Assembly: GCA_002010065.2 (NCBI GenBank)
Contig: MTMD02000006.1
Span: forward strand, 1 to 64,000
DNA length: 64,000 nt
DNA from: Candidatus Pyrohabitans jungbluthii
Lineage (GTDB): Archaea; Hydrothermarchaeota; Hydrothermarchaeia; Hydrothermarchaeales; BMS3B
Direction of reading: 5' to 3'
Position numbers and translations under genes: made by a program. Positions 1 to 64,000 of the stretch are shown here, piece after piece. The notes beneath the pieces were generated by a model, which was not told the DNA's origin, did not search any database, and was given only the letters and a program-made list of their open reading frames with translations. Within the stretch, counting starts at the first letter, position 1, and each line of letters starts with the position of its first letter.

Positions 1-1130
1 TTTATCATCACGTTTAGGCCAAGCTTTACGTTGTCGCCTATAACAGCGCCCATCTTTCGCCTGCCAGTATCTACGAGCTCGCCCTTTATGCGCATCTTCA
101 CATTTGCATTGTCCAGGCGGAGGTTACCCACCTTTGCTCCAGCACCGAAGTTGCAGTTCCTTCCAATGATGGAGTCGCCCACGTAGCTTAAATGCGCTAT
201 GTGCGTGCCGTCCATAATTATTGAGTTCTTAACTTCCACCGCGTTGCCCAGCCTGCACCCATCGCCTATTGCAGTGAAGCTACGAAGGTAGGTGTTTGGG
301 CCGATGACGCTCCCTCTGCCTATGTAGGCCGGGCCTTCGATGTAGCTCCCTGACTTTATCACTGCGCCCTCGGCAAGGTAAACCCTGCCCTTAATGCTCA
401 CCCTCCCCTCCACTTCCCCAGCGATGCAATGAGGCATCTCCTCAAGCAGAGCCTTACTCGCCTCGAGGTAGTTCCAGGGCGTGCCTATATCCAGCCACCT
501 TCCATGTATCTCAACACCTCTTACCTCGCCCTTGCGGAGGAGCAGCTCCAGCGTAGACGTAATCTCGTACTCTCCGCGTGGCGAGAGAGGGGTTCTTTCA
601 ATAGCCTCAAAGACCTCTGGGGAGAATGCATAGATGCCCGCGTTAATCAGATTGCTCTCAGGTTTAGATGGCTTCTCCACTATCTTCTCAACTCTGCCAG
701 CTTTGCCAAGCGTTACCACGCCGTAGCCTCGAGCATCGCTTACACGGCGACATGCTATAGTGGCGGCGCCTTGATGCTCAGCAATAAGCTTAGCTATATC
801 TTCGCTGCTCACTAGGGTATCGCCATTGAGCACCAGAAAATCTTCATCAAAGCTTGCCTGGGCAATTGCATGAGCCGTACCGAGGCGTTCCTCTTGCACG
901 AGGTAATCGATGCTCACCCCCAGCGCAGAGCCATCGCCGAAGTGGCTACGTATGGCATCGCCCAGGTAGCCGATAACTATGGTAATCTCTTTAATTCCCG
1001 CCTCCTTCACCGCCTCCACCACATGCTGCAGCAGGGGTTTGCCCACCAGGGGTAGCATCGCCTTAGGTTGGGTCTCGGTCAGTGGCTCAAGGCGCTCCCC
1101 TTTGCCCGCCGCTAAAATTAAAGCACGCAT
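1..1130 (-). CDS. GlmU-like sugar-1-phosphate nucleotidylyltransferase / acetyltransferase, C-terminus cut by window edge
   Basis: Read on the minus strand from the ATG at 1128-1130, the frame stays open to the left edge (at least 376 codons). Residues 1 to about 225 form a nucleotidyltransferase domain with the loop AAGKGERL and the PKAMLPL stretch. From about residue 235 the protein shows hexapeptide-type turns (GEVEGRVSIKGRV, IGPNTYLRSFTAIG) typical of a left-handed beta-helix. This architecture is known from archaeal bifunctional enzymes that make UDP-GlcNAc or dTDP-glucose. The start lies 1 nt after the apgM stop, so the two are probably co-transcribed. Which sugar is used cannot be told from sequence. 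Confidence 0.9.
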   Translation of the reverse strand, partial: MRALILAAGKGERLEPLTETQPKAMLPLVGKPLLQHVVEAVKEAGIKEITIVIGYLGDAIRSHFGDGSALGVSIDYLVQEERLGTAHAIAQASFDEDFLVLNGDTLVSSEDIAKLIAEHQGAATIACRRVSDARGYGVVTLGKAGRVEKIVEKPSKPESNLINAGIYAFSPEVFEAIERTPLSPRGEYEITSTLELLLRKGEVRGVEIHGRWLDIGTPWNYLEASKALLEEMPHCIAGEVEGRVSIKGRVYLAEGAVIKSGSYIEGPAYIGRGSVIGPNTYLRSFTAIGDGCRLGNAVEVKNSIIMDGTHIAHLSYVGDSIIGRNCNFGAGAKVGNLRLDNANVKMRIKGELVDTGRRKMGAVIGDNVKLGLNVMI

Positions 1131-1131
1131 T

Positions 1132-2328
1132 CTAAGCACCAAACTTCTCACTCTTATTCAGGAGGTCAAGCAGTATGGGCATTAAGTCCATGCCCCGGAT
1201 GCGATTTAGCCCGCCTTTTGCGCACGCTCGTTCGCTGAAGGCAGCGACCTCGTCAGTTCTCACCTCTGGGCCTGCGATTAGTATGGGCACAGTATCGCCG
1301 GTGTGGTCGCCCACGCTGCATGGTGTGGTGTGGTCTGACATCACCACAATGTAGTTCTCCTGCACAAAGTCTAAAAACTCGCCCACCATCGCATCGATCG
1401 CCTCAATAACCCTAACTTTCTTCTCTGGCGAGTGGTCGTGCCCCGCTTCATCCGCCTCCTTAATATTCATTAGCAGAAAGTCAACCTCTTCCAGAGCGAG
1501 AAGCGCCTGCTTTGCTCGAGCGATGTAATCTTTTTCCGCCTCTATCACCTTCATCCCGGCTAAGCGGGCAATGCCCTTAATAATAGCTGTCGTCGCTATG
1601 CAGGCGCCACTCAGGCGGTAGCGCTGGGAGAAGCTCTCCAGCTTTGGCACTACTCCAGCGCCTCGCGCGAGAAGGTAGTTTGCCGGTGGGAGGTTTTCAG
1701 CCCTGCGCCTTGCATTAACCTCATGCATCTCCAGAATCTCATGCGCACGCCTTGAAAACTCCTCCAGAAGCTGGGCAGTGCGTCTCGCCTCGGCGCTGTC
1801 ATCGAGAGGCTGCGCAGGGTGCACCTTTACCTCAGTGGCATGCGGGTCAGTGTCGCTCACCCTGTAGCTGAGTCCTTCGCCTCGAAACACCAGGGCACAG
1901 CGGTACGCCAGCGAGGCAAGCTTAATCTCTACCCCTGGCAGGCGGATGTTGCGTAGGGCATCGACAAGCGCAGAGGTATCTTCTATCCTCCCAGCGCGCC
2001 TGTCCTTGACCACAAGGTTCTCGTCGACGGTGGCGAAGTTGCACCTGAAAGCGACGTCACCCTCGCGTAGCTCAATTCCCATGCCCGCGGCCTCAAAAGG
2101 TCCACGTCCAGTGTAAACCTCACATGGGTCATAGCCAAGGATAGCCAGGTGCGATGTATCGCTTCCAGCTCTAATCCCTGGCGCAACTGGGTCAACTATG
2201 CCCGTTATTCCCATCGCTGCAAGCGCATCCAGGTTGGGTGTATCTGCAGCCTCCAGTGGAGTTTTTCCCCCAAACGCCTTCACAGGTCGATCCGCTAAAC
2301 CGTCGCACACAACAACAAGCGCCTTCAT
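1132..2328 (-). CDS. apgM: 2,3-bisphosphoglycerate-independent phosphoglycerate mutase, archaeal type
   Basis: 398 aa, normal length for ApgM. It interconverts 3- and 2-phosphoglycerate in glycolysis and gluconeogenesis in the cytoplasm. It belongs to the alkaline phosphatase superfamily: the metal ligand region VVVCDGLADRP is at residues 5-15, the nucleophile motif AGSDTSHLA at 54-62, and late metal-binding motifs NIKEADEAGHDH and VMSDHTTPCSVGDHTGD are in the C-terminal third. First gene of an apparent two-gene unit with the GlmU-like gene (1 nt gap). Confidence 0.95.
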   Translation of the reverse strand: MKALVVVCDGLADRPVKAFGGKTPLEAADTPNLDALAAMGITGIVDPVAPGIRAGSDTSHLAILGYDPCEVYTGRGPFEAAGMGIELREGDVAFRCNFATVDENLVVKDRRAGRIEDTSALVDALRNIRLPGVEIKLASLAYRCALVFRGEGLSYRVSDTDPHATEVKVHPAQPLDDSAEARRTAQLLEEFSRRAHEILEMHEVNARRRAENLPPANYLLARGAGVVPKLESFSQRYRLSGACIATTAIIKGIARLAGMKVIEAEKDYIARAKQALLALEEVDFLLMNIKEADEAGHDHSPEKKVRVIEAIDAMVGEFLDFVQENYIVVMSDHTTPCSVGDHTGDTVPILIAGPEVRTDEVAAFSERACAKGGLNRIRGMDLMPILLDLLNKSEKFGA

Positions 2329-2413
2329 AGCACGCCCTCGCCATGCATTTGCTTAGCAAAGATTTAAAACTTTTGGAATGGTGGAAAATAAAAGAAGTAT
2401 AAGATTGAAGAGA

Positions 2414-2860
2414 CTAAACCTCCTTGAGCTTCTCAAGGATTATCGCTGGCCTTATGTGGGTTATTCCTTCGAGCTTTCCTATCTTCTCAGATATAAGAGA
2501 AGAAAGCTCTTTGCCATTCTTGGTCCAAACCTCAGCCATAATCATGTGGTCACCTGTTGAGGTTGCGACGAAGCGCACCTCCTCAAACTCAGTGAGCTTC
2601 TCAGCCACGCTGAGAAACATGTCCGGATTTGTGTTTATACCCACAAGGGCGACGGTAGAAAAGCCCATTTTGGCAGGGTCTACAACTATGGTATAACCCT
2701 TTATAACCCCCATCTTTTCAAGGGCGTCAACGCGCTTTCTCACCGTTGCCTCGCTTACATGAAGCTTCCTGGCTATCTCAGTAAAGGGCGTGCGAGCGTC
2801 TCTGCGCAGAATCTCTATTATTTTAAGGTCTTTTTCGTCGAGCATCATATCATCCACCAT
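2414..2860 (-). CDS. Lrp/AsnC family transcription regulator
   Basis: 148 aa. N-terminal winged helix-turn-helix at about residues 8-55 ([20 protein letters not shown], then [20 protein letters not shown]). C-terminal alpha-beta RAM/ACT-like ligand domain at about 65-148. This is the standard length and layout of archaeal Lrp proteins. The start could also be at the paired ATGs 2848 or 2845 (MLDEKDLK), which fits a TATA-like stretch at about 2878-2890. It is divergent from the rubredoxin/rubrerythrin operon across a 195-bp AT-rich gap containing repeated motifs, so it is a candidate regulator of that operon. The effector is unknown. Confidence 0.92.
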
Positions 2861-3055
2861 GTCAATTGTAACGATACGTATAATAATTATAACGAAATTA
2901 GATATTTTTAGACTGAATTAAGTTGTGCATATCTTATATAAGTAAGTTCGAAATTCGTATTATATTGTTATTATCGTTGCGAACTCCACACCAAAATTTT
3001 ATATACCTGGCACATATAATAACGAAATACATAATAAAAAGTGAGGTGATGTGTA
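2861..3055. promoter_or_regulatory. Divergent promoter region with repeated AACGAWA motifs
   Basis: AT-rich gap between the Lrp gene (minus) and the redox operon (plus). A plus-strand TATA-like box lies around 2995-3005 (TTTTATATAC). AACGAWA-type elements occur at 2869-2877 (TAACGATAC), 2890-2898 and 3020-3028 (TAACGAAAT twice), and inverted at 2971-2980 (GCAACGATAA on the minus strand). The copy at 3020-3028 would sit near the expected transcription start of the redox operon. Binding by the adjacent Lrp protein is an inference. Confidence 0.5.
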
Positions 3056-3163
3056 TTGGCAGAGTGGAAATGTAGTGAGTGTGGATTTACCAAGTCTTCG
3101 AGGTGCAAACCTCGAAAGTGTCCGGAGTGTGGAGCCTCGGGCAAATTTGTAAAAGCTGAATAG
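3056..3163 (+). CDS. Small rubredoxin-like zinc/iron ribbon protein
   Basis: 35 aa, read from a TTG start at 3056 preceded by a GAGGTGAT Shine-Dalgarno sequence at 3043-3050. The four cysteines form two knuckles (WKCSECG and RKCPECGA), as in desulforedoxin or minimal rubredoxin folds that bind one iron or zinc. It is the first gene of the oxidative-stress operon, 13 nt before rubrerythrin 1. Possible role: small electron carrier for the rubrerythrins. No ATG start exists in this frame. Confidence 0.7.
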   Translation: MAEWKCSECGFTKSSRCKPRKCPECGASGKFVKAE

Positions 3164-3176
3164 GGAGGTAGAAAAT

Positions 3177-3680
3177 ATGGGAAAGACAGAAGAAAATCTT
3201 GCAAAAGCGTTCGCGGGCGAGAGCCAGGCAAACCGCCGCTACCTCGCCTTTGCGAAGAAGGCAGAGGAAGACGGCTACCCCAACGTAGCCAGGCTTTTCA
3301 GGGCCGCCGCAGAAAGCGAGACCATACATGCTCTGAACCACCTCAAGGTCATGGGCGGCGTTAAATCCACTGTAGAAAACCTCAAGGCTGCCTATGAGGG
3401 TGAGACCTACGAGAAGACTGAGATGTACCCTGAGTTCATAAACACAGCCAAAGAAGAGGGCAACGCTGAGGCGGAGAGAACATTCACCTGGGCGATCAAG
3501 GCGGAGGAGGTTCACGCAGAGCTTTACACCAAGGCAATGGAGGCTGTGAAGGCAGGCAAAGATGCGGAGCTTGGTTCGCTTCAGGTTTGTCAGGGTTGTG
3601 GCTATACTGTTGAAGGAGATGCTCCTGAGCGGTGCCCGGTTTGCGGTGCCCCCAAAGAGAGGTTCAAGGAGGTAGCTTAG
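3177..3680 (+). CDS. rbr: Rubrerythrin (copy 1)
   Basis: 167 aa. Non-haem diiron peroxidase that reduces hydrogen peroxide in anaerobes. The N-terminal four-helix ferritin-like domain carries FAGESQANRRY (about 12-22) and an ESETIH iron-ligand helix. A second EGN...EE pair lies around 105-120. The C-terminal rubredoxin domain has CQGCGYTV and CPVCGAPK. A GGGAGGT ribosome site precedes the ATG. It is paralogous to the gene at 3960, which has the same length. Confidence 0.95.
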   Translation: MGKTEENLAKAFAGESQANRRYLAFAKKAEEDGYPNVARLFRAAAESETIHALNHLKVMGGVKSTVENLKAAYEGETYEKTEMYPEFINTAKEEGNAEAERTFTWAIKAEEVHAELYTKAMEAVKAGKDAELGSLQVCQGCGYTVEGDAPERCPVCGAPKERFKEVA

Positions 3681-3854
3681 GTGTGCGACCCCAGCAAGGG
3701 TCCCACCCTCCACATTTTAATCTGCGCTCAGTGTGGTACTGAGAACGAAGCCTTCAGCGATGAGGCGAGAATAAACTGCGAAAGCTGCGGCGTGGAGATA
3801 AGCAACCCCTACTACCATGTGCACACCCCTGTAAAGTGTGAAGCAGAAAACTGA
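3681..3854 (+). CDS. Small cysteine-rich zinc-ribbon protein
   Basis: 57 aa from a GTG directly abutting the rubrerythrin stop codon, suggesting translational coupling. It contains CAQCGTENEAF and INCESCGVEI, two CxxC knuckles about 20 residues apart, plus two isolated cysteines. The family is not recognised. Its position between two rubrerythrins suggests a metal or redox accessory role. The ORF is short, but the paired cysteine motif and tight spacing support it. Confidence 0.6.
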   Translation: MCDPSKGPTLHILICAQCGTENEAFSDEARINCESCGVEISNPYYHVHTPVKCEAEN

Positions 3855-3959
3855 TTTAGTATTTTTTAATTTTTACAATGAAATGCTCCGTTCGGAGTGT
3901 AGCAACAGAAAATTATTAATCAGTGGATAAGCAATTAGTTTAATTTGGGAGGTGTTGAG

Positions 3960-4463
3960 ATGAGGAAGATGACTGAAGAGGACATCAAGGCAGCTTTTGC
4001 TGGCGAGAGCCAGGCGCATATGAGATACCTCATATTTGCGGAGGAGGCAGAGAAAGAGGGCTTCCCGAATATTGCGAAGCTCTTCAGAGCGATAGCGTAT
4101 GCGGAGCAGGTGCACGCGACAAACCACTTCAAGGCCCTTGGTATGCTGGGGAGTAGCAAGGAGAACCTCGAGGAAGCGACTGCTGGCGAGACATTTGAAG
4201 TTGAGGAGATGTACCCTGCCTACAACGCTGTGGCAGAGCTTCAGGGGGAGAATGAAGCGAAGGTGAGTATCCGCTACGCCCTTGAGGCTGAGAAGATTCA
4301 CTCTGAACTTTACGCTGAGGCGAAGAAGGTTGTGGAGGCGGGAAAAGACATAGAGGTGGAGAAGATCAGCATATGCCCCAAGTGTGGCCACACAGTTATA
4401 GGCGAGGCACCAGATTACTGCCCTGTTTGCGGGGCGAAGAAGGAAGAATTTAAGGTATTCTAG
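3960..4463 (+). CDS. Rubrerythrin (copy 2)
   Basis: 167 aa from ATG 3960. The strong ribosome site GGGAGGTG at 3947-3954 rules out the upstream in-frame TTG at 3945, which lies inside it. Same layout as copy 1: ferritin-like diiron domain with FAGESQAHMRY, then the rubredoxin domain CPKCGHTV ... CPVCGAKK. Tandem rubrerythrins could differ in electron donor or in oxidant (peroxide versus oxygen). A leader of about 100 nt separates it from the preceding gene, so it may have its own promoter. Confidence 0.95.
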   Translation: MRKMTEEDIKAAFAGESQAHMRYLIFAEEAEKEGFPNIAKLFRAIAYAEQVHATNHFKALGMLGSSKENLEEATAGETFEVEEMYPAYNAVAELQGENEAKVSIRYALEAEKIHSELYAEAKKVVEAGKDIEVEKISICPKCGHTVIGEAPDYCPVCGAKKEEFKVF

Positions 4464-4475
4464 GAGGTGAAGGAA

Positions 4476-4838
4476 ATGGCAGATTTTTCCCTTAAAGGAG
4501 TGAACAAGCCCAAGGATCCAGAGAATCTTACTGATTTGGAGAAGAAGCACACCCCAGTAATACACGTGCCAGAGGAGATTAAGCCGGGCGAACCCTTCAG
4601 CGTCAAGGTCGTTGTAGGAGAGCTGCTCAAGCACCCCAATGAGCTCAGCCACTACATAAACTGGATTGCCCTCTATGACGAGCAATACACTTTCCTGGGA
4701 ATGGCGACCCTTGCTCCGGCGGTGAGCCACCCCAAAGTTAGGTTCACCATCTCCCTGGACGAGCCCACCACTTTGAGAGCTTTTGCATTCTGCAATCTCC
4801 ACGGGCTCTGGCAGGGGAAAAAGGAAGTCGAGTTCTAA
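4476..4838 (+). CDS. sor: Superoxide reductase (desulfoferrodoxin/neelaredoxin type)
   Basis: 120 aa from ATG 4476, with AGGAGGTG at 4462-4469 as ribosome site. It reduces superoxide to hydrogen peroxide without making oxygen. The Fe(His)4Cys centre ligands are visible: the EKKHTP histidine, histidines in KHPNELSHYINW, and the cysteine-histidine pair in CNLHGLW near the C-terminus. The N-terminal desulforedoxin domain is absent, so this is the one-iron (class II) form. The peroxide it makes would be handled by the neighbouring rubrerythrins. Confidence 0.93.
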   Translation: MADFSLKGVNKPKDPENLTDLEKKHTPVIHVPEEIKPGEPFSVKVVVGELLKHPNELSHYINWIALYDEQYTFLGMATLAPAVSHPKVRFTISLDEPTTLRAFAFCNLHGLWQGKKEVEF

Positions 4839-4847
4839 GGTGAGCGC

Positions 4848-6053
4848 ATGAAGGCGAAGCAGATAAAGCCAGGCATCTACTGGGTTGGTGCCATAGACTG
4901 GAATGTCAGAGACTTCCACGGCTACGTCACACCAAGAGGCACAACCTACAACAACTTCCTCATCATGGACAAGAAGATTACACTGATAGACACGGTTAAG
5001 TCCGACTTCGCAGATGTGATGTTTGAGCGCATCCGCTGCCTCACCAACCCTGAGAAGATAACCGTAGCCGTGTGCAATCACATTGAGATGGATCACGCTG
5101 GCTCCTGGGACAAAGTCATGAAGGTGGCAAAGAAGGCAACGTTGTACACCACAGAGAGGGGGAAGCAGGGTCTTGAAAAGCACTTCGACACTACAGGCTG
5201 GGATATCCAGGTGGTTAAGACCGGTGATACGGTTAAAATAGGCGAGAAAACCCTCATGTTCATAGAGACACCTATGCTCCACTGGCCGGATAGCATGATG
5301 ACCTACATACCTGAGGACAAGCTTCTCATCTCCCAGGACGCCTTTGGTCAGCACTTGGCCCAGGCGGTGCTATTCGACGATCTCGTGCCTCAGGAAACCC
5401 TGGAAGATGCGGTCATAGACTACTACGCCAACATCTTAATGCCCTTCGGCAAGCTGATAAAGGCTAAGATTGCGGAGATTCAGAAGCTGAGATTGGAGAT
5501 AGACATGATTGCCCCCGACCACGGTGTAATCTGGAGGAAGAACCCGCAGAAAGTTATCAACATGTATTTAGACATGGCAAACGGGAAGGCAGAGGAAGGT
5601 ATTGTTATAGTCTATGACACAATGTGGCACTCCACGGAGAAGATGAGCAGGGCTGTGCTCGACGGCATACTCGATGAAGGTATGTATGCGGAGGTTATAA
5701 AGCTCAGGGAGACGCCCATGAGCGTGGCAATAAAGCAGTTCTGGAAGTATCGTGGACTTCTTGTTGGCACACCTACGCTGAATAATGCTATGTTCCCCTC
5801 TGTCGCGGAGTTTCTCCAGCATCTCCGTGGTTTGAGACCAGCCAACCGCATAGCCAGCGCCTTCGGTAGCTATGGTTGGGGCGGTGGGGGTGTGAGAGAA
5901 GCATTGCAGGTGCTCAAGTCCATGAAGCTGGAGGTGGTTGAGCCAGGGTATGAGGTGAACTACCGCCCGAATAAAGAGGACTACGACGCCGGCTATGATT
6001 TTGGCAGACTGTTTGCCCAGAATGTTAGGGAGTACCACAGGAAGTCTGAGTAG
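4848..6053 (+). CDS. fprA: A-type flavoprotein (flavodiiron protein)
   Basis: 401 aa, normal length. The N-terminal metallo-beta-lactamase-like domain carries the diiron motif NHIEMDHAG (about residues 80-88). The C-terminal flavodoxin domain starts near residue 250 with the FMN-loop [12 protein letters not shown] and ends with [11 protein letters not shown]. Members reduce oxygen to water or nitric oxide to nitrous oxide; in methanogens they take electrons from F420H2. It lies 9 nt after sor and 11 nt before a rubredoxin gene, the usual partner in non-F420 systems. Confidence 0.94.
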
Positions 6054-6064
6054 GAGGTGGTTCG

Positions 6065-6202
6065 GTGGCCAAATACAGGTGCACTGTTTGCGGATATGTA
6101 TATGATGAGGAGAGCGAAGGCAAGCCTTTCAATGACCTTCCCGACGATTGGCACTGTCCTGTGTGCAATGCTCCCAAGGATGCATTTGAGAAGGAGGAGT
6201 AA
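6065..6202 (+). CDS. rub: Rubredoxin
   Basis: 45 aa from GTG 6065, preceded by AGGAGGTGG. The two iron-binding knuckles are CTVCGYVYD and CPVCNAPKD. The loop between them is shorter than in the common 52-residue rubredoxins. It is a one-electron carrier, probably for the upstream flavodiiron protein or the rubrerythrins. Last intact gene of the redox operon. Confidence 0.9.
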
Positions 6203-6215
6203 AACCTCCTTTTTA
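6191..6215 (+). terminator. Hairpin plus T-run terminator after the redox operon
   Basis: Seven-base inverted repeat AAGGAGG (6191-6197) / CCTCCTT (6205-6211) with a 7-nt loop that holds the rubredoxin stop codon, followed by further T residues. Its position at the end of the operon supports a termination role; archaeal termination depends mainly on the T-run. Confidence 0.6.
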
Positions 6216-6238
6216 GTTTATTAATGTTTGGGGTAAGG

Positions 6239-6480
6239 ATGCTGAAGCCGAGAGATGAGGTTCCTGGAATAACCTTGGGGAGCCTTGAGGGCAAGGTGAA
6301 CCTCAGGCAGGCTTCTGAGGGTATAGCGGTTTTCTATTTCTGTACCAAAGACACACCTCAGGCTGCATCAAGGAAGCTAAAAGCTTTAGGGATGCATGGA
6401 GGAGTTTGAAAAAGCTAGGAGTAAGGGTTTATAAGAGCTTTGCTGAGAAACACTCCCTCAACTTCCTTCTGCCGCAAAAT
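6239..6480 (+). pseudogene. Decayed Bcp-type peroxiredoxin
   Basis: From ATG 6239 the frame gives an N-terminal thioredoxin-fold stretch (MLKPRDEVPG, then GSLEGKV and IAVFYF) resembling Bcp/AhpC peroxiredoxins. The region where the catalytic cysteine should lie reads CTKDTPQAASRKLK, without the usual GCTxEAC. The frame stops at 6407-6409. A further piece resumes in another frame from about 6412 (KKLGVRVYKSFAEKHSLNF), matching the family segment before the strand-helix with the resolving region. The remainder is missing and the remnant abuts the response-regulator gene. Read as a pseudogene at the end of the redox operon. Confidence 0.65.
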
Positions 6481-6481
6481 C

Positions 6482-7153
6482 TTATAAAAACTCCTTCTCC
6501 AGATTCCACACAGTTTCGAGCACCTTGATGCCCTTTGGTGTAATTCTATAGGACCTGCTACCGTTCTGCATTACAAGCTCTTGCTCTTTAAGCTTTCTCA
6601 GGTGAAAGCTCACCTTTGTGTGGTCTCTTACGCCAAGCGCCTTAACCATCTCCATCAACTTCATGCTGTCCTTTTCAAAAAGTATCTCCAGTATATCTCT
6701 TCTCAGCGGGTTGGAGACAGATTTTAGCACTTCATTGGCACGTCTTCCAAACCTCTTCTTTAAGCGCTGCTGTTCAATGGCGTTTCTCACGGCATGCTGA
6801 ATCTCTCCCTTTTTAAAGGGTTTTTCAATGTAATCGAAGGCTCCTTTTTTAATTGCCTCAACGGTGTTTGGAATTGTGCCAAAGGCGGTCATGATAATAA
6901 CAGCGCAGTTGGGTTGGCGCCTCTTAATTTCCTGGATAATGTCGGTTCCCTTTACACCGGGTAGCATGAGGTCAAGAAGCACCACATCGTAATTCTCAGA
7001 TTCTATCTTTTTCAAAGCTTCCTCTGGAAGGGTGGCTACATTCACTTCGTAGCCCTCTTTGGTCAGCAGTTTGTGAAGCAGATTCTGAATTTCCTTTTCG
7101 TCATCCACCACAAGTATTCTACCTGTAATTTCCTGGCCCCCAGCTTTTTCCAT
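6482..7153 (-). CDS. Response regulator: receiver domain fused to ArsR-like winged helix
   Basis: 223 aa. The receiver domain (about residues 10-130) has the acidic pair VVDDEKE, phospho-acceptor aspartate in VVLLDLMLPG, MTAFG, and lysine in IEKPFKKGE. The C-terminal DNA-binding domain (about 145-223) is ArsR/HTH_20-like (SNPLRRDILEILFE ... KVSFHLRKLKEQELV). DNA-binding response regulators are uncommon in archaea and mostly euryarchaeal. No histidine kinase is nearby. hdrC-hdrB lie upstream in the same direction, so it could be co-transcribed with them or have its own promoter in the 154-nt gap. Confidence 0.9.
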   Translation of the reverse strand: MEKAGGQEITGRILVVDDEKEIQNLLHKLLTKEGYEVNVATLPEEALKKIESENYDVVLLDLMLPGVKGTDIIQEIKRRQPNCAVIIMTAFGTIPNTVEAIKKGAFDYIEKPFKKGEIQHAVRNAIEQQRLKKRFGRRANEVLKSVSNPLRRDILEILFEKDSMKLMEMVKALGVRDHTKVSFHLRKLKEQELVMQNGSRSYRITPKGIKVLETVWNLEKEFL

Positions 7154-7213
7154 TATAATAATTTAGCTCCCTTTCAACTTTTATAGTTATCGTTGAACAT
7201 GCCCACTATCCTG

Positions 7214-7229
7214 GTTGATATTCATCAAC
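7214..7229. promoter_or_regulatory. Perfect palindrome upstream of the response-regulator promoter
   Basis: GTTGATATTCATCAAC is a perfect 6-4-6 inverted repeat. It lies about 25 bp upstream of a minus-strand TATA-like stretch (about 7179-7190) for the response-regulator gene. Further GTTGAA (7192-7197) and TCAAC (7174-7178) half-sites surround the TATA box. Candidate activator or autoregulatory site. Confidence 0.45.
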
Positions 7230-7307
7230 GGGAAGACTGTTAGGTTTATATCTCCTTCTGCTGGAGGGTCTCTTCCATCCCATGTGTCAATTTTACCTAT
7301 ATTTGAG

Positions 7308-8159
7308 TTACATCACAACCTGCTTCAGCACCCTGCTCGGATCCTTCTTGTTCTCTCTTATACCCAACTTTTCTGGCTTAATACCCATCGCAAGACCGAG
7401 GAACTGGGTGATATACAAGCTTGGCACATCGTAGCTCTCCTTGAACTCCTGCTCCGCCTTCACCTGAAGTCCATCGAGGGAGACCTGACAGAAGGGGCAC
7501 ATGGTCACAGCCAGCTGGGCATCGCGCTCCTTCATGCTGAGCAGGCGCTGCCTTGCTAGGTTTATGCCAAGCTCTTCGCTAAGTGCAAGCAGCGGAGCAC
7601 CGCAGCACTTGTCCATGTCTCTGTACCTCACCACCTTCCCACCTGCGAGCTTGATAATCTTTTCAAGTTTCTCTCTTGCGCCAAAGTCCACGTACTCACT
7701 GGGTCGTGAGGAGTGGCAGCCTGCGAAGGGCGCAACCTTTGCGGAGATTTTCTTAACGATGTGTTCCGGCTTTATGCGCTCAGCGATTAACTCCAAGAGG
7801 TGGTATACCTCAATTGTGCCCTTCACCTCGCGCCCAATTATGCGAAGCCTCTCATTCACCTTCTCCCGGAGCTTCTCATCCTGCTTTAGTTTTGTATTCG
7901 CCACGCGCAGCGTTTTGTAACAGCCGTTGCACAGCGCAACCAGAGGTTTGCCCTCCTCCTCTGCGACAGCGATGTTGCGCGCAGAGAAGAGCAGAGCTGC
8001 AAACTCGTCCAGAGGCTCTGTGTTTAACCCGCAGCAGGTGAAGGGCTTGTCGTATAGCTTTATCCCCAGCTTCTCTGCCACAGCGCGAGCAGAAAGCTCA
8101 TACTGGTTCTCGCGGTAGGGGATGTTACATCCCGGAAAGTAAAGGTAACCATCGCTCAT
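7308..8159 (-). CDS. hdrB: Heterodisulfide reductase subunit B
   Basis: 283 aa. Two cysteine-rich CCG domains: FPGCNIPYRE ... FTCCGLNTEP ... LCNGCYKTL in the first half, and FAGCHSSRP ... DKCCGAPLLA ... MCPFCQVSLD in the second. In HdrB they hold the unusual noncubane [4Fe-4S] clusters that reduce CoM-S-S-CoB (or related disulfides in non-methanogens). It overlaps hdrC by 4 nt (ATGA). No hdrA or hdrD is in the window, so the electron-bifurcating partner must be elsewhere. Confidence 0.93.
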   Translation of the reverse strand: MSDGYLYFPGCNIPYRENQYELSARAVAEKLGIKLYDKPFTCCGLNTEPLDEFAALLFSARNIAVAEEEGKPLVALCNGCYKTLRVANTKLKQDEKLREKVNERLRIIGREVKGTIEVYHLLELIAERIKPEHIVKKISAKVAPFAGCHSSRPSEYVDFGAREKLEKIIKLAGGKVVRYRDMDKCCGAPLLALSEELGINLARQRLLSMKERDAQLAVTMCPFCQVSLDGLQVKAEQEFKESYDVPSLYITQFLGLAMGIKPEKLGIRENKKDPSRVLKQVVM

Positions 8160-8674
8160 TTTTCGCTCTCCTCACCCTTCATAATCTTTTCAAACCTTGT
8201 GCCTGAGATGAGCTTCTTTACTTCTTCCTCGTCTATCGGCTCAATTGGAGGTAAGCCCATGTCCTCGCGCATGAAGTTGGTAAAGTCGTCAATCTCAAAA
8301 AGCCTGCCTATTCTCGCGATGTTCTCGTTTATGTTTTTAAATGCCGCAGGCACCTTGCCCTCCTTGGCTGCGACGTTCTTTATTGCCATGAGCACAGTAG
8401 CAGGCTTCACATCGCGGGGGCAGCGCTCAGTGCAGAGGTAACAGACTGCGCAGTACCATGGCTCAAGGCTCTCAAGTACCCTGTCTACCCCGAGAACCGC
8501 CATCCTTATAATCTTGCGGGGATTGAAATCGTCTCTAAATGGATTAACAACACAAGTCGCCGTGCACGTGCCACACTGATAGCATCGGGATATAAACTCT
8601 CCACCCGGTTCCTGCTTGATTTTCTTAACCAGATCAGAACTTACAACCCTGTACTTTGGCTGTATTTTTTCCAT
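8156..8674 (-). CDS. hdrC: Heterodisulfide reductase subunit C
   Basis: 172 aa. Two [4Fe-4S] ferredoxin motifs: RCYQCGTCTATCVVNP at about residues 31-46 and CAVCYLCTERCPRDVKP at about 75-91. HdrC carries electrons from HdrA to the HdrB active site. First gene of the hdrCB pair, coupled by a 4-nt overlap. The following regulator gene (6482) reads in the same direction. Confidence 0.93.
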   Translation of the reverse strand: MEKIQPKYRVVSSDLVKKIKQEPGGEFISRCYQCGTCTATCVVNPFRDDFNPRKIIRMAVLGVDRVLESLEPWYCAVCYLCTERCPRDVKPATVLMAIKNVAAKEGKVPAAFKNINENIARIGRLFEIDDFTNFMREDMGLPPIEPIDEEEVKKLISGTRFEKIMKGEESEK

Positions 8675-8749
8675 TCCAATCCATCCTGAGCAGGTGTGAT
8701 TATCAACTTAAGTGCGCTTCCTATTCTTAATAATTTATCATTTAAAAAT

Positions 8750-9430
8750 TTATCGAATCAGAGCGAGCACATGCTTCAGAGCCTCGACAGCGCCCATGCC
8801 AAAGCTGTGGTTTGTTACAAGGTTAGCAACATCGCGAAGCGAGGGCTCGCTCACAGCAATGGCGTAGCCAGCTTTGGCAAGCATATCCCGGTCGTTCTCA
8901 CTGTCACCTATGGCAACTATTTCCTTCATCGCAAAACCTCGAAGCTTCGCCACCTCTTCCAGCGCTCTGCCCTTGCTTACCCCAGGCGACTTTATGTGGA
9001 TGGCAAACTTTGTATCCACAACCTCCACGTTGAAGCCGGTTAGAAGTTCACGCACCTCAGCGGCGGTGATGCCTTCTCGAAGTATTGCTACCTCAGTCTT
9101 GCGTTGCTCTGAATTGGGCACAAGCTTAACCTCTCGCTTTGCAGCAAGGTGGTTAAAGGCTCTGTGCACCTCCAACACGTCCCCAAGGTAGCGCTCCACC
9201 CCCAGCAGGAGGTCTTTTATGACACCACCATTCTCTGCTATTATCGCTCCTGTAGTGCCAATGAATGTCTGCACAGTCTCGGTAACGCACAGTATGTTGC
9301 CCGTGGCGAGGATAACTGGCACGCCTCGACGCTCAAGCTCGCGAAGGAGCGCCACAGCTTCAAGCTCAAGCCTTCGCTTCGCATCGGTGAGGGTGCCATC
9401 TATATCTATTGCCACTGCCTTTATTCGCAT
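8750..9430 (-). CDS. pgp: Phosphoglycolate phosphatase, archaeal HAD type
   Basis: 226 aa from ATG 9430. A longer in-frame start at 9481 would overlap radA and lacks family support. HAD superfamily IIB motifs: DIDGTLTDAKRR near the N-terminus, ILATGN (motif II), K in SKGRALEEVAK (motif III) and GDSENDRDM (motif IV). It dephosphorylates 2-phosphoglycolate, clearing a product of DNA repair and metabolism. It follows radA after 34 nt and may belong to the rpa-radA unit. No clear ribosome site precedes the start. Confidence 0.88.
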   Translation of the reverse strand: MRIKAVAIDIDGTLTDAKRRLELEAVALLRELERRGVPVILATGNILCVTETVQTFIGTTGAIIAENGGVIKDLLLGVERYLGDVLEVHRAFNHLAAKREVKLVPNSEQRKTEVAILREGITAAEVRELLTGFNVEVVDTKFAIHIKSPGVSKGRALEEVAKLRGFAMKEIVAIGDSENDRDMLAKAGYAIAVSEPSLRDVANLVTNHSFGMGAVEALKHVLALIR

Positions 9431-9464
9431 GGAATTTCTTTTAAAATCAACGTAGGCAATGTTT

Positions 9465-10394
9465 TCAGTCCCGGATACCATCTTTTGTTACTGTGAATAT
9501 GGCCTCTCCCTCGGGAAGATTGGGGGAATCTATTAAGCGTGCGACACGTTTACCTGCCTTGGATTTGCGCAGGTAAATCCTGAAGGTGGAGGAGTGCCCC
9601 ACAACGTGCCCGCCGATGGGCGCCGTTGGGTCGCCAAAGAAGAAATCTGGACGCATCATCACTTGGTTTGTGACAACAACAGCGAGGTTGTAGATGTCGC
9701 TCAACTTCTGCAAGGTGTGCATGTGGCGATTAAGCTTCTGCTGTCTGTCAGATAGCATTCCCCGCCCCGTATAGTCGCTCCTGAAGTGCGATGTTAGAGA
9801 GTCAACAACTATCAAACCAATGTTCTTCTCGCGTATTATATCCTCAGCCTTTTCGATTAGTAGCATCTGATGGTCGCTGTTGTATGCCCTTGCAACGATT
9901 ATGTTCTCCAGTATCTCGTGAGGATCTCTTCCTGTACCCTCTGCCATCTGGATTATCCTCTCTGGGCGGAAGGTGTTCTCTGTATCAAGATAAAAGGCGC
10001 TTTTGCCCAGACCGCCTTCATCTTCGGGAAGCTGAACGTTCACAGCAAGCTGATGACATACTTGGGTTTTTCCAGAGCCAAACTCACCAAAAAACTCGGT
10101 GATAGCCTGAGTTTCTATACCGCCACCAAGCAGTTCGTCAAGACTCTTACTGCCCGTGGTAATCTTGCGCATAGTTTTGCGCTTTTCAAGCACCTCTATG
10201 CCGGTCATAAAACCCATCTGAAGCGATTCGCGGGCAGCGTTTATTATCTTTAGCGCAGCGCTCTCGCCTATACCTGCGGCCTCCTTCAGTTCTGCCGGGT
10301 GCGCTACAGCAATCGCCTCGACGGTCTTAAATCCAGCTTCGCGAAGCTTTTCTGCAGTTGCAATACCCACTCCAGGAAGCTCCTCAAGCTCCAT
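9465..10394 (-). CDS. radA: DNA repair and recombination protein RadA
   Basis: 309 aa from ATG 10394, with GGGAGG eight bases upstream; the in-frame TTG at 10412 overlaps that site. Archaeal Rad51-type recombinase. N-terminal helix-hairpin-helix domain ([12 protein letters not shown]), then the ATPase core with Walker [10 protein letters not shown], Walker B LIVVDSLT and DNA-binding loop region [11 protein letters not shown]. It forms filaments on single-stranded DNA for strand exchange. It follows rpa with a gap of 4 nt, a functional pairing since RPA coats the same substrate. Confidence 0.97.
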
Positions 10395-10398
10395 CTTC

Positions 10399-11688
10399 TT
10401 AGCCTCCCACAATTGATTTTGCCTCTTTCAATAACCTCTGCACCTCGCTTCTTGGATCAGGGTTGAGATTGAGGTCCTCTACCACAAGCTCCTCTTTGCC
10501 TGTGAAGTCATTGGTGCGAACACTCGCTACCACCACTATCTCCCTGCCGAGCAACTCCTCTTTCCTCTTACTTATTTCCTCCACCGCCTCCCCAGCGATT
10601 ATCCTCTCAAGGGGTACGTTTAAAAGCGTCTCTGCAAGCTTGTCGTAGAAGGCGGCGCGCATGTTCGCTGAGCCGTCGTCGATGACGACATTGAAGACAA
10701 CTCCCTTGCCACTCTTCCTGTCGAAAACTCTAACCTCCTCAGCCACATCGACTATTGCACCTCTAATCTCAGCCCGCTCTCCCGCCTTAAGCTCCTTCAT
10801 CTCCTTTCTGACTATCTTCTCTTCAGGCAACTCAGCGAGAGCTTCAGCGCCCTCTGGGTTGAGCACTACCTTTCCGAATCTACCCACATGTATCTCCGGC
10901 TCATTCATCCTGACCTTCACGTAGCCCTTAACCACCTTGAGCACGTCGCCTTCACTTATCTTGCCCTCCTCCACCAGGGAGACGTCATCGCCCCACAGCA
11001 CGAGCCTAGCTCTTCCCGTGTCATCTGCCACAACCAGGTTGACCACTCTGCCAGTGCTGCCGTCATCGCGGGTAAACTCCCGCACCTCGTAGATGCGCAT
11101 CACCTTGCACAGCACATCCACGCTCTGCATGCCATCCTCAAGCTCAGCTATTTTTCTAACCTGTGTCTCAACCTCTGGAAACTGCTCAGGCTTAATATCA
11201 GGAGGGTTGAGAATAACTCTGGTACGCGAGCCAATGTGAATCTCAGGCTCGCCGTTCAGGTCTTCCTTTGTGTACGCTTCCCTGATTCTTAGGATATCTC
11301 CTTCCTGTATCTTCTCCAGCTTTTCGGTGTCCTTGCCCCAGAAGACAACTCTAATGGTTGCGGTATCATCGCCGAGGATAAGCGAGGAAACCTTCCCCTT
11401 GCCGCCGTCGCTGCGGGTAAACTCGCGGGCTGGGAAAATGCGCCTCACCCTGCCAACAACATCGACGCTCTGCATCCCGGGTATTATATTCTCTATCTTA
11501 ATATCCTTGGTTTTTGAGGCGCCAGAAAATAGGTTGATTCCAAGCTCATTTGCTACAACATGAGCAGCACCCTCTGGCGTTATAAGACCGCCAAGCTCCT
11601 TCTGCTTCTCCTCTACCCTCCTGCGGACTTCCTCCTCAGCAAGCCCGCTCTCGGATGCTATCTTACCTATCAGCTCATCAAAGTTCAT
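10399..11688 (-). CDS. rpa: Single-stranded DNA-binding protein RPA with three OB folds
   Basis: 429 aa. Three OB-fold repeats begin around residues 65, 175 and 290. The first two share the pattern MQSVDV, REFTR.DG, DDTA or DDTG and a tryptophan-glycine (FWGKD, LWGDD). No zinc finger is seen, so this is a euryarchaeal multi-OB RPA. It protects single-stranded DNA in replication and repair. An N-terminal helical segment (about 1-50) precedes the first OB fold. Upstream gene of an rpa-radA-pgp unit. Confidence 0.92.
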
Positions 11689-11790
11689 CTATATCCCCAT
11701 CTCTCATTTGTCTTCAACTACTTAAAAAGGTTGGTGGAGTGCGCTGGAAAAGTGAAGAGTGGTCAGGTGCGAAGAATAGTCCTGAAGATA

Positions 11791-11805
11791 TTTCGCAAAT
11801 CGAAA
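11791..11805. promoter_or_regulatory. TTTCG-N5-CGAAA palindrome, copy 1
   Basis: Fifteen-base inverted repeat TTTCGCAAATCGAAA in the gap between rpa (minus) and the 72-aa membrane protein (plus, start 58 nt downstream). The same element with ATATTTCG context occurs at 17909-17923 before another small membrane protein, suggesting a shared regulator. Confidence 0.4.
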
Positions 11806-11862
11806 GATAGAAATTATGTTTTTCAATTCCAAAGTATCTGAAAGGCTCAGCTGGGGGTATAG

Positions 11863-12081
11863 ATGAAGTTTGAGGTTAAATCGCCCTTCGCAGCAGCAAT
11901 GGTGCTGGCGGTATTCAACTATCTCTGGTACCTAGGGCTGAGCAGGATTTACATCATCGTAGGGCATCCCTACGAAAGGGCGGTAATATTCTCCTTCCTC
12001 ACCTGGATACTTTGCCTGCCCTTTACCTTCTGGCTACCATACTACTTTGCGGTTAAACGTCTCTCTGCTAAAGGGGAATAA
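11863..12081 (+). CDS. Small membrane protein with two transmembrane helices
   Basis: 72 aa. Hydrophobic helices at about residues 8-32 and 40-63, ending in a basic tail KRLSAKGE. A GGGGGT ribosome-site-like stretch precedes the ATG. Its last 14 nt overlap the 3' end of arlJ on the other strand. Family not recognised. An upstream palindrome is shared with the small membrane gene at 17948, at the other end of the arl cluster. Confidence 0.6.
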   Translation: MKFEVKSPFAAAMVLAVFNYLWYLGLSRIYIIVGHPYERAVIFSFLTWILCLPFTFWLPYYFAVKRLSAKGE

Positions 12082-13798
12082 TCTGTGCGAAGAACTTGGG
12101 AATAAGCACTGTTATTACTGTGCCTATCCACATCATGGTAACATAGTGAACCAGCGAGTTGTACATGTGCCCGCCGTCCACAATTTTTATTATCACTGAA
12201 GAAATGGCGGCGTGTATCAGCAGGAGAACCCACACCAGTATTATTATGAGCGACATGTCGAACTGCACCGCAGTAAATTTTACCGGCATGAATTCTATAC
12301 CCTCGATGGACACGCTTCCGCCGCCGAAGAGACCTCTGCCCAGAGAGTCCACCAGCGTTACGATGATGAAAATAGATATGGAGATCCCCACCATGGCGCT
12401 GTAAAGCATGCCCTTCAGGCTGCTCGCAAGCTGGCGCCTAAACTTGCGGAGCCCAATCATCCTGGCAAAGCTGTTGCCCAGAGTTTCGCCTATCTCTGCG
12501 GTGTCGCCGCCTGAGTACGCTGATTCTATGAAAATCCGGCTAAACTTATCTATCAGATTGCTCCCCGTCTCGCCCGCAAAGAAGCGCCAGGAGCGGTTCA
12601 CGTCGCCGAGGGTGAGCCTGCGGTACAGCGCCTTAATATCCTCCGTAAGAGCGCCGTAGTTGTGCAGCCTGAGCGCGCCTATCACAGGCGTCAGGCTGCC
12701 TCCCCTGACGCCTGCGGCTGCGCCCACGGTGCGTATGAAGGTTGGGAAGTTATCATCCTTGCGCATTACCCTTGCCTCCACCCGTCCTGCGAGCATTCCC
12801 AAGATTAGAAGAGGGGTCTGAGAGATCGCCACATTCACCGGTGTGGAGAAGGGGCGCGTGAAGAGGAGCACCATGAATATTATGAAGGACACGAGCACCG
12901 TCGGTATAAGGGCCTTCTCCAGCATGAGCATGTCCTTGGATTTAATCTTCAGGTTGTGCATCAGGTCGTCCTTGGGGGTTATCCTGCGAATAAACAGGAG
13001 CATAGCAACGTCTACGAGAAAGAAGAGGAGGAACATTCCGTATATTGCCCCCATGATGCTCATGTTGGTGAGCATTGGGAAGATGAGCGCAAAGGCGGCG
13101 ACGAAAGAGAGGGTGATTATCATGTTCAGATACATGTTGTTCGCCGCTTCGATGTAGTAGAGGGAGCGTTTGTACATGCGCTCGTACTCGTTCATCACCA
13201 CGTTTACTTCCTTGCGCAGGAACTCTTTGATATCTTCGCCCGCCTGGAAGGAGTGAGCCAGGCGCTCAAGAAAGTCCTGGAAGATTACGCTCGGCGTGGT
13301 CTTTGCAACTGCTCTGCACGCCTTGATGAAGCCCATGTTCCAGGCGTCGGCGATTTTGACAATCTTCTTCGCCTCCTCCGCAAGGGTCTCAAACTCCTCC
13401 TTCTCGGCCGCCATCTGGAAGAGAATCTTCCTGCTCGGCCCGGTCGTCGCGAGGGTGGCGAGGTAGGTTATGAAGAGCGGTATGTGGGTGTCTATATTTT
13501 TCGCCCGGGCGTAGATGTAGTAGAATGGATAAACCAGGGCAATAAAGATGCAGAGGAGCGGGAAGAAGTAGGGTATCAGCGCAACAACGCCTTCAACAGG
13601 AAAATAGCGGAATACAAACAGCTTGAGCACCAGCGAGACGAGGATGCCAAAAACCGCGATGGGAATAAAAACGCCGAACATGTAGCTGCGTATGGTTAGA
13701 CCTCGCCCCGCCTTGAGCAGAAAGTTGGAGAACTCTTCCCAGAGCTTCACAGCCTTCTCGCGCAGCTTCTCCCTGAAGTCCCCCTCAATCCCCCTCAT
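12068..13798 (-). CDS. arlJ: ArlJ/FlaJ-type membrane platform protein
   Basis: 576 aa, typical for archaeal FlaJ. Multiple transmembrane segments in three groups: near residues 45-125, about 230-330, and at the C-terminus (about 480-576). Between them lie cytoplasmic T2SF-type helical domains (residues about 130-225 and 350-450). It anchors the ArlI hexamer in the membrane for archaellum or type IV pilus assembly. The gene ends the order arlH-arlI-arlI-arlJ, with 9 nt to the preceding ATPase. Confidence 0.9.
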   Translation of the reverse strand: MRGIEGDFREKLREKAVKLWEEFSNFLLKAGRGLTIRSYMFGVFIPIAVFGILVSLVLKLFVFRYFPVEGVVALIPYFFPLLCIFIALVYPFYYIYARAKNIDTHIPLFITYLATLATTGPSRKILFQMAAEKEEFETLAEEAKKIVKIADAWNMGFIKACRAVAKTTPSVIFQDFLERLAHSFQAGEDIKEFLRKEVNVVMNEYERMYKRSLYYIEAANNMYLNMIITLSFVAAFALIFPMLTNMSIMGAIYGMFLLFFLVDVAMLLFIRRITPKDDLMHNLKIKSKDMLMLEKALIPTVLVSFIIFMVLLFTRPFSTPVNVAISQTPLLILGMLAGRVEARVMRKDDNFPTFIRTVGAAAGVRGGSLTPVIGALRLHNYGALTEDIKALYRRLTLGDVNRSWRFFAGETGSNLIDKFSRIFIESAYSGGDTAEIGETLGNSFARMIGLRKFRRQLASSLKGMLYSAMVGISISIFIIVTLVDSLGRGLFGGGSVSIEGIEFMPVKFTAVQFDMSLIIILVWVLLLIHAAISSVIIKIVDGGHMYNSLVHYVTMMWIGTVITVLIPKFFAQIIPL

Positions 13799-13807
13799 AC
13801 CACAACC

Positions 13808-15433
13808 TCACACAGAGAAGGGCAAACCCTCAACGCCGTACCGCCAGAAGCTCCTGATTATATCGTACACCTCGTAGTAGTCGAAGATTTTGCGCCTCAC
13901 CATCTCATCAATTATGCGCTTTCTCAGGGCAAGGTCATTGTAAATCTCACGCTTATCTTCATAGCCCAGCGTGGGCGCGATCTTGTTCTCTAAGATAAAG
14001 CTGTTGTACATCCCTTTGAAGATGTGCACATCTTTAACAGGGTCCCAGTCGAATATCCTCCGGGTAAGCACGCCCTGTGCCTCTGGGGAGTAGCCCTCAA
14101 TCTCTGAGATCTCCACCACCCTGCGAAGCAGCGCCCTGCCCCTGTAAACTGAGCGCATTATCACCCCTATATTAAGGTTGTCGATGAAGGTTATGGGCAC
14201 ATTTATGGGATTGCCGGTTAAGCGTTGAATCATCTTCTTGACCGACGACGCATGGAAGGTGCTCATCACCGGGTGCCCTGTCTGCATAGCCTGAAAAGCG
14301 ATAGCACCCTCGCTACCGCGTATCTCACCAACGATTATGTAGTTTGGTCTAGAGCGTAAGCTTGCGATGAGCAGGTCGTGCATACTAACGAGATAGTCGC
14401 CCTTCATGCCCCCGCTCACCGTGGTGAGCTGCTGCCAGCACTTGTGCGGCACAGTAACTTCGATGGTATCCTCGGCGGTGTACACCTTGGCTGTGGGCTC
14501 TATAAAGGCGCACGCTGCGTTTAGCAGAGAGGTTTTTCCGCAGGCGCTCTCGCCACAGAAGAAGATGTTCATCCCGTTCTCTATCGCCAGCCACAGGTAG
14601 GCGGCTATCTCCGAGTTTATGGTGCCATAGTCCACTATGCGGGTAATGCTCAGAGGCTCTGAGGTCTGCTTCCGCACGGAGAAGCTGGAGCCGCGCCTGC
14701 TTATGGCGCGAGAATAAACTATATTGACCCTGGAACCGTCGGGCATGGTTCCGTCCACGATAGGGGTGGCGTCGCTAATCGCTGCGTCCATGCGCTCGCC
14801 CATTCTGAAGCAGTACTCATCCACCTCCTGGTCGGATTTTAACACCACGTTGGTCTTGAGGTTGCCGAAGAACTTGTGTACAACGAATATTGGTCCCAAG
14901 CCCGAGACGAAGATGTCCTCTATGTACGGGTCTCTGCTGAAGGGCTCGAGCACGCCCATACCTATTATATCCCTGATTAGCTGGTACCTTATGGCGTGGT
15001 ATTCCTCCTCGCTTAGGGGCACCTTCTTTATGAGCGCCAGCTCAAAGCGCTTCTCCTCCTTAGCGCTGAGCTCCTTAAGCGCGCGGTCTATCAGCTCTTT
15101 GAGCTCCTCCTCGTCCTTGGGCATATCTGCGTGCTGGGCAAAGATGAGCAGGGAGTCGAGAATCTGCGTGTACTTTTCCTTTTCCTTACCTGTAAGCTGG
15201 GGCTCAATCGCATTGTACCTGGTCTCGCCTCCCTCCGGCGGACGGTAGATGTGTACAAACACCGGCACGCCCGCAAGGTAGATTAAGTTGGGGTACTCGT
15301 CGTCCGCAAGCTCCTTTGTAAGCTTGAGGTGGAAGCTGGGCATCTCATTTCCCTGGCTGACAAACTCCTGAACATAGCGCCTGAGGTGGGGATTTTCCCT
15401 CATGTATTTCTCCCATATTTGAAGCTCATTCAC
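13808..15433 (-). CDS. arlI: ArlI/FlaI-type motor ATPase (second copy)
   Basis: 541 aa. Secretion ATPase of the archaellum/pilus motor. N-terminal domain to about residue 215, then the RecA-like core with Walker A GESACGKTS, aspartate box TAEDTIEV, Walker B region IIVGEIRGSEG and HIS box TGHPVMSTFHA. It overlaps the upstream paralogue (15430-17106) by 4 nt, so the two ATPases are coupled. Two adjacent FlaI copies are unusual, since archaella normally have one. Confidence 0.93.
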   Translation of the reverse strand: MNELQIWEKYMRENPHLRRYVQEFVSQGNEMPSFHLKLTKELADDEYPNLIYLAGVPVFVHIYRPPEGGETRYNAIEPQLTGKEKEKYTQILDSLLIFAQHADMPKDEEELKELIDRALKELSAKEEKRFELALIKKVPLSEEEYHAIRYQLIRDIIGMGVLEPFSRDPYIEDIFVSGLGPIFVVHKFFGNLKTNVVLKSDQEVDEYCFRMGERMDAAISDATPIVDGTMPDGSRVNIVYSRAISRRGSSFSVRKQTSEPLSITRIVDYGTINSEIAAYLWLAIENGMNIFFCGESACGKTSLLNAACAFIEPTAKVYTAEDTIEVTVPHKCWQQLTTVSGGMKGDYLVSMHDLLIASLRSRPNYIIVGEIRGSEGAIAFQAMQTGHPVMSTFHASSVKKMIQRLTGNPINVPITFIDNLNIGVIMRSVYRGRALLRRVVEISEIEGYSPEAQGVLTRRIFDWDPVKDVHIFKGMYNSFILENKIAPTLGYEDKREIYNDLALRKRIIDEMVRRKIFDYYEVYDIIRSFWRYGVEGLPFSV

Positions 15434-17106
15434 CTCTCCTCACCACCCACAGGCACAGCAAAGGGCAGTGCTTCAAGCCCCTCCTCCGTGTACTTCTTTA
15501 TCAAGCTATAAACATCGAAGTAGTCAAAGATCTCCCGCTTTATCATCTCCTCAATGATGCGCGTCCTTATCTCAAGCTCACGGTAGATCTCCTTGGGGTT
15601 CTCGTAGCCCAGCTTCTTCGCCACCTCCTCCTCGAGGACATAGCTGTTGTAGTAACCCGAGAAGATGTGCTTGTCTGTGCGCGGAATCCACTCAAAGACC
15701 GCCCGCGTGAGTATGCCCTTGGCCTCGGGCGAGTAGCCTTCAATTTCCACTATTTCGAGAACGCGGCGTATGAACTTGCCGTGATAGTAGAGAGCCTGCT
15801 GGAAGACCGCTAAGTTCAGGTTGCCCATTACTATTTGAGGCACATTTATGGGGTCGCTGGTGAAGCGCTGAATCATCTTGCGCACCGACGAGGCGTGGAA
15901 GGTTGCCATCACTGGCCTGCCCGCTTGAATGGCCTGGAATGCAATCGCACCTTCCTGTCCGCGTATCTCACCAACGATTATGTAGTCCGGCCTAGAGCGC
16001 AGCGCCGCCTTAAGCAAATCCTGCATCTCCACCGTGGAGAGCGTCTTTCGCTTCGCCTTGGTCAGGCTGCCTCTGGTTATAAGCTGCTGCCAGTTCTCGT
16101 GAGGCACGTTTACCTCTGGCGTATCTTCAGCGCTCAGTATTTTTGCACTTGGTTTGATGAAGCTGGCAATAGCGTTAAGAAGCGTGGTCTTGCCGCTTGC
16201 AGTTTCGCCGCAGATGAGCACAGACATTCCATTTTCCAGCGCCAGCCAGAGGTAGGCTGCCATCTGCGCACTCAGCGAGCCCCAGGCGACGAGCTGGGTT
16301 ATACTTATGGGCACCGCCGTGAACTTTCGGATTGTGAAACTTGAGCCCTTCTTGCTCGCATCTCTGCCGAAGATTATGTTTATTCGTGAGCCGTCTGGCA
16401 GAGCGCCGTCCACAATGGGATTGTACTTGCTCACTGGCTTATCCAGATACTCGCTTAGCTTGTAGCAGTAGGCATCGAGGTCGCGATCGTAGAAGAACCC
16501 CACATTGGTCTCCAGAAGCTCAAACACCTTGTGAAAGATGTATATATTGCCTATGCCTATGCAGTGGATATCCTCTATGTAGGGGTCGCGGATAAAGGGC
16601 TCAAGCGCACCCAGGCCAGCCATCTCCTTCATTATCTTGTATCTCAGCTCATCAAATTCGCGAGGCTCGACGCGCACCTTCTTTTTGAGCTCCTCCCCCT
16701 TGAGCAGCCGCTTTTTAAGGGGGGGCTTCTCATCACCTAGGTCACAGATTTCCTCGAGCATGCGGTCTATCATGAGCTTGAACTCTCTTGGCCCTTGAGG
16801 TTCGAGCTGATAGGGCACAATTTCCAGCATCCTGTCCAAAATGCGATAGTACTTCTCCCTCAGCGCAGAGGTGAACACAGGCTCTATCGCAATGTAGCGC
16901 GCCTCCTTGGGCGTGCGCAGGATGTGCACAAATATGGGGTCGCCCACAGGGTAAATGAGGTTGACCTCTTCCATGTCCCGCATGTCCCTGCTCAGACTCA
17001 CGTGAAACTCTGGCTTGGGGTTGCCCTTCTTCACAAAATCCTGTATATACTCCCTGAGGTGGGGATTCCTCTCTAATGCACGGGCGTACGCTTTGGCGTC
17101 TTCCAT
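15430..17106 (-). CDS. arlI: ArlI/FlaI-type motor ATPase (first copy)
   Basis: 558 aa from ATG 17106. A GGAG ribosome site eight bases upstream favours this over the in-frame ATG at 17124, which would overlap arlH. Motifs: Walker A GETASGKTT, AEDTPEV, IIVGEIRGQEG and AGRPVMATFHA. It is clearly homologous to the next gene along its whole length, including the N-terminal domain (NPHLREYIQDFVKKGNPKP versus NPHLRRYVQEFVSQGNEMP). A heteromeric or dual-function motor is possible. Confidence 0.93.
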   Translation of the reverse strand: MEDAKAYARALERNPHLREYIQDFVKKGNPKPEFHVSLSRDMRDMEEVNLIYPVGDPIFVHILRTPKEARYIAIEPVFTSALREKYYRILDRMLEIVPYQLEPQGPREFKLMIDRMLEEICDLGDEKPPLKKRLLKGEELKKKVRVEPREFDELRYKIMKEMAGLGALEPFIRDPYIEDIHCIGIGNIYIFHKVFELLETNVGFFYDRDLDAYCYKLSEYLDKPVSKYNPIVDGALPDGSRINIIFGRDASKKGSSFTIRKFTAVPISITQLVAWGSLSAQMAAYLWLALENGMSVLICGETASGKTTLLNAIASFIKPSAKILSAEDTPEVNVPHENWQQLITRGSLTKAKRKTLSTVEMQDLLKAALRSRPDYIIVGEIRGQEGAIAFQAIQAGRPVMATFHASSVRKMIQRFTSDPINVPQIVMGNLNLAVFQQALYYHGKFIRRVLEIVEIEGYSPEAKGILTRAVFEWIPRTDKHIFSGYYNSYVLEEEVAKKLGYENPKEIYRELEIRTRIIEEMIKREIFDYFDVYSLIKKYTEEGLEALPFAVPVGGEER

Positions 17107-17116
17107 GGCTCTGCTC

Positions 17117-17818
17117 CTATGCAACCGAGGAGATTTCTATCACGAAGCCAACCTTTGGCTCCACCCTGAAGCCTATGGTATCGGCGACTGTCATCGACGC
17201 TCCGCGGAAGCGATACACATTTATTACCCGCTTTATGCTGCCCCCAACCTCCCTCATCTTGATGGTAAAGTAGATGTCTGAGATTGAGCGCAGTGTCTTG
17301 AGCACCTCCTCGTCCATATTGCTGGGCGAAACTGTGACGATTATGGTCTTGTTCATGTTGATTACCTTCTTTATGAAGGAAACTAGGCTGAATATGTCCT
17401 TCTTTGTGAGCTTGTCTATTATGAGCGAATCCAGGGTGTCTATAACAACCGCCTGGTTACGGAACAGAGCCTCTGCCCGCATGAGGCGGTATATGAAGTC
17501 CTTTCTCGGCACCACCCTACCTATCCTCGGGAAAACAGGCACGAAGAGCAGCTTCTTCTCAGTGAGGTAGCTCGCCACGTTGTAGCCCAGAGAAGCCATC
17601 TGCTCCAGAAAGTCCTGCGTTGTGAGCTCCGAGGAGATATACGTAACGCTGTTACCGTTTTTCAGGAATCCGTAGAGCAGTCTCTGGGCTAAAATACTCT
17701 TTCCAGAGGCGTTTTCGCCTTCTATCACCATGAAAGAGCCAGTTGGTATGCCTTTTCCTATTCTTCTGTGCAATTCGTCTGTTTTCAGACCTATCTCAAG
17801 ATATTTTGTCCCCTCCAT
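17117..17818 (-). CDS. arlH: ArlH/FlaH-type RecA-like ATPase
   Basis: 233 aa. KaiC-like fold with Walker A GENASGKSIL at about residues 34-43 and Walker B AVVIDTLDSL at about 120. ArlH binds ATP and regulates the ArlI motor. First gene of the arlH-I-I-J unit; the next start follows after 10 nt. No archaellin or arlB-G genes flank it in the window, so the machine could be an archaellum encoded at split loci or a related pilus. Confidence 0.9.
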   Translation of the reverse strand: MEGTKYLEIGLKTDELHRRIGKGIPTGSFMVIEGENASGKSILAQRLLYGFLKNGNSVTYISSELTTQDFLEQMASLGYNVASYLTEKKLLFVPVFPRIGRVVPRKDFIYRLMRAEALFRNQAVVIDTLDSLIIDKLTKKDIFSLVSFIKKVINMNKTIIVTVSPSNMDEEVLKTLRSISDIYFTIKMREVGGSIKRVINVYRFRGASMTVADTIGFRVEPKVGFVIEISSVA

Positions 17819-17908
17819 TACTACGGTATAACCCCTGCAGGGTTAATAAACATTTTTTTTCTGCAGTCGAAACGAGTACTGTATGCGACGTTAGAGTTTC
17901 GATTTATA

Positions 17909-17923
17909 TTTCGAGAATCGAAA
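17909..17923. promoter_or_regulatory. TTTCG-N5-CGAAA palindrome, copy 2
   Basis: TTTCGAGAATCGAAA with an additional upstream TTTCGAT half at 17898-17904. It lies between arlH (minus) and the 95-aa membrane protein (plus, start 25 nt downstream), so it could act on either. It matches the element at 11791-11805. Confidence 0.4.
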
Positions 17924-17947
17924 AATGATTCCCCGGAGGCAGAGAGA

Positions 17948-18235
17948 ATGAATACGCAGCGGCTTGCTTTAGCATCTTTTATACTTCTCGGCATAGTTGA
18001 TGGGGTGCTCACCTACCTTGGAGTTAATCTGTTTGGCTTAATTGAGGGCAACATCCTTATGAGAACCCTCATAGAGAGGGGCTGGTTTTACTTCTTTGCG
18101 TTTAAGATAGCTGTCTACGCAACCCTCGCGAGAGCCTCGCTGTACATCTATCCCAGAATAGCGCCTCCGGTGCTCACCGCCCTGGGCGCTGGAGTGGTGA
18201 TTTACAATAGCGTGCTAATAGCCTCCTCACTGTAG
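17948..18235 (+). CDS. Small three-helix membrane protein (DUF5658-like)
   Basis: 95 aa from ATG 17948, with GGAGG ten bases upstream. Three or four hydrophobic helices with the pattern ILLGIVDGVLTYLGV, a conserved-looking aspartate in the first helix, EGNILMR after the second, and LGAGVVIYNSVL at the end. This resembles the archaeal DUF5658 family. Role unknown. The 3' end overlaps the FG-GAP gene on the opposite strand by 9 nt. Confidence 0.7.
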   Translation: MNTQRLALASFILLGIVDGVLTYLGVNLFGLIEGNILMRTLIERGWFYFFAFKIAVYATLARASLYIYPRIAPPVLTALGAGVVIYNSVLIASSL

Positions 18236-20362
18236 TGTGTACTTCCCAGACCTTTTTACCCTCTCAACAATCTCCTTCACGGTCTCTAAGTCTACGCCCA
18301 GCTTTTCCATCATGTCCCCATAGGTGGGTCTCTCGCCGCGCCTCTGGTATTCAATGTAAGCCTTTACGAATGCTTTTTCAAGCTGTTCTAGCTCCTCAGA
18401 GGGTATAGAGGAACCACTGCCTCTACCAGGGATTTTCGGCGAGATTTTTCCAGGAATTTTCAGATTTTTTGAGAGGGGTATTCTAACATTCAGCTTCCCC
18501 TTCCTGTGGAGTACAAACGCAAGCGGGAGGGGCAGCAATAAAAGAGGCAGGAACTTCAGCTTCCTCCTGAGCTTCTTCAACAAGCCCTCTTCGCTGATAT
18601 TAACAGGTATAATTAACTCTCCGGTTGATGTGGTGTAGGTGGCGCCGCTTTCATCGCGGTATATCACATCCATCGCTGGAAGCGCTATCTCCTTTACGCT
18701 GGATGTGAGGTTCCTCTCCAGAAGGGTGAAGCTGATGACCTTCACCTCCTCTTTTTTCACCTCACCCTCCCACATGCTTCTGTCCAGCTCCACACCCTCC
18801 GGCACAGCCATTTCAAAGCTGACAAATGCTGTGCTTCCGCCGATGTTGCGCAGGAGCACATTAATTGTCACGTTTCCACCCTTTGTGAAGTTGCCCTCAA
18901 AGTCCCTGTCAACTATCAGCACAGGCGGCGGGCTCTCCTCTGCGCTTGTTTTATTCTCCTCCTGCGGCTCCGCTTTTTTCTCAGGTATGCTCAGCTCCAC
19001 GCTGGAGCTGTTTACCCTGTAGCTTCTGCCGTACTTGTCATAGTAGCTTGCCTCCGCCCCCGGCAGGGTGTGGTTCCCGGGCAAGAGTGGCATGAGGAGG
19101 TAGGAGATTGCAACCTTTTTCCCAGGGCTAAGGTCACCCCGCCAGGAGGTTTTCCCTGCCAGCACCTCCCAGCCTTTGGGTATATAATCAAAAAGCTTCA
19201 CATCCCTTGCGATGCCGTCACCAGTGTTCTTCACCATCAGCGTTACGTTGACGCTCTCATTAACCACGCTTGCGCTTTTATTAATGATGAGCGCAGGCAG
19301 GTACAGCAATGCACGGTCGTACGCGAAGAGAGCATTGCCGGAGATAAGCGCCACATCCTCGCGAATGCCATCGCCGTCGAAATCCGCTAGGGTAAGTGCG
19401 TCTATCTCTACCGAGGTGTCAAACTCCCAGCTCAGTGCGCCCTCCTTAACAGCGTATATTTTTTTACCTGCTGCGACGAGGTGGTAGTCTATAACACCGT
19501 TGCCGTCCCTATCCACCGGCGCTATTGCTACAACCTCTTCGCCCAGGTCGAGGCGCCACACCTCCTGCTTATGGGAGTCCACACCTATAACTTCGCTTCC
19601 CGCCCCAATCACGAGGTCGTCCAGTGCTCCGTCGCCATCGAAGTCTGCCGGGGCAAGGGCATTAACCTGGGCACTGGCTTCATAACTCCACACCAGCGAG
19701 GCGTTGAAATCCAGCACATCCACGCGCTTGCCATAACCCACCGCCACATCGTTGCGCAGCATGTCTCCCATTAAATCAAGGGTGGTGATGCTCTTCACCT
19801 TGCTCGAGACAGCATACTTCCATGTATAATTGCTCGGATAGCTCTGCACCGGCAGGGCGTAGAGGTTGCCGAAGCTCTTATCGATGTGGCTGCCCGTACC
19901 AACGAGAAGCATGTCCTCGTAACCATCGCCGTCAAAGTCTGCGGTGGCAAGAGTATAGATGCGCTCACCTATGTAGAATTCCCACTTCTTGCCGTAGGAA
20001 TCTATCCTCTTCTCACCCTTGGGCATGAAAAAAGCATACACTTTGCCGTTCCATACGCCAGCGACGCCGCTGCAGCCCGTGATACCAGTCTTCAGGGCAG
20101 TTAATGAATGCACGGGCGCACTGAAGGTATAGCTTCCAAGCTCTTCGCCCTTTGAATCAAAGAACATTACCTTGGTTGTGGTACTCGCCATAAGCACCTT
20201 GTACCGCGAACCGCAGTCATAGTCCACTGCGTCGAGGGAAGTGAAGTCTGTGCCAAGAAGTACCGGAAAACCCTCCCTGAGTATAAACCCAGGCATGGCT
20301 GCGTGTAACGTTCCCACAGCTGCAATATAGGCTACCAAAATATAGATTACCCTCGACCCCAT
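18227..20362 (-). CDS. Membrane-anchored FG-GAP/CARDB surface protein
   Basis: 711 aa. N-terminal signal peptide (residues 1-22). Then a beta-propeller-like region with at least four calcium-type FG-GAP repeats (TADFDGDGYEDML, PADFDGDGALDDL, PVDRDGNGVIDYH, LADFDGDGIREDV). Then two CARDB-like beta-sandwich domains (about 385-470 and 500-590) containing KNTGDG and RNIGGS motifs. A single transmembrane helix sits near residue 620 and a basic cytoplasmic tail ends in a helical segment (about 660-711) that resembles a small winged or helix-turn-helix fold. Likely an extracellular adhesin or scaffold. Next to the arl motor genes. Confidence 0.8.
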   Translation of the reverse strand: MGSRVIYILVAYIAAVGTLHAAMPGFILREGFPVLLGTDFTSLDAVDYDCGSRYKVLMASTTTKVMFFDSKGEELGSYTFSAPVHSLTALKTGITGCSGVAGVWNGKVYAFFMPKGEKRIDSYGKKWEFYIGERIYTLATADFDGDGYEDMLLVGTGSHIDKSFGNLYALPVQSYPSNYTWKYAVSSKVKSITTLDLMGDMLRNDVAVGYGKRVDVLDFNASLVWSYEASAQVNALAPADFDGDGALDDLVIGAGSEVIGVDSHKQEVWRLDLGEEVVAIAPVDRDGNGVIDYHLVAAGKKIYAVKEGALSWEFDTSVEIDALTLADFDGDGIREDVALISGNALFAYDRALLYLPALIINKSASVVNESVNVTLMVKNTGDGIARDVKLFDYIPKGWEVLAGKTSWRGDLSPGKKVAISYLLMPLLPGNHTLPGAEASYYDKYGRSYRVNSSSVELSIPEKKAEPQEENKTSAEESPPPVLIVDRDFEGNFTKGGNVTINVLLRNIGGSTAFVSFEMAVPEGVELDRSMWEGEVKKEEVKVISFTLLERNLTSSVKEIALPAMDVIYRDESGATYTTSTGELIIPVNISEEGLLKKLRRKLKFLPLLLLPLPLAFVLHRKGKLNVRIPLSKNLKIPGKISPKIPGRGSGSSIPSEELEQLEKAFVKAYIEYQRRGERPTYGDMMEKLGVDLETVKEIVERVKRSGKYTLQ

Positions 20363-20467
20363 TATATAAGGTAGCTAAAGAAGAAGCAATTATATAGTTT
20401 ATTTTCACAGATATGTTTCATATGCTGAAAGACAAGAAATAAATCCTGGAAGAAGTCCTTTCATACC

Positions 20468-20800
20468 ATGAAAGGCAGCGCCGTGCTTGTTCTGATTTTT
20501 ATCTACGCTCTTGCCTCGACGGTGATAATGTACGCCGTGGAGGAGGGAACAAAGACCAAACTTAAGACCACCCTCGAAGTGGTCTCTGCGAACAGCACCC
20601 ACGTGGTTGTGAAAAACACCGGGAATAACACTGCAAGCATGCTGACCTCAACGCCCAGCGCTACCTTCACACCGCCATCAATTGCACCGGGAGAGGTGGC
20701 GGTGGGAAAATTCGACTCCCCCATCTACAGCTACACCACAATCCGGATAGAGAGCAGAGAGGGTTCGAGCGTGGTCTACACCTACCGCGAAGAAGATTAA
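20468..20800 (+). CDS. Membrane-anchored extracellular beta-sandwich protein, ArlF/ArlG-like in layout
   Basis: 110 aa. N-terminal transmembrane helix (residues 4-24), then a short beta-rich extracellular domain with VVVKNTGNNTAS and an immunoglobulin-like strand pattern. This layout recalls the archaellum stator proteins FlaF/FlaG and pilin-like proteins, but no diagnostic motif is present. Divergent from the FG-GAP gene across an AT-rich promoter region (20363-20467). It is a candidate external component of the nearby arl machine. Confidence 0.55.
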   Translation: MKGSAVLVLIFIYALASTVIMYAVEEGTKTKLKTTLEVVSANSTHVVVKNTGNNTASMLTSTPSATFTPPSIAPGEVAVGKFDSPIYSYTTIRIESREGSSVVYTYREED

Positions 20801-21096
20801 TCTTCTCCAGCATCGAGGTAGGCTTTAATCTGCTCCATAACTTCGCTGAAATCAACATCCTCAGCCAGCGAGAGTAGAGAGCTTAGCTCAACGTAGGACT
20901 CCTTAATTATGGGCTTAAGCTCCTCTGCGAGGTCAACGCAGGCTAAGACGTAGTCCAGCGCCCGGCTTAAGTCGTCAGCGTTCTGCGCCACCTTACGAAT
21001 AAGCCTCACAAGCGCCTCCCGCTCCTCCTCTTCAAGCGACGACAGAGCTTCATCCAGCACCGTAAGCGCCTCGAAGTTTGGTTCTTTCCTCTGCAT
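20797..21096 (-). CDS. DUF1641-like helical protein
   Basis: 99 aa from ATG 21096, which overlaps the upstream flavoprotein stop (ATGA). All-helical and acidic, with RALDYVLACVDLAEELKPIIKE. DUF1641 proteins are commonly encoded with SQR-like flavoproteins in archaea; their function is unknown, perhaps a subunit or membrane adaptor. The 3' end overlaps the gene at 20468-20800 by 4 nt on opposite strands. Confidence 0.7.
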   Translation of the reverse strand: MQRKEPNFEALTVLDEALSSLEEEEREALVRLIRKVAQNADDLSRALDYVLACVDLAEELKPIIKESYVELSSLLSLAEDVDFSEVMEQIKAYLDAGED

Positions 21097-22298
21097 CACT
21101 CTGCACCTCCTGCATACGGAAAATCTTCTCCACGAAGCCACAGGTGCCAGTAGAACCACCTGGAGAGGAGCTTGGCAATGTGGTTCCCTTTTGTTACTTT
21201 GTTCAGAGAGAGGGGGCCGAGCAGTGGTAATGGTACTCTGCCATGGTAGAGCTTCCTCTCATAATCGAAGCCCACCACCATAGCCTCGCTGAAACCGGTG
21301 AGTATGAAGCAGAAAGCCTCACCGCCGTACTTTGTCTTTATACCGGAGCCTGCTATATCCTCAGCCAGGTTCTTCGCCACAACCCCCGCCTGGAAGTGCG
21401 TACTCGACGCCGCCTTCGAGGTTGGCAGGTTTGCAGCATCGCCCAGAGCATAGGTGTCCTCGAAATCTATAGCGTTGAGGTGGTGCTTATCTACGCCAAC
21501 ATAGCCCATGGCGTCGCCCATCCCCGAGCTTATTATTGCCTCTGAGCCCATGTGGGGAGGCACCACTACGAGCAGGTCATAGGGGATCTCCTCCCCTGTG
21601 GGGCTCCTTATTCGCTTTGAGGCAGAGTCCACCTCCGCTAGGGGAAAGTTGGGAACTATCTCAATTCCTCTCTCCTCTGCCAGCGCTTCCAGGGTTTTCG
21701 CCACCTCAGGCTTGGAAAAAGCCTCAGGCAAGCTGGTGGTGAGTATTATCTCCACCTCTTTGCGAAGGCCGCGGCGGCGGAAAAACTCATCCGCAAGAAA
21801 GGCGAAGCTGAGCGGCGCCCCGGGGCACTTTATGGGCATATCTGCAACGCTGATCACGAGCTTGCCCGAGGTGAAGCCGCGAAGCACCCGCCTGAGCCTC
21901 TTCGCACCCCTGAGGGTGTAGAACTCGTGCACATGCTCGTACAGCGCCCCGTGGAGACCCTCAACCTCCTCAAAGGCAGGTCTGCATCCAGTGGCAATCA
22001 CAAGCCAGTCGTAACTCAGAACTCTGCCTCCGGCGGTGACTTCCTTTTTATCAGGGTCGATTTTCTCCACCTCGCCCCGGAATAGCTCCACATCCTTTGG
22101 CAGGAAATTAGCCACGGGCTTGGTACAGCCCTGCACAGAGTATATTCCAAAGGGTATTAAGGTAAACCCAGGCTGGTACACGTGCTTCGTACTTCTGTCA
22201 ACCAGGGTTATCCTTACCTCCTCTCCCACTAACTTTGCCAGCTTATTTGCGAGGATTAATCCCCCTGTGCCCGCGCCAAGTATTAGAACTTCGTCCAT
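21096..22298 (-). CDS. Sulfide:quinone oxidoreductase-like FAD-dependent oxidoreductase
   Basis: 400 aa. N-terminal dinucleotide-binding motif LGAGTGGLIL, ATGCRP in the middle, the SQR-family stretch MPIKCPGAPLSFAFLAD, and a second FAD motif YALGDAANLPTSKA near residue 285. A cysteine in VQGCTKPV may contribute to sulfide chemistry. It probably oxidises sulfide or passes electrons to quinone at the membrane. Co-transcribed with the DUF1641 gene. NADH dehydrogenase type II is an alternative, but the KCPGAP motif favours the SQR group. Confidence 0.82.
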   Translation of the reverse strand: MDEVLILGAGTGGLILANKLAKLVGEEVRITLVDRSTKHVYQPGFTLIPFGIYSVQGCTKPVANFLPKDVELFRGEVEKIDPDKKEVTAGGRVLSYDWLVIATGCRPAFEEVEGLHGALYEHVHEFYTLRGAKRLRRVLRGFTSGKLVISVADMPIKCPGAPLSFAFLADEFFRRRGLRKEVEIILTTSLPEAFSKPEVAKTLEALAEERGIEIVPNFPLAEVDSASKRIRSPTGEEIPYDLLVVVPPHMGSEAIISSGMGDAMGYVGVDKHHLNAIDFEDTYALGDAANLPTSKAASSTHFQAGVVAKNLAEDIAGSGIKTKYGGEAFCFILTGFSEAMVVGFDYERKLYHGRVPLPLLGPLSLNKVTKGNHIAKLLSRWFYWHLWLRGEDFPYAGGAE

Positions 22299-22611
22299 TC
22301 TTAATATCTTTCCACTTCAGAGAAGATAAACCTATCGCGACACCGCCAGACAAAAAGGTCATTCTAGTGCCAATCCTGAGCGCCTCAAAATTGCAGATTT
22401 TCAAAGAAAATGGAAATTGCATGAAAAAGATTTATGCTGTTATTTATTTTCGTTACTTATTGGGTGATGGGGTCCACTTAAACCGTCCCACGGAACTAAT
22501 GACTCTAGGAGGCTGAACCGTGAAACAATCCACTAATTGCAGAATATTATCTCTTGAGCTCCACCTTTTCGTTGCGTTGGGCGGTGTATTTCCAGTCTTT
22601 GAGGAGATAAA
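22299..22611. promoter_or_regulatory. Intergenic region (313 bp), upstream of the phosphoesterase gene
   Basis: Divergent promoter space. AT-rich stretches at about 22380-22460 could hold promoters. The only other structure seen is a possible short reading frame (22520-22624) behind a good ribosome site. No tRNA, repeat or strong hairpin was seen. Confidence 0.35.
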
Positions 22612-22624
22612 ATGGAACCTTTGA
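22520..22624 (+). CDS. Possible 34-aa leader peptide
   Basis: GTG start preceded by TAGGAGG (22505-22512). The frame encodes a short hydrophobic peptide and ends inside the start of the phosphoesterase gene (overlap 13 nt, different frame). Such an overlap could couple translation, but the peptide matches nothing recognisable and may be chance. Confidence 0.25.
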   Translation: MKQSTNCRILSLELHLFVALGGVFPVFEEIKWNL

Positions 22625-23652
22625 GAATTGTGCACATTTCTGACATCCACTTTGGAGATGAACTCAAGCCGGACAAATTTAAGAGGGCTGTGAAGCAGAT
22701 AAACGCCCTTGAGCCAGAGCTTGTGATTGTGAGTGGCGATATCACAACCTGGGGGATTCACAGGGAATTCAGAGATGCCTATGAGGCACTGGGCGATATT
22801 AAAGCGGAGCTTTTTGTGATACCCGGGAATCACGACGCAAGAAATGACGGGCTGAAATACTTCAGGCTTTACTTTGGCGATGTCAAGAAGTCCATAAAGC
22901 TGGACGACATGATTATCGTCGGGGTGAACTCCACCCTGCCCGACTCTGACGAGGGCTATATCGGCGAGGAGCAGATGCACTGGGTGGAGAAAAAGTTCAG
23001 AAATAGCTGCATAAACATGCTGGTGCTCCACCACCACGTCATACCGGTGCCCCATACAGGGAGAAATAGAAATGTGCTGATAGATGCAGGTGAGATTGTG
23101 GAGAGCCTGATGTTCCACTGTCACGGTGGAGTTGTCCTGTCAGGGCACAGGCATGTACCATACTCAACAAAGCTACTCAGAACCCACATAATCCACGCAG
23201 GCACTTTAAGCTCTTATAAGGTGCTCATGCCGGACAACAACTACAACATAATAGAGTTCAATGAGGAGTCCATCAGACTCAAGCTCAGGTTCATTGACCA
23301 CGGCGAGATAGACATAGGCAGATTCGCAATAAAGCACGGCATGCCCAGGGCAATCTCTGTATATCACAGTCTGAGTTCTACCAAGAGGGTGCTCTTTGTA
23401 GCCACAGATATAAAGCAGGCAAAAAATGCTGCCAGCATCTTTAATAAACTCTCTCCAGAGAACATGCACGCAAGTGTGGTCAGCACCCAGAACAGGAGAT
23501 TGGCAGAGCTGCTCGCCGGTGCAGACTATGTGGTTGGCTTTGATGAGTTTAAAAATGCGGATGAAATCTGGAAGACAGGTATTAGTGAGAAAGAAATTGA
23601 GAGAAAGGTCAGAGAGCTCGTAGAAAAGCTACTGAGGGAGGTTGAGACATAA
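22612..23652 (+). CDS. Calcineurin-like metallophosphoesterase
   Basis: 346 aa. Dimetal phosphoesterase motifs in order: SDIHFGD (about 9-15), VSGDITTWG, PGNHDARND, LHHHVIPVP and SGHRH. The fold ends near residue 235. The C-terminal 100 residues (RVLFVATDIKQAKNAASIF onward) form a separate alpha-beta domain of unknown role. Substrate unknown; relatives act on nucleotides, cyclic nucleotides or phosphoproteins. GAGGAG ribosome site just upstream. It converges with the next gene. Confidence 0.87.
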   Translation: MEPLRIVHISDIHFGDELKPDKFKRAVKQINALEPELVIVSGDITTWGIHREFRDAYEALGDIKAELFVIPGNHDARNDGLKYFRLYFGDVKKSIKLDDMIIVGVNSTLPDSDEGYIGEEQMHWVEKKFRNSCINMLVLHHHVIPVPHTGRNRNVLIDAGEIVESLMFHCHGGVVLSGHRHVPYSTKLLRTHIIHAGTLSSYKVLMPDNNYNIIEFNEESIRLKLRFIDHGEIDIGRFAIKHGMPRAISVYHSLSSTKRVLFVATDIKQAKNAASIFNKLSPENMHASVVSTQNRRLAELLAGADYVVGFDEFKNADEIWKTGISEKEIERKVRELVEKLLREVET

Positions 23653-23670
23653 ATTGTCGCAAATCTGAAA

Positions 23671-24471
23671 CTATCTCCCAGCGCGCGGACACTGTGAGTA
23701 TTCACACTCGCTGCACTTTCCCCGTGCAGGCGTCACGGCACTCTCTCCCTTAATAGCCTTTACAGTCCTGAAGGCTTCTTCTACTTTATCATCCTTGCCC
23801 TTCAGCAGGAATGTTCTCGAGCCTTCACCACCCCCAAGTCCACCAGCCCCGAGCACGCAAGCCTCTACCCCAAAGAGCATCTTAAAAGCTTCTATCTCCG
23901 TAATAACCTCTCCGGCGACGGGAAATATGCCCACAGGTATGCCTGTGGAGCGGGAGATAACGCTAATTCCTGCCTCTTTTGAAACCTCATCCAGCGAACC
24001 CGGTACGAGCTTCTCCAGCGTAACTGGAATGATGATATCAATACCTCTCGCCTTGGCGATGCCGTAGATGCTTGCTATTGTACCGCCCACGTCGCTGGCG
24101 AGCATAACCCCTGCGATGCCTCTCGCATCCACTGCGTTGGCGCCCTTTATGAGCACATCCCCCGGCTTCATCCTCTTTACAACAGCGTCGATGCTCTCCT
24201 TCACCCTCCTTCCTCTCTCAAGGACCACCTCTTTAAGGCGCATAGCTTTGGGCACCACGCAGGTTCCGTGCGCATCCACAAAGCCCGCGAGGTAGCGCCC
24301 CTTTTCCACTCTCTCTCCCAGAAGTTCCTCGATAACATAGGCATTAGTCGTGCCAAGCCCTATTGCAACTATCCCTTCCTTGAGTGCCCTCTTCACCTTC
24401 GGATGCGCCGCCACCGCCCTTGCAACAAGCCGCTTAGCTTCCGCCGAGGTAAGAGTAACCTGGGCCTTCAT
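23671..24471 (-). CDS. Conserved archaeal protein of unknown function with RpiA-like N-terminal motif
   Basis: 266 aa from ATG 24471, which has GGGAGGTT nine bases upstream. Glycine-rich AIGLGTTNAYVIEEL near the N-terminus recalls the phosphate loop of ribose-5-phosphate isomerase A/NagB-like folds. Other blocks: GDVLIKGANAVD, LGAGGLGGGEGSRTF, and a C-terminal cysteine cluster CSECEYSQCP that could bind metal. I do not recognise a characterised family. It follows the 92-aa gene closely in one unit. Confidence 0.7.
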   Translation of the reverse strand: MKAQVTLTSAEAKRLVARAVAAHPKVKRALKEGIVAIGLGTTNAYVIEELLGERVEKGRYLAGFVDAHGTCVVPKAMRLKEVVLERGRRVKESIDAVVKRMKPGDVLIKGANAVDARGIAGVMLASDVGGTIASIYGIAKARGIDIIIPVTLEKLVPGSLDEVSKEAGISVISRSTGIPVGIFPVAGEVITEIEAFKMLFGVEACVLGAGGLGGGEGSRTFLLKGKDDKVEEAFRTVKAIKGESAVTPARGKCSECEYSQCPRAGR

Positions 24472-24491
24472 TAAAAGTGCAACCTCCCTTC

Positions 24492-24770
24492 TCATGTTCT
24501 CTCTGCAATGTGGTCTATTCTGCAACCTGTATCCTCTGCCAGCTTCTTAACAGTCTCCAGAGCTTTCTCGCGTTCTTCCTTCGGGCCAACGAGATAAAAC
24601 CGCATTATGGATGGCATCTTCTCCTCTATCCCCGCCTTAAGCGCAGCGAAACTAACCTCCACGTGCATTACTTCAACATCAACATCGCGAAGCGCCTTCT
24701 CCAGCTCAAAAATCACCCCTTTTTCTAGAATGTGCCCCACCATTCTAATCTCTGTCTTCGGCTCAAGCAA
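24492..24770 (-). CDS. Conserved hypothetical small alpha-beta protein
   Basis: 92 aa with alternating strand and helix pattern (MVGHILEKGVIFELEKAL; VEVMHVEVSFAALKAG; MRFYLVGPKEEREKALETV), suggesting a ferredoxin-like or ACT-like fold. No catalytic motif. It lies directly upstream of the 266-aa gene in the same direction; the ends nearly touch, so the two products may work together. Confidence 0.65.
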   Translation of the reverse strand: MLEPKTEIRMVGHILEKGVIFELEKALRDVDVEVMHVEVSFAALKAGIEEKMPSIMRFYLVGPKEEREKALETVKKLAEDTGCRIDHIAERT

Positions 24771-24830
24771 AATACCACCTCTAAAGTTTTATATCCCGCA
24801 GCTAAATATAATCCTTGCGCAGGTGTGAAC

Positions 24831-25208
24831 ATGAAGAAACTCACCGCTAGGGAGATAATGATTCCAGAGCCTGTAATAATCTCACCCAGTGATTCCGTAT
24901 CTAGAGCGCTGCTGGAGATGACAGTTCGCGGGATAGGCGGCTTGCCCGTGGTAAGCGATGAGGGCGAGCTTCTGGGCATGATAACCCACCGCGATTTAAT
25001 CCTCGCCGGCAACACCGCTGAACAACTTAGGGTTAGAGACATAATGAGTACTAGGGTGGTTGCAATTACACCTGATACGCCCGTAAAGAAAATTGCGGAG
25101 ATGATGCGAGACACGGGTTTGCAGCGCCTGCCAGTGGTGGAAGGAAAGAAACTCGTGGGCCTGGTTACTCAGAGCTGCCTTATAAGGGTGCTTGCCGAAA
25201 TTTTGTAA
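24831..25208 (+). CDS. Tandem CBS-domain protein
   Basis: 125 aa from ATG 24831; the CAGGTGTG ribosome site argues against the longer in-frame start at 24732, which would overlap the neighbouring gene. Two CBS motifs: MIPEPVIISPSDSV ... GGLPVVSDEGELLGMITHRDLI and MSTRVVAITPDTPV ... QRLPVVEGKKLVGLVT. Stand-alone CBS pairs bind adenine nucleotides or SAM and act as energy sensors. A TATA-like TTTTATAT lies at about 24787. Confidence 0.9.
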   Translation: MKKLTAREIMIPEPVIISPSDSVSRALLEMTVRGIGGLPVVSDEGELLGMITHRDLILAGNTAEQLRVRDIMSTRVVAITPDTPVKKIAEMMRDTGLQRLPVVEGKKLVGLVTQSCLIRVLAEIL

Positions 25209-25252
25209 TTTTTCAGCGATAAGTTTAATACCTGTCTTTATCTCCCATATTC

Positions 25253-25945
25253 ATGATGAAGCTTTCGGTAGTTGTTCCTGCGTACAACGAAGAGAAGTAC
25301 ATTGAAAGCTGCCTACGTGCGCTTCGCAACCAGAGCATAGACTTTGAACTTGTGGTTGTAGACAACGCGAGCAGCGATGCCACGGGGGAAATCGCTGAGA
25401 GGTACGCAGACATTGTTATTAGAGAGGAGAGGAAGGGTGTTGCCTTTGCACGGGAGCGCGGGTGGAGAGAAGCTTCCGGAGATGTTGTGGCCTTTACAGA
25501 CGCCGATACCATAGTGCCCTCCACCTGGGCTGAGACAATCACAAAGGCGCTGCAAAGCAAAGCGATAGCAGCCTACGGTCCAGTTTATTTAAGCGACGGT
25601 CTCCGTCATGAAAAGCTCCTCGCAAAATATGGCTTTACATCCTTCCTTCTGTTCAATCACTTCCTCGGAATGCCCCACTTCTCAGGGCAGAACTTCGCCG
25701 TAAAAAGAGATGCCCTCGAGAAGGTTGGGGGATTTAACCTAAGGCTCAAAAGCGCTGAGGATGTAGACCTCTCAAGGAGACTTAGCAAATTAGGAGAGAT
25801 AAAGTTTATAAGGGATATGGTGGTATACACCTCTTCGAGGAGGTTGAGAAAGGGTTACTTGAAATTCTTCTGGCATCATAGTGTTAATTATCTCTCCATG
25901 CTCCTCACAGGCACTACAAACAGAGATTTTGAGGATGTGAGATGA
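25253..25945 (+). CDS. Family 2 glycosyltransferase
   Basis: 230 aa GT-A fold. VVVPAYNEEKYIESCLRAL at the N-terminus, nucleotide-sugar aspartates in VVVDNASSDAT and FTDADTIVP, and an acceptor-side SAEDVDLSRRL. It transfers a sugar to a lipid or polysaccharide acceptor in the membrane vicinity. The start may be leaderless: a TATA-like AAGTTTAATACC lies about 25 nt upstream. It overlaps the next glycosyltransferase by 4 nt. Confidence 0.9.
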   Translation: MMKLSVVVPAYNEEKYIESCLRALRNQSIDFELVVVDNASSDATGEIAERYADIVIREERKGVAFARERGWREASGDVVAFTDADTIVPSTWAETITKALQSKAIAAYGPVYLSDGLRHEKLLAKYGFTSFLLFNHFLGMPHFSGQNFAVKRDALEKVGGFNLRLKSAEDVDLSRRLSKLGEIKFIRDMVVYTSSRRLRKGYLKFFWHHSVNYLSMLLTGTTNRDFEDVR

Positions 25946-27212
25946 TGAAGAAGCGCCTGTGTGTTGTCGCAGACACCTACCCGCCGAAAAAGGATGGGGT
26001 TATTACTTTCCTTCGCAGCGTGCTGCCCATGCTTAAGGAGCACTATGATGTTACCCTCATAGCCCCCCACTTTTCAGATGATAAGAGCACCTTCCGCGAG
26101 GTAGAGGTGGTGCTCACCCCTTACATACCCCTCGAGCTGGCGAACTACTACCCCGCGCTGCCCAACGCTAAGCTGGCGACGGCGATAAGGCGCAGCGATG
26201 TTGTGCTGGTGAACGACCTCGCGCCTCTGGGAGCGGCGGCGATTACCATAGCAAGCGCCATGGGCAAGCCTATTGCGGTCTTCTGCCACCATGACGAGGC
26301 GACGATGCTCGCTAAGGCATTCAAGCTGGATAGTCGTCGCTTCGTGCCAGAGGGCAAGTTCAGGAGCATGATCGACATAATTGTGAAGAGGTACTACAGC
26401 AAAGTGGACCTCTTCTTTGTTGCAACCTCACGCTTCAAAAACAAGCTCCTTCGTTTAGGCATACCAGAGGAAAAGATAATCTTTGCCCCCTTTGCGATAG
26501 ATACCACGCGCTTCAAGCCGCTTAACGGCGAGGCTATGAGGAAGCGCTATGGCATACCTCGCGAAGCCAAAGTGGTGCTCTATCTTGGAAGGATGTCCCA
26601 TGAAAAGAATGTGGAGACTATAATTAAGGCGATACCCCATGTGGTTGAGGAAGAGCCAGATACCTACTTCGTGTTCGCTGGCGGGGGCGCGAGGCTGGAG
26701 GAGTACCAGAAGCTTGCGGCAAAGGTGGCACCTCATGCCAAGGTAATCTTCACCGGCTGGGTGGAGTGGGAAGATGCGCCGAGCTATTACGCCATGGGCG
26801 ACATATTTGTCTTCCCCTCGCTGCATGAGGCTCAGGCTTTCGTAGCCATGGAGGCGATGGCATGCGAGCTTGCGCTTGTGGTGTCCCGCGACCATGGGGA
26901 GGGCAGCTACTACCGCGAGGGTGAGAACTGCCTATTCGTGGGCAACCCGCTGAACGAGAGGGAGGTTGCAGAGAAGATACTCCTCCTGCTTAGCAATGAG
27001 ACGCTGAGGCGCAGGCTCGCGAAAAATGCCCGCCAGACTATGCTTACCTACTCGTGGGATACCCATGTTGCAAAGCTTCTTCAGGGGCTGGAGAGGATAG
27101 AGAACAAGCAGAGGCTTTCACGGAGGAAGCGGGTTAAGAGGCTTATAATGAACAAGTACTTCACCTCTGGCTTGGTGCTCCTCCTGTGGGCGAGCAGGGG
27201 AAAGATAGGGAT

Positions 27213-27216
<4 letters not shown>
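25942..27216 (+). CDS. Family 4 glycosyltransferase
   Basis: 424 aa GT-B fold. N-terminal DTYPPKKDGVITFLRS, linker, then the C-terminal nucleotide-sugar domain from about residue 205 with VVLYLGRMSHEKNVETII and the E(x7)E block PSLHEAQAFVAMEAMACE. It resembles alpha-glycosyltransferases that act on glycolipids such as monoglucosyl diacylglycerol synthases. Coupled by ATGA overlaps to both neighbours, so it belongs to a short operon. Confidence 0.9.
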
Positions 27217-28480
<1,264 letters not shown>

Positions 28481-28552
28481 GGGCGTGCCTCAGCGCTATT
28501 TTCCAAAAAACAAAAGCACATGCCAAATCTGCAATGCGCTCAAAATTGTCAC

Positions 28553-28864
28553 TTAAGCCTCCATTTCTTCGATTAGCTTCAACACCTTCGCCTTAATCCC
28601 ATCACACACCTTTCTGAACTCCTCTATGCTTTTGCCCTTCGGGTCGGGCAGCGCCCAATCTTCGACCTTCCCGCTGCTTAAGAGAAACGCTGGACAAGAC
28701 TCCCGCGATAAGCAGCCCATGGTTATTATTCGCCTTGCTGCTCACCTTTGCGCCGGCTCTGTGCCAGCGCTTTCCGCTCTGACGTTCTTAGTAAAAGTGT
28801 TGAAAAATCCCTTTGCCATTTACGACCTAGCGGAGTTGCCCACGCATACAAAGAGCACATCCAT
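28553..28864 (-). pseudogene. Broken arsenate reductase / low-molecular-weight phosphatase-like gene
   Basis: A single frame from ATG 28864 to TAA 28553 reads MDVLFVCVGNSARS, then TAA, MAKGFFNTF ... RAESAGTEPAQR, then TGA, then a C-terminal part TMGCLSRESCPAF ... WALPDPKGKS ... EEFRKVCDGIKAKV. These are the start and end of an ArsC-like thioredoxin-coupled arsenate reductase. Two in-frame stops and loss of roughly 40 central residues make it nonfunctional. It begins 1 nt after the DUF89 stop, so it once sat in that operon. Confidence 0.8.
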
Positions 28865-28865
28865 C

Positions 28866-29729
28866 TTACTCAAAATTCCTCACCAGCACAACGCTGCCCC
28901 CCTGAGGCACGCGAAGCTGTTCTGCAACGCTCTTACATTTAGCTTTGAGCAGGAAAACCACCGGTTTTTCTGTGTACTCATCCAACGTTTCAAAGTGCCC
29001 TTGCCCCTTGGCGATTATAAAGTCGGCCTTATCAAACTCTCTCAGAAGCTCTTCTGAGGCTTCTTTAAAATCTACGCCAACCACATCGCTGCCTGAGGTT
29101 ATAACCCTGCACGTGTGCGTAAGCTCAACCTGCTGCGCATCCTCAATGGTGGCGTCGTTGATTATCGGCGCAGACTTCACCACGGCTATGACCTCAAGCC
29201 CATGCCTCTTGAGCTCCTCTATGAGAAGCCTGTCCAGCGCAATCTCGCCGGCATTGTCGAGCAGATAGAGCACGCGTCTGCTGCTCTCAATAAGGCGCCT
29301 AAAGGCTTGGATGTGGTTGATGGCAAGCTTCTCTTCCAGCGCTCTGCTGAGCATTTCTGCACTCGCCTCTGCCCCATAAACACCAAAGTCAAGCAGATTC
29401 CCAGCTAGGGCTACCTTGACAGTAGCTTCGAGCCTGTCTTCAGCACTCTCTATAATCCTCCTTGCCATAGGTATTAGAGCCTGAGCAAGGGCATTGGAGC
29501 GTGCCTTTGCTTCCCGGAATGGGTCTGCGCAGCCTGTCAAGCTCTTTAGCAGTCTGTGAAGCCCAGTACCCAGAAGCGCAGGTATAGCGTTGCCTGTGTA
29601 GTTCTCAGCAAGGAACTCTTCCACCGCCCTCATTATCTCCTCTTCTTTCTCTTTGCTCAGCCTGCATTGCCTTAAAACACGCCTACTCTGCTCTACCAAG
29701 CAAGCGTAGCATGCCTCGCCTACGTGCAT
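28866..29729 (-). CDS. DUF89 family damage-control phosphatase-like protein
   Basis: 287 aa. N-terminal helical part with CYACLVEQSRRVLR, then the catalytic region LYLLDNAGEIALDRLLIEEL, VVKSAPIINDATIEDA and FIIAKGQGHFETL, whose aspartate, asparagine and lysine bind metal and phosphate in the family. DUF89/ARMT1 enzymes remove phosphate from damaged sugar phosphates or cofactors. Ends 1 nt before the DUF1015 gene's stop-side boundary, same direction. Confidence 0.88.
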   Translation of the reverse strand: MHVGEACYACLVEQSRRVLRQCRLSKEKEEEIMRAVEEFLAENYTGNAIPALLGTGLHRLLKSLTGCADPFREAKARSNALAQALIPMARRIIESAEDRLEATVKVALAGNLLDFGVYGAEASAEMLSRALEEKLAINHIQAFRRLIESSRRVLYLLDNAGEIALDRLLIEELKRHGLEVIAVVKSAPIINDATIEDAQQVELTHTCRVITSGSDVVGVDFKEASEELLREFDKADFIIAKGQGHFETLDEYTEKPVVFLLKAKCKSVAEQLRVPQGGSVVLVRNFE

Positions 29730-29730
29730 G

Positions 29731-30984
29731 CTACTCCTCCATATCGTATATCACCAGCCCCGTAAGGAGCTTCGGGTAGAAGTAGGTCGCTTTGCCTGGC
29801 ATTTTTTCTCCGGCAAGAGCAACTTCGCGGATTTCTTCAACGCGCGTAGGGTTCAAAAAGAAGGCGGCCGTAAATTCCCCTCTCGTTACTCCTGCAATCG
29901 CTTCCTCTTCGTCGATGATGTAGGCTATGTTGCCCTCGCTGCTACGGAATCCCAGAATTCTCTCCAGAATGAGGGAATGGAGTACACTCACGCTTAGCCT
30001 GCGGAGCACCTGAGATTTGTGCTGAAGCAATCTATCCATAACCTCATAGTCTCTCAGAACAAGGCCGTAAAATTCGCCGCGGTAAAATCCAAAATTCCTG
30101 CTATTTCTATATAAAAAGCGGAAGAACACCTCCTTATCCTTACCAAAGCTCTGAATATCGAAGTACTCCCTCGCCTTATCCAGAAACTCTTCCATGGAAA
30201 ACTCATGTTTAATCGCACGGTGTGCGGGTAAGATGGTAACTCCCTCATCGTACATATTTGCCAGAAACATCATGGTATAATCAAAGGGCTCCTCGCCGGA
30301 GGTTTTGCCTGTAAGCCGGCGCATCTCATCGCGGTAGGCGAGAGCGGTCTCGTATCTGTGATGCCCATCTGCTATGTAAATCCTCTTTTCAAGAAAAGCC
30401 TGCGTAACAGCTTCTATCACCTTCTCATCGCATATTCGCCAGAGGCGGTGCCTTTTACCGGTGTCGTCGAAAAAGTCCACAAGTGGCTCTTCAAGCGCCT
30501 CTTCAACTATCTTAGTCACCTTCGCTTCCTTATCTTCATAGAGGCCATAAATCTGGCTGAAGTTCGCCTTTGTATGGCGCAGCAGAGCAAGGCGGTCTTC
30601 CTTGGGTGAACTGAGAGTCTCTTCGTGAGGCAGAACCTCCCCCTCGCTATACTCGCTTAACCTGACCAGCGCAATCAACCCTCGTAGAGCCTTTTTCTCC
30701 CCCTTCACCTTATAGTCCTGGCGACAGTAGTACAGTGAGGGCTCTTCGTCCTGGATGAGGATCTCCGATTCCTTCCAGCGCCTGTAAAGCCTCGCAGCCT
30801 CGCGGTATTTCTCCTCGCCCTCGGCTTTGTTGTAATCCAGGCGAATAATGTTGTACTCGTGGGCAGCGTAGTAGCGCTCTCGCTCTTCGTCGCTTATAAC
30901 GTCGTAGGGCGGGGTTACCACCCGTGAGATATCCTCCTTCGCAAGGTTATAGCGCACTCCTCTGAACGGCTTTACCAGTACCAT
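29731..30984 (-). CDS. DUF1015 family protein
   Basis: 417 aa. Typical N-terminal KPFRGVRYN ... VVTPPYDVISDEERERYYA and central IADGHHRYETALAYRDE with FANMYDEGVTILPAHRAI. The family is widespread in bacteria and archaea; no function is firmly proved. Co-directional with DUF89 (1 nt apart), probably one transcript. Confidence 0.9.
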   Translation of the reverse strand: MVLVKPFRGVRYNLAKEDISRVVTPPYDVISDEERERYYAAHEYNIIRLDYNKAEGEEKYREAARLYRRWKESEILIQDEEPSLYYCRQDYKVKGEKKALRGLIALVRLSEYSEGEVLPHEETLSSPKEDRLALLRHTKANFSQIYGLYEDKEAKVTKIVEEALEEPLVDFFDDTGKRHRLWRICDEKVIEAVTQAFLEKRIYIADGHHRYETALAYRDEMRRLTGKTSGEEPFDYTMMFLANMYDEGVTILPAHRAIKHEFSMEEFLDKAREYFDIQSFGKDKEVFFRFLYRNSRNFGFYRGEFYGLVLRDYEVMDRLLQHKSQVLRRLSVSVLHSLILERILGFRSSEGNIAYIIDEEEAIAGVTRGEFTAAFFLNPTRVEEIREVALAGEKMPGKATYFYPKLLTGLVIYDMEE

Positions 30985-31036
30985 GGCTACACCTTTCTGC
31001 CTATTTATCTGCGTAAAATATAAACTTGCCCCTCCT

Positions 31037-31798
31037 TTAAATCAGCGCCTGAAGGTCTGGCAGAAAGGCGGCGCCACCAAAGAGGAAGACAGCTCCAAGC
31101 ACAATGCTGAAGATACCTATTACCAGCGCCACGCCCCTATAAAGCCTCGCCCTATTCGCAGAAGTAGCTATTCCATACGCCCCGAGAACACCCATCGCCG
31201 TATTTGTAATTATTAGTCCGGAAACGAAGAAGAGTATTAAAAGGGCGGCGGTATCCTTACCCGCGGCAGCGCCCGTGCCGAGGGTGAGGGCAAACAGGAT
31301 CACCTGCGTAGGCGTCTCAGCACCTATACCATGGATCATGCCTATAACGTAGGCCGAGGTATTACCGTATCCGCCTTTCCACATGCTGCGCTGCTTCATA
31401 GGTGCATTTCTCAGCTTAGCCATGCTCCAGTCATAAGCCCTGAGCACCGCGTTGGCAAGAATAGCCCATCGCGGCATAATTCGAAACTCTTCCCCTCTAT
31501 GCCTGTGAAAGGAATAGAGAACGTAGAAGCCCAGCAGGAGGAGGGTGATGCCCACCACCTTTTCCATAATGCTGTCTAGGCCCTCTGGAATTGAGAGTCC
31601 GATCATCAGCGCTCCAAGGGCAAGCGCAGCCACAACGCTCGCGTGCCCAACGGCATACAGGAAGCTCAGAAAAATCCCCTTTCGCCTGCTTTGCTGAGTG
31701 CTGGTTATGTCCATAATTGCAGCTATGTGGTCCCAGTCCACGCCATGTTTGATTCCAACCGTAAGAGCGATAAGGGGTAGCAGCATATCACCATTCAT
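31037..31798 (-). CDS. Nickel/cobalt transporter-like membrane protein (NiCoT family)
   Basis: 253 aa with about seven or eight hydrophobic helices. The signature H-x4-D-H motif of NiCoT permeases is present in the first helix (KHGVDWDHIAAI), followed by YAVGHASVVAALALG and GMIHGIGAETPTQV. Likely imports nickel or cobalt, which an organism with Hdr-type and possibly hydrogenase or corrinoid enzymes needs. Divergent from the Na+/H+ antiporter across a 156-nt AT-rich gap. No riboswitch-like structure was recognised. Confidence 0.82.
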   Translation of the reverse strand: MNGDMLLPLIALTVGIKHGVDWDHIAAIMDITSTQQSRRKGIFLSFLYAVGHASVVAALALGALMIGLSIPEGLDSIMEKVVGITLLLLGFYVLYSFHRHRGEEFRIMPRWAILANAVLRAYDWSMAKLRNAPMKQRSMWKGGYGNTSAYVIGMIHGIGAETPTQVILFALTLGTGAAAGKDTAALLILFFVSGLIITNTAMGVLGAYGIATSANRARLYRGVALVIGIFSIVLGAVFLFGGAAFLPDLQALI

Positions 31799-31954
31799 AA
31801 TTAAAACCTCAGTAATACATTTGCCTTAAATTGTATTAATATGTAACATATATAGTTTATCTTTTCATCCTCAGTTAATATTAAACTGTTCATATTTTCA
31901 TAATGATAAGAGAGGGATGAAAAGAATTTTAAGCGAGACAGGAGATGCACATCC

Positions 31955-33505
31955 ATGCAGGAGGTCGCTTTTGAGGTCTCGGAGTTAATTTCACTGCTTC
32001 TCATAGCAAGCGTTGTCGCTGTTGCTGTGAAGTACATTCGCCTACCCTACACAATCGCCCTTGTGCTTGTTGGTTTACTTGTGGGCAGCCTGAGGATATT
32101 TCCTGAAATTCCGCTCAGTGAGGAGATAATCTTCTACCTCGTGCTCCCTCCGCTTCTCTTTGAGGGCGCAGTAAACATGGACCTTGCCCACCTGCGCAGG
32201 AATCTTAAACCAATCGCGGCGCTCGCGGTTGCTGGCGTTGTAATTTCAGTAGCTCTGGTGGGCTACCTTCTTCATCTGCTGCTTGAACTCCCTCTGCCTC
32301 TTGCCCTTCTTTTCGGTGCAATGATTACGCCCACCGACCCTGTGTCTGTGCTCGCCACCTTCAAATCCCTCGGCGTGCCCAAGAGGCTATCTACCATAGT
32401 TGAAGGGGAGAGCATATTCAACGACGGCACGGGCGTGGTTATCTTCGCTATAATTCTTGAAATGCTACGAAGCGGTGAGCTTGAGGTAGCGCAGGGTGTG
32501 GCGAAGTTCCTCTTAGTGTGCGCCGGTGGGGCTGCTGTGGGCTTTCTCTTGGGCTATACAGCCTACAAGGTGCTTGCCTACATCGACGACCACCTCATAG
32601 AGGTCACAATAACGCTTATACTTGCCTTCTCCAGCTTCATCATCGCTGAGCATTTCCACACCTCCGGCGTAATAGCGGTGGTCGCCTCGGGTTTGGTAAT
32701 CGGCAATTATGGCAGGCTCTTTTCCATGTCGCCCTCTACGAGGCTTGCGCTAATAACCTTCTGGGACTTTGCAGTTTTCATTGTAAACTCGCTAATCTTC
32801 CTGCTCATTGGCTTAGACATCCACCCCGAGAAGCTTCTCAGCTACGCGAGAGAGGTAATCATCACCATAGCCGTGGTGCTCGTTGCCAGAGCCTTGGCGG
32901 TGTATCCCCTCCTCAATATCCTTAACTTAAAGCTGAGGTCGAAAATTCCCCTGCTCTGGCAGCACGTTATTTTCTGGGGTGGACTACACGGCACCATACC
33001 TGTAGCTCTGGCTCTGGGTCTGGAGAAGGACTTTCCAATGCGCGAGTTTTTAGCAAGCCTGACCTTTGGGGTGGTGCTCTTCTCCCTTGTGTTTCAGGGT
33101 CTGAGCATCGAATTCTTTGTACGTCGCTCGTCACTGGTGAGAAAGCACGAGAAGCGCCTTGTGTACGAGGAAAAGCTTGCGCGAGCTATTGCAGTTAAGG
33201 CAGCACGCAAAGAGATTGAGAGCATGCTGGAGAAGGGAGAGATTTCACAGAAAATCGCTGAGGAGCTGATTTCTGAGCTCGAGGACGCTTCCAAGAAGCT
33301 TTCGAGGGAGATAGCTGCGCTTGTGGATGAAGATGGGATTATTCAAAAAGAGGAGCGCTTCGCTGCGCTTCGCCGCAGCCTTGAAGCCAAAAAGAGCGCC
33401 GTGCGCGACGCGGTTGTGCGCGGGCTAATAGGCGAGGAAGTTGGGAGGAGGGTTATCGAAGAGATAGATGCAGAGCTTGACCTTCTATACCAGAAGCGCG
33501 GTTAG
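31955..33505 (+). CDS. CPA1-type Na+/H+ antiporter
   Basis: 516 aa. About 12 transmembrane helices to residue 390 with ITPTDPVSVLATFKSLG and the ion-site region EGESIFNDGTGVVIF. The C-terminal 120 residues form a charged cytoplasmic coiled coil, probably regulatory. Exchanges sodium or potassium for protons. Start ATG 31955 lies behind an AGGAGA-type ribosome site. The 3' end overlaps arsR by 4 nt on opposite strands. Confidence 0.92.
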   Translation: MQEVAFEVSELISLLLIASVVAVAVKYIRLPYTIALVLVGLLVGSLRIFPEIPLSEEIIFYLVLPPLLFEGAVNMDLAHLRRNLKPIAALAVAGVVISVALVGYLLHLLLELPLPLALLFGAMITPTDPVSVLATFKSLGVPKRLSTIVEGESIFNDGTGVVIFAIILEMLRSGELEVAQGVAKFLLVCAGGAAVGFLLGYTAYKVLAYIDDHLIEVTITLILAFSSFIIAEHFHTSGVIAVVASGLVIGNYGRLFSMSPSTRLALITFWDFAVFIVNSLIFLLIGLDIHPEKLLSYAREVIITIAVVLVARALAVYPLLNILNLKLRSKIPLLWQHVIFWGGLHGTIPVALALGLEKDFPMREFLASLTFGVVLFSLVFQGLSIEFFVRRSSLVRKHEKRLVYEEKLARAIAVKAARKEIESMLEKGEISQKIAEELISELEDASKKLSREIAALVDEDGIIQKEERFAALRRSLEAKKSAVRDAVVRGLIGEEVGRRVIEEIDAELDLLYQKRG

Positions 33506-33822
33506 GGGCAGACACAGGAGGTTAGCTCTTCTATGGTCTGCGCAAGAAGCTCATCGCCCTCATCGAGGATTTTTGTCACCTTCTTGTTCTTCAGGCTGTA
33601 GTAGATTTCCCTGCCCTCTTTTCTAGTGGCGACAACCCCACACTCCTTAAGCATGCGCAGATGCTGGGAAACTGTGCTCTGCTTCAGTCCCAGCCTTTCC
33701 ATGATGGAGGAGACATTAAGCTCGCCCTCGCGAAGCACCTCAAGAATCCTGAGTCTTGTAGGGTCAGCGAAAACCTTGAATGTTTTGGCTTTGAGCTCAA
33801 GCCAGGTTTCGTTTGCCTGCAT
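33502..33822 (-). CDS. ArsR family metalloregulator-like repressor
   Basis: 106 aa from ATG 33822. A TATA-like TATTTAT lies 27-30 nt upstream, so the mRNA is probably leaderless; the in-frame TTG at 33846 is inside that promoter. Winged helix with RILEVLREGELNVSSI and LKQSTVSQHLRMLKECGVV. The C-terminus ends in CVCP, with another cysteine in KECGV, consistent with metal or thiol sensing. Divergent from the methyltransferase-DsrE-thioredoxin-TusA cluster, its likely target. Confidence 0.87.
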   Translation of the reverse strand: MQANETWLELKAKTFKVFADPTRLRILEVLREGELNVSSIMERLGLKQSTVSQHLRMLKECGVVATRKEGREIYYSLKNKKVTKILDEGDELLAQTIEELTSCVCP

Positions 33823-33886
33823 GGGTAAAAATGGTTCAAAATTCAATAAATACTTTTCCTGTCAGATTATGATATTACGATAAATT

Positions 33887-34540
33887 ATGCACGCTCCTAC
33901 TTACGACGCTTGGTATGCTACCCCCTTCGGGATGTATTCGCTTGAGCAAGAGAAGAGGCTACTCTCAAAGCTTGCCAGCTCGCTCAAGGGAAAGTTAACA
34001 CTTGATGTGGGTTGCGGCACAGGTGTCTTCACATCATGGCTCAGCGTGAAGGGTGCTCACGCTATAGGCATAGACATCTCGCTGGAGATGCTAACCTTTG
34101 CAAAAAGAAAGCATCCTGGAATTGCCTTTATTCTTGCAGATGCTTGTAGTTTGCCCTTCAAGAGCGAGAGCTTTGATTTAGTGATTTCAGTAACCTCCCT
34201 GAACTTCATTGAAAATCCTGAAAAAGCTGCTGGCGAGGCGAAAAGGGTTTTGAAAGAGGAAGGCAAGCTAGTAGTCGGAGTTCTGAATTCTCTCAGCGTT
34301 TACGCCATTTTAAAAAGATTAAGAGGCTGCTTCAGCCGAAGCAGTTACAGAGACGCTCGTTTTTTTACCCCTGGTCAGCTTATGAAGCTCATTGACAGCA
34401 GAGATTACCTGAGTGCAGTTCATGCTCCAGAGTTCCTTCCAGCACCACTGCTGAGGCTCGCTGCTCGGCTTGAACCTATGCTTTCAGTGTTTTTAAAACC
34501 TTTTGGAGCTTTCATCGCATCGGCATGGGAGAAATTCTAG
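33887..34540 (+). CDS. Class I SAM-dependent methyltransferase
   Basis: 217 aa. Motif I LDVGCGTGVFTSWL, motif II GIDISLEML, motif III LVISVTSLNFIEN and motif IV region VLKEEGKLVVGVL: a type 11 methyltransferase. Small-molecule substrate unknown. Divergence from an ArsR regulator makes a metalloid or thiol substrate possible; it lacks the cysteine set of known ArsM proteins. Confidence 0.85.
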   Translation: MHAPTYDAWYATPFGMYSLEQEKRLLSKLASSLKGKLTLDVGCGTGVFTSWLSVKGAHAIGIDISLEMLTFAKRKHPGIAFILADACSLPFKSESFDLVISVTSLNFIENPEKAAGEAKRVLKEEGKLVVGVLNSLSVYAILKRLRGCFSRSSYRDARFFTPGQLMKLIDSRDYLSAVHAPEFLPAPLLRLAARLEPMLSVFLKPFGAFIASAWEKF

Positions 34541-34588
34541 GAAAAGTTTATATATCATCATATCATAATATATTGTAGGGTGAGAATG

Positions 34589-35008
34589 ATGGCTGAAAAG
34601 AAAAAGGTGACTGTGCTGCTTTTCCACGATGAATTGTGCCAGGTTTTCAATGGTCTTATGACTGCGCTGAGCCTGCTACGCTCTGGCGCTGAGGTGACTG
34701 TTTTCTTCGGTTCCCGGGGGATAAATGTGGTGCACAAGGAGAAGATTCGCGAGCTAAAGTGCCTGCCAGACCAGCCAGAGGAGATTCAGAAGGCGGTGAT
34801 GGCAAAGATGGAGGAGCTCGCGCTCCCAACGCCTGAGGACATGCTCACTATGCTGGAGATGGAAGGTGCTCTGCTTCTCGCTTGCCCACTGAACAAAGAC
34901 ATCTTCGAGTTCAAAGACGAAGATTTCATTGAAGGGGTGGGCATTGCCGACCCGGATACCTTCTATACCGACGTGGTGATGGTTAGCGACTTTGTGCTCA
35001 GCTTCTAA
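34589..35008 (+). CDS. DsrE/DsrF-like sulfur-relay family protein
   Basis: 139 aa from the second of two adjacent ATGs (34586/34589), chosen because GGGTGA then has a usable spacing. Rossmann-like DsrE fold: VTVLLFHDELCQVFNGLMTALSLL, VTVFFGSRGINVVHK, a cysteine at ALLLACPLNKD and a C-terminal VVMVSDFVLSF. Such proteins bind persulfide sulfur on a cysteine. Upstream of thioredoxin and TusA genes, consistent with sulfur transfer. Confidence 0.78.
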   Translation: MAEKKKVTVLLFHDELCQVFNGLMTALSLLRSGAEVTVFFGSRGINVVHKEKIRELKCLPDQPEEIQKAVMAKMEELALPTPEDMLTMLEMEGALLLACPLNKDIFEFKDEDFIEGVGIADPDTFYTDVVMVSDFVLSF

Positions 35009-35021
35009 CACGGGAGAAGAA

Positions 35022-35354
35022 ATGACAATCGCGAAGGTGAGCAGCGGGAATTTCGAAGAAGAGGTGCTTGCTTCGGAGCTACCTGTGCTTGTGGACTTCT
35101 ATGCTGAGTGGTGCCCTCCTTGCTTTGTTATTGCCAAGACGCTTGGTGAGCTGGCGGAGGAGTACAGAGGCAGGGTGAAGTTTGTCAAGGTGGACATCGA
35201 TGAGAACGAGAAGCTTGCTGCACGCTACGAGGTGTTTTCGGTGCCCACCCTTGCATTCTTCCACAAAGGTGAGCTTGTAGACGGTGTGGTAGGTGCCATA
35301 CCAAAGGAGGTACTGAAGAAGAAGCTGGATAACCTGCTTGATGGGAGAGGCTGA
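35022..35354 (+). CDS. trx: Thioredoxin
   Basis: 110 aa from ATG 35022 with GGGAG upstream. Active site AEWCPPCFV at about residues 30-38 and the cis-proline loop VFSVPTLAFF. The CPPC active site differs from the common CGPC and should alter redox potential. Follows the DsrE-like gene after 13 nt. Confidence 0.93.
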   Translation: MTIAKVSSGNFEEEVLASELPVLVDFYAEWCPPCFVIAKTLGELAEEYRGRVKFVKVDIDENEKLAARYEVFSVPTLAFFHKGELVDGVVGAIPKEVLKKKLDNLLDGRG

Positions 35355-35418
35355 GAACACGCTTTTGACGAAAGAATTTTCTATGCAGAGGTAGGTATTT
35401 TAAAGGCAGGTGCCACAC

Positions 35419-35664
35419 ATGAAGGAGCTTGACCTCCGCGGAGAACCATGCCCTGTGCCTCTTATTAAGACGCTTAAGGCTTTGGAGAAGCTGGATGAAG
35501 GAGAGATACTCCGCGTGCTTGTAGACATGCCCTGCGCCAGAGAGAACGTGCCAAAGCACATGGCTGAAGAGGGGCATGAGGTTGAGGTCAAAGATGATGA
35601 AAAGGAGATGGAGATTATTATTCGCAAGCGGAATGGGGATAATAATTTGGAAAAAGGCTCCTAA
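35419..35664 (+). CDS. tusA: TusA/SirA family sulfur carrier
   Basis: 81 aa from ATG 35419, with AGGTG six bases upstream. The diagnostic motif LDLRGEPCPVPLIKTLKAL carries the persulfide cysteine at residue 10. TusA proteins relay sulfur between donors and targets such as tRNA thiolation or dissimilatory enzymes. With DsrE and thioredoxin it forms a compact sulfur-relay cluster. The C-terminal tail is charged and longer than usual. Confidence 0.9.
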   Translation: MKELDLRGEPCPVPLIKTLKALEKLDEGEILRVLVDMPCARENVPKHMAEEGHEVEVKDDEKEMEIIIRKRNGDNNLEKGS

Positions 35665-35697
35665 ATTATAATAGAATAAGGAAATTTTGAGGTAGTT

Positions 35698-36183
35698 TCA
35701 TCTGTAAATCTGTCCTTCTGATTCTTCCCTCCCCATTAGCTGTGCAACCCTCCACACTATGTAGAGCTTGCACTTGAATATCTCCCTTAGGGCGTTTATG
35801 AGCGCGCTTCTGTTAACATCTTCCACATAAAGAGCCTTTGTAAATTCCACACCCTTAAGCTCCTGAGCGCTTGGCACCATCCTGAACTCCGCGTCGCGGA
35901 ACAGGAGGTCGAATCTCCACTGCCAGAGAAGTGCATTCTTCTCCGCTTTTGGTAGCGAGTGCAAAGCCTTATAGTGCTCCTCCGCCAGCTGGATACTGCT
36001 CCCCACAATGATGTAGTCCCTATCCTTGGGTTTTATCACTTCACTTATGTACTTCGAACCCCTCGGGAACTGAGCAAGAAAGTGAAACTCAGCCTTCTCA
36101 TTTTCCACCTCATCTTTAAGTATGCCCTCTTTCTCCAGCCAGCCCTTTACCTTTTCTGCCAGTTCATTCTTGTTTTCTCCCAT
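35698..36183 (-). CDS. DUF2299-like conserved archaeal protein
   Basis: 161 aa from ATG 36183, with AAGGTGAT upstream. Alpha-beta protein with KVKGWLEKEGILKDEV at the N-terminus and YIIVGSSIQLAEEHYKAL. DUF2299 proteins are archaeal and uncharacterised. It converges on tusA and is the last clearly host-like gene before the provirus. Confidence 0.75.
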   Translation of the reverse strand: MGENKNELAEKVKGWLEKEGILKDEVENEKAEFHFLAQFPRGSKYISEVIKPKDRDYIIVGSSIQLAEEHYKALHSLPKAEKNALLWQWRFDLLFRDAEFRMVPSAQELKGVEFTKALYVEDVNRSALINALREIFKCKLYIVWRVAQLMGREESEGQIYR

Positions 36184-36192
36184 GATTATCAC

Positions 36193-36465
36193 CTTGGGTA
36201 GAATAGACAGGGAGGGTATTTATACCTTTCATCCACGATGGTTAGTGGGAATCAAAAAAAAAACAAAAATGTTTGCAACAAAAGGCCGAGTTTTAGGAAA
36301 AGAGGGCCACGGCCGAGATTTGGCAGCATGTGCATCGTCAGCGTCCTTTCCAAGAGTGCAAACATTTGCGCAACAGGACACTTCACTTTTTCGCCGCTCT
36401 CGGGTTAGGTCTTTTTGTGTGGAATACTCCATATATCCTACCTTTGGACACTTGGGGGAATCGAG
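36193..36465. other. Host-provirus boundary region, candidate left attachment area
   Basis: 273 bp without a supported gene. It has an A-run at 36255-36263 and an 11-base perfect inverted repeat AAATGTTTGCA (36267-36277) / TGCAAACATTT (36357-36367) that encloses two GGCCGAG copies. A TATA-like CATATATCC (about 36430) stands 28 nt before the first viral gene. No tRNA or tRNA fragment was recognised, so an att site here is inference from the change in gene content. Confidence 0.35.
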
Positions 36466-36822
36466 ATGCTTGCGAAGTTTGTTGATCGGGAAGGACATGA
36501 GCGCTGGGTGGATGTGCGCATCAAAGATTGCGTGGAAGTCAAAGAAGGGCAGCGAAAGGTAGTCTTCATCCACGAGCTGAAGTCTGCCACCGTCGAAGAA
36601 GTCGCAAACCCTGCAAAGCTGGAAGGTTGGCTCAGCATTGCCAAGCTCGAACTTGATGCCACTCTGTCGCGTGAGGGAAAGGCAAACTGGACCAGCATGG
36701 CTTACGAGCTGAAGTGGACGCTCGGGCTGAAAAGCAAAGAAGAGGCTGAGGACATTCTCAGGCAGCTCTGCGAAGTCACCGGGGAGTACATCGTGCGCGA
36801 TGGCTGGATCGTCAGGGTGTGA
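36466..36822 (+). CDS. Hypothetical viral protein
   Basis: 118 aa from ATG 36466 behind GGGGGA. N-terminal beta-rich part (VDREGHERWVDVRI) and C-terminal helix-rich part (LKSKEEAEDILRQLCEVTGEY IVRDGWIVRV) that may be a small winged helix. No family recognised. First plus-strand gene after the presumed left end; its own TATA-like box suggests independent expression. Confidence 0.55.
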   Translation: MLAKFVDREGHERWVDVRIKDCVEVKEGQRKVVFIHELKSATVEEVANPAKLEGWLSIAKLELDATLSREGKANWTSMAYELKWTLGLKSKEEAEDILRQLCEVTGEYIVRDGWIVRV

Positions 36823-36833
36823 GCTTATTTTTT

Positions 36834-37391
36834 CTACCTCCAACTTATTATTACTCCATCGTCTGCGCTATGACCCAACAACTCCCCGTAGCTCTTCAGC
36901 CTCGCCTCAAATGTTACCATGGCACCTTTGGGAATCTCCAGAGCCTTTTCCTTCTGGTCAGATCTAAGTTTAACACTCATATCTGACGTGAAAGTGTCTG
37001 GCTTGCATCTCAATGACATCATTAGAGACTCTGACACATCCACTAGTTCGCAGGTCCACCTGACATACTTCCCTTTATATTTCTCAAATTCTACCTTCTT
37101 CTGGGCATCCGTCAGAGAGCCTTCCATTCCAAAGAGGGAATCAAACTCATAGAAGCTTATATCTATGTACTCTTTTGGAGGAGGCGTTGCTGCAGATCCT
37201 GTTGATGTAGAGCCTTCTTCGCCGCCTCCGAACAATGCTGCTACGAACATCAAGCCAAAGAGCACTATGAAAGCTTTCGTCACAATGTGCCTTCTCCCCC
37301 ACCAGCTGCGGTTATCATGCCCGCAGTGAGGGCACTCTTTGGCTTTTGAAGATATCTCCGCTCCACATTCTTTGCATTTTACCAGCCCCAA
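36834..37391 (-). CDS. Zinc-ribbon membrane protein with extracytoplasmic domain
   Basis: 185 aa. N-terminal zinc ribbon VKCKECGAEI ... KECPHCGHD (residues 4-26), then one transmembrane helix (about 38-56), a low-complexity linker GGGEEGSTSTGSAATPPP, and a beta-rich domain (about 75-185). Zinc-ribbon plus single-helix proteins of this type occur in many prokaryotes and their mobile elements; function unknown. It could be a lysogenic-conversion gene. Convergent with the preceding gene. Confidence 0.65.
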   Translation of the reverse strand: MGLVKCKECGAEISSKAKECPHCGHDNRSWWGRRHIVTKAFIVLFGLMFVAALFGGGEEGSTSTGSAATPPPKEYIDISFYEFDSLFGMEGSLTDAQKKVEFEKYKGKYVRWTCELVDVSESLMMSLRCKPDTFTSDMSVKLRSDQKEKALEIPKGAMVTFEARLKSYGELLGHSADDGVIISWR

Positions 37392-37434
37392 TTTCTCAAA
37401 CCCCCTATATTCTCTAATAAATTCCTTAATTTTA

Positions 37435-37617
37435 TTACTCCCTCACCCCCTCTTTTTTGTACGTGGTTTTTAGTTCCTGTTCCTTAAGCCACTCGATTAG
37501 AGCGGTCCGGACGACATCTGCTTTAGTAGGATACTTCCCTTTATCAACCAACTTCTGGACTTTTTCGTATGTCTCTTCTGAAACACCAATCTTTATGAAA
37601 TATGTTTTCTGCGGCAT
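37435..37617 (-). CDS. Ribbon-helix-helix repressor-like protein
   Basis: 60 aa CopG/Arc-type: strand TYFIKIGVS, helix EETYEKVQKLVDKG, turn YPTKA, helix DVVRTALIEWLKEQ. Works as a dimeric DNA-binding protein. Divergent from a second RHH gene (37872). An inverted repeat AGTAAC/GTTACT overlaps its promoter, fitting autoregulation. Candidate lysogeny or early regulator. Confidence 0.8.
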   Translation of the reverse strand: MPQKTYFIKIGVSEETYEKVQKLVDKGKYPTKADVVRTALIEWLKEQELKTTYKKEGVRE

Positions 37618-37634
37618 TTTTTCACGCCCTTATT

Positions 37635-37652
37635 AGTAACTAAAAGGTTACT
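37635..37652. promoter_or_regulatory. Inverted-repeat operator at the minus-strand RHH promoter
   Basis: AGTAAC (37635-37640) and GTTACT (37647-37652), a perfect 6-6-6 inverted repeat. It adjoins a minus-strand TATA-like CTTTATAAG at about 37650-37660. Binding here would block transcription of the 60-aa RHH gene. Confidence 0.5.
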
Positions 37653-37776
37653 TATAAAGTTAACGTCACGGTTCCCGATTTTCTAAATATTTTTGCACAG
37701 TCCCGGAATCTCAAAAGTTAGAATTTCAAAGCCGCGAAATCTGGTTCGAATTATTCCCCATATACTACACTTTTTT

Positions 37777-37857
37777 GGAACTTAGTTAGAACTTCAAACC
37801 GTAAAGTATTTATACCATTCCCGTATTAGGAACTTATCAGGAACTTTATTAGAACTA
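37777..37857. promoter_or_regulatory. GAACT iterons with 11-bp period at the early promoter
   Basis: GAACT occurs at 37778, 37789, 37830, 37841 and 37852. Spacing is exactly 11 bp within each group (two then three copies), so sites fall on nearly one DNA face. The two longer units GGAACTTAGTTAGAACTT (37777-37794) and GGAACTTTATTAGAACTA (37840-37857) match at 15 of 18 positions. A TATA-like GTATTTATACC lies between the groups (about 37806-37816). Candidate operator for an RHH protein. Confidence 0.6.
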
Positions 37858-37871
37858 CTGGAGGAGAAAGT

Positions 37872-38093
37872 ATGGCAGAGCGTGAGATTGTGAAACTGAC
37901 TCTCTCGAAGGGCTTTGCAAAAGCCGTTGACGCGCTCGTAGAAAAAGGGGACTATAAGTCCCGGCCGGACTTCTTCGAGAAGGCTGGGCATCTCCTTCTT
38001 GAGAAGCATGGCATGCTCGTACAGTCCGCTCAACCACCGCGCCACATCAGCGACGCCACCGGCAACAGGGTGCAGAAAGTGGAGGTGGACTGA
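37872..38093 (+). CDS. Ribbon-helix-helix DNA-binding protein
   Basis: 73 aa. N-terminal RHH pattern: strand REIVKLTLS, helix KGFAKAVDALVEKG, turn YKSRP, helix DFFEKAGHLLLEKHG; the C-terminal 25 residues are a tail. GGAGGAG ribosome site. First gene of the long rightward early unit; likely binds the GAACT iterons in its own promoter (inference). Confidence 0.75.
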   Translation: MAEREIVKLTLSKGFAKAVDALVEKGDYKSRPDFFEKAGHLLLEKHGMLVQSAQPPRHISDATGNRVQKVEVD

Positions 38094-38096
38094 GCC

Positions 38097-38357
38097 ATGC
38101 CTGAGATTCTTGCCATCATCGATACAGGGGAAGAAATAGTTCCGGGACTCACACTGAAGCGTTGGGAGCACCTCTGCTACCTCACCAAGGACGAGATTTT
38201 CGAGCTCGGGAGGCGCGGTCTACGCGAGCTTTTCAAGAAGCTCGGCAAGCAGCATCCAGAGGCGAAGTGGCTGAAGCTGAAGATGCGCGGCATTCGAAGA
38301 CACTATGGTTTGCACGAGTTCGACCCCTGGCTGAATCCATACCGGAGGGACAGGTGA
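38097..38357 (+). CDS. Hypothetical viral protein
   Basis: 86 aa, alpha-helical and basic toward the C-terminus (KMRGIRRHYGLHEFDPW). No family recognised. Follows the RHH gene after 3 nt, and its stop overlaps the next ATG, so it is translationally coupled within the early operon. Confidence 0.6.
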   Translation: MPEILAIIDTGEEIVPGLTLKRWEHLCYLTKDEIFELGRRGLRELFKKLGKQHPEAKWLKLKMRGIRRHYGLHEFDPWLNPYRRDR

Positions 38358-38491
38358 TGGCGCTGGAGCAGGTTCTCAGGCTCAGACTGAGCAGGGAGCA
38401 GGTCCAGAAGCTCACCAAGGGGCACAAGATCACCGAGATTCTGCCGAGCGGCGAGGTGCTGGAGATCACCGCGGAGGTGAGTGACAATTGA
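38357..38491 (+). CDS. Small hypothetical viral protein
   Basis: 44 aa from ATG 38357 (TGATG overlap with the previous stop; GGAGG at 38344-38348). Sequence has a helix (LRLRLSREQVQKLTKG) and a beta hairpin (EILPSGEVLEITAEV). Could be a small regulator or antitoxin-like protein; nothing diagnostic. The next gene overlaps its stop. Confidence 0.5.
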   Translation: MALEQVLRLRLSREQVQKLTKGHKITEILPSGEVLEITAEVSDN

Positions 38492-38808
38492 ACGAGGACG
38501 AGCTCTTCCGCAGGGTTGTGCGCGTGTTTTTGGAGAAGCATGGTGACGAGGTCAGGCGCGCGGTGAAGGGTGACTTGCTCCTCGAGGCAGGACTCAAGCG
38601 TCTCGAAGAAATCGCGGGCATCACTCACCATGGCAGCCCTAAAGTCTCTTTTTCTGGAGCTTTGCAGGCTCGGGCTGCCCATCCCCCCAAACCCCTCCCC
38701 ACTACCTCCGTGGGCGCTGGAGGTACCCCCCACGCCGACTTCGCTGTACGAGGCTTCTCGCCCTCTGGCGCCCACTCTTTTTTCTGCCAGGAGGTGAGTG
38801 AGCATTGA
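38488..38808 (+). CDS. Hypothetical viral protein with odd C-terminal half
   Basis: 106 aa from TTG 38488, overlapping the previous stop and preceded by GGAGGTGA. The first 48 residues look like a normal helical protein (DELFRRVVRVFLEKHGDEV). The rest is proline-, serine- and alanine-rich in a C-rich stretch open in several frames, so the true end or a frameshift near 38630 is uncertain. Its start region GGAGGTGAGTGACAATTGAAC is almost repeated at the next gene's start. Confidence 0.4.
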   Translation: MNEDELFRRVVRVFLEKHGDEVRRAVKGDLLLEAGLKRLEEIAGITHHGSPKVSFSGALQARAAHPPKPLPTTSVGAGGTPHADFAVRGFSPSGAHSFFCQEVSEH

Positions 38809-39500
38809 ACCTCAATGCTGCTGATGCGGGTGTTGGGGCGGGCTCCATCTCCCACATCGCCTCCTCTATACCCAGCGCCCCCACCCCCTCTCTCAAATTT
38901 AAAACGTGGAAAGACACCACTTGGTATTATACCCAGGTCCCTGACTGGCTTCTTGAGGATGCGCATAAGTACGCCCTGGAGAGGCGGGAGTTCAAGCGTT
39001 CCAGCACCGACAACGTGCCGATATTTCAGACCGATCCCGTTGAGAATGAAAAGGTAGGTATCATAGGCGAGCTCGTCTGCGGCTTCCTCTTCGCCAGGAA
39101 CATCAACATCAGGCTAATCGATAGGCCTACTGATATGATTGATGGTGGCGACGGCGGTGCAGACTTCTATCTGCAGCGCTCCGACGACGAAGACAACCTA
39201 GCTAAGATAGACGTGAAAACAGTAGCCAGGACAGTTGTCCCAAAGCCTCACTACAGCTGCGTGGTTGCACACAAGCAGCTCATCAGAAAGAGCGGCGAAG
39301 AAATCCTGGTTTTTGTCAGCTACACCAAGCCCTCGAGGCTCGCCTTTGTTCTCGGCTGGCTTACTGTTGCAGAATTCAATGAGAAAGCACGGTACAGGAG
39401 GAAGGGCTACCGCTACAACAGCTTTGTAGCTCCAACAGCGTTCCACGAGGTCTACGTGAGGGAGCTCAGGCCAATTTCTGAACTCCTCGAGTGGAGGTGA
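38805..39500 (+). CDS. PD-(D/E)XK nuclease-like protein
   Basis: 231 aa from TTG 38805 with CAGGAGGTG upstream. After a low-complexity N-terminus (1-30), a restriction-endonuclease-like core is visible: a glutamate in VGIIGELVCGFLFA, then GGDGGADFYLQ and LAKIDVKTVAR, giving the D-(x)n-D-x-K pattern. Probable Mg-dependent DNA nuclease; Holliday-junction resolvase or viral processing roles are possible. Located in the early operon, near other replication-type genes. Confidence 0.62.
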   Translation: MNLNAADAGVGAGSISHIASSIPSAPTPSLKFKTWKDTTWYYTQVPDWLLEDAHKYALERREFKRSSTDNVPIFQTDPVENEKVGIIGELVCGFLFARNINIRLIDRPTDMIDGGDGGADFYLQRSDDEDNLAKIDVKTVARTVVPKPHYSCVVAHKQLIRKSGEEILVFVSYTKPSRLAFVLGWLTVAEFNEKARYRRKGYRYNSFVAPTAFHEVYVRELRPISELLEWR

Positions 39501-39505
39501 GAAGG

Positions 39506-39769
39506 TTGGAGGAAGAAGCAAAGTATGATCTGCAGCTGGCTTTTCTGGAGAAGTTCAATCAGGAGCTCAGAGCAGCCGCCCAAATCGTAGCAGACAGGAT
39601 GCCCACGCATGGCATCCCTGAAAAAGACTTCGAATATCACACTGACTGGGCTAGGTTGAAAATCAAGCGGGCGAGGACGCTTCAGACCAGGAACAAGGAG
39701 AAAATCATCGACGACCTGCGCGATGCGATCAATTACTGCGTCTTTGCGATTCTCTCCCTGGAGGAATGA
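39506..39769 (+). CDS. Small helical protein, possibly DUF1599/Nmad1-like
   Basis: 87 aa from TTG 39506, placed 5 nt after GGAGGTGA; upstream in-frame GTGs lie in the preceding gene. All-helical; the block WARLKIKRARTLQTRNKEKIIDDLRDAINYCVFAIL resembles the core of nucleotide-modification-associated helical proteins found in phages. This match is weak. Sits between nuclease-like and coiled-coil genes. Confidence 0.5.
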   Translation: MEEEAKYDLQLAFLEKFNQELRAAAQIVADRMPTHGIPEKDFEYHTDWARLKIKRARTLQTRNKEKIIDDLRDAINYCVFAILSLEE

Positions 39770-39772
39770 GGG

Positions 39773-40213
39773 ATGGAGGAAAAGACCCAATACGACCCAT
39801 CATCCCGTAGCTTCGACGACGCCCCTTCAACTGCAGCGCTTGAGGCGGAGATAGTTCCGCAATTGCTCAGCCTGCCCAAGCAGATTCGGGAGAAAATGCT
39901 CGATATCCTGCTCATGCAAAGCAGGATCAACGAGACAGAGTTCGAACTCAAACAATGGGAAGCGGAGCAAATCCAGGACATTGCCACAGCGGTTGACGAG
40001 AATGGCAGAAAGCTCTTCAGCAACGAGAAGCTGCGGCAGGCAGAACTCGAGCGCAGGAAGGCTGAGGATCAGAGGTACAAGCAGCTCAGCGAAGCGCTGC
40101 AGGAGTATAAAGAGCAACAAGAGAAGGACAGGATAGAGCTCGAGTACCTGCGCTATCAATTCCGTGCTTTAGAAATCTATACGCGATTTCTTGAAGCGAC
40201 GAGGGGGCTGTAG
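39773..40213 (+). CDS. Coiled-coil viral protein
   Basis: 146 aa. Acidic N-terminus, then continuous helices with heptad-like charge pattern from about residue 65 (LRQAELERRKAEDQRYKQL onward). Possibly a recombination or replication accessory protein. The C-terminal segment has aromatic residues (YLRYQFRALEIYTRFL). No family recognised. Confidence 0.55.
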   Translation: MEEKTQYDPSSRSFDDAPSTAALEAEIVPQLLSLPKQIREKMLDILLMQSRINETEFELKQWEAEQIQDIATAVDENGRKLFSNEKLRQAELERRKAEDQRYKQLSEALQEYKEQQEKDRIELEYLRYQFRALEIYTRFLEATRGL

Positions 40214-40217
40214 CCAG

Positions 40218-40334
40218 ATGAAGCTGGAGAAAGACCCGTTTGCTGGAATACCAGTCACAGAAGACGAAATTTGCGAATATTTCATGAAAAAATATTATCC
40301 ACTTGAAAAGAAAGCCATGGAGGGAAAGAAATGA
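40218..40334 (+). CDS. Small hypothetical viral protein
   Basis: 38 aa from ATG 40218, 4 nt after the previous stop; its stop overlaps the next ATG (ATGA). Helix EDEICEYFMKKYYPLEKKAME. Too short to classify; tight coupling on both sides is the main support. Confidence 0.5.
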   Translation: MKLEKDPFAGIPVTEDEICEYFMKKYYPLEKKAMEGKK

Positions 40335-40774
40335 GTCTGGATGGTTGGATACAGAAGGCTGAAGAGGAAGCGGAAAAGCTCCCCGCGAGCGGCGGGGAGT
40401 TCTGGAAGCCAGGCGATGGAATGTACAAGATCTTGCTCGGAGAGCCGAAGTTCAGAGATCAGGAGTTCAACAAGAAGGACGGCACGGTGGAAAAGAGGCG
40501 CATGGCAGATTTTCCAATCCTACTCGTGGAGGATGGGCAAGTTGCCGGAAGAGCGACATGGAGCATGAGGGTGAGCAGACATGAGAAGTCAGTATACCAG
40601 AAGGTGCTCAGAGCTGCGAAAGAAGCTGTGAAAGCGGGGGATATCACAGAAGTGGACGGTGCAAAGCTCCTCGCTTTGATTGTAGAGGTGCGAGGCGAAG
40701 GGCTGAGTAGAGAGTGGTCTGTCTCAAACGTCAGCGAGTACAAGAAGAAGCTGGAGCAAGTCGCAAGCCTCTGA
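40331..40774 (+). CDS. Possible single-stranded DNA-binding (OB-fold-like) viral protein
   Basis: 147 aa. Central beta-rich part GMYKILLGEPKFRDQEF ... RMADFPILLVEDGQVAGRATWSM followed by helices and a second beta segment. Size, acidic N-terminus and place in an early replication region suit a viral SSB, but no OB-fold signature can be proved by eye. Coupled to the upstream 38-aa gene. Confidence 0.45.
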   Translation: MSLDGWIQKAEEEAEKLPASGGEFWKPGDGMYKILLGEPKFRDQEFNKKDGTVEKRRMADFPILLVEDGQVAGRATWSMRVSRHEKSVYQKVLRAAKEAVKAGDITEVDGAKLLALIVEVRGEGLSREWSVSNVSEYKKKLEQVASL

Positions 40775-40784
40775 GGCGGTGGCA

Positions 40785-41360
40785 ATGTGCGACTACCCGG
40801 AATATGCGGCTCATAGTCTCCCCGGGCCTCTCCAGGAAGCTCACAAGCGCAGCATGCCCTTCCTCACTAAGTATGACGAGATGTTGAAAAAACACCTAGA
40901 CAACCTGCCAGAAGAGATAAAAGCCAAGGTCCTTGAACGCCTCTCCGAGCCACAACCCCGCAAAGGCATGCTCCTCGGTGGGCTGCACCTGGAGGACCTG
41001 CCGCGGGTAGTCAAAGAGATTGCTGACTTGATGGATGCTAGCATATACGCACCACATCAGCCCGATGTGAGGAGCGTGACCGTCAAGTTTGGCTGGGAGT
41101 GGCCGGAAGGCGATGACCACCACGTTTTCCTAGAAATCGTCGATGTGGACCGCGGGGAGAGTAGGAACACCGTAACACTGAGCAGAGTATTCTGCGAAAA
41201 CTGCGGTGGGGTCTTCTACATCCCGGTGCCTCCTGCATGCTTCCCGGGAAACCCTCCAGCATACTCTTGCCCATATTGTCTCGGCGAGTCGCTCCGCATC
41301 CTCGAGAGGGTAACAACGGTGGTACAGGCGGAAGTGCCAGCACCTCGTGGGCGGAGGTGA
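40785..41360 (+). CDS. Zinc-finger-containing viral protein
   Basis: 191 aa from ATG 40785. Helical N-terminal half (LKKHLDNLPEEIKAKVLERL), beta segment VRSVTVKFGWEW, then a zinc ribbon CENCGGVFYI ... CPYCLGE near residues 145-170. Role unknown; could bind nucleic acid. Confidence 0.6.
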   Translation: MCDYPEYAAHSLPGPLQEAHKRSMPFLTKYDEMLKKHLDNLPEEIKAKVLERLSEPQPRKGMLLGGLHLEDLPRVVKEIADLMDASIYAPHQPDVRSVTVKFGWEWPEGDDHHVFLEIVDVDRGESRNTVTLSRVFCENCGGVFYIPVPPACFPGNPPAYSCPYCLGESLRILERVTTVVQAEVPAPRGRR

Positions 41361-41366
41361 ACCACA

Positions 41367-42347
41367 ATGCCAGAGCTGTGGTTGAAAATCGAGGAAGGTG
41401 CAGTCACTGAGGTCAAGCTAGATGGGATATCCGCAGCTCTAAAGAAGCCTGTAGAGTCCACAGAGATTCCTTTCTTTCTTGAGGCAGTAGGGTTTCTCCA
41501 ACGTTGTGGTTTCGGATTCAAGGTTCCAGAGAACTCGAAAGCTGAGGTCCAGGATCCTGGGGCTGAGGTTCCTACCACACCGAAAGAGAGACACTCTGGT
41601 GAAGACGAAAAAAAGCCAAGCGCTTTCTTCTGTATCCCTCACGACGAAAGGGAGAAAAAGATTCTCACAATTCTCGAGGGTGGAGAAAAGCTCGGTGCAA
41701 AAGAAATTGCAGAGAAGCTTGGTGGCATCAGCTCACGTGGATTGTCAAAAATACTGCGAAGCATGTATGAGAAAGGGCTCATATTGCGGGAAATAGAGGA
41801 GGAGAAGGGAAGGCCCTCGCGCTATATCTACTTCATACCAACGGAGCTCAGGGAAGAAAACCTGCGTGAAGCAATAATAGCTGTCTTCAAAGAGAGCGGA
41901 CGCAATCGTCTCAAAGCAAGGCAGATCGCAAAACGGCTTGAAAAGAGAGGCATCAGCATTTCCATCCCCAAGCTTAGAGTCGTACTGAAAGACCTCGCAG
42001 ACGAGGGCATACTGGATGTAGAGAAGCAGAGCCGCCCTCGCTACTACTCCTCAACAACGCAGCAGCCGGAGAAAGTTGCCTCAGAGTCACCATGGGCTGC
42101 TCCTCCAAAGGTCGAAGAGGAGAAGGTAGAGCTTTCCAGCGAGGAGGAGACAACCCTACAGGAGATTTACGATAAAGGGCAGGTATGGGACGACGAGATC
42201 AGCAGGGAAACGAGAAAGCTCTACAGGCAGCTCGAGGACAAAGGACTACTCAGAGCTTCGGTTACCACCTGGGATGAGGGGAAGAAAAAGTTCCGCCGCG
42301 CATTCTGGACCCTCACAGAGAAAGGCATTGCGGCTCTTGGAGGGTGA
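41367..42347 (+). CDS. Multi-winged-helix viral DNA-binding protein
   Basis: 326 aa with at least three winged-helix segments: about 95-150 (REKKILTILEGGEKLGAKEI, GLSKILRSMYEKGLI), about 160-225 (REAIIAVFKESGRNRLKARQI ... LRVVLKDLADEGIL) and about 265-325 (LYRQLEDKGLLRASV). An N-terminal 60-residue domain and acidic linkers separate them. Probably a transcription or replication-initiation factor of the virus. Confidence 0.65.
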   Translation: MPELWLKIEEGAVTEVKLDGISAALKKPVESTEIPFFLEAVGFLQRCGFGFKVPENSKAEVQDPGAEVPTTPKERHSGEDEKKPSAFFCIPHDEREKKILTILEGGEKLGAKEIAEKLGGISSRGLSKILRSMYEKGLILREIEEEKGRPSRYIYFIPTELREENLREAIIAVFKESGRNRLKARQIAKRLEKRGISISIPKLRVVLKDLADEGILDVEKQSRPRYYSSTTQQPEKVASESPWAAPPKVEEEKVELSSEEETTLQEIYDKGQVWDDEISRETRKLYRQLEDKGLLRASVTTWDEGKKKFRRAFWTLTEKGIAALGG

Positions 42348-42350
42348 TAG

Positions 42351-42530
42351 ATGCCCGGCTGGAGAGTTTTCAGGGAGAATATCCTGTGTGCCAGAGAGCT
42401 CTTCTTCTGCCCGGAATGCGGCAGCCACGACATCTACAAAAGAACCAGGAAGGGTGGGTACTACTGCAACCTCCACAAGGGGATCTTCGAAAAACCTCTC
42501 ATATTCAGGAGGGTGGAAAACAGTGGTTAA
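42351..42530 (+). CDS. Small zinc-ribbon protein
   Basis: 59 aa from ATG 42351. CPECGS and, 17 residues on, CNLH form a C2-CH zinc site. Basic; likely nucleic-acid binding. Overlaps the next gene start by 8 nt. Confidence 0.6.
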   Translation: MPGWRVFRENILCARELFFCPECGSHDIYKRTRKGGYYCNLHKGIFEKPLIFRRVENSG

Positions 42531-42684
42531 ACGCAGACGGCTCAGCAAGCAGGAGGAAAGGATACGCAAACTGCAGAGGCTCACCAGGCGCGACCTGGTC
42601 AAAAAGGAGCGCCCCATCTGCAACGTGTGCTTCCGCCCTGTAGGCTCATGCGATTACTGCAGGAAGGAAATGCAGAAGGCATGA
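42523..42684 (+). CDS. Small basic zinc-binding protein
   Basis: 53 aa from GTG 42523 with AGGAGGG upstream. Strongly basic first half (KRRRLSKQEERIRKLQRL) and a four-cysteine-type site ICNVCF ... SCDYCRKE. Candidate DNA- or RNA-binding regulator. Confidence 0.55.
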   Translation: MVKRRRLSKQEERIRKLQRLTRRDLVKKERPICNVCFRPVGSCDYCRKEMQKA

Positions 42685-42699
42685 GAAGGAGGTGAAAAC

Positions 42700-42984
42700 C
42701 TGAAGATCAGGCTAACTATCGCGGACCTTTTCACCATCCTCGATGCTGCGCATGCCCTAGGGAAGAAAGGAGAAACCGCAAAGGTAGGAGAGCTGAGATG
42801 CCATAAGCATGCGCTGATGCAACGCCATGGCTTAGATGAGAGCAGCGTGGCGAAACTGAAGGAAGCACTGAGGAGAGGTAAGTACAGCATCATAGGAGGT
42901 GATGCCGCAAAGGGTAATACCCAATTTTTTGCAACAAAAAGGGGTAATACCCGAGGTATTACAAAAGCAAATTTTTCGCGTTGA
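42700..42984 (+). CDS. Probable viral gene with CTG start
   Basis: 94 aa. The only reading frame behind the strong GGAGGTG (42690-42695 region) that stays open starts at CTG 42700. It encodes KIRLTIADLFTILDAAHALGKKGE and an LRRGKYSIIGGD block. Codon use is coding-like for the first two thirds; the last third runs through the GGGTAATACCC operator repeats. If CTG is not used, an internal ATG (MQRHG) would leave a shorter protein. Confidence 0.4.
   Translation: MKIRLTIADLFTILDAAHALGKKGETAKVGELRCHKHALMQRHGLDESSVAKLKEALRRGKYSIIGGDAAKGNTQFFATKRGNTRGITKANFSR
42912..42962. promoter_or_regulatory. GGGTAWTACCC palindromes, upstream cluster
   Basis: Two 11-base palindromes GGGTAATACCC at 42912-42922 and 42942-42952, and a GGTATTAC half-site at 42955-42962. 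They precede a TATA-like TTTATAAATA at about 42985. They share sequence with the three sites at 43130-43168. Confidence 0.65.
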
Positions 42985-43029
42985 TTTATAAATAAACTCA
43001 AGAAAAAAATCAGGAGGAAGGAAAGAAAA

Positions 43030-43272
43030 ATGATATGGATTAGTTTGGAGAAGGAGAAAAGAAAAAAAGCGTTTCTGGGACGAAATGTATACACGCTGAT
43101 GTATTCCCTCCGCTACAAAAAAAGCCTTTGGGTAATACCCGGGGTATTACCCCTGAGGGGTATTACCCTTACAATGTTCATTGGAGTGGTGCGATCATGC
43201 CTTCGAAGGACAGCATTGTGGTCACTGCAAGGTTGCGAAAAGACGAGTATGAAGCTCTGCAAGAGGTCATGA
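43030..43272 (+). CDS. Doubtful small ORF across the operator region
   Basis: 80 aa from ATG 43030, with an AGGAGGAAGG ribosome site and a TATA-like box 40 nt upstream. The first 25 residues are basic. The frame then runs through the palindromes and 75 nt into the RHH gene, giving an unlikely sequence. It may be a leader peptide, or the region may be only the regulator's 5' leader. Confidence 0.25.
   Translation: MIWISLEKEKRKKAFLGRNVYTLMYSLRYKKSLWVIPGVLPLRGITLTMFIGVVRSCLRRTALWSLQGCEKTSMKLCKRS
43130..43168. promoter_or_regulatory. Three tandem GGGTAWTACCC palindromes before the RHH-winged-helix gene
   Basis: GGGTAATACCC at 43130-43140, and GGGTATTACCC at 43142-43152 and 43158-43168. The last copy is 28 nt before ATG 43197. 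Each 11-mer is symmetric about its central base. Probably the operator of the regulator encoded just downstream. Confidence 0.7.
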
Positions 43273-43583
43273 AGATGCACAGACTCAGCGTTGCAGGCGT
43301 GCTCAGGTTCGCAGTGGCGAAGCTGAAGAAGGACAAGCCAAGCCCGCGCCTGAAGCTGCCAGAGCACCCAAAGCAGTGCAAGCTGTACAAAGCAATGCTT
43401 GACTGGATGCGGAAAAGCGGCACGCCAAAGTTACCGCCGTCAGAGCTCAGAAAGATCCAGTACTTCACAGGCATCATGACTAAACAGACCCTGGAGCGCT
43501 ACCTCGAGGCGCTAGAAGTACAGGGCTTCGTGAAGCGCAATCGCGGATATGTTACGGTGCTGAAGAAGTGGGAGGAGGATTAG
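43197..43583 (+). CDS. Ribbon-helix-helix plus winged-helix regulator
   Basis: 128 aa from ATG 43197 with GGAGTGG upstream. N-terminal RHH: DSIVVTARLRKDEYEALQE, helix-turn VMKMHRLSVAGVLRFAVAKL. C-terminal segment (about 60-128) looks like a winged helix (TKQTLERYLEALEVQGFVK RNRGYVTVL). Three palindromes directly upstream suggest autoregulation. Overlaps nothing; the next wHTH gene starts 1 nt after its stop. Confidence 0.72.
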   Translation: MPSKDSIVVTARLRKDEYEALQEVMKMHRLSVAGVLRFAVAKLKKDKPSPRLKLPEHPKQCKLYKAMLDWMRKSGTPKLPPSELRKIQYFTGIMTKQTLERYLEALEVQGFVKRNRGYVTVLKKWEED

Positions 43584-43584
43584 G

Positions 43585-43791
43585 ATGCTATATGACCTGT
43601 ATGAGATCATTCTGGAGAATCCGGGCATAACGAGGAAGGAGATACTCAAGGAAGTTGACCTGCATCCGACGAACGTATCAAAGTACATCTCGCGCCTTGT
43701 GAAGAAAGGCAAAGTTGTTAGAGTCAGGGAGCGGGTGCCAGGAAACGTCACGCGCTACTATCCAGTTGAGATAGCTGGAAAGAGGAGATAA
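43585..43791 (+). CDS. Small winged-helix regulator
   Basis: 68 aa MarR/TrmB-like single wHTH domain: LYEIILENPGITRKEIL, recognition helix HPTNVSKYISRLVKKG, wing KVVRVRERVPGNVTRYYPV. Co-transcribed with the RHH-wHTH regulator. Confidence 0.75.
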   Translation: MLYDLYEIILENPGITRKEILKEVDLHPTNVSKYISRLVKKGKVVRVRERVPGNVTRYYPVEIAGKRR

Positions 43792-43840
43792 AAATGCGTT
43801 GGAAAATCTTTTCTTGGCAAAGTTGAGAGGGGGGAGAGGC

Positions 43841-43933
43841 GTGAAGTGGAGATGCGTTGATGACTCAAAGCCACTTGGAAGGTGCATCTATAGCGCCTCG
43901 ACAATAACAGTGAGGTGGGAGTTGGTGCCATGA
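43841..43933 (+). CDS. Possible 30-aa viral peptide
   Basis: GTG start behind GGGGGGAG; peptide with two cysteines (WRCVDD, GRCIYS). The stop overlaps the helicase ATG (ATGA), suggesting translational coupling. Short, so uncertain. Confidence 0.35.
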   Translation: MKWRCVDDSKPLGRCIYSASTITVRWELVP

Positions 43934-45450
43934 GCCGAGACCGCGTCATGATTGAATTGCTAGATTACTCATTAAGCAATCTAAAGAGAGAGTTGGAGCG
44001 GCTAGACGAATACATACAAGAACTCCAGAGGGAGAGGGAAAGGATAAGCATAGAGATAGAGAAGAAGCTCGAGGAGCTGAAGGCACCACCCGACATAGAT
44101 GTAGAAGAGCTGAAGAACTTCCTCAGAAACAGGGAGAAGTACATCCTGCTCCACAAGAGGGCAGATCAGTGGTGGATAGTCGTACCGAGATTTGTGAACC
44201 TTTACCTTGGTTGGCTGGAGCACGAGACGCCCTCCTTCAGGGTGTTTGCGATCAACAAGTACTTCAACTGGATTCTCGACCTGCCGAAGGAGATCAGGGA
44301 GAAAATAAAAGCCCCCGAGCCAGAGCCCTTCACGGTCTCAGATGGATTTCTCATCACCCCACCGGAGTTGCAGGATAGAGCCTGGCAGAAGTACAGAAAG
44401 CACCTCACCAGGAGAGAAGGGAAAGACAAGATAAGGATAAAAGCCGGGCACGAGTTCCTGCTTATCGCCAAAATAATAGAGGAGGGCTCTCTGCCCTTCG
44501 TCCCAAAGCCTGTTTCTGAGAAAGATCTGAGAGACTGGAACAAAATAAAGCTGAGAAGCCACCAGGAGAAAGCTTGGCAGCAGCTTCTTAAGTGGGGCGC
44601 TATCGGCATATTCTGGCCCTACGGCGCTGGCAAAAGCTACTTCGGGATATACCTCCTTGCAAGGATAACAGGGAGAAAGCTCGTGGTGGTTCCAACGGTT
44701 CTACTCAAAGAGCAGTGGATAAAGAGGATAAGAAAGCACATACCTGAGTTCGAGCATGAAATTGATGTAATAACCTACGCAGGCTATGAGAAAGTGAGAG
44801 ACAGGGAGTATACCCTGACAATATACGACGAGTGCCATCGATTGCCCGCGAACACCTACATCAGGCTCTCCACCATCAGAACCAAATATAGAGTTGGCTT
44901 GAGCGGTAGCCCCTTTAGGGAGGACGGCAGAGAGAACTACATCTTTGCCCTGACCGGCTATCCCCTGGGCATGAACTGGAACGAGTTTATCCGCCAGGGC
45001 TACGTGAACGTGCCCACATTCAAAGTCTACATTGTTAAGGACGAAAGAGAGAAGCTGAAAAAGCTTGACGAGCTGCTTGGAATCCCGCTTAAAACAATAA
45101 TCTTCTGCGACTACCTTGAGCTAGGTAGGAAGATCAGCAGCAAATTTGGCATACCCTTCGTTCACGGTGGCACAAAGAACAGGCTGGAGGTAATCAGAAG
45201 CAGCAGTACCGTCGTAGTCTCAAGGGTGGGCGACGAAGGCATATCCATTCCCGACCTTGAGAGGGTGATAGAGGTTGCCTTCCTAGGGAGAAGCAGGAGG
45301 CAAGAGGCTCAGCGCTTCGGCAGACTTATGCACAGCCAGCAGCGTGAACCGCAGCACATCATCATAATGACAGAAAGGGAGTTCAAGGAGTACCAGAGGC
45401 GACTGTATGCAATAACCGAGAGGGGATTCAGGATAGATATAGTGAGATGA
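43930..45450 (+). CDS. Superfamily 2 helicase, XPB/UvsW-like
   Basis: 506 aa from ATG 43930. N-terminal coiled coil (about residues 10-50) and a specific domain to residue 205. Core motifs: Q-like SHQEKAWQQL, Walker A WPYGAGKSYF, motif II IYDECHRL, motif III GLSGSPFR, then a second RecA domain with IFCDYLELGR, VVVSRVGDEGISIPD and motif VI AQRFGRLMHS. Probably remodels DNA in viral replication or recombination. Confidence 0.88.
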   Translation: MSRDRVMIELLDYSLSNLKRELERLDEYIQELQRERERISIEIEKKLEELKAPPDIDVEELKNFLRNREKYILLHKRADQWWIVVPRFVNLYLGWLEHETPSFRVFAINKYFNWILDLPKEIREKIKAPEPEPFTVSDGFLITPPELQDRAWQKYRKHLTRREGKDKIRIKAGHEFLLIAKIIEEGSLPFVPKPVSEKDLRDWNKIKLRSHQEKAWQQLLKWGAIGIFWPYGAGKSYFGIYLLARITGRKLVVVPTVLLKEQWIKRIRKHIPEFEHEIDVITYAGYEKVRDREYTLTIYDECHRLPANTYIRLSTIRTKYRVGLSGSPFREDGRENYIFALTGYPLGMNWNEFIRQGYVNVPTFKVYIVKDEREKLKKLDELLGIPLKTIIFCDYLELGRKISSKFGIPFVHGGTKNRLEVIRSSSTVVVSRVGDEGISIPDLERVIEVAFLGRSRRQEAQRFGRLMHSQQREPQHIIIMTEREFKEYQRRLYAITERGFRIDIVR

Positions 45451-45466
45451 ATTGGAGGCCTAGTCC

Positions 45467-45613
45467 ATGCCGAGTCAGCTTGAAATTGAGACCGTGCTGA
45501 AGATCATCAAGCTCAGAATTGCAGAGGGCATGGGATACAGGAGTATTGCAAGAAAGGTCGGGGTGGATTGGAAAACAGTGCGAAAGTACGTGAAGTTATA
45601 TGAAAAATTATAA
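45467..45613 (+). CDS. Small helix-turn-helix protein
   Basis: 48 aa, with a resolvase/transposase-type HTH: LRIAEGMGYRSIARKVGVDWKTVRKYVKLY. No catalytic domain. Might be a regulator, or a remnant of a recombinase DNA-binding domain. Follows the helicase by 16 nt. Confidence 0.6.
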   Translation: MPSQLEIETVLKIIKLRIAEGMGYRSIARKVGVDWKTVRKYVKLYEKL

Positions 45614-45652
45614 AAAAGAAAAAAGGATGCTGAGAACACAGCATTGTATTGA

Positions 45653-45865
45653 TTACACTATAGAAACCAAGTCATCGACTATATAGATGGGAACTCCTTG
45701 CGATATTAATAAAGCTCTTAGACCAAGTCTACCAAGACCATAGAGTTTTTCTTTAGGAACACTAAAAAATCTCTTTCTGCCTTTGTATACACTAAAGTCG
45801 TTCTTGTTTAGTTGTGCTCTCCAAGTAACTTTTCCGTGTCGAATCCGAATTCCTATCCTTTTCAC
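45653..45865 (-). CDS. Small hypothetical protein, AT-rich
   Basis: 70 aa; strongly basic N-terminal half (KRIGIRIRHGKVTWRAQL), hydrophobic C-terminal helix. Start GTG 45865 overlaps a GGAGG sequence, so the true start is unsure. Lower GC than its neighbours and opposite strand, like other cargo genes here. Family unknown. Confidence 0.45.
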   Translation of the reverse strand: MKRIGIRIRHGKVTWRAQLNKNDFSVYKGRKRFFSVPKEKLYGLGRLGLRALLISQGVPIYIVDDLVSIV

Positions 45866-46033
45866 CTCCTTTTAGTTTTACAAAATTAAAAAGGAATAGC
45901 ACACTTATAAATATGTCGATTAATTTATTCAACCACATGAGCAAACAATAGTTAGGATTGCAAACCTATTTTTTAAGGGTATACCATAAGTGAATCAGAT
46001 ATGGAAATATACTAACCATTTCAAGTTTTCTCC

Positions 46034-46234
46034 ATGGACATTTATCAGATTTGGGCCTATGTGGCCACGGTTGCAGCCGCAATCCTCGCGTGGCTCAACA
46101 CTCGCAAGCCGCAGATCTACGACCTTCTCATTGAAATTCTCCAGGCTGCCAAGGACGACGAGATAACAGAAGAGGAGTTCCAGGAGATAGTGGACAAAGC
46201 TATCGCTGTCCTTGGCATCGACCTCAGCAAGTAG
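46034..46234 (+). CDS. Small membrane-anchored viral protein
   Basis: 66 aa. One N-terminal transmembrane helix (IWAYVATVAAAILAWL) and a cytoplasmic acidic helix DDEITEEEFQEIVDKAI. Small holin-like or membrane regulator possible. Followed closely by the 160-aa gene. Confidence 0.55.
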   Translation: MDIYQIWAYVATVAAAILAWLNTRKPQIYDLLIEILQAAKDDEITEEEFQEIVDKAIAVLGIDLSK

Positions 46235-46262
46235 CGATCATTTCCCTGATGGCGGACGGGAA

Positions 46263-46745
46263 ATGATGCGCCGGCCCCAGGGCGCGGTACAAATACTGGG
46301 GCCTTCCTCTCCAGCGATGACGGCGAAAATCTATGATCTCCTGGCAAAGACAGGAGTCACTTCACTTGAAACAAAGATAGCCGCTTTTCTCGGGCGCTTC
46401 TGGCGGGACAGGGTTCTAAAGAGGCGTACGCTCGAAGGCGTTGTTGGCGAAGTTTTCATGACTCGGGGTAAAATCAGGGGACAGAGCAGAAACATCATCA
46501 AAAAGGGATACGTTCCGCCAGACGAGCTTGAATATCCAGACATCTACGAGATAGTTTACCAGGCATGGCTCCTTGCGGACAGCGGGAAGAAATACTTACT
46601 CAGCCTCTTCAAGCACCAACTCTGGATCCTTAACTCTCGCGTGAGAATCACAAAGTACAACTGCATAGTGCATCTCGGCCATCGTTTTGTGATAGGCAGC
46701 GACGTGGAAATCTACCCCGTGGAGGTGGAACTCGTTGGTATTTAA
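46263..46745 (+). CDS. Hypothetical viral protein
   Basis: 160 aa from ATG 46263 (a second ATG at 46266; another at 46317). Basic helical N-terminal half (FLGRFWRDRVLKRRTLEGVVGEV), beta-rich C-terminus (RVRITKYNCIVHLGHRFVIG). No family recognised. The stop is directly followed by a possible zinc-finger gene. Confidence 0.5.
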   Translation: MMRRPQGAVQILGPSSPAMTAKIYDLLAKTGVTSLETKIAAFLGRFWRDRVLKRRTLEGVVGEVFMTRGKIRGQSRNIIKKGYVPPDELEYPDIYEIVYQAWLLADSGKKYLLSLFKHQLWILNSRVRITKYNCIVHLGHRFVIGSDVEIYPVEVELVGI

Positions 46746-46746
46746 G

Positions 46747-46914
46747 TTGCCGGTAGAAGTGGATTATCTCTCAGGAACATTCGCGGGATTGGGAAGGCTA
46801 TGGAAGCATCATGATACCACTGCTAGTGACTGCGTATGCCCTCACCCTGGTCACCTCTGCGAAGACTGCCATGGGAGGGAGATAGCAGGTGAAGCCACCA
46901 GGCTGCAAAGATGA
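46747..46914 (+). CDS. Possible small zinc-finger protein
   Basis: 55 aa from TTG 46747, 1 nt after the previous stop. Carries a dense metal-ligand run DCVCPHPGHLCEDCHGRE, typical of a zinc finger. It overlaps the next gene by 26 nt in another frame. Non-ATG start and short length keep confidence moderate. Confidence 0.42.
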   Translation: MPVEVDYLSGTFAGLGRLWKHHDTTASDCVCPHPGHLCEDCHGREIAGEATRLQR

Positions 46915-47119
46915 GAGCCCACTTCAGGGCGCTTGCTGCACAAAATATTGTAAGCATCGCAACACCTGCAACCTGCCGCGGATACCTTTCCTTATCCACG
47001 CAGTTGTGATCAATCGCAAGCTCAGGAAAATCTTCACGGATGCTTACATCAACGACATTGTCCACCTTAAAGCGAAGTTATTGGGTGGTGGAAATAGAGC
47101 TGGAAGAACGCATAACTGA
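46889..47119 (+). CDS. Small cysteine-rich viral protein
   Basis: 76 aa from GTG 46889. N-terminal cysteines GCKDES ... ACCTKYCKHRNTC suggest a metal site; the C-terminal half is helical and basic. Overlaps both neighbours. Function unknown. Confidence 0.4.
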   Translation: MKPPGCKDESPLQGACCTKYCKHRNTCNLPRIPFLIHAVVINRKLRKIFTDAYINDIVHLKAKLLGGGNRAGRTHN

Positions 47120-47375
47120 AATAACGTGCTTCAATCCAGAATGCTCAAATAGAATAAAAACAACCATAGAGCAGAAGCGCGACTTCCTAATCTCGTTTGC
47201 ACTGAAGTATGACGCAACAGTGCTCCCCACTTGCTCTAAAGAATGCGCCCAGAAGCTGCTCAATATCCTCGGAGACTATAAGGAGATAGCAAGGAAGGCA
47301 GAAGAGGCACGGCAGAAGATGCGGAAGAAGAAAGCGTCATCCGACGACCCACGGAATCAACATAGACAAACTTAA
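47085..47375 (+). CDS. Small zinc-binding viral protein
   Basis: 96 aa from GTG 47085 (or 47088). CFNPECSNR and TCSKECAQK knuckles bracket a beta segment, then a basic helix KAEEARQKMRKKK. Possibly a DNA-binding regulator. Overlaps the preceding gene by 35 nt. Confidence 0.5.
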   Translation: MVEIELEERITEITCFNPECSNRIKTTIEQKRDFLISFALKYDATVLPTCSKECAQKLLNILGDYKEIARKAEEARQKMRKKKASSDDPRNQHRQT

Positions 47376-47464
47376 TTACTTTTCACTTTTCCCGTGGTCT
47401 AGGGAATGCTATATAAATAGGAAATAGGAAAGAAAATCTAGTAAAAAAGAGGGGTGATGTAAGG

Positions 47465-47923
47465 ATGGAGGATAAATTTAATTATACGGCATTTTTTGGT
47501 GGAGTTACATTCGTTCTTGCGCTTTATTTTATAGGGGAGTATATAAGCAATTCAATTGCACCAGTGAACCTTAGTCAATCAAATGCAATTTTGTGGGTGT
47601 CTATATTTATAGGATTATCAATGGGTCACTATATAGGGAAAGCTATAACAAAAGGAGGAGGAACACTGAATTCATTTCTTGTAGGTATTTTTGTAACATT
47701 AACTTTATTCACTATTGCATTTGTAACAGGTGTATCGAATCTCACAGGTGTTATGATTTTCCTCACTATTTCTGTGTTCTTAATGCATTATTCAGACTTG
47801 CTAGAAAAACATGAAAATGTAGAAATATTAATTGATATTTTCGCTCAAAAAATTTCGGGAGTGGTTTTAGTTATCTTCGCCATAATTAAATATCTCATAC
47901 CTGTTCTCCAAAAAATTATTTAG
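47465..47923 (+). CDS. Four-helix membrane protein, AT-rich cargo
   Basis: 152 aa, four predicted transmembrane helices (about 10-30, 43-60, 68-105, 130-150). Clear GGGGTGATG ribosome site. Markedly AT-rich against the surrounding viral genes. Located just before the terminase block. Candidate holin, superinfection-exclusion or lysogenic-conversion protein; nothing diagnostic. Confidence 0.6.
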   Translation: MEDKFNYTAFFGGVTFVLALYFIGEYISNSIAPVNLSQSNAILWVSIFIGLSMGHYIGKAITKGGGTLNSFLVGIFVTLTLFTIAFVTGVSNLTGVMIFLTISVFLMHYSDLLEKHENVEILIDIFAQKISGVVLVIFAIIKYLIPVLQKII

Positions 47924-47933
47924 CTAATAGGCA

Positions 47934-48146
47934 TTATTTTGTTCGGAGATATACGCCGAAAGCCATGAAAATGACACCGACTATAATAGTAGTAACTGTT
48001 GCACCCTTTATTCCAGTTCCAGTGAGTCCAATACCCCCTGGGCCTGCAAGTTCAAGAGCAGACAGTTTCGCTTCGACTCCGATTGATGATAATAATAGAA
48101 GAGACCCAATTCCAATTAGAACTGTCCCAAGGTCTTTGTTTTTCAT
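47934..48146 (-). CDS. Two-helix membrane protein, AT-rich cargo
   Basis: 70 aa, helices at about 5-24 and 47-66 with a glycine-rich linker (ELAGPGGIGLTGTGIKGATV). Probably leaderless: a minus-strand TATA-like stretch lies at about 48165-48176. Convergent with the preceding membrane protein; both may form one cargo module. Confidence 0.5.
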   Translation of the reverse strand: MKNKDLGTVLIGIGSLLLLSSIGVEAKLSALELAGPGGIGLTGTGIKGATVTTIIVGVIFMAFGVYLRTK

Positions 48147-48301
48147 ACGAATTTATTGTGAACTTCTTTATATTTAAAAATTATTGATTTACAAATATTG
48201 TTTACTTCTTCTACCAAAACTTGGTACCAAATATTGTGCTAATTGCGGGACATTTCATGAAGTTTAAATGAATTCTACAAAGGTCCTAATACATTATCTG
48301 C

Positions 48302-48318
48302 CTGACTTTCCTTTTTAA
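48302..48318 (+). promoter_or_regulatory. Late promoter element 1 (terminase)
   Basis: CTGACTTTCCTTTTTAA, 26 nt before the small-terminase ATG. The distance suits an archaeal TATA/BRE promoter giving a leaderless mRNA. One of five near-identical copies in the structural cluster. Confidence 0.75.
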
Positions 48319-48343
48319 CCTAAACGAACCTTGACGAATCTAT

Positions 48344-48775
48344 ATGAACCTTTACAATCCTAAATGCAAGATCTGCCGTAGCGGGCATGCCGACAAAGTT
48401 AACCAGATGCTCATCGAAGGCAGACCCTACAGCGAGATCATCGCCAAGCTTGAGAAGCACATCCCGGGGCTCAGCAAGGCGAACATCACCAACCACAAGC
48501 GCCATTTCCCGGTAGTGCCCGAGGCAGTGAAAGAGTTTCAGAAGCAACTTGAGGAGGGGAAGCGCAAGGTCATTGACGACCTCGAGTTCCTTGAGAAGGT
48601 CAAGGCCAAAGCGGATGCTCTGCTTGACATCACCAGCGACCCGAGCGACCTTCAGAAGATAACCGCAGCCGCTGTCCAGGCAATGAAGCTCAAGTACGAG
48701 ATTTCCGGCGACGTCAACAACCCTGTGAAGGAGCTCCTGGAGGTCCTCTATGCTGAGGACGAAGAAGCTGGCTAA
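48344..48775 (+). CDS. terS: Terminase small subunit
   Basis: 143 aa. N-terminal zinc-like CKICRSGHADKVNQML and an HTH-type segment (YSEIIAKLEKHIPGLSKANI), coiled middle, acidic C-terminus. Recognises viral DNA for packaging. Identity comes from size and from overlap (26 nt) with the large subunit. Probably leaderless from promoter element 1. Confidence 0.75.
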   Translation: MNLYNPKCKICRSGHADKVNQMLIEGRPYSEIIAKLEKHIPGLSKANITNHKRHFPVVPEAVKEFQKQLEEGKRKVIDDLEFLEKVKAKADALLDITSDPSDLQKITAAAVQAMKLKYEISGDVNNPVKELLEVLYAEDEEAG

Positions 48776-50084
48776 ACCTCTCAGGGATCCCGTCACCTTT
48801 GCAAAAAAGCTGCTTGGCTGGACACCTCACGAAGCGCAGGAGCAAATCCTCAGGGACAGGGCAAAGAACCTCACAGTCGCAGCAGGACGAAGATTCGGCA
48901 AGAGCGAGTGCATGGCAGTCTCCGCGATCCACTATGCCATAGCGCACCCTGGAAGCATTCAGTTCATCATCGCCCCAACCTACGACCAGGCACAGATTAT
49001 CTTTGACACCATCGTCAGGCTGCTTTCCAGGTCGCCGCTCATTCAGCTGGTGGATAAGGTGGTCTACACTCCCTTCCCGAAGCTCCGCTTTCTTACAGGC
49101 TCAATTATTCATGCCCGCTCCGCTGACAAGCCTCAGAACCTGCGAGGCCATAAGGCGCACCGCATAATCCTCGACGAAGCGGGCTACATTAAGGACGAGG
49201 CGGTCACCAACGTAATTGAGCCAATGCTCGCTGACTATGACGGAGACCTGATCAAGATTGGCACCCCTGCGGGAAGAAACCACTTCTATGACTCATTCAT
49301 CAGGGGGCTCGAGAGAAATGAGTACTACAGCAGCTACCAGTTCCCATCCTGGGTAAACCCGCACATCTCCAGGGAATACATAGAGCGCAAGAAGAAAGAA
49401 TACGGGGAGAACAGCATCCGCTTCCGCACCGAGTACATGGCGGAGTTCATAGACGACCAGAATGCTGTCTTCCCATGGCGCAGCATTCAGGCGTGCATCG
49501 AAGAAGATATAGAGCTCCTCGAGGGTAGGACCCATGCCAAGCAGCGCTTCGTCTTCGGCGTGGACGTGGCGAAGTACCTCGACTACACCGTAATCATCGG
49601 CATAGATATTGCCCAGGAGCCAGCGAAGCTCATATACTTTGACCGCTTCCAGCGCCTCCCCTGGGGAGAGATAGCCAGGAGAATCGAGGACATCCATGCA
49701 AGATTCTCGCCCCAGGCAATAGTTGTGGACAGCACTGGCGCCGGCGACCCCTTGCTGGAGATGGTCCAGCACATAGCACGAGGTATAACCATCACGGGTG
49801 GCACCGCAATAACTCAGCAGGGAAACATCACCAAGGTGCCAAAGACAATCCTGGTGGAGAGGTTAGCGGCTGCAATAGACAATCGCAAGGTCATCTTCCC
49901 CAACATCCCCGAGCTGATCAACGAGCTCAAGTACTTCGAGTACGTCCGCACGAGCTCGGGTAGCCTGAAAATGGAAGCTCACGAAGGCATGCACGACGAC
50001 TGCGTCATGGCCCTAGCTCTTGCTGTATTTGGAGCATTCCACGAGCCATCGCTTCCAGACATCGACGAATGGCCCTTCTTCTGA
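48750..50084 (+). CDS. terL: Terminase large subunit
   Basis: 444 aa. Packaging ATPase and nuclease. Walker A AAGRRFGKSE at about 45-54, Walker B HRIILDEAGY, coupling motif IGTPAGRNHFYD, then an RNase H-like nuclease with FGVDVAKYLDYTVI, VVDSTGAGDP and DDCVMALALAV. The stop codon lies inside late promoter element 2. Complete; the usual length. Confidence 0.95.
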   Translation: MLRTKKLAKPLRDPVTFAKKLLGWTPHEAQEQILRDRAKNLTVAAGRRFGKSECMAVSAIHYAIAHPGSIQFIIAPTYDQAQIIFDTIVRLLSRSPLIQLVDKVVYTPFPKLRFLTGSIIHARSADKPQNLRGHKAHRIILDEAGYIKDEAVTNVIEPMLADYDGDLIKIGTPAGRNHFYDSFIRGLERNEYYSSYQFPSWVNPHISREYIERKKKEYGENSIRFRTEYMAEFIDDQNAVFPWRSIQACIEEDIELLEGRTHAKQRFVFGVDVAKYLDYTVIIGIDIAQEPAKLIYFDRFQRLPWGEIARRIEDIHARFSPQAIVVDSTGAGDPLLEMVQHIARGITITGGTAITQQGNITKVPKTILVERLAAAIDNRKVIFPNIPELINELKYFEYVRTSSGSLKMEAHEGMHDDCVMALALAVFGAFHEPSLPDIDEWPFF

Positions 50085-50097
50085 CTTTGCTTTTTAT
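50081..50097 (+). promoter_or_regulatory. Late promoter element 2 (portal)
   Basis: CTGACTTTGCTTTTTAT. The TGA within it is the terL stop codon. Portal ATG is 35 nt downstream with its own GGTGAT ribosome site. Confidence 0.72.
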
Positions 50098-50131
50098 GCC
50101 TTTCCCGCAGAGGGAACTCTGGTGATGTTTC

Positions 50132-51523
50132 ATGAGCATCTTTGACCTGCTGAAGCCGAAATCTTCGAGAATGGACCTGGCTCTCGCGGAGCTTCTGAAA
50201 GGGGTTGCAAAGGCTGCGGATGATAAAATTTATAATCCCGACTTTGAGCCAGAGGGCGGCTGGGATAAGTGGTGCGCCTGGGCTGCGAAGCAGGGCAAAA
50301 TAGCGAGGATGATTAGAAGCTTAGCTAAGAATGCAATGGCTTTCGACTTCTCTGGCGATGACGACAAGGCGTTGGAATTGGTGCAGAAGATGCGCCGGCG
50401 CACCCACCTTGATCTAATTCTCGTGCTCGCCTTCAAGGACTGGCTTGAATATGGACGCTGCTTCCTGGAAGTGGTGTGGGAGAAGAAGCGCATCGGGAAC
50501 AATGTTGTAGAGGACATCATCAAAATCAAGCGCGTTAACCCGATGACAGTCCGCGTTTTCAGAGACAACGAGGACGATGTGCGTGAGCTCCGGGACTTCC
50601 TGAAGCGTCACTTCCCGAATGTGGACAGGAGCAACATCAAAGAGGGCAGCGGTGACAACATCATAGGCTTCGTGCAGCACTTCAAGAGGGCTGAGGAGGG
50701 CAAGGCGGTATTCTTCAAGCCTGAGGAGCTTATCTTCATCCCGCGCTATCCCGACTACGACGCCCCCGACGGTGTCAGTCTGCTCAGGGAGAACTACGCC
50801 AATATCATGAACAAGCTCGGCACGGAGAAGTACCAGGCGATCATGCTCAAGCGCTTCGTGGACCACAAGCACAAGTTTAAAGTTCCTGAACGTTGGTGGC
50901 ATCGCATTGAGGAACTCCAGAGCAAAATCAAAAACATGTTGAAAGCGGGCGGTGACCTCTGGATCCCCGAGGGCATGGAGGTTGAAATACTCGAGCCGAA
51001 AGGCAATCCCCTAGCGACGATCAAAGCTCAGGAGCATATAGAGGACCAGGTAATCGCCGGCATGGGCTTCAGCGACAGCTTCACCGAGAGCAAGAGCAGC
51101 AACCGCTCTGTTGGTGAGGTGCAGCTCCAGTTCTTTGAACGCGATATTAGACCAGAGCGCTACATCTTCAAGGTCGTCATCGAGGACAGGATCATAATCC
51201 CCTATGTCAGGAAGAAGCTCGGACCCAAAGCGAAGCCACCGGAGATGGTATTCGAAGACCTCACGCCACGCGATGAGGTGCGCTGGGCTGCGGTGATGGC
51301 TTCCTACCTGCCCTACATGACCAAGTCGCAGATCAAGCGCCTCTTCGACGAGCTCGGCTACCCAGTGCCAAAAGAGGAGGAAAAAGAGTTCAGCGCAAAG
51401 GTGGACCTCGCAACTCAGAAGGGCGTGCCAAAGCCCGTGCTGACCGGAAGCGTTGACGTCAGAGAAGAGTTCGCGGAAGAAATCCATCGCCTCCGGAAAG
51501 AGCTCCTGGAGGTCTTCGACTGA
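50132..51523 (+). CDS. Portal protein
   Basis: 463 aa, DUF935/Mu gp29-like portal: forms the dodecameric DNA gate at the capsid vertex. N-terminal helices, WLEYGRCFLEVVWEKKRIG in the middle, the stem-helix region, and a C-terminal clip-like part ending with acidic helices. Position between terL and the MuF-like gene is canonical. Confidence 0.88.
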   Translation: MSIFDLLKPKSSRMDLALAELLKGVAKAADDKIYNPDFEPEGGWDKWCAWAAKQGKIARMIRSLAKNAMAFDFSGDDDKALELVQKMRRRTHLDLILVLAFKDWLEYGRCFLEVVWEKKRIGNNVVEDIIKIKRVNPMTVRVFRDNEDDVRELRDFLKRHFPNVDRSNIKEGSGDNIIGFVQHFKRAEEGKAVFFKPEELIFIPRYPDYDAPDGVSLLRENYANIMNKLGTEKYQAIMLKRFVDHKHKFKVPERWWHRIEELQSKIKNMLKAGGDLWIPEGMEVEILEPKGNPLATIKAQEHIEDQVIAGMGFSDSFTESKSSNRSVGEVQLQFFERDIRPERYIFKVVIEDRIIIPYVRKKLGPKAKPPEMVFEDLTPRDEVRWAAVMASYLPYMTKSQIKRLFDELGYPVPKEEEKEFSAKVDLATQKGVPKPVLTGSVDVREEFAEEIHRLRKELLEVFD

Positions 51524-52798
51524 ATGCAGCTCTACGATTTCCTCAGCAAGGATGAGGAAGATGCGATCCGTGCCATTGAGGAAGCGCTTCTCAGGAAGAC
51601 AGCAGAATCAAGGAAGCGCGCGGTTGAAAAGCTCGCCAAGCTTCTCACCGTCAGCTACTACATCGGCGCAGAGAGGGCGCTCAAAGAAGTTGGCGCTGAC
51701 GTGCGCATCACCAGCTTGGAGATCAGAGCGCTCGAGAAGCTCATAGAGCAGGATGTAGCGCCAGCAATAAAAGAGATGTACGAGTTCCTCGAGCGCGACA
51801 TTAAGAGCGTCATCGAGGAAGGCATCCGGGAGGGACTTACCTACGACGAAATCTCTGCAAGGCTAAAGGAAAGGCTAAGAACAACCTTCGGCGAGGAGAT
51901 TCACTTTGACAGGCGTGGAAAGCTAAGGGAAGAGATCTACATTGACCGCAGAGGCAGGCTCAGAGTCAGGCAGGTTAAAATCACCCGCACAAAGACGCTG
52001 AAGCTTGACGACTACGCCGATCTCCTCGCAAGGACCAACGTAAAGAAAGCCTACGCCCTGGGGCACCGCGAGGGCTACGTCGCCGCTGGCCTGCGAAAGT
52101 GGAGGTATCGCAGCGTAGCAGATGAACGCACCAGGCCGCACCACTTAGCTCTTCACGGCAGAGTATTTGAGGTTGGCACAGCAGAAGAAGAGCTCGCCCT
52201 CCGCGTAATGAGCGAGCCCAACTGTAGATGCAGGCCCTCGCCATACTTCGACGATCCCAAGCTTGACACGCCTCAAGAGGTTTTCGAGCAGGAGAAGAAA
52301 AAATGGGCCCAGGAATGGCAGAGAGAGAAGGGTCTCGATTCTCTTGGGAAGTATCTAGAACCATTCGACAGAAAAGGCTTAGCACCTCCTTCCTATGATG
52401 AGCAGCTTAACTACCTCATAGAGAGGTTTAAGAAAAGCGAAGACATGCGCACCCTCCTTTCCATTACCGGGGAAAGCCCGCAAGCAAAAGCTAAAGAGAT
52501 CCTTGGAATCTCTCTCAGGCACTCCACATTTCACGGTACCGCTTCATCATACAGGCACATGGTGCAGGATGGGAGGAGGTACTCCCTGTCAGATGTTTTC
52601 AGCATAAAAAAGAGCCCGGAATGGGTAAGACGCGATCCTGATACCGGAGAATTTTTATTGCATGGAAAATCTAAAATATATCAGCGCCCAGTTTATATAA
52701 TATTGACACCTGACAGAAAAATTAAAACTTCATTTGTCATTACAAAAAGGAAAGAAGTTGAGAAGCTTAAGATGAGATTTAAAGAGGAGTTGAAATGA
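51524..52798 (+). CDS. MuF-like head morphogenesis protein with a candidate C-terminal toxin domain
   Basis: 424 aa. Starts right after the portal stop. Residues 1 to about 250 are a Mu F/SPP1 gp7 minor head protein, with the diagnostic VADERTRPHHLALHGRVF at about 190-210 and PNCRCRP at about 231-237. After a linker, residues about 325-424 form a separate domain (HSTFHGTASSYRHMV ... RPVYIILTPDRKIKTSF) whose DNA is noticeably AT-rich. Toxin domains of the phage barnase/EndoU/colicin/RelE-like group occur in this position in bacterial MuF proteins. The domain call is tentative. A small gene overlaps its end. Confidence 0.8.
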   Translation: MQLYDFLSKDEEDAIRAIEEALLRKTAESRKRAVEKLAKLLTVSYYIGAERALKEVGADVRITSLEIRALEKLIEQDVAPAIKEMYEFLERDIKSVIEEGIREGLTYDEISARLKERLRTTFGEEIHFDRRGKLREEIYIDRRGRLRVRQVKITRTKTLKLDDYADLLARTNVKKAYALGHREGYVAAGLRKWRYRSVADERTRPHHLALHGRVFEVGTAEEELALRVMSEPNCRCRPSPYFDDPKLDTPQEVFEQEKKKWAQEWQREKGLDSLGKYLEPFDRKGLAPPSYDEQLNYLIERFKKSEDMRTLLSITGESPQAKAKEILGISLRHSTFHGTASSYRHMVQDGRRYSLSDVFSIKKSPEWVRRDPDTGEFLLHGKSKIYQRPVYIILTPDRKIKTSFVITKRKEVEKLKMRFKEELK

Positions 52799-53067
52799 AG
52801 AGGCTCCGAATAAGCTACGGGGACGAGCTGCTCAAAAATCCAGAGAAACGACCTGCAGAAGGCAAAATTAGAGCAGCGTACGTAAACAACAGAACAGGGT
52901 TAGTCTTAGGGAGGGGCGACATTGAGGTGGAGATCATAAGGGAGAACGGCGCTGATTATATCACCCTTCCCGAGGAGGTATACAGAGAATTGAAACTCAC
53001 AGATTACGACATGGACTGGTGCTCTGTCTATCTGAGGGAGGATGGTATCTTAGTAGAGCTTTTCTAG
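52795..53067 (+). CDS. Candidate immunity protein for the MuF C-terminal domain
   Basis: 90 aa, ATGA overlap with the MuF-like gene. Contains two beta-rich blocks (YVNNRTGLVLGRGDIEVEII, WCSVYLREDGILVELF) and an acidic middle. The size, acidic character and coupling downstream of a putative toxin suit an immunity protein. No database family is recognised. Confidence 0.5.
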   Translation: MKRLRISYGDELLKNPEKRPAEGKIRAAYVNNRTGLVLGRGDIEVEIIRENGADYITLPEEVYRELKLTDYDMDWCSVYLREDGILVELF

Positions 53068-53086
53068 GGTTGTAAGAGGGGGTAGT

Positions 53087-53479
53087 ATGGATATTAACAT
53101 AAAGGATTTGACTTCTCGTAATTTGGTCAATCATTTTGTAATTGGCTATTTCGCTCTTTATGTAATCCTTGGCGATCAGTTTATTAATTATAAATTATTG
53201 AAGCAGATAGTCTTGGCGATTGTTGCAAGCTACTTGTTGTTTATTCCCGCAAGATTAATCGTCCGCATTCGTTGGGGAAGATGGGAAGAAAATCAAGAGG
53301 CGTACACGTACTATCACTTTAGAATATTCGCGGTTCTTCTCTCTCTTACTATAATCAAATTTATTGATATCATGAGAGGACTATGGCCGTGGTACAAACT
53401 GATTTTAGTTTGGTTGTTATCTTTTACAGCAGACTGGTTAACATGGTGGCTTTACAGAAAAGATACCACCGACTGCTAA
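53087..53479 (+). CDS. Membrane protein, AT-rich cargo
   Basis: 130 aa with three to four hydrophobic helices (about 20-35, 43-62, 80-95, 100-122) and tryptophan-rich loops. GGGGGTAG ribosome site. AT-rich like the end of the MuF gene; it lies between that pair and late promoter element 3. Could be part of the toxin/immunity or exclusion module. Confidence 0.55.
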   Translation: MDINIKDLTSRNLVNHFVIGYFALYVILGDQFINYKLLKQIVLAIVASYLLFIPARLIVRIRWGRWEENQEAYTYYHFRIFAVLLSLTIIKFIDIMRGLWPWYKLILVWLLSFTADWLTWWLYRKDTTDC

Positions 53480-53495
53480 ATTCTACAACCACTAT

Positions 53496-53512
53496 CTGAC
53501 TTTCCTTTTTAA
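53496..53512 (+). promoter_or_regulatory. Late promoter element 3 (protease/capsid)
   Basis: CTGACTTTCCTTTTTAA, 25 nt before the prohead protease ATG, again consistent with a leaderless transcript. It restarts transcription after the AT-rich cargo. Confidence 0.75.
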
Positions 53513-53536
53513 GCTACTTCTCCTCAGCCTTTATTC

Positions 53537-54895
53537 ATGAGCGACGAGGTTACAGTAGACTTCACTGTAAGGGTTGCCGATTGCTTGGGCTTTTGTGCAG
53601 AGAAAGGCGACTTCGTCCCAGTGGTTGACCTGAAGAACGAGGACACCTCGAGGGGACTAAAGCGCAGGATCATCGCTGTCACCGAAGGCACACACAACGG
53701 CATACAGTTCCGGGCTAATGAAATTGAGGCGATGGTCCGGCGTGCCATTGAGGTGAAAGAGCAGGAGAATAGGAAGTACTTCAAGGTGCCTCTTGTTCTG
53801 GACCACAGCGATAGCTTCCTGGACAAAGTCGGAGCCACCTACAACCTCGAGTTCGGCAAGGACCCTGAGAAGGGGCTGCAGGCGGCAATAGCAGACGTGG
53901 AGTTCTGGAACACCACGCCCATGCTCAGAGAGGTTGCAGAGCGCGTGAAGCTAGACCCTGAGAACACCTTCTTCTCCGTCAGGGTGAGGGGCAGAATAGA
54001 GCAGGACGCAGAAGGGGAGTACCTTGCTGACATGACCCTGGTGCACATCGCCGTGGTAAACGAGCCCGCTGATCCCAATGCCAGGCTGATCTCCAATTCC
54101 AGAGGTGCCGATATTTCCCGGGAAATATTCGACTTTGGCGTGGTGCCGAGCAACCCGCCAAACTACCGCAAGGCGAGCGAGGACACACCCTGGGAAAAGC
54201 CTCGCCTTGAGGACTTCACCAGCAAGCGTTGGGATGAGCTGAGCGATGCGGAGAAGCGCAGAATAGCCCAGCACTTCGCTTGGGCTCCGAAGATGCCGCC
54301 CAACGCATTCACAGACCTCAAGTTGCCGCATCACCGCCCTAGCGACGGCGCCGTGGTGTGGAACGGTGTTCGCGCAGCAATGGCAGCACTCATGGGCGCC
54401 CGTGGTGGCGTTGACATTCCCGCGGCAGATAAGCGCAAGGTGTACAACCATCTCGCAGCTCACTACAGAGAATTCGAAAAAGAGCCTCCAGAGGCAAACT
54501 TCGCCAAATCTGACTTTGCTTTAAATACAGAAGGCTCGGAACTCAACAACAAAGGAGGTCTAAGCATGGAAGAAATAGAGAAAATCAAGACAGACCTCAA
54601 GAAAGAGTACGAGCAGAAGCTCGAGGAGGTCAAGCAGGAGTTCGCAGCGAAGATCAAGAAAATCGAAGAGCTGACCGAGCTCCGCGCGGAGATCATCGCG
54701 ATTTACCCTGAGGTTGACAGGGATTTCCTGAAGTCGCTCAACAGGGAGCAGCTGGAGAAGTACAAGGCGGACCTCAAGAAGCGCATGGTGGAAACCCAGA
54801 GCACCGAGAAGAGCAGGGACAACGCAGCCAAAGCCGAGGACCCGTTTGAGCTTGCCGAGAAGTACTTCGGCCCGGTTGAAGTGGGGGTGAGCTAA
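53537..54895 (+). CDS. Prohead protease fused to scaffold
   Basis: 452 aa. Protease domain (about 1-200): catalytic histidine in VLDHSDSFLDKVG and serine in TFFSVRVRGR. A middle helical block (about 225-320) with LSDAEKRRIAQHFAWAP and KVYNHLAAHYREFEKEPPE is common in phage protease-scaffold proteins. From about residue 343 the C-terminus is a charged coiled coil (scaffold). Cleaves the scaffold during capsid maturation. No own ribosome site: probably leaderless. Confidence 0.85.
   Translation: MSDEVTVDFTVRVADCLGFCAEKGDFVPVVDLKNEDTSRGLKRRIIAVTEGTHNGIQFRANEIEAMVRRAIEVKEQENRKYFKVPLVLDHSDSFLDKVGATYNLEFGKDPEKGLQAAIADVEFWNTTPMLREVAERVKLDPENTFFSVRVRGRIEQDAEGEYLADMTLVHIAVVNEPADPNARLISNSRGADISREIFDFGVVPSNPPNYRKASEDTPWEKPRLEDFTSKRWDELSDAEKRRIAQHFAWAPKMPPNAFTDLKLPHHRPSDGAVVWNGVRAAMAALMGARGGVDIPAADKRKVYNHLAAHYREFEKEPPEANFAKSDFALNTEGSELNNKGGLSMEEIEKIKTDLKKEYEQKLEEVKQEFAAKIKKIEELTELRAEIIAIYPEVDRDFLKSLNREQLEKYKADLKKRMVETQSTEKSRDNAAKAEDPFELAEKYFGPVEVGVS
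54566..54895 (+). CDS. Nested in-frame scaffold protein
   Basis: ATG 54566 lies within the protease frame and is preceded by a strong AAAGGAGGT at 54551-54559. It would give a 109-aa scaffold alone (MEEIEKIKTDLKKEYEQKL ...), as in the lambda C/Nu3 arrangement. The strength of an internal ribosome site within a leaderless gene is the main evidence. Confidence 0.65.
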   Translation: MEEIEKIKTDLKKEYEQKLEEVKQEFAAKIKKIEELTELRAEIIAIYPEVDRDFLKSLNREQLEKYKADLKKRMVETQSTEKSRDNAAKAEDPFELAEKYFGPVEVGVS

Positions 54896-54896
54896 G

Positions 54897-55367
54897 ATGG
54901 TGGAGACTGCAGCTTCACCTGTAAGGGGGTACCTCCCTGAAGGTATCCTGAGCGCGAAGGTGGATACCACGCAGACCAAGGACGCCGACGGCTACTACTA
55001 CAAGGCTGGGGATCTCGTGGAGATCGTTGCCGACGAAACCGTGGGCAAGGCAACCACCTCTGGTAAGGCGATAGGCGTGCTCGTTTCGAGCATCCACGAG
55101 AGCTCTGCACCCGAAGGGCTTGACTCCAGGCACCGCGTTTCCGTGCTCACGAAGTTCAGGGCTATCGTTGAGTTCACCGCGGAGGGTGCGATCAACGCTG
55201 GAGACGCCGTTACCACGAGCACAACCAACCCAGGCAGAGTGAAGGCGCTGCCCCCAGAGACTATCGACGAAGGCGGCACCGCAACGCACACCATAGACTA
55301 CCGCGACCCCATCGGCATCTGCTGGAAGGGCGGAGCCGATGGTAGCAAGGTGCTCGTGCTGATATGA
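54897..55367 (+). CDS. Capsid decoration protein (DUF2190-like)
   Basis: 156 aa beta-rich protein, with VRGYLPEGILSAKVD at the N-terminus, YYYKAGDLVEI, KAIGVLVSS and INAGDAVTTSTTNPGRVK, as in DUF2190-type capsid cement proteins. Directly upstream of the major capsid gene (10 nt). Confidence 0.7.
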   Translation: MVETAASPVRGYLPEGILSAKVDTTQTKDADGYYYKAGDLVEIVADETVGKATTSGKAIGVLVSSIHESSAPEGLDSRHRVSVLTKFRAIVEFTAEGAINAGDAVTTSTTNPGRVKALPPETIDEGGTATHTIDYRDPIGICWKGGADGSKVLVLI

Positions 55368-55377
55368 GGTGGTGGAG

Positions 55378-56256
55378 ATGACGACCGCAGCTTTCACACA
55401 GAAGGATTTAGCATACCAGGACAGCCCCGCCCTTAAGCCTGAAGTCATAAGGGCGAGGGTCAAGCAGGTCTACGAAAAGACGCTGATAGGCAGGCAGCTT
55501 CTGAGTGGACCCGAGCGCATCGAGGGTGATTCCGTCTCCTGGATAGAAGAGGGTGACATCGTAGGCAACGTGGACTGGATCAGCGAGCTGGGCGGTTTCC
55601 CAAAGCTGGACTTCAAGTATGGCAAGAAGGCCAAGCCTATCCGGCCCTACGGTGCGTATTTCGACGTTACGCTGATGGAGCGCAGATTCTCCCGCGTCCA
55701 GACTGTGGGCAGAAAGATCAATCGCAGCGTTTACAAGATGCGCCGCTTTGAGGACGATCTGATCTTCAACGCCATGCTCAATGCAACCGGTATAAACACA
55801 TTCGACGGTACCAACTGGACTGACACCACGGCAGGGGACCCCATCGCAGACCTCGAGCATGCCAAGACGCTCATCTACGACGCTACGGATGGGGGTGAGG
55901 CTACCGACGTCATCATGAGCCCCATAATGTACGAGCGCCTCACCAAGTTCGACGTGGTACGCAACAACAACTACCTCCAGGCCCAGGTGGTCAAGACCGG
56001 TGTAATCCCTGGCCTCGCAGGGCTCAACATAATCAAGGATAAGGCCGTTGATCCCAACGACGACGGCGTGGTGCTCGTGATCCGCAGAAAGGACATAGGC
56101 TTTATGGCTGAGAGCATACCCCTGACTACGGTCAATGTCTCCGGTGAGAACCTCGGCAACCCGATGATAGACAACCGCTACTTCAACTTCGCCATGGCAG
56201 AGCCAGTCATCGACAGCCCAGAGTACATCTGCAAGATCACCGGCTTGAAGGCGTAA
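55378..56256 (+). CDS. Major capsid protein, HK97 fold
   Basis: 292 aa from ATG 55378 behind GAGGTGG. Order of parts fits HK97-type capsids of this length: N-terminal arm, spine-helix region (RRFSRVQTVGRKINRSVYKM), P-domain RFEDDLIFNAML, A-domain DVIMSPIMYERLTKF ... GLNIIKD and C-terminal DNRYFNFAMAEPVID. Assembles the icosahedral head. Confidence 0.85.
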   Translation: MTTAAFTQKDLAYQDSPALKPEVIRARVKQVYEKTLIGRQLLSGPERIEGDSVSWIEEGDIVGNVDWISELGGFPKLDFKYGKKAKPIRPYGAYFDVTLMERRFSRVQTVGRKINRSVYKMRRFEDDLIFNAMLNATGINTFDGTNWTDTTAGDPIADLEHAKTLIYDATDGGEATDVIMSPIMYERLTKFDVVRNNNYLQAQVVKTGVIPGLAGLNIIKDKAVDPNDDGVVLVIRRKDIGFMAESIPLTTVNVSGENLGNPMIDNRYFNFAMAEPVIDSPEYICKITGLKA

Positions 56257-56303
56257 GCGCCTCTCTTTCCATTTTCCGGGAAATATGTTTTGAGGTGATG
56301 TAG

Positions 56304-56591
56304 ATGCCAAAGAATGAACTGCTTGTGGAAATCAGAGCCGCACACTTCGAGAGCAAGCACCTGCGAGGCAAGAGGGGCGACAGGGGCAAGATACCAGCGG
56401 ACGAGAAGCTTCAGACGCCTGCGGAGCGCGATGCATTGAAGAACGGCAACCTCGTCGTTATCGACCTCGAGCCGGTGGAGAGCAAGCCAGCACCTGAGGA
56501 GAAGCCCAAGAAAAAGGGAAAGGGCAAGAAGGCTGAGGAAAGCAAGCCAAAGGGACCAGAGAAAAGCGAACCTGAAGAAAACGCCGAGTAG
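56304..56591 (+). CDS. Small charged structural-region protein
   Basis: 95 aa. N-terminal 45 residues carry VEIRAAHFESKHLRGKRG ... ADEKLQTP; the rest is a lysine/glutamate-rich low-complexity tail. Such proteins follow capsid genes in several tailed viruses; may be a head accessory protein. GAGGTGATG ribosome site. Confidence 0.6.
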   Translation: MPKNELLVEIRAAHFESKHLRGKRGDRGKIPADEKLQTPAERDALKNGNLVVIDLEPVESKPAPEEKPKKKGKGKKAEESKPKGPEKSEPEENAE

Positions 56592-56600
56592 GGAGGGGAA

Positions 56601-56921
56601 ATGGAAGAGTCCCTCCTCATGAAGTACCTCGACAGCAAGTTCGAGGACCAGCAGAGGCAGATTTCATCCATCTGCAAGAAGCTAGACAAGCTAATCGAAG
56701 ATAACAGAAATGACCACGTGCAGCTTTACAGCCGCATTGGGGTGCTCGAGCGCTCTATCACTGAGCTCAGTCAGACAACCACAGCAATCGAAGATCATGA
56801 ACAGAGGATCCGCGCTCTGGAAACATTCAAGAATAGAATAATCGGGGCTCTCGTGGTAATTCCCGCAGGCGTTAGCACAATGGTGGTGAAGCTTAAAGAC
56901 CTGTTCTCTGGGGGGAACTGA
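56601..56921 (+). CDS. Coiled-coil membrane protein, XhlA-like layout
   Basis: 106 aa. Helical coiled coil (about 1-75), then a transmembrane helix (RIIGALVVIPAGVSTMVVKL) and a short tail. The layout resembles the hemolysin/holin-associated XhlA group. A head or lysis function is possible. Position between capsid and connector genes is unusual for lysis genes. Confidence 0.5.
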   Translation: MEESLLMKYLDSKFEDQQRQISSICKKLDKLIEDNRNDHVQLYSRIGVLERSITELSQTTTAIEDHEQRIRALETFKNRIIGALVVIPAGVSTMVVKLKDLFSGGN

Positions 56922-56922
56922 C

Positions 56923-57291
56923 TTGGCAGCCACTATCGACGACGTGAGGGCACAGATTGGCGACACCGACCCAGACAACTACATCTTCGGCGACCCTGAG
57001 ATCCAGAGCGCTCTGGACGAAGCTCAAGCAATCATAGAGGCGGAAGGGGGAAATGTTAGCAGTATACTGGGCAAGAGGGCGCAGAAGCTGCTCGCCGCCG
57101 CCTTCCTGGTTGACATGAAGACCGGGAACATAAAAGAGCGCAACGTCAAAACAATCCGCGAGGGCGATGCCTCGCTGGACTTTGAAGACCTCTCTGCGAA
57201 GGCTAAGGAGTGGCGCGCCGAAGCTGAGAGGCTGATTGACAAGCTCAGACCTCTGCCCTTTGGTGTGACCAACGATTTCTTCAGTGAGTGA
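56923..57291 (+). CDS. Head-tail connector protein (gp6-like)
   Basis: 122 aa from TTG 56923. All-helical pattern with IDDVRAQIGDTDPDNYIFGDPEIQSALDEA at the start, split here by family homology, and a central RAQKLLAAAFLVDMKTG, as in gp6/gp15-type adaptors that bind the portal. Coupled to the next gene by overlap. Confidence 0.72.
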   Translation: MAATIDDVRAQIGDTDPDNYIFGDPEIQSALDEAQAIIEAEGGNVSSILGKRAQKLLAAAFLVDMKTGNIKERNVKTIREGDASLDFEDLSAKAKEWRAEAERLIDKLRPLPFGVTNDFFSE

Positions 57292-57293
57292 AA

Positions 57294-57653
57294 ATGTTCT
57301 CGGCTTTAGACTGGCCCTATAAAATTGAGCTGGTAAGAATCACAGAGGGCTACACCGACCAGAGCACTGGTGACTATATCCCTCCCCAGGAGAGCGTGGT
57401 GGAGATAAAGGGACACATCAGCGATGTTACGGTCAAAGACCTGCAGCGTGCACCGGAAGGGCTCTATGAGCTGGGCGACAGAAGGCTCTACGTAGCTAAG
57501 AGCTACGGCATCGCCGAGGGAGATATAATCAAAATCACAGAGGCGGACGGCTCAGTGAGCGAGTGGAAAGTTGTGCGCAGGGAGAGAAGCTACGGCTTGC
57601 TTGAGAGGTACGCAGCCTCGAGAGAGGCGTTTCTGCTCAGGCGGAGACAATGA
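57294..57653 (+). CDS. Head closure / stopper protein
   Basis: 119 aa from ATG 57294 (GTG 57288 overlaps the previous stop). Beta-barrel pattern: IELVRITEGYTDQSTGDY, VVEIKGHISDV, GDRRLYVAK, DIIKITEADGSVSEWKVV. Typical of head-closure (SPP1 gp16-like) proteins and found in that position. Confidence 0.65.
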   Translation: MFSALDWPYKIELVRITEGYTDQSTGDYIPPQESVVEIKGHISDVTVKDLQRAPEGLYELGDRRLYVAKSYGIAEGDIIKITEADGSVSEWKVVRRERSYGLLERYAASREAFLLRRRQ

Positions 57654-58159
57654 GCAAAGTAGAAGACAAGAACAACATCCCCAAGCTTGTGGCTGATTTT
57701 GAGAAGATCCTCGATCGCGTCGCAGCGAAGATTGCGATGTACCTCGAGCAGAAGATCCTTGACAAGATGGAGTCTGGCGACGCCTCCTGGCCGGAGCTGC
57801 ATCCCTTCACCGTCTCAAGGAAAGGCAGCACAAAGGCGTGGATCGACACCGGAGAGCTGAGGAATCAGATCACGCACCGCATCACGGGCAAAAGCATGAG
57901 CAGGACCATAAAGGTCGGCATCTTCCAGAGCAAGAAGGCTTTCATAGCGCTAGTCCTCGAGGAAGGGGCAACGATAAGAGTGAGTGAGAGGATGCGGAAG
58001 TTCCTCCATGCCCAGGGGCTACACCTCAAGCAAAGTACGTCAGAACTCCACATCCCACCGAGACCTCTTTTCACGCTGGTTTTCGACATGGAGGAAGAGA
58101 AAATTCTTAAAATAGCGCGGCAGGCTCTCGAGGAAGAGCTGAATCGCTACACCCTCTGA
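57650..58159 (+). CDS. Tail completion protein (HK97 gp10 / Mu gpG-like)
   Basis: 169 aa. DASWPELHPFTVSRKGS, WIDTGELRNQITHRI and RPLFTLVFDM are characteristic of virion morphogenesis/tail-completion proteins. Overlaps the previous gene by 4 nt; its stop codon is inside late promoter element 4. Confidence 0.75.
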   Translation: MSKVEDKNNIPKLVADFEKILDRVAAKIAMYLEQKILDKMESGDASWPELHPFTVSRKGSTKAWIDTGELRNQITHRITGKSMSRTIKVGIFQSKKAFIALVLEEGATIRVSERMRKFLHAQGLHLKQSTSELHIPPRPLFTLVFDMEEEKILKIARQALEEELNRYTL

Positions 58160-58172
58160 CTTTGCTTTTTAT
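58156..58172 (+). promoter_or_regulatory. Late promoter element 4 (tail terminator)
   Basis: CTGACTTTGCTTTTTAT, containing the TGA stop of the preceding gene, and 23 nt before the next ATG. Confidence 0.75.
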
Positions 58173-58195
58173 GTTCTGTGCTGTGAGTGCTTATC

Positions 58196-58738
58196 ATGCT
58201 CCCTTCGAGTCTAAAGAAAGAGATCTTCAAAAGCCTGCCCAAGCAGGTAACAATAGGCAACGACACCCTCAGCATATACGTTGACTACGCTGACAGAGTG
58301 AACGTCTCAGAGAAGCTTCGCAGCTATCCCGTGGTGCTCACTTTGCACTACTTCGGTGACAGGAGGAGCGATGTGGAGAGCCCCCTCAATGACATCCTGG
58401 AGATAACCAGCGACGGCGTGGATGTGATCTACACCAAGGGGGAGAGGGAGCGGATCACGCTGCGCATCAACATCCACGCAAAGGACCACAGGGGCGCAGA
58501 GTTCCACCACAGGAGCGATGTTGTAGACGCAGTGGTTGACGAGCTGCTTCTGTGGTACCTCAAGCTAAACATCCCCGGTATAGCCACGCGGGGGAGAAGC
58601 GAAGTTGCTGCACTTGACTTCCTCGCAGGCGACGGAATAGCGAGGCGGAGGATAGACTTCTACCTCGCCTATACGCTGAGCTACCAGGAGACGGTCACCA
58701 CCATTGAGACCATTAACTACGAGGTCCAGCAGGGCTGA
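58196..58738 (+). CDS. Tail terminator-like protein
   Basis: 180 aa from ATG 58196. Alpha-beta protein with YPVVLTLHYFGDRRSDVES and RIDFYLAYTLSYQETVTTIETI at its end, in the place where tail-terminator proteins lie between completion protein and sheath. Family identity by position and general pattern. Confidence 0.6.
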   Translation: MLPSSLKKEIFKSLPKQVTIGNDTLSIYVDYADRVNVSEKLRSYPVVLTLHYFGDRRSDVESPLNDILEITSDGVDVIYTKGERERITLRINIHAKDHRGAEFHHRSDVVDAVVDELLLWYLKLNIPGIATRGRSEVAALDFLAGDGIARRRIDFYLAYTLSYQETVTTIETINYEVQQG

Positions 58739-58742
58739 TTTT

Positions 58743-58759
58743 CTGACTTTCCTTTTTAA
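58743..58759 (+). promoter_or_regulatory. Late promoter element 5 (tail sheath)
   Basis: CTGACTTTCCTTTTTAA, starting 4 nt after the previous stop and 50 nt before the sheath ATG, which has its own GGAGG ribosome site. Confidence 0.75.
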
Positions 58760-58809
58760 ACCTCTGCATTCAGCTTAAGCTTAAAAGCCGAAACTGGAGG
58801 AAGTAAGAG

Positions 58810-59889
58810 ATGCCGACGTCGGATAGCGCAATCCAAATCAACGTAGCTGATGCAACTTCGGCTTCTAAGGCCGAAACCTACGGCGAGGTAATTGTGATCG
58901 GCGAGGACAGCGACAATCTCGCGGACTTCAACACTGTATACACCTACTATAGCCAGAGCGAGGTTGAGCAGAAGTTCGGCGCTACTTCACCGATATCGCA
59001 GGCTACATCGAAGATTTTCGCCCAGGGCGTGGACCACGTGAAGGTGGTTAACGCCCTAAAGGACGACGGAGCAGGCGGCTCCGTTGCGGATTATAACACG
59101 GTGCTCAACTCCCTGGTGAGCGAGCAAGTTGACTACGACATAATAGTCCCGACGATAGACGCCAGCGATGCCAACATGCCAACGCTTGTGAGCCACGCAG
59201 GCAGCGAGAAGAAGGTGCTCATCATACCGGACATAGGGGATAAAGCTACCGTGGAAGCCAACATCGGGGCTCTCACGGCAAACGAGTACTGCTTTGCTAT
59301 TGCTCACGATGATGCAACGCTTGCACCAGGAGAACTTGCGGGCGCTGCCGCTGGCGTGCTCGGCGTGCTCCGCCCTTGGGTGCCTCCGGAGTGGCATGAG
59401 GTGCAGGGCATAAGTGCTGCGAGCTACGCCCCCAGCGATGTCGATGCCCTCGAGGGCAGCAACATCAACACCGTCATAACTGTGGCGCAGCGCAGCGTGA
59501 TAAGCGGAGCCAAGAGCCTCACGGGCAGCTTTATAGACATCCCGCGCACTAAGATCTACCTCGCCAAGGAGATCAAAAACGCCCTGGTGAACCTGAAGAT
59601 CCGCCTCGCCAACATGGGGCGCAAGATACCTTACTCGCCGGCGGGGCTGGACATGATCAAGGCGACAATCGAGGGGGTCTGCAGAGCTGCTCAGACTCTG
59701 GGCGCGCTGAGAGCTGATTACGTGGACGGGAAAGGCAACCTCGTGAAGGGCTTCCTTGTGAGCGTGCCAAGCTATGACTCAATACCAGACAGCGACAAGA
59801 GCAACCGCGTGCTCAACAACGTTTCCGTGACTGCATACCTGAGCGGCAGCATCAGCAAGATCACGCTTGACCTGGTCATAACGCTATGA
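58810..59889 (+). CDS. Contractile tail sheath protein
   Basis: 359 aa. Sheath features: N-terminal domain with VIVIGEDSDNLADFNTVYTYYSQSEVEQKFG; middle variable part; C-terminal conserved domain with SFIDIPRTKIYLAKEIKNAL, IPYSPAGLDMIKATIEGV and a last beta strand ISKITLDLVITL used for subunit interlocking. Indicates a myovirus-type tail. Confidence 0.85.
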   Translation: MPTSDSAIQINVADATSASKAETYGEVIVIGEDSDNLADFNTVYTYYSQSEVEQKFGATSPISQATSKIFAQGVDHVKVVNALKDDGAGGSVADYNTVLNSLVSEQVDYDIIVPTIDASDANMPTLVSHAGSEKKVLIIPDIGDKATVEANIGALTANEYCFAIAHDDATLAPGELAGAAAGVLGVLRPWVPPEWHEVQGISAASYAPSDVDALEGSNINTVITVAQRSVISGAKSLTGSFIDIPRTKIYLAKEIKNALVNLKIRLANMGRKIPYSPAGLDMIKATIEGVCRAAQTLGALRADYVDGKGNLVKGFLVSVPSYDSIPDSDKSNRVLNNVSVTAYLSGSISKITLDLVITL

Positions 59890-59899
59890 GGTGATTGAA

Positions 59900-60304
59900 G
59901 TGGCGCTTGTGGAGTATAGCGTTAAGGATGTAACCGTCTTTATCGACGGCGTTGAAGTGGAAGACATCGCAGAACTCACCATCACGCCCAAAGGAGAGGA
60001 CAACGTAACGCCAGTGAAGGACTGGAGCAATAGAACAATAGGCTGGAACGTGAAGGATGACACCGACGCAGAGGGCACCATCGGCTTAAAGGCGCAGAGC
60101 AAGACCAACCAGCTGCTCATGGACATCGTCAAAGCCAAGCGCGGCGTGCAGGTCGTTGTGAAGAGCAACAACAAAGAGGCAACGGGCTTCTCGAAGATGA
60201 GCATCGACGACTGCCACTTCTCCTGGCCGGAGTTCAAGCCCGAGGCAGAGGAGCCCACGTGGAGCTGGAAGTTCATAGGCACAAACTTCGATATCGAGTA
60301 CTGA
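59900..60304 (+). CDS. Tail tube protein
   Basis: 134 aa from GTG 59900, behind GAGGTGAT. Beta-rich: VTVFIDGVEVEDIAELTITPKGED, RTIGWNVKDDTDAEGTIGL, VQVVVKSNN. Directly after the sheath, as expected. Forms the inner tube. Confidence 0.8.
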   Translation: MALVEYSVKDVTVFIDGVEVEDIAELTITPKGEDNVTPVKDWSNRTIGWNVKDDTDAEGTIGLKAQSKTNQLLMDIVKAKRGVQVVVKSNNKEATGFSKMSIDDCHFSWPEFKPEAEEPTWSWKFIGTNFDIEY

Positions 60305-60314
60305 GGTGGTGTAG

Positions 60315-60626
60315 ATGGCAAAGAAGGGCATTGATTATTCTAAGATATATGTGGCAGACGATCCTATAACAATCGAAGTGAACGGAGTGGAATTCAAGCT
60401 AAAGGAACTGAGTTCCGGAGAGTACTATGATATCCTTGAATCCTGCAGCCGTGGAAGTGATTTTGACAGGAAAAAGTACAGCCATAAGCTCGTCCAAGCT
60501 GCTGTGATAGAGCCAGATATTAACGCAGCAAAATTAAAACCTGGTGTGTTAGCAGTATTGGTCAACGAAGTCGAAAATTCTCTGGGTCTCTCTGAGGAGG
60601 CATTGCGTCACATTAAAAAAAAGTAG
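60315..60626 (+). CDS. Tail assembly chaperone, short form
   Basis: 103 aa. ITIEVNGVEFKLKELSSGEYYDIL with a helical end, located between tail tube and tape measure, where lambda G-like chaperones lie. It ends in ATT AAA AAA AAG TAG. The run of eight As (60615-60622) contains the classical slippery heptamer A AAA AAG directly before the stop. Confidence 0.8.
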   Translation: MAKKGIDYSKIYVADDPITIEVNGVEFKLKELSSGEYYDILESCSRGSDFDRKKYSHKLVQAAVIEPDINAAKLKPGVLAVLVNEVENSLGLSEEALRHIKKK

Positions 60627-60805
60627 AATCTAAGTTTCATCTTTACTTTTTAGCTGAACAATTCGGCGACTTAGAATTGGAAAGGGTCAATAAGCTGCCC
60701 ATTCACCGTGTTTTAGAGTGGCTTGAATATTTCAAGCAGAAGCATGAAAAAGTTAAGGCAATTACTATTGATAGCTCAGAGGGACACACGTTCAGGTTTT
60801 CTTAG
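60623..60805 (+). CDS. Frameshift extension of the tail assembly chaperone (long form 60315-60805)
   Basis: After a -1 shift at 60617-60623 reading continues with VESKFHLYFLAEQFGDLELE ... to TAG 60803-60805, adding 60 residues (total 163 aa). The extension has no start codon of its own and keeps a helical, viral-coding pattern, like the GT product of lambda. Short and long chaperones control tail length with the tape measure. Confidence 0.78.
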   Translation, partial: VESKFHLYFLAEQFGDLELERVNKLPIHRVLEWLEYFKQKHEKVKAITIDSSEGHTFRFS

Positions 60806-61348
60806 CTATTCATTATTGTAAAATTGTGCTATTTTTTGTAAATGATATTCTGAAGGTTGTTTACATTCTGATTTGTCTTTCCAATTTTGAGAAATTTCAC
60901 GCCTACACACATCTTCCAAAATCAATTGAATTGCCTCGAATGCTGTCATACCTTCAGACATTATTATACGATCATCTTTCTTTAGGGTCCCATATTCCCC
61001 TCCTCTAGGTTCCCACTTGTAGGGTATGGTAGCCCCATTACCACACACTAAAACCATTGAAATACTTTCAAACATTTTTTCAGGTATATATTTTCTTGAT
61101 CGAGGCGATCTCCCCACTGGATGGAAGACTATTTCGAGTTTCGTATTGGTAAAAAATTTATTGACTATTTTATTTGATTCATAATCAAAAAACTCAAAGT
61201 TCTCAAGTACTATCTTTTTCTCGTCGTAAAAAAAACCTCTAATGGATAAATTCATATAGACTTCTTTCCATCGTGTTTCAATTTCGTTCCTTAATTTTTC
61301 AACTATCTTATCAATCTCTTTAATAACAAAACTTAAGTGTCTACTCAT
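60806..61348 (-). CDS. Hypothetical cargo protein
   Basis: 180 aa, AT-rich, opposite strand; its stop directly abuts the chaperone frameshift stop. N-terminal helices, central beta-rich part IRGFFYDEKKIVLENFEFFDY, C-terminal helix AFEAIQLILEDVCRRE. No motif recognised. Overlaps the upstream gene by 8 nt, so both are one unit. Candidate lysogenic-conversion or defence gene. Confidence 0.6.
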   Translation of the reverse strand: MSRHLSFVIKEIDKIVEKLRNEIETRWKEVYMNLSIRGFFYDEKKIVLENFEFFDYESNKIVNKFFTNTKLEIVFHPVGRSPRSRKYIPEKMFESISMVLVCGNGATIPYKWEPRGGEYGTLKKDDRIIMSEGMTAFEAIQLILEDVCRREISQNWKDKSECKQPSEYHLQKIAQFYNNE

Positions 61349-62096
61349 TAAACCTCCCCAATTCTACAGAATAGAAATATTCTACTAGTAACCCTGGACT
61401 CACATTTCTGTTTCTTCTCCAACTTGTAATAATTTTATTCTTAAGTCTATCTGTATTTGTTGAGGTAATCCTGGTTGGGGAGATAGGTAGATACCAACCA
61501 TTATTTATAGCAGTTTCTATAACTTTAGGAGCCTCCTCATAAAGCCAATCTATTGTTTTTATTACATAGTTTTTATCTCTTCTATGAATAAAGAACCTAT
61601 ATATCTTCTCCATAGCAAATACCCAATCAAAAATTTCGTCATATAATCCAGCAATTATTATCGACTTAAGTGTTGGGATTTTAGGCTTTATTTCTAATTC
61701 TGGAAAGAATCTTATAATGGAATCATCAATATATAATAAATGGGCAAATTTTATAACATACTCAAATCCATAAATATGAGCATAATCTTTGAATAAGTTT
61801 TCGTAATGCAATTTTGTAATATGGTCATACATGTTGTATTTAGATCCCATGGTCTTAACTGTGATCTCAATGTAATCAGAATATTTTATAATAAAAGGTT
61901 CCATCTCTTTTAACATTTTGTCTACTTTGTTTAAAGTCTCTTCTTCGAATATTTCAAGTTCATTGTATTTAAAGAATGGCAGTGCTTTCCATTCTCTAAT
62001 AAATTCCTCTTTACTGGGTCTGCCAAAAGATGGTCCAGAAGGGTGATACACACCAATTTTTGGATGATAAACAGAAACAACATTAACGGACGCCAT
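61341..62096 (-). CDS. Hypothetical cargo protein
   Basis: 251 aa, AT-rich. GGAGG ribosome site upstream of ATG 62096. Helical with many aromatic residues (EWKALPFFKYNELEIFEEE; FDWVFAMEKIYRFFIHRRD). No enzymatic motif. First gene of a two-gene opposite-strand unit between tail genes; repeats lie in its promoter region. Confidence 0.6.
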   Translation of the reverse strand: MASVNVVSVYHPKIGVYHPSGPSFGRPSKEEFIREWKALPFFKYNELEIFEEETLNKVDKMLKEMEPFIIKYSDYIEITVKTMGSKYNMYDHITKLHYENLFKDYAHIYGFEYVIKFAHLLYIDDSIIRFFPELEIKPKIPTLKSIIIAGLYDEIFDWVFAMEKIYRFFIHRRDKNYVIKTIDWLYEEAPKVIETAINNGWYLPISPTRITSTNTDRLKNKIITSWRRNRNVSPGLLVEYFYSVELGRFNE

Positions 62097-62343
62097 GTAT
62101 TAGCCTCCAACCTTACATCATTAATTACCTCACCTTTTTGCGCCCACCCAACTATATCATATACCTATATCTCTATCATCTATCATAACTTATACCCATA
62201 TCACCGTATATGTTTATTGTATATTGTATATACCTATACTTTCGTATAGTTACACCAACTCTTTGATATATAAAATTTATTGTTCGGTTGTCTGCAAAGC
62301 CTTGGCAATCACGTTGATGTTGCAGTCCTGGGCATCGGGGTTA
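62097..62343. promoter_or_regulatory. AT-rich promoter region with TATACCYATA repeats and a gene remnant
   Basis: TATACCTATA at 62160-62169 and 62229-62238, TATACCCATA at 62191-62200, and a perfect inverted repeat CTATAC/GTATAG at 62234-62249. The part at about 62283-62340 is GC-richer. On the minus strand it reads PDAQDCNINVIAKALQTTEQ then a stop, like the end of a truncated gene. Upstream of the 251-aa cargo gene. Confidence 0.45.
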
Positions 62344-62955
62344 TTACTGATATGCTTTATCCACATCTTCCTCTAGCTCTTTCAGTCTCTTTTTTAATCT
62401 CTCATATTCCTCCTTATCAATACTCCTAGCTTTTTTTAATTCTTGTATTTCTTGATATATCTCATCCAATTTCGCCTCAATATTCGCCAACCTGTCTGTG
62501 CGATAACTTGTATAATAAATTGGTAGTTTCTCATATTGTAGCTGTAATTTTTCTATTTTGGGTAAGACTTTGCTTAAATTCTGATGGACTTCTGCGAATT
62601 GCTGAGCGATTTTCAAAGTTTTTAGAACAGGAATTTGAAGCTCTCTATATAGAGATATTGTTTTAGAGATTGACGAAATAGCTGCCATAGTATTCGCCAA
62701 ACTTTTTTCTAATCTATCAAGCTCAGGGTATTTTTCATGATATTCACTCAAAATTTGTTTTGCTTTTTCTTTTATTGAAATGTCATCTGATTTTGAGAGT
62801 TCCTTTGCTATGAAGTAAGCTTCAATCGGGAGTGTATCTAAATGTCGCTTTATCAAGTCTAAGCATTCCAAATGTGTATCCTCATCTTTTGCTTTCTCCT
62901 TGATTTCTTCCATAATTTTTTGAGCATCTTTTGAAGAGACCAACTTTTCTGACAT
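62344..62955 (-). CDS. Coiled-coil cargo protein
   Basis: 203 aa from ATG 62955 (GTG 62967 overlaps the upstream gene's stop). Almost wholly helical; C-terminal coiled coil from about 130 (RLANIEAKLDEIYQEIQEL ... EEYERLKKRLKELEED). AT-rich. Coupled to the 75-aa membrane protein; perhaps a membrane-associated sensor or exclusion system. Confidence 0.6.
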   Translation of the reverse strand: MSEKLVSSKDAQKIMEEIKEKAKDEDTHLECLDLIKRHLDTLPIEAYFIAKELSKSDDISIKEKAKQILSEYHEKYPELDRLEKSLANTMAAISSISKTISLYRELQIPVLKTLKIAQQFAEVHQNLSKVLPKIEKLQLQYEKLPIYYTSYRTDRLANIEAKLDEIYQEIQELKKARSIDKEEYERLKKRLKELEEDVDKAYQ

Positions 62956-62960
62956 ATTTT

Positions 62961-63188
62961 TCACCACACTTTAAGTATAAGAGCCACAGTTAGAATGATT
63001 ATAAAAACTACACTTCCCGCAATCCCTGAACTTTTGCTAATTTTAAATAAACCCGCAAAATATACTCCAATTAATCCGTATGCCACCGCCCACAGTATTA
63101 GAGTATTTGATGTAAGTGCATCCACTATTGTGATTATTACCAACCATAGCAGAATAAAACCAACTGTGTATCCAGTAGCTACCCCCAT
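62961..63188 (-). CDS. Three-helix membrane cargo protein
   Basis: 75 aa with hydrophobic helices about 5-25, 30-48 and 53-73. First gene of the second pair on the minus strand. AT-rich. No family recognised. Transcription would start from the shared AT-rich stretch near 63190-63210. Confidence 0.55.
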   Translation of the reverse strand: MGVATGYTVGFILLWLVIITIVDALTSNTLILWAVAYGLIGVYFAGLFKISKSSGIAGSVVFIIILTVALILKVW

Positions 63189-63195
63189 GACTTTA

Positions 63196-63206
63196 TTTTA
63201 TAAATA
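63196..63206 (+). promoter_or_regulatory. TATA box for the tape measure gene
   Basis: TTTTATAAATA ends 21 nt before ATG 63228, the distance expected for a leaderless archaeal transcript. Unlike other late genes, the CTGACTTT element is absent here. Confidence 0.55.
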
Positions 63207-63227
63207 GGGCCTATAAAAAAGTTTTCT

Positions 63228-64000
63228 ATGCCTTCAGTAAGAGACCTCTTTCTTAGGATCGGACTTCATGACACCGCATCTGGGAAGATGTTGAAAATAA
63301 TGAAAAGTTCTGATGCAGTGCATAAACAATTCCAGAAAGTGGGTAGTAGCGCGGAAAAATTAGGCAAGCAAATGGGGAGTGTAGCTAAATTCTTTAGAGA
63401 AATGGATACAATTGAAAAAGACATTATTAGAGTATCTCAGCAACATAATAGGGCAGTCAAAAAGCTTGCCCAAGCTTATATAAATCTAAAATGGAAAGTT
63501 AAACAGTATAAAAGGGAGGTATTAGCACCAGAACTTAGAAAGGTAGGGCGGTTTGCAAGGGAACATGCGCAACAACTAAAAGCAATGGGAGTTGCAGCTA
63601 CCGCTACTATGAGTGGGCTACTCTGGAAGGCACAAACGTACGAGAAATCTTTAGCAACTCTGCGGGCGCTCACTGCTGATAATGCAGAAGAGTATGAATA
63701 TTATCTATCTTTGATTGAAAAAAATAAGGGAGGGCTTTTTTCGAAGTCTGATATCGCAGCAACTCTCGCCTATGCTAAGGCCAACCGTCTCACCAGAGAA
63801 GAACTTGAGACCCTTCTTCCCTATGCAAAATCTGCTGCAGCAATGTTTGGTGAGGACTTACAACTTGCCTTCATTGCCATGGTAAGGGCGATGAAATATG
63901 GAGAGGCGGAACTTGCAGAGAGAATCGGATTACAGCTAAGAGAGAACGCAGTCAACCACATCGCCCTTAAACTCTATGGCAAAAGGCTGTCACAACTTAA
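63228..64000 (+). CDS. Tape measure protein, N-terminal part (runs off the right edge)
   Basis: 257 codons visible. Helical N-terminus with KMLKIMKSSDAVHKQFQKV, a coiled part (VSQQHNRAVKKLAQAY) and the TMP core domain WKAQTYEKSLATLRALTADNAEEY ... LPYAKSAAAMFGEDLQLAF, matching the conserved region of phage tape measure proteins. Determines tail length. Cut by the window end. Confidence 0.8.
   Translation, partial: MPSVRDLFLRIGLHDTASGKMLKIMKSSDAVHKQFQKVGSSAEKLGKQMGSVAKFFREMDTIEKDIIRVSQQHNRAVKKLAQAYINLKWKVKQYKREVLAPELRKVGRFAREHAQQLKAMGVAATATMSGLLWKAQTYEKSLATLRALTADNAEEYEYYLSLIEKNKGGLFSKSDIAATLAYAKANRLTREELETLLPYAKSAAAMFGEDLQLAFIAMVRAMKYGEAELAERIGLQLRENAVNHIALKLYGKRLSQL

What the first reader, a model, noticed from the sequence alone, without database searches (positions are those of the whole stretch)
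51524..53067. Archaeal MuF-type candidate toxin with a coupled immunity gene
The MuF-like head protein continues past the PNCRCRP motif (about residue 237) into a separate C-terminal domain of about 100 residues. That DNA is AT-rich relative to the rest of the gene. An unrelated 90-aa acidic gene overlaps its stop by 4 nt. In bacterial phages, MuF proteins with variable C-terminal nuclease toxins and downstream immunity genes are established. An equivalent in a tailed archaeal virus would be new to my knowledge.
Basis: partly seen in the sequence, partly recalled or inferred. Interest (0 to 1): 0.8.

Follow-up and report, generated by a model that had tools for sequence, protein, structure and literature searches.

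The report
Swappable virus toxin with antidote gene
A virus integrated in an archaeal genome carries a head protein whose tail end looks like an RNA-cutting toxin, followed by a small gene that looks like its antidote; related archaeal viruses exchange this pair as one unit, and some archaeal cells keep the antidote gene alone in their chromosomes.

Summary
MuF (51524-52798, 424 aa, PF04233) carries a C-terminal domain (residues ~286-424), and a 90-aa gene (52795-53067) overlaps its stop by 4 nt. Neither the domain nor the 90-aa protein matches Pfam.

Both are members of families shared by archaeal tailed viruses. In 12 of 12 loci with the C-terminal domain the small-gene family lies directly downstream; in 0 of 15 other MuF loci does it. 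In two contigs 97-98% identical on both sides, only ~0.7 kb differs: exactly the MuF C-terminus plus the downstream gene, where a JAMM-motif domain with an unrelated small gene replaces the pair. Other relatives carry an HEXXH domain or no toxin and no small gene. Stand-alone copies of the small gene sit in archaeal chromosomes, two beside CRISPR arrays.

An 8-sequence AlphaFold model (pLDDT 80) places His337 and Thr402 as in BECR RNases, but Foldseek gives no significant match. Best reading: an archaeal MuF polymorphic toxin-immunity cassette, probably an RNase. The concept is not new: Zhang et al. 2012 list MuF toxins in Euryarchaeota, and virus vir080 has a MuF-ART fusion. The two protein families, the mapped cassette exchange and the orphan immunity genes appear new. 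Toxicity is untested.

The parts
50132..51523 (+). Mu-type portal protein gene, directly upstream
   Evidence: PF06074 E=2.1e-11; MuF genes typically follow portal genes (PMC5576092)
51524..52378 (+). MuF core, residues 1-285 (PF04233 at 92-237), virion/packaging part
   Evidence: Pfam, PHROGs, NCBIfam TIGR01641; 49-57% identical to cores in Archaeoglobi proviruses and IMG/VR contigs
52379..52798 (+). Candidate toxin domain, residues 286-424, BECR-like (H337, K362, D397, T402)
   Evidence: no Pfam or PDB sequence match; family of 12 loci; model pLDDT 80
52795..53067 (+). Candidate immunity gene, 90 aa, ATGA overlap with MuF
   Evidence: profile built without the window finds it at E=2.8e-4, best of 1141 frames; same family downstream in 12/12 toxin loci and 0/15 others
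53087..53479 (+). 130-aa hydrophobic ORF, probably a passenger of the same exchange cassette
   Evidence: GC 0.364; lies left of the conserved right boundary, as does a 92-aa hydrophobic gene in toxinless L053; no family match
53494..53513 (+). Conserved right edge of the cassette, probably the promoter of the next gene
   Evidence: TCTGACTTTCCTTTTTAAG; relatives have CTGACTTTTCTTTATATT at the point where nucleotide similarity resumes
53537..54895 (+). Next head gene (prohead protease/scaffold position), conserved beyond the cassette
   Evidence: homologous gene follows the cassette in all relatives read

Best explanation
The locus is a polymorphic toxin-immunity cassette carried on the MuF head protein of an archaeal tailed provirus with a contractile tail. 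Inferred mechanism: the MuF core takes the toxin domain into the capsid with the DNA; on infection it enters the recipient cell, where the BECR-like C-terminal domain cuts RNA, with H337 and T402 as candidate catalytic residues; the translationally coupled 90-aa protein binds and blocks it during virion assembly and protects the provirus-bearing cell. Shown here: domain architecture, 4-nt overlap, strict association of the domain with one small-gene family, replacement of the pair as a unit in relatives, predicted fold, and chromosomal stand-alone copies of the small gene. Inferred: packaging, injection, RNase activity, toxicity, neutralisation.
For: Small-gene family downstream in 12/12 loci with this domain and 0/15 other MuF loci. 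L090 and L091 are 96.9% and 97.9% identical on the two sides, with an unrelated 705 / 740 nt between; the block starts after ...ATKALDEI in MuF and ends 1-2 nt past the stop of the downstream gene in both. L049/L052 and L052/L053 show similarity breaks at corresponding places; L053 has a MuF without the domain and without the small gene. Protein identities fall together: L041/L052 core 76, toxin 28, small protein 27%; window/L041 57/21/25%; L049/L041 83/77/79%; Mantel p=0.0002. HEXXH and JAMM-motif alternatives carry their own small genes. Stand-alone copies in chromosomes: G021 (2), G444, G028 (2 tandem), G411 (2 tandem), G499; two next to CRISPR arrays. Model: helix plus four-strand fold, H337 at the start of the fourth helix, T402 in strand 4, the BECR configuration of PMC5512222.
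Against: No Pfam toxin or immunity family matches. Foldseek gives no match below E=1e-3; colicin D and CDI-toxin matches are weak. The window allele lacks the colicin D motifs Hxx[ED] and [TS]xxK that the A. profundus allele has, so it may be altered or inactive. Trees of core and toxin do not conflict, and a partial test within core clades is not significant (p=0.10), so differences among BECR-like alleles may be fast divergence rather than exchange. No wet evidence.
Confidence: 0.74

Rival explanations
1. The C-terminal domain is a catalytically dead or RNA-binding PBECR-type virion domain, as proposed for phage Mu gp30; the small gene is a chaperone or assembly partner.
For: PMC5512222 describes an inactive PBECR in Mu MuF. 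The window allele departs from the colicin D motifs HxxD and TxxK. No significant toxin match.
Against: The domain and partner are absent or replaced by unrelated enzyme-motif domains in relatives with a homologous core; a required structural domain would be kept. The partner exists without MuF in cellular chromosomes.
Confidence: 0.13
2. The pair is a type II toxin-antitoxin (addiction) module fused to MuF that acts inside the carrier cell and is not delivered by virions.
For: Small protein size, coupled gene order, BECR folds include RelE toxins, and a weak AbrB/MazE-like stretch in the small protein (hhalign probability 67%).
Against: In the loci read the toxin is the C-terminus of a head protein in a portal-MuF-protease head module, and gene order is toxin first. 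No free-standing intact toxin was found in 394 genomes; the other hits are remnants.
Confidence: 0.1
3. The small gene is an unrelated virus gene whose position is coincidental.
For: Small overlapping ORFs are common in virus head modules (general knowledge).
Against: 12/12 against 0/15 association and co-replacement at nucleotide precision.
Confidence: 0.03

Closest known systems
MuF polymorphic toxins of temperate phages (Jamet et al. 2017, PMC5576092; Zhang et al. 2012, PMC3482391)
   Same: MuF domain behind a portal gene, variable C-terminal enzyme domain, short downstream ORF, association with integrated tailed viruses.
   Different: Host is an archaeon (the word archaea does not occur in Jamet et al.; Zhang lists Euryarchaeota in a table). 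Toxin and immunity families are not in Pfam. Exchange boundaries mapped to the nucleotide; stand-alone immunity genes in cellular chromosomes.
PBECR / BECR RNase domains (Iyer et al. 2017, PMC5512222), colicin D
   Same: Predicted helix plus four-strand core with His in a helix and Thr in strand 4; MuF fusions exist. The A. profundus allele has HGID and TVHK, matching Tox-ColD Hxx[ED] and [TS]xxK.
   Different: No profile or significant fold match; the window allele has HGTA and TSFV in those places.
MuF-ADP-ribosyltransferase of Methanobacteriales virus vir080 (BK063677)
   Same: Tailed archaeal virus, MuF with a C-terminal toxin-type enzyme domain (PF03496).
   Different: Different enzyme; annotated as head maturation protease; no member of this small-gene family nearby.
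Imm64 / ImmD immunity proteins of Tox-ColD
   Same: Zhang et al. list Imm64 with Tox-ColD in Euryarchaea.
   Different: No Imm family matches the small protein or its relatives in Pfam.

Membership tests
MuF polymorphic toxin system | MuF domain at the N-terminal side | tested here: met
   PF04233 E=8.5e-16, TIGR01641
MuF polymorphic toxin system | gene directly downstream of the portal gene | tested here: met
   portal 50132-51523, MuF from 51524
MuF polymorphic toxin system | variable C-terminal domain swapped among relatives | tested here: met
MuF polymorphic toxin system | short downstream ORF tied to presence of the toxin | tested here: met
   12/12 against 0/15
MuF polymorphic toxin system | C-terminus is a known toxin domain | tested here: inconclusive
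   no Pfam match; BECR-like model
MuF polymorphic toxin system | temperate virus | tested here: inconclusive
   viral genes share a contig with cellular genes; integrase and att sites were not mapped
MuF polymorphic toxin system | toxicity neutralised by the downstream protein | not testable with these tools
   needs expression tests
BECR/PBECR RNase | N-terminal helix plus four- or five-strand core | tested here: met
   8-sequence model, pLDDT 80.1, pTM 0.64
BECR/PBECR RNase | His in helix and Ser/Thr in strand 4 | tested here: met
   H337 and T402; T402 invariant in 11 sequences, the His column shifts in L049/L041
BECR/PBECR RNase | significant profile or structure match to a known member | tested here: not met
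   no E<=1e-3 in PDB or BFVD; no Pfam match
Colicin D | Hxx[ED] and [TS]xxK | tested here: not met
   window HGTA, TSFV; A. profundus relative HGID, TVHK
MazE/AbrB antitoxin (small protein) | PF04014 match | tested here: not met
   no Pfam match; hhalign probability 67% over 27 columns only

The most novel reading that the evidence does not exclude
Tailed proviruses of several archaeal lineages run a polymorphic toxin system in which new RNase-like, JAMM-motif and HEXXH cassettes, each with its own small partner gene, are exchanged at fixed points of the MuF gene; archaeal cells keep stand-alone immunity genes, some beside CRISPR arrays, as defence against these virion-borne toxins.
Probability: 0.4. 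Interest if true: 0.78.

Novelty: new variant of a known kind. Interest (0 to 1): 0.66.

Why it matters
Virion-borne polymorphic toxins are described almost only from bacteria. Here a matched set of archaeal alleles, including one in what appears to be the cultivated Archaeoglobus profundus, an exact exchange cassette and chromosomal stand-alone immunity genes make two questions directly testable: whether archaeal viruses inject toxins from their heads, and whether archaea use captured immunity genes as antiviral defence.

Tried and rejected
Pfam, PDB-sequence, PHROGs and NCBIfam searches of the domain and small protein alone gave nothing usable. tblastn against phage records found only the MuF core. 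The single-sequence fold had pLDDT 55 and was not used. Top Foldseek hits (OsmE, beta-propeller lipoproteins, NHL repeats) are low-coverage or poorly superposed and were judged generic sheet matches. Tree conflict between core and toxin was looked for and not found: L028 and L046 group in all three trees, so conflict is not used as an argument. A partial correlation of toxin and small-protein identity within core clades was not significant (p=0.10). IMG/VR locus L003 is a relative in the MuF core only. The weak toxin hits in G206, G398 and G415 were treated as chance or remnants.

Full report
What is there. The window is the first 64 kb of contig C6 of a 1.99-Mb archaeal genome (archaeal 16S over the full model; archaellum ArlJ and replication factor A). 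Its phylum holds only 23 species in the collection used. From about 48 to 60 kb runs a head-tail module: TerL, Mu-type portal, MuF, head genes, major capsid protein, connectors and a tail sheath, so the virus is a myovirus-like provirus. A 32.9-kb IMG/VR contig carries the same MuF at 100% identity. MuF is 424 aa with PF04233 at residues 92-237. A 90-aa ORF starts in the ATGA that ends MuF.

The domain is part of a family. Searches of archaeal genomes and IMG/VR with the MuF and with the C-terminal part found the same C-terminal domain in G021 (same phylum), in G334 (chromosome 1,560,622 bases, which from my own knowledge is Archaeoglobus profundus; the same MuF is in IMG/VR record 646311906), in further genomes of the class of G334, and in IMG/VR contigs. 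Eleven domain sequences align over ~135 residues; K362, D397 and T402 of the window protein are invariant. In every one of these loci a gene of 84-106 aa overlaps the MuF stop.

The small genes are one family too. A profile built from the other ten small proteins, without the window's, ranks the 90-aa ORF first of 1141 window frames (E=2.8e-4, next 2.4). With the full profile, all 12 loci that have the domain have the gene next to it, and none of 15 other MuF loci has it (two of the 15 are copies of one allele). This is the central result: the small gene follows the domain, not the MuF core.

Exchange as a unit. Contigs L090 (G418) and L091 (G416) match at 96.9% over 453 nt and 97.9% over 3878 nt. 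Between lie 705 and 740 nt without similarity. The block begins after ...WATKALDEI in MuF and ends one to two bases beyond the stop of the downstream gene in both contigs. One has the BECR-like domain and its 90-aa partner; the other has a domain with a JAMM-like HTHP...SPxD motif and an unrelated 62-aa gene. L049 against L052 and L052 against L053 break at corresponding places; L053 has a MuF that stops after ...KKARYLKKLL and lacks the small gene, with only a 92-aa hydrophobic gene in the slot. Similarity resumes at CTGACTTTTCTTTATATT, about 35 nt before the next gene, probably its promoter. The window has TCTGACTTTCCTTTTTAAG at 53494-53513, so its own cassette probably runs from about 52.3 kb to 53.49 kb and includes the 130-aa hydrophobic ORF. 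GC falls to 0.416 over this stretch, against 0.55 on both sides.

How far the exchange argument reaches. Toxin and small-protein identities fall together (Mantel p=0.0002), but the partial test within core clades is not significant (p=0.10) and trees of core, toxin and small protein do not clearly conflict. Replacement is therefore shown for BECR-like against JAMM-motif and for presence against absence. Among BECR-like alleles, rapid divergence of the pair is an equally good reading.

Other alleles. Four Archaeoglobi genomes and an IMG/VR contig pair carry MuF proteins of 501-517 aa whose C-terminus has an HEYGHH motif and whose next gene is 107-116 aa. G444 carries a JAMM-motif version with a 54-aa overlapping gene. 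These are motif-level statements; Pfam does not match the domains. A MuF-ADP-ribosyltransferase is present in the methanogen virus vir080.

Stand-alone small genes. Members of the small-gene family without a toxin lie in chromosomes: two in G021, one of them of the subtype that goes with the L028/L046 toxins; one in G444, closest to the window's (38% over 60 residues); tandem pairs in G028 and G411; one in G499. In G028 and G499 a CRISPR-like repeat array follows within about 1 kb. Stand-alone immunity genes of this kind are familiar from bacterial polymorphic toxin systems (established knowledge) and are hard to explain if the gene were a virion assembly factor.

Fold and likely activity. An eight-sequence alignment gave a model with pLDDT 80.1 and pTM 0.64: helices, a four-stranded sheet and a C-terminal helix. 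H337 begins the fourth helix and T402 lies in the last strand, the arrangement described for BECR RNases, a helix histidine plus a Ser/Thr in strand 4 (PMC5512222). Foldseek found nothing at E<=1e-3; compact-domain matches include a CDI toxin (8ey4, TM 0.50 on the target), colicin D (1v74, 0.35) and a phage protein named colicin D (0.55). The A. profundus allele has HGID and TVHK, which fit the Tox-ColD signature Hxx[ED] and [TS]xxK of PMC3482391; the window allele has HGTA and TSFV and does not. I therefore call it BECR-like, not a colicin D, and leave open that this allele is inactive.

What it most likely does. Virion-borne MuF toxins are proposed to enter the cell with the phage DNA (PMC5512222, PMC5576092). 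By the same logic this domain would enter the next archaeal host and cut RNA, while the coupled small protein protects the producing cell and its lysogenic descendants. Packaging, entry, RNase action and neutralisation are inference.

What is known. Zhang et al. 2012 list MuF delivery in Euryarchaeota and Tox-ColD with Imm64 in Euryarchaea, so archaeal MuF toxins as a concept are not new. Jamet et al. 2017 analyse bacteria and do not mention archaea. A 2024 study of 38 archaeal tailed proviruses does not mention MuF. I found no paper that describes these families, the exchange cassette or the chromosomal immunity genes; the library holds open-licence papers only.

Noticed in passing
L044 (G397:C42) 99-1505: A MuF gene of an Archaeoglobi provirus is interrupted by an intein-like insertion at the Cys of its PNC-RC motif.
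   Followed up: no
L039 (G425:C15) and L040 (G396:C48): Small proteins (133-144 aa) with a ribbon-helix-helix-like N-terminus joined to only the Cys/His part of a MuF domain, in genomes that also carry a full MuF.
   Followed up: no
L090, L091: Both 5-kb contigs hold two different MuF modules in a row (MuF2 + cassette, a truncated protease gene, a partial portal, MuF1 + cassette), so the head region is a recombinant or decayed provirus.
   Followed up: partly
L082 3238-5250; L089 2740-6001: Stand-alone immunity-family genes lie next to CRISPR-like arrays (11-12 repeats at 67-68 nt spacing; 39 copies at 61 nt spacing).
   Followed up: partly
L031, L032, L033, L035, L047: MuF C-termini with an HEYGHH zinc-peptidase-like motif followed by a 107-116-aa gene: a second candidate toxin-immunity type.
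   Followed up: partly
window 53087-53479; L053 1432-1710: Hydrophobic 92-130-aa genes of unknown role sit inside the exchange cassette; the toxinless allele carries only this gene.
   Followed up: no
L014 (vir080, BK063677): Protein annotated as head maturation protease is a MuF-ADP-ribosyltransferase fusion.
   Followed up: partly

What the first reader, a model, noticed from the sequence alone, without database searches (positions are those of the whole stretch)
60806..63188. Four-gene AT-rich cargo block on the opposite strand inside the tail module
Between the tail-assembly chaperone and the tape measure, genes that normally abut, sit two divergently inserted pairs: 61341/60806 (8-nt overlap) and 62961/62344 (membrane plus coiled coil). 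They are antisense to the structural genes and low in GC. This is the pattern of morons expressed in the lysogen, such as anti-virus defence or exclusion. None has a recognised domain, so this may be an undescribed system.
Basis: partly seen in the sequence, partly recalled or inferred. Interest (0 to 1): 0.78.

Follow-up and report, generated by a model that had tools for sequence, protein, structure and literature searches.

The report
Antisense moron block beside tape-measure gene
An integrated archaeal tailed virus carries four foreign-looking genes on the opposite strand, between the tail-chaperone and tail-length genes, and related viruses use the same spot for different membrane-protein genes, so it looks like a recurrent docking site for genes that probably help the resident virus keep rival viruses out.

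Summary
Four minus-strand genes (60806-63188; 33% GC against 51% for the provirus) fill the joint between the tail assembly chaperone and the tape measure protein (TMP) of an archaeal tailed provirus. They form two codirectional pairs: m4-m3 (membrane protein plus coiled coil) and m2-m1.

Relatives settle the context. Six have no insert at this joint. Eight fully visible ones carry other antisense genes, mostly membrane-anchored or lipoprotein and mostly unrelated to each other. Bacterial relatives have none.

The virus has its own late-promoter element (TGACTTYNNTTTWTA). It occurs 8 times in 79 kb, always in front of structural genes, TMP included. The block genes lack it and use host-type BRE/TATA sites; the m4 site interlocks with the TMP late promoter. 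So the block is a moron locus outside the late regulon, probably expressed in the lysogen.

HK97 gp15, a membrane superinfection-exclusion protein, sits at the same joint; m4-m3 most likely works like it. m2-m1 is a two-gene cassette also found on Halomontanus plasmids, in one next to type I-B CRISPR-Cas. m3 recurs in two relatives at other joints. No known domain was found.

Site, turnover and promoter class rest on sequence. Exclusion is inferred and untested.

The parts
60315..60626 (+). tail assembly chaperone (TAC), left flank of the insertion
   Evidence: Phage_TAC_5 E 6e-5, PHROG XkdN-like E 2e-5
60615..60805 (+). TAC-T extension reached by a likely -1 frameshift on AAAAAAAA; its stop 60803-60805 is the exact left edge of the block
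   Evidence: frame read; PHROG 'tail assembly chaperone' weak E 0.007; L103 homologue E 6e-6
60806..61348 (-). m1, 180 aa, second gene of the m2-m1 pair; Shine-Dalgarno GGAGGT; overlaps m2 by 8 nt
   Evidence: plasmid homologue WP_317176166 (global alignment z 4.9, 0 of 1000 shuffles)
61341..62096 (-). m2, 251 aa, first gene of the m2-m1 pair; helix-rich by a low-confidence model
   Evidence: plasmid homologue WP_317176165 25% over 178 aa
62234..62249 (.). perfect inverted repeat CTATAC-TTTC-GTATAG at the predicted m2-m1 transcription start; possible operator (suggestive only)
62266..62281 (-). best BRE/TATA site of the block (12.4 bits), candidate promoter of m2-m1
62277..62366 (-). remnant C-terminus of a small Cys-rich cargo protein (..DAQDCNINVIAKAL..), intact in L012, L101, L100: scar of earlier cargo
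   Evidence: E 0.003-0.007 in a six-frame search of the 79-kb contig
62344..62958 (-). m3, about 204 aa helical/coiled-coil protein, second gene of m4-m3; family with strictly conserved ..KEEYE.LK..LKELEE..DKAYQ C-terminus
   Evidence: homologues in L099 (35%, E 4e-42) and L105 (E 2e-19) at other joints
62961..63188 (-). m4, 75 aa, membrane protein with at least two hydrophobic helices, first gene of m4-m3, apparently leaderless
63188..63202 (+). virus-specific late-promoter element TGACTTTATTTTATA for TMP; its first base lies in the m4 start codon
63211..63226 (-). host-type BRE/TATA promoter GAAAACTTTTTTATAG, 10.7 bits, 38 nt before m4; interlocked with the TMP promoter
63228..64000 (+). tape measure protein, right flank (continues to 64976 in L002)
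   Evidence: best relative L102 45% over 380 aa
58744..58758 (+). late-promoter element of the sheath-tube-TAC unit (others at 48303, 50082, 53497, 58157; outside the window 64997 and 66969)

Best explanation
The block is a moron locus: accessory genes parked at a recurrent insertion site, the TAC|TMP joint, of an archaeal temperate tailed virus and expressed from the provirus, not with the virion genes. It holds two transcription units. m4-m3 starts from a host-type promoter interlocked with the TMP late promoter and makes a small membrane protein plus a coiled-coil partner. It most likely works like HK97 gp15: m4 sits in the membrane where the tape measure of an incoming related virus helps the genome in, and blocks that step, with m3 assisting from inside. 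m2-m1 is a separate mobile two-gene cassette shared with haloarchaeal plasmids, probably a conflict or maintenance module (abortive infection or toxin-antitoxin-like). Shown by sequence: site, turnover, absence of late promoters, membrane nature of m4, and the family links of m2, m1 and m3. Inferred: expression in the lysogen (about 0.85), exclusion at entry by m4-m3 (about 0.45), and the role of m2-m1 (about 0.35 for conflict or maintenance).
For: Empty joints with TAC-T and TMP abutting: L102, L105, L109, L120, L122, L127. Filled joints with other antisense genes: L012, L014, L015, L017, L099, L101, L103, L104, and L100 in part. Of the nine fully visible filled joints, the window included, eight have an antisense gene with a membrane segment or lipobox and the ninth a Gly-zipper; background is 25 of 221 sense genes, and 0 of 7 other cargo genes examined have one. 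The late element TGACTTYNNTTTWTA occurs 8 times in C6, all + strand in the structural module including TMP, none in 256 kb of other host contigs. Relatives use TTTTAAAGTC, 33 of 33 on the + strand, mostly about 29 nt before start codons where a gene start was called; in L012, L014, L015 and L099 it lies before TMP, 7-8 nt from the start codon of the antisense gene. Host-type BRE/TATA at m4, 10.7 bits at -38, between the 75th and 90th percentile of host intergenic promoters. HK97 gp15 sits between gp13/14 and gp16 and excludes at DNA injection, with tube/TMP hybrids escaping (PMC10883804); Ltp of TP-J34 acts on TMP (PMC3952083). TAC and TMP have intermediate GC3 (0.44, 0.42) and different closest relatives from their neighbours, so this segment recombines.
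Against: No expression or phenotype data. m4 shows no significant similarity to any known exclusion protein or to the other joint membrane genes. HK97 gp15 is in sense orientation; here the genes are antisense. The m4 promoter score is helped by local AT-richness (about 1% chance for a given 70 bp). The strongest m2-m1 promoter lies 185 nt upstream of m2, which needs a long leader. Structure models of m1 and m2 are of low confidence (pLDDT 50 and 39).
Confidence: 0.55

Rival explanations
1. The genes are lysogenic-conversion factors that change the host envelope or physiology for reasons unrelated to other viruses; the position next to TMP only marks a tolerant recombination joint.
For: Morons elsewhere include such genes; cargo is diverse (multi-TM, SH3, lipoprotein, Cys-rich); other joints of the tail module also take cargo (sheath|tube in L012, tube|TAC in L015, L099 and L101, after TMP in L109 and L105).
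Against: Membrane anchoring is concentrated at the TAC|TMP joint (8 of 9) and absent from the other cargo examined (0 of 7); HK97 has an exclusion protein at the same joint; L101 carries a Fic protein matching PADLOC SoFic/PDC-S04 at the next joint.
Confidence: 0.25
2. The main content is a toxin-antitoxin or abortive-infection pair (m2-m1) that stabilises the provirus or kills infected cells; m4-m3 is secondary.
For: Two overlapping genes of conserved order and size on an archaeal provirus and on Halomontanus plasmids, in one beside type I-B CRISPR-Cas and a restriction endonuclease gene, in both beside orc1/cdc6.
Against: No toxin or antitoxin domain in Pfam, NCBIfam or PADLOC; proteins larger than most TA components; the CRISPR neighbour is present in only one of the two plasmids.
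Confidence: 0.12
3. The genes are late tail or assembly factors transcribed from the opposite strand.
For: They lie inside the tail module; m3 has weak coiled-coil matches to TMP profiles (E 8e-4).
Against: No late element in front of them; absent or replaced in relatives with the same tail genes; GC and codon usage differ; the coil matches hit many unrelated coiled coils.
Confidence: 0.04
4. Decaying insertion or selfish element without a present function.
For: AT-rich; a truncated Cys-rich remnant at 62277-62366 shows decay of earlier cargo.
Against: All four ORFs are intact, with ribosome-binding sites or a leaderless promoter; no transposase or endonuclease domain.
Confidence: 0.04

Closest known systems
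HK97 gp15 moron (superinfection exclusion), Escherichia phage HK97
   Same: Extra gene between the frameshifted tail assembly chaperone pair and the tape measure gene; small membrane protein that blocks DNA injection of related phages (PMC10883804 citing Cumby et al. 2012).
   Different: HK97 gp15 is one sense-strand gene with a terminator; here four antisense genes in two units in an archaeal virus. No sequence similarity was reported by any search here.
Ltp-type exclusion lipoproteins (S. thermophilus phage TP-J34)
   Same: Membrane-anchored exported prophage protein aimed at the tape measure of the incoming phage (PMC3952083); L014 and L105 carry lipoproteins at or near the same joint.
   Different: ltp sits in the lysogeny module; m4 is an integral membrane protein without lipobox.
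SNIPE membrane-bound nuclease
   Same: Membrane defence acting during genome injection and associating with tape measure proteins (PMC13190303).
   Different: m4-m3 has no nuclease or DUF4041 domain match.
WP_317176165/WP_317176166 gene pair on Halomontanus rarus plasmids
   Same: Homologous two-gene cassette, same order and sizes, overlapping ends.
   Different: Function unknown; plasmid-borne beside orc1/cdc6 and, in one plasmid, type I-B CRISPR-Cas.

Membership tests
Moron (accessory prophage gene, independently transcribed) | present in some relatives and absent or replaced in others at one joint | tested here: met
   six empty joints, nine fully visible filled joints including the window, plus L100 in part
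Moron (accessory prophage gene, independently transcribed) | base composition unlike the phage | tested here: met
   GC 0.328 against 0.509; GC3 0.27-0.29
Moron (accessory prophage gene, independently transcribed) | own promoter, outside the late operon | tested here: met
   no late element; host-type BRE/TATA; by sequence only
Moron (accessory prophage gene, independently transcribed) | expressed in the lysogen | not testable with these tools
   no transcript data
HK97 gp15-type superinfection exclusion | sequence homology to gp15 | tested here: inconclusive
   m4 has no significant hit in Pfam or PHROGs and none in PADLOC or NCBIfam at a credible level; no direct m4-gp15 alignment was run
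HK97 gp15-type superinfection exclusion | small membrane protein at the TAC|TMP joint | tested here: met
HK97 gp15-type superinfection exclusion | blocks DNA injection of related viruses | not testable with these tools
   needs infection assays
Known defence systems in PADLOC | profile match | tested here: not met
   only weak coiled-coil matches of m3 and a 12-bit match of m1 to Old
m2-m1 plasmid/provirus cassette | homologous m2 with an overlapping m1 homologue downstream | tested here: met
   the m1 link is weak alone (z 4.9) but supported by synteny

The most novel reading that the evidence does not exclude
The TAC|TMP joint of this lineage of archaeal tailed viruses is a dedicated docking site where unrelated membrane-anchored exclusion genes have been installed repeatedly, each antisense and promoter-interlocked with the tape measure gene. 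It would be a convergent archaeal counterpart of HK97 gp15. m4-m3 would be a two-part membrane exclusion system, and m2-m1 a new two-gene conflict family shared with haloarchaeal plasmids.
Probability: 0.4. Interest if true: 0.85.

Novelty: new variant of a known kind. Interest (0 to 1): 0.7.

Why it matters
Little is known about how archaeal proviruses shut out rival tailed viruses; the paper searches made here found no description of this site. If right, a single gene joint becomes a systematic place to find archaeal exclusion proteins, and the shared position in HK97 and these archaeal viruses would point to a general link between the tape measure gene and exclusion genes in both domains. 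The virus-specific late-promoter elements also allow late genes and cargo to be told apart by sequence alone.

Tried and rejected
Family searches of m1-m4 in Pfam, PHROGs, PADLOC, NCBIfam: no credible match; the many m3 hits are coiled-coil background. AlphaFold without alignment: m1 pLDDT 50, m2 pLDDT 39; Foldseek of m1 in the PDB gave no match below E 0.2, so no fold is claimed. m1-like hit L195 in IMG/VR is a short-chain dehydrogenase, a chance match. Searches of the 23 genomes of the host's phylum with the sheath, m1, m2 and m3, and with m1 and m2 profiles, found only the window's own genome, apart from a fragmentary E 0.02 match of the m2 profile in G011 with four internal stops, taken as chance. 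The two IMG/VR copies (3300027323, 3300004069) match the contig at 100% over every stretch held, so they give no selection signal. PDB sequence search with m1, m2 and family profiles: nothing credible. Rfam: no match. The host could not be named; it has DsrA closest in the PDB to 3mm5. Considered and set aside: homing-endonuclease or IS insertion (no such domain), and chance ORFs (excluded by length, composition and homologues).

Full report
Context. The window is part of a 79,132-base contig of an archaeal genome. From about 37.8 kb to 75.0 kb it holds a tailed provirus ending in an integrase (L002:13765-14973). Terminase, portal, head, sheath (PHROG E 6e-37), tube and XkdN-like chaperone lead into the block, and the tape measure (TMP) and baseplate genes follow. 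The host carries DsrA whose best solved relative is 3mm5; its phylum is small in the held set and none of its other genomes has the virus. Two IMG/VR contigs carry the same virus at 100% identity over all stretches held.

The block itself. m1 (60806-61348), m2 (61341-62096), m3 (62344-62958 or 62967) and m4 (62961-63188) all lie on the minus strand. They fill the gap between the stop of the -1 frameshift product of the tail assembly chaperone (TAC), 60803-60805, and the TMP start at 63228. GC is 0.328 against 0.509; GC3 is 0.27-0.29 against 0.59-0.76 for most structural genes, while TAC (0.44) and TMP (0.42) are intermediate. m4 has at least two hydrophobic helices. m1 and m2 have Shine-Dalgarno sites; m4 looks leaderless. 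The pairs are codirectional, not divergent from each other.

Relatives show turnover at exactly this joint. A baseplate-J alignment found related tail modules. In L102, L105, L109, L120, L122 and L127 TAC-T and TMP abut. Filled joints carry other minus-strand genes: a 306-aa multi-TM protein plus a 50-aa Cys-rich protein in L012, a 116-aa SH3-like lipoprotein in L014, a 146-aa TM protein in L015, a 112-aa Gly-zipper protein in L017, a 91-aa tail-anchored protein in L099, an 85-aa Cys-rich and a 145-aa TM+SH3 protein in L101, a 97-aa TM protein in L103, a 48-aa TM protein in L104, and a Cys-rich gene start in L100. The SH3 proteins of L014 and L101 are homologous (E 3e-15), as are the Cys-rich proteins of L012 and L101 (E 1e-11); the other membrane genes show no significant similarity. 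The bacterial relatives examined have no such insert. The window keeps a truncated C-terminus of the Cys-rich family at 62277-62366 (E 0.003-0.007), a scar of earlier cargo.

Membrane bias. Of nine fully visible filled joints (window included), eight carry an antisense gene with a membrane segment or lipobox, against 25 of 221 sense genes and 0 of 7 other cargo genes examined. A binomial estimate by hand gives about 2e-7, somewhat weaker once the L014/L101 pair is counted once. L105 has an antisense lipoprotein just before TAC and L109 an antisense TM gene just after TMP.

Families. m3 has homologues in L099 (35%, E 4e-42; between tube and TAC, + strand) and L105 (E 2e-19; upstream of TAC, + strand), with a nearly invariant C-terminus. 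So m3 moves between joints and strands, and in all three viruses it lies near an antisense membrane or lipoprotein gene. m2 has homologues on two Halomontanus rarus plasmids (tblastn E 5e-6 over 7.3 Gb; 25% over 178 aa), each followed with a 4-nt overlap by a 194-aa gene whose global alignment to m1 has z 4.9 (0 of 1000 shuffles). In one plasmid the pair follows a type I-B CRISPR-Cas cluster, in both it abuts orc1/cdc6. None of these families has a Pfam, NCBIfam or PADLOC match (NCBIfam was run on m1-m4 only).

Promoters. A motif learned de novo from host intergenic regions is the archaeal BRE/TATA (nAAAnnTTTATATnnn, most often 35-38 nt before start codons); m4 has a 10.7-bit site at -38 (63211-63226), between the 75th and 90th percentile of host promoters. 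The best site of the block (12.4 bits) is at 62266-62281, upstream of m2, with an inverted repeat at the predicted start. The structural module carries a different, virus-specific element, TGACTTYNNTTTWTA: 8 copies in the contig, all on the + strand, 30-66 nt before terminase small subunit, portal, protease, 58187, sheath, TMP, LysM-position and 67010 genes, none in 256 kb of other contigs of the same genome. Relatives have TTTTAAAGTC(T) in the same role, 33 of 33 on the + strand. In four of them it precedes TMP 7-8 nt from the start codon of the antisense gene; before TMP in the empty-joint viruses L102, L105 and L109 it is absent. In the window the TMP element begins at the m4 start codon, and the m4 TATA lies between the TMP element and the TMP start. 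The two promoters are thus interlocked, which suggests that late TMP transcription and lysogenic m4 transcription exclude each other (inference).

Mechanism. HK97 has its exclusion moron gp15 between the frameshifted chaperone pair and TMP. gp15 is reported to block DNA injection, and hybrids with other tube/tape measure genes escape (PMC10883804); Ltp of TP-J34 targets TMP (PMC3952083); SNIPE acts at injection and contacts TMPs (PMC13190303). By position, membrane nature and promoter class, m4-m3 most likely acts at the same step. This is an analogy of place and topology, not a shown homology. m2-m1 is most likely a conflict or maintenance module; the evidence is only its spread on mobile replicons.

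Limits. Host and virus names are unknown, several relatives are metagenome contigs of unknown host, 'archaeal-type' is a judgement from gene similarity, gene calls in relatives come from a simple ORF procedure, and no expression or phenotype data exist. The literature search was limited to open-access papers; it found archaeal head-tailed proviruses including Archaeoglobi hosts (PMC11705971) but no description of this site.

Noticed in passing
48303, 50082, 53497, 58157, 58744, 63188 (+); outside the window 64997, 66969 of the contig: Virus-specific late-promoter element TGACTTYNNTTTWTA, only on the + strand in the structural module and absent from 256 kb of other host contigs; relatives use TTTTAAAGTCT. 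A ready handle on an archaeal viral late regulon.
   Followed up: yes
60609-60805 (+): Likely -1 programmed frameshift (AAAAAAAAG) in the archaeal tail assembly chaperone gene, giving a TAC-T extension that ends at the block.
   Followed up: partly
47465-47923 (+) and 53087-53479 (+): Two further AT-rich genes (GC 0.31 and 0.36) rich in hydrophobic segments inside the provirus, the second followed directly by a late-promoter restart at 53497: more moron candidates.
   Followed up: no
L101:1564-2589 (+): Fic-domain protein (PADLOC PDC-S04 E 2e-34, SoFic E 6e-34) between tube and TAC of a relative: defence-type cargo at the neighbouring joint.
   Followed up: partly
L105:4070-5017 (-): ClpP-like SDH-type serine protease (Pfam E 1e-22) antisense between TMP and the next tail gene of a relative.
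   Followed up: no
L015:2463-3068 (-) and 3196-3946 (+): Unmatched 201-aa antisense protein, a TrmB-like regulator (weak) and a DUF3467-like protein (weak) inserted between tube and TAC of a relative.
   Followed up: no
L100:1-9455: Closest relative downstream of TMP (up to 88% identity) but its TMP is only 23% identical: a recombination breakpoint beside TMP.
   Followed up: partly
L002:12897-13208 (-): Another antisense gene with a membrane segment near the right end of the provirus, with a BRE/TATA-like site upstream (GAAAGGTTTTTAAAG).
   Followed up: no
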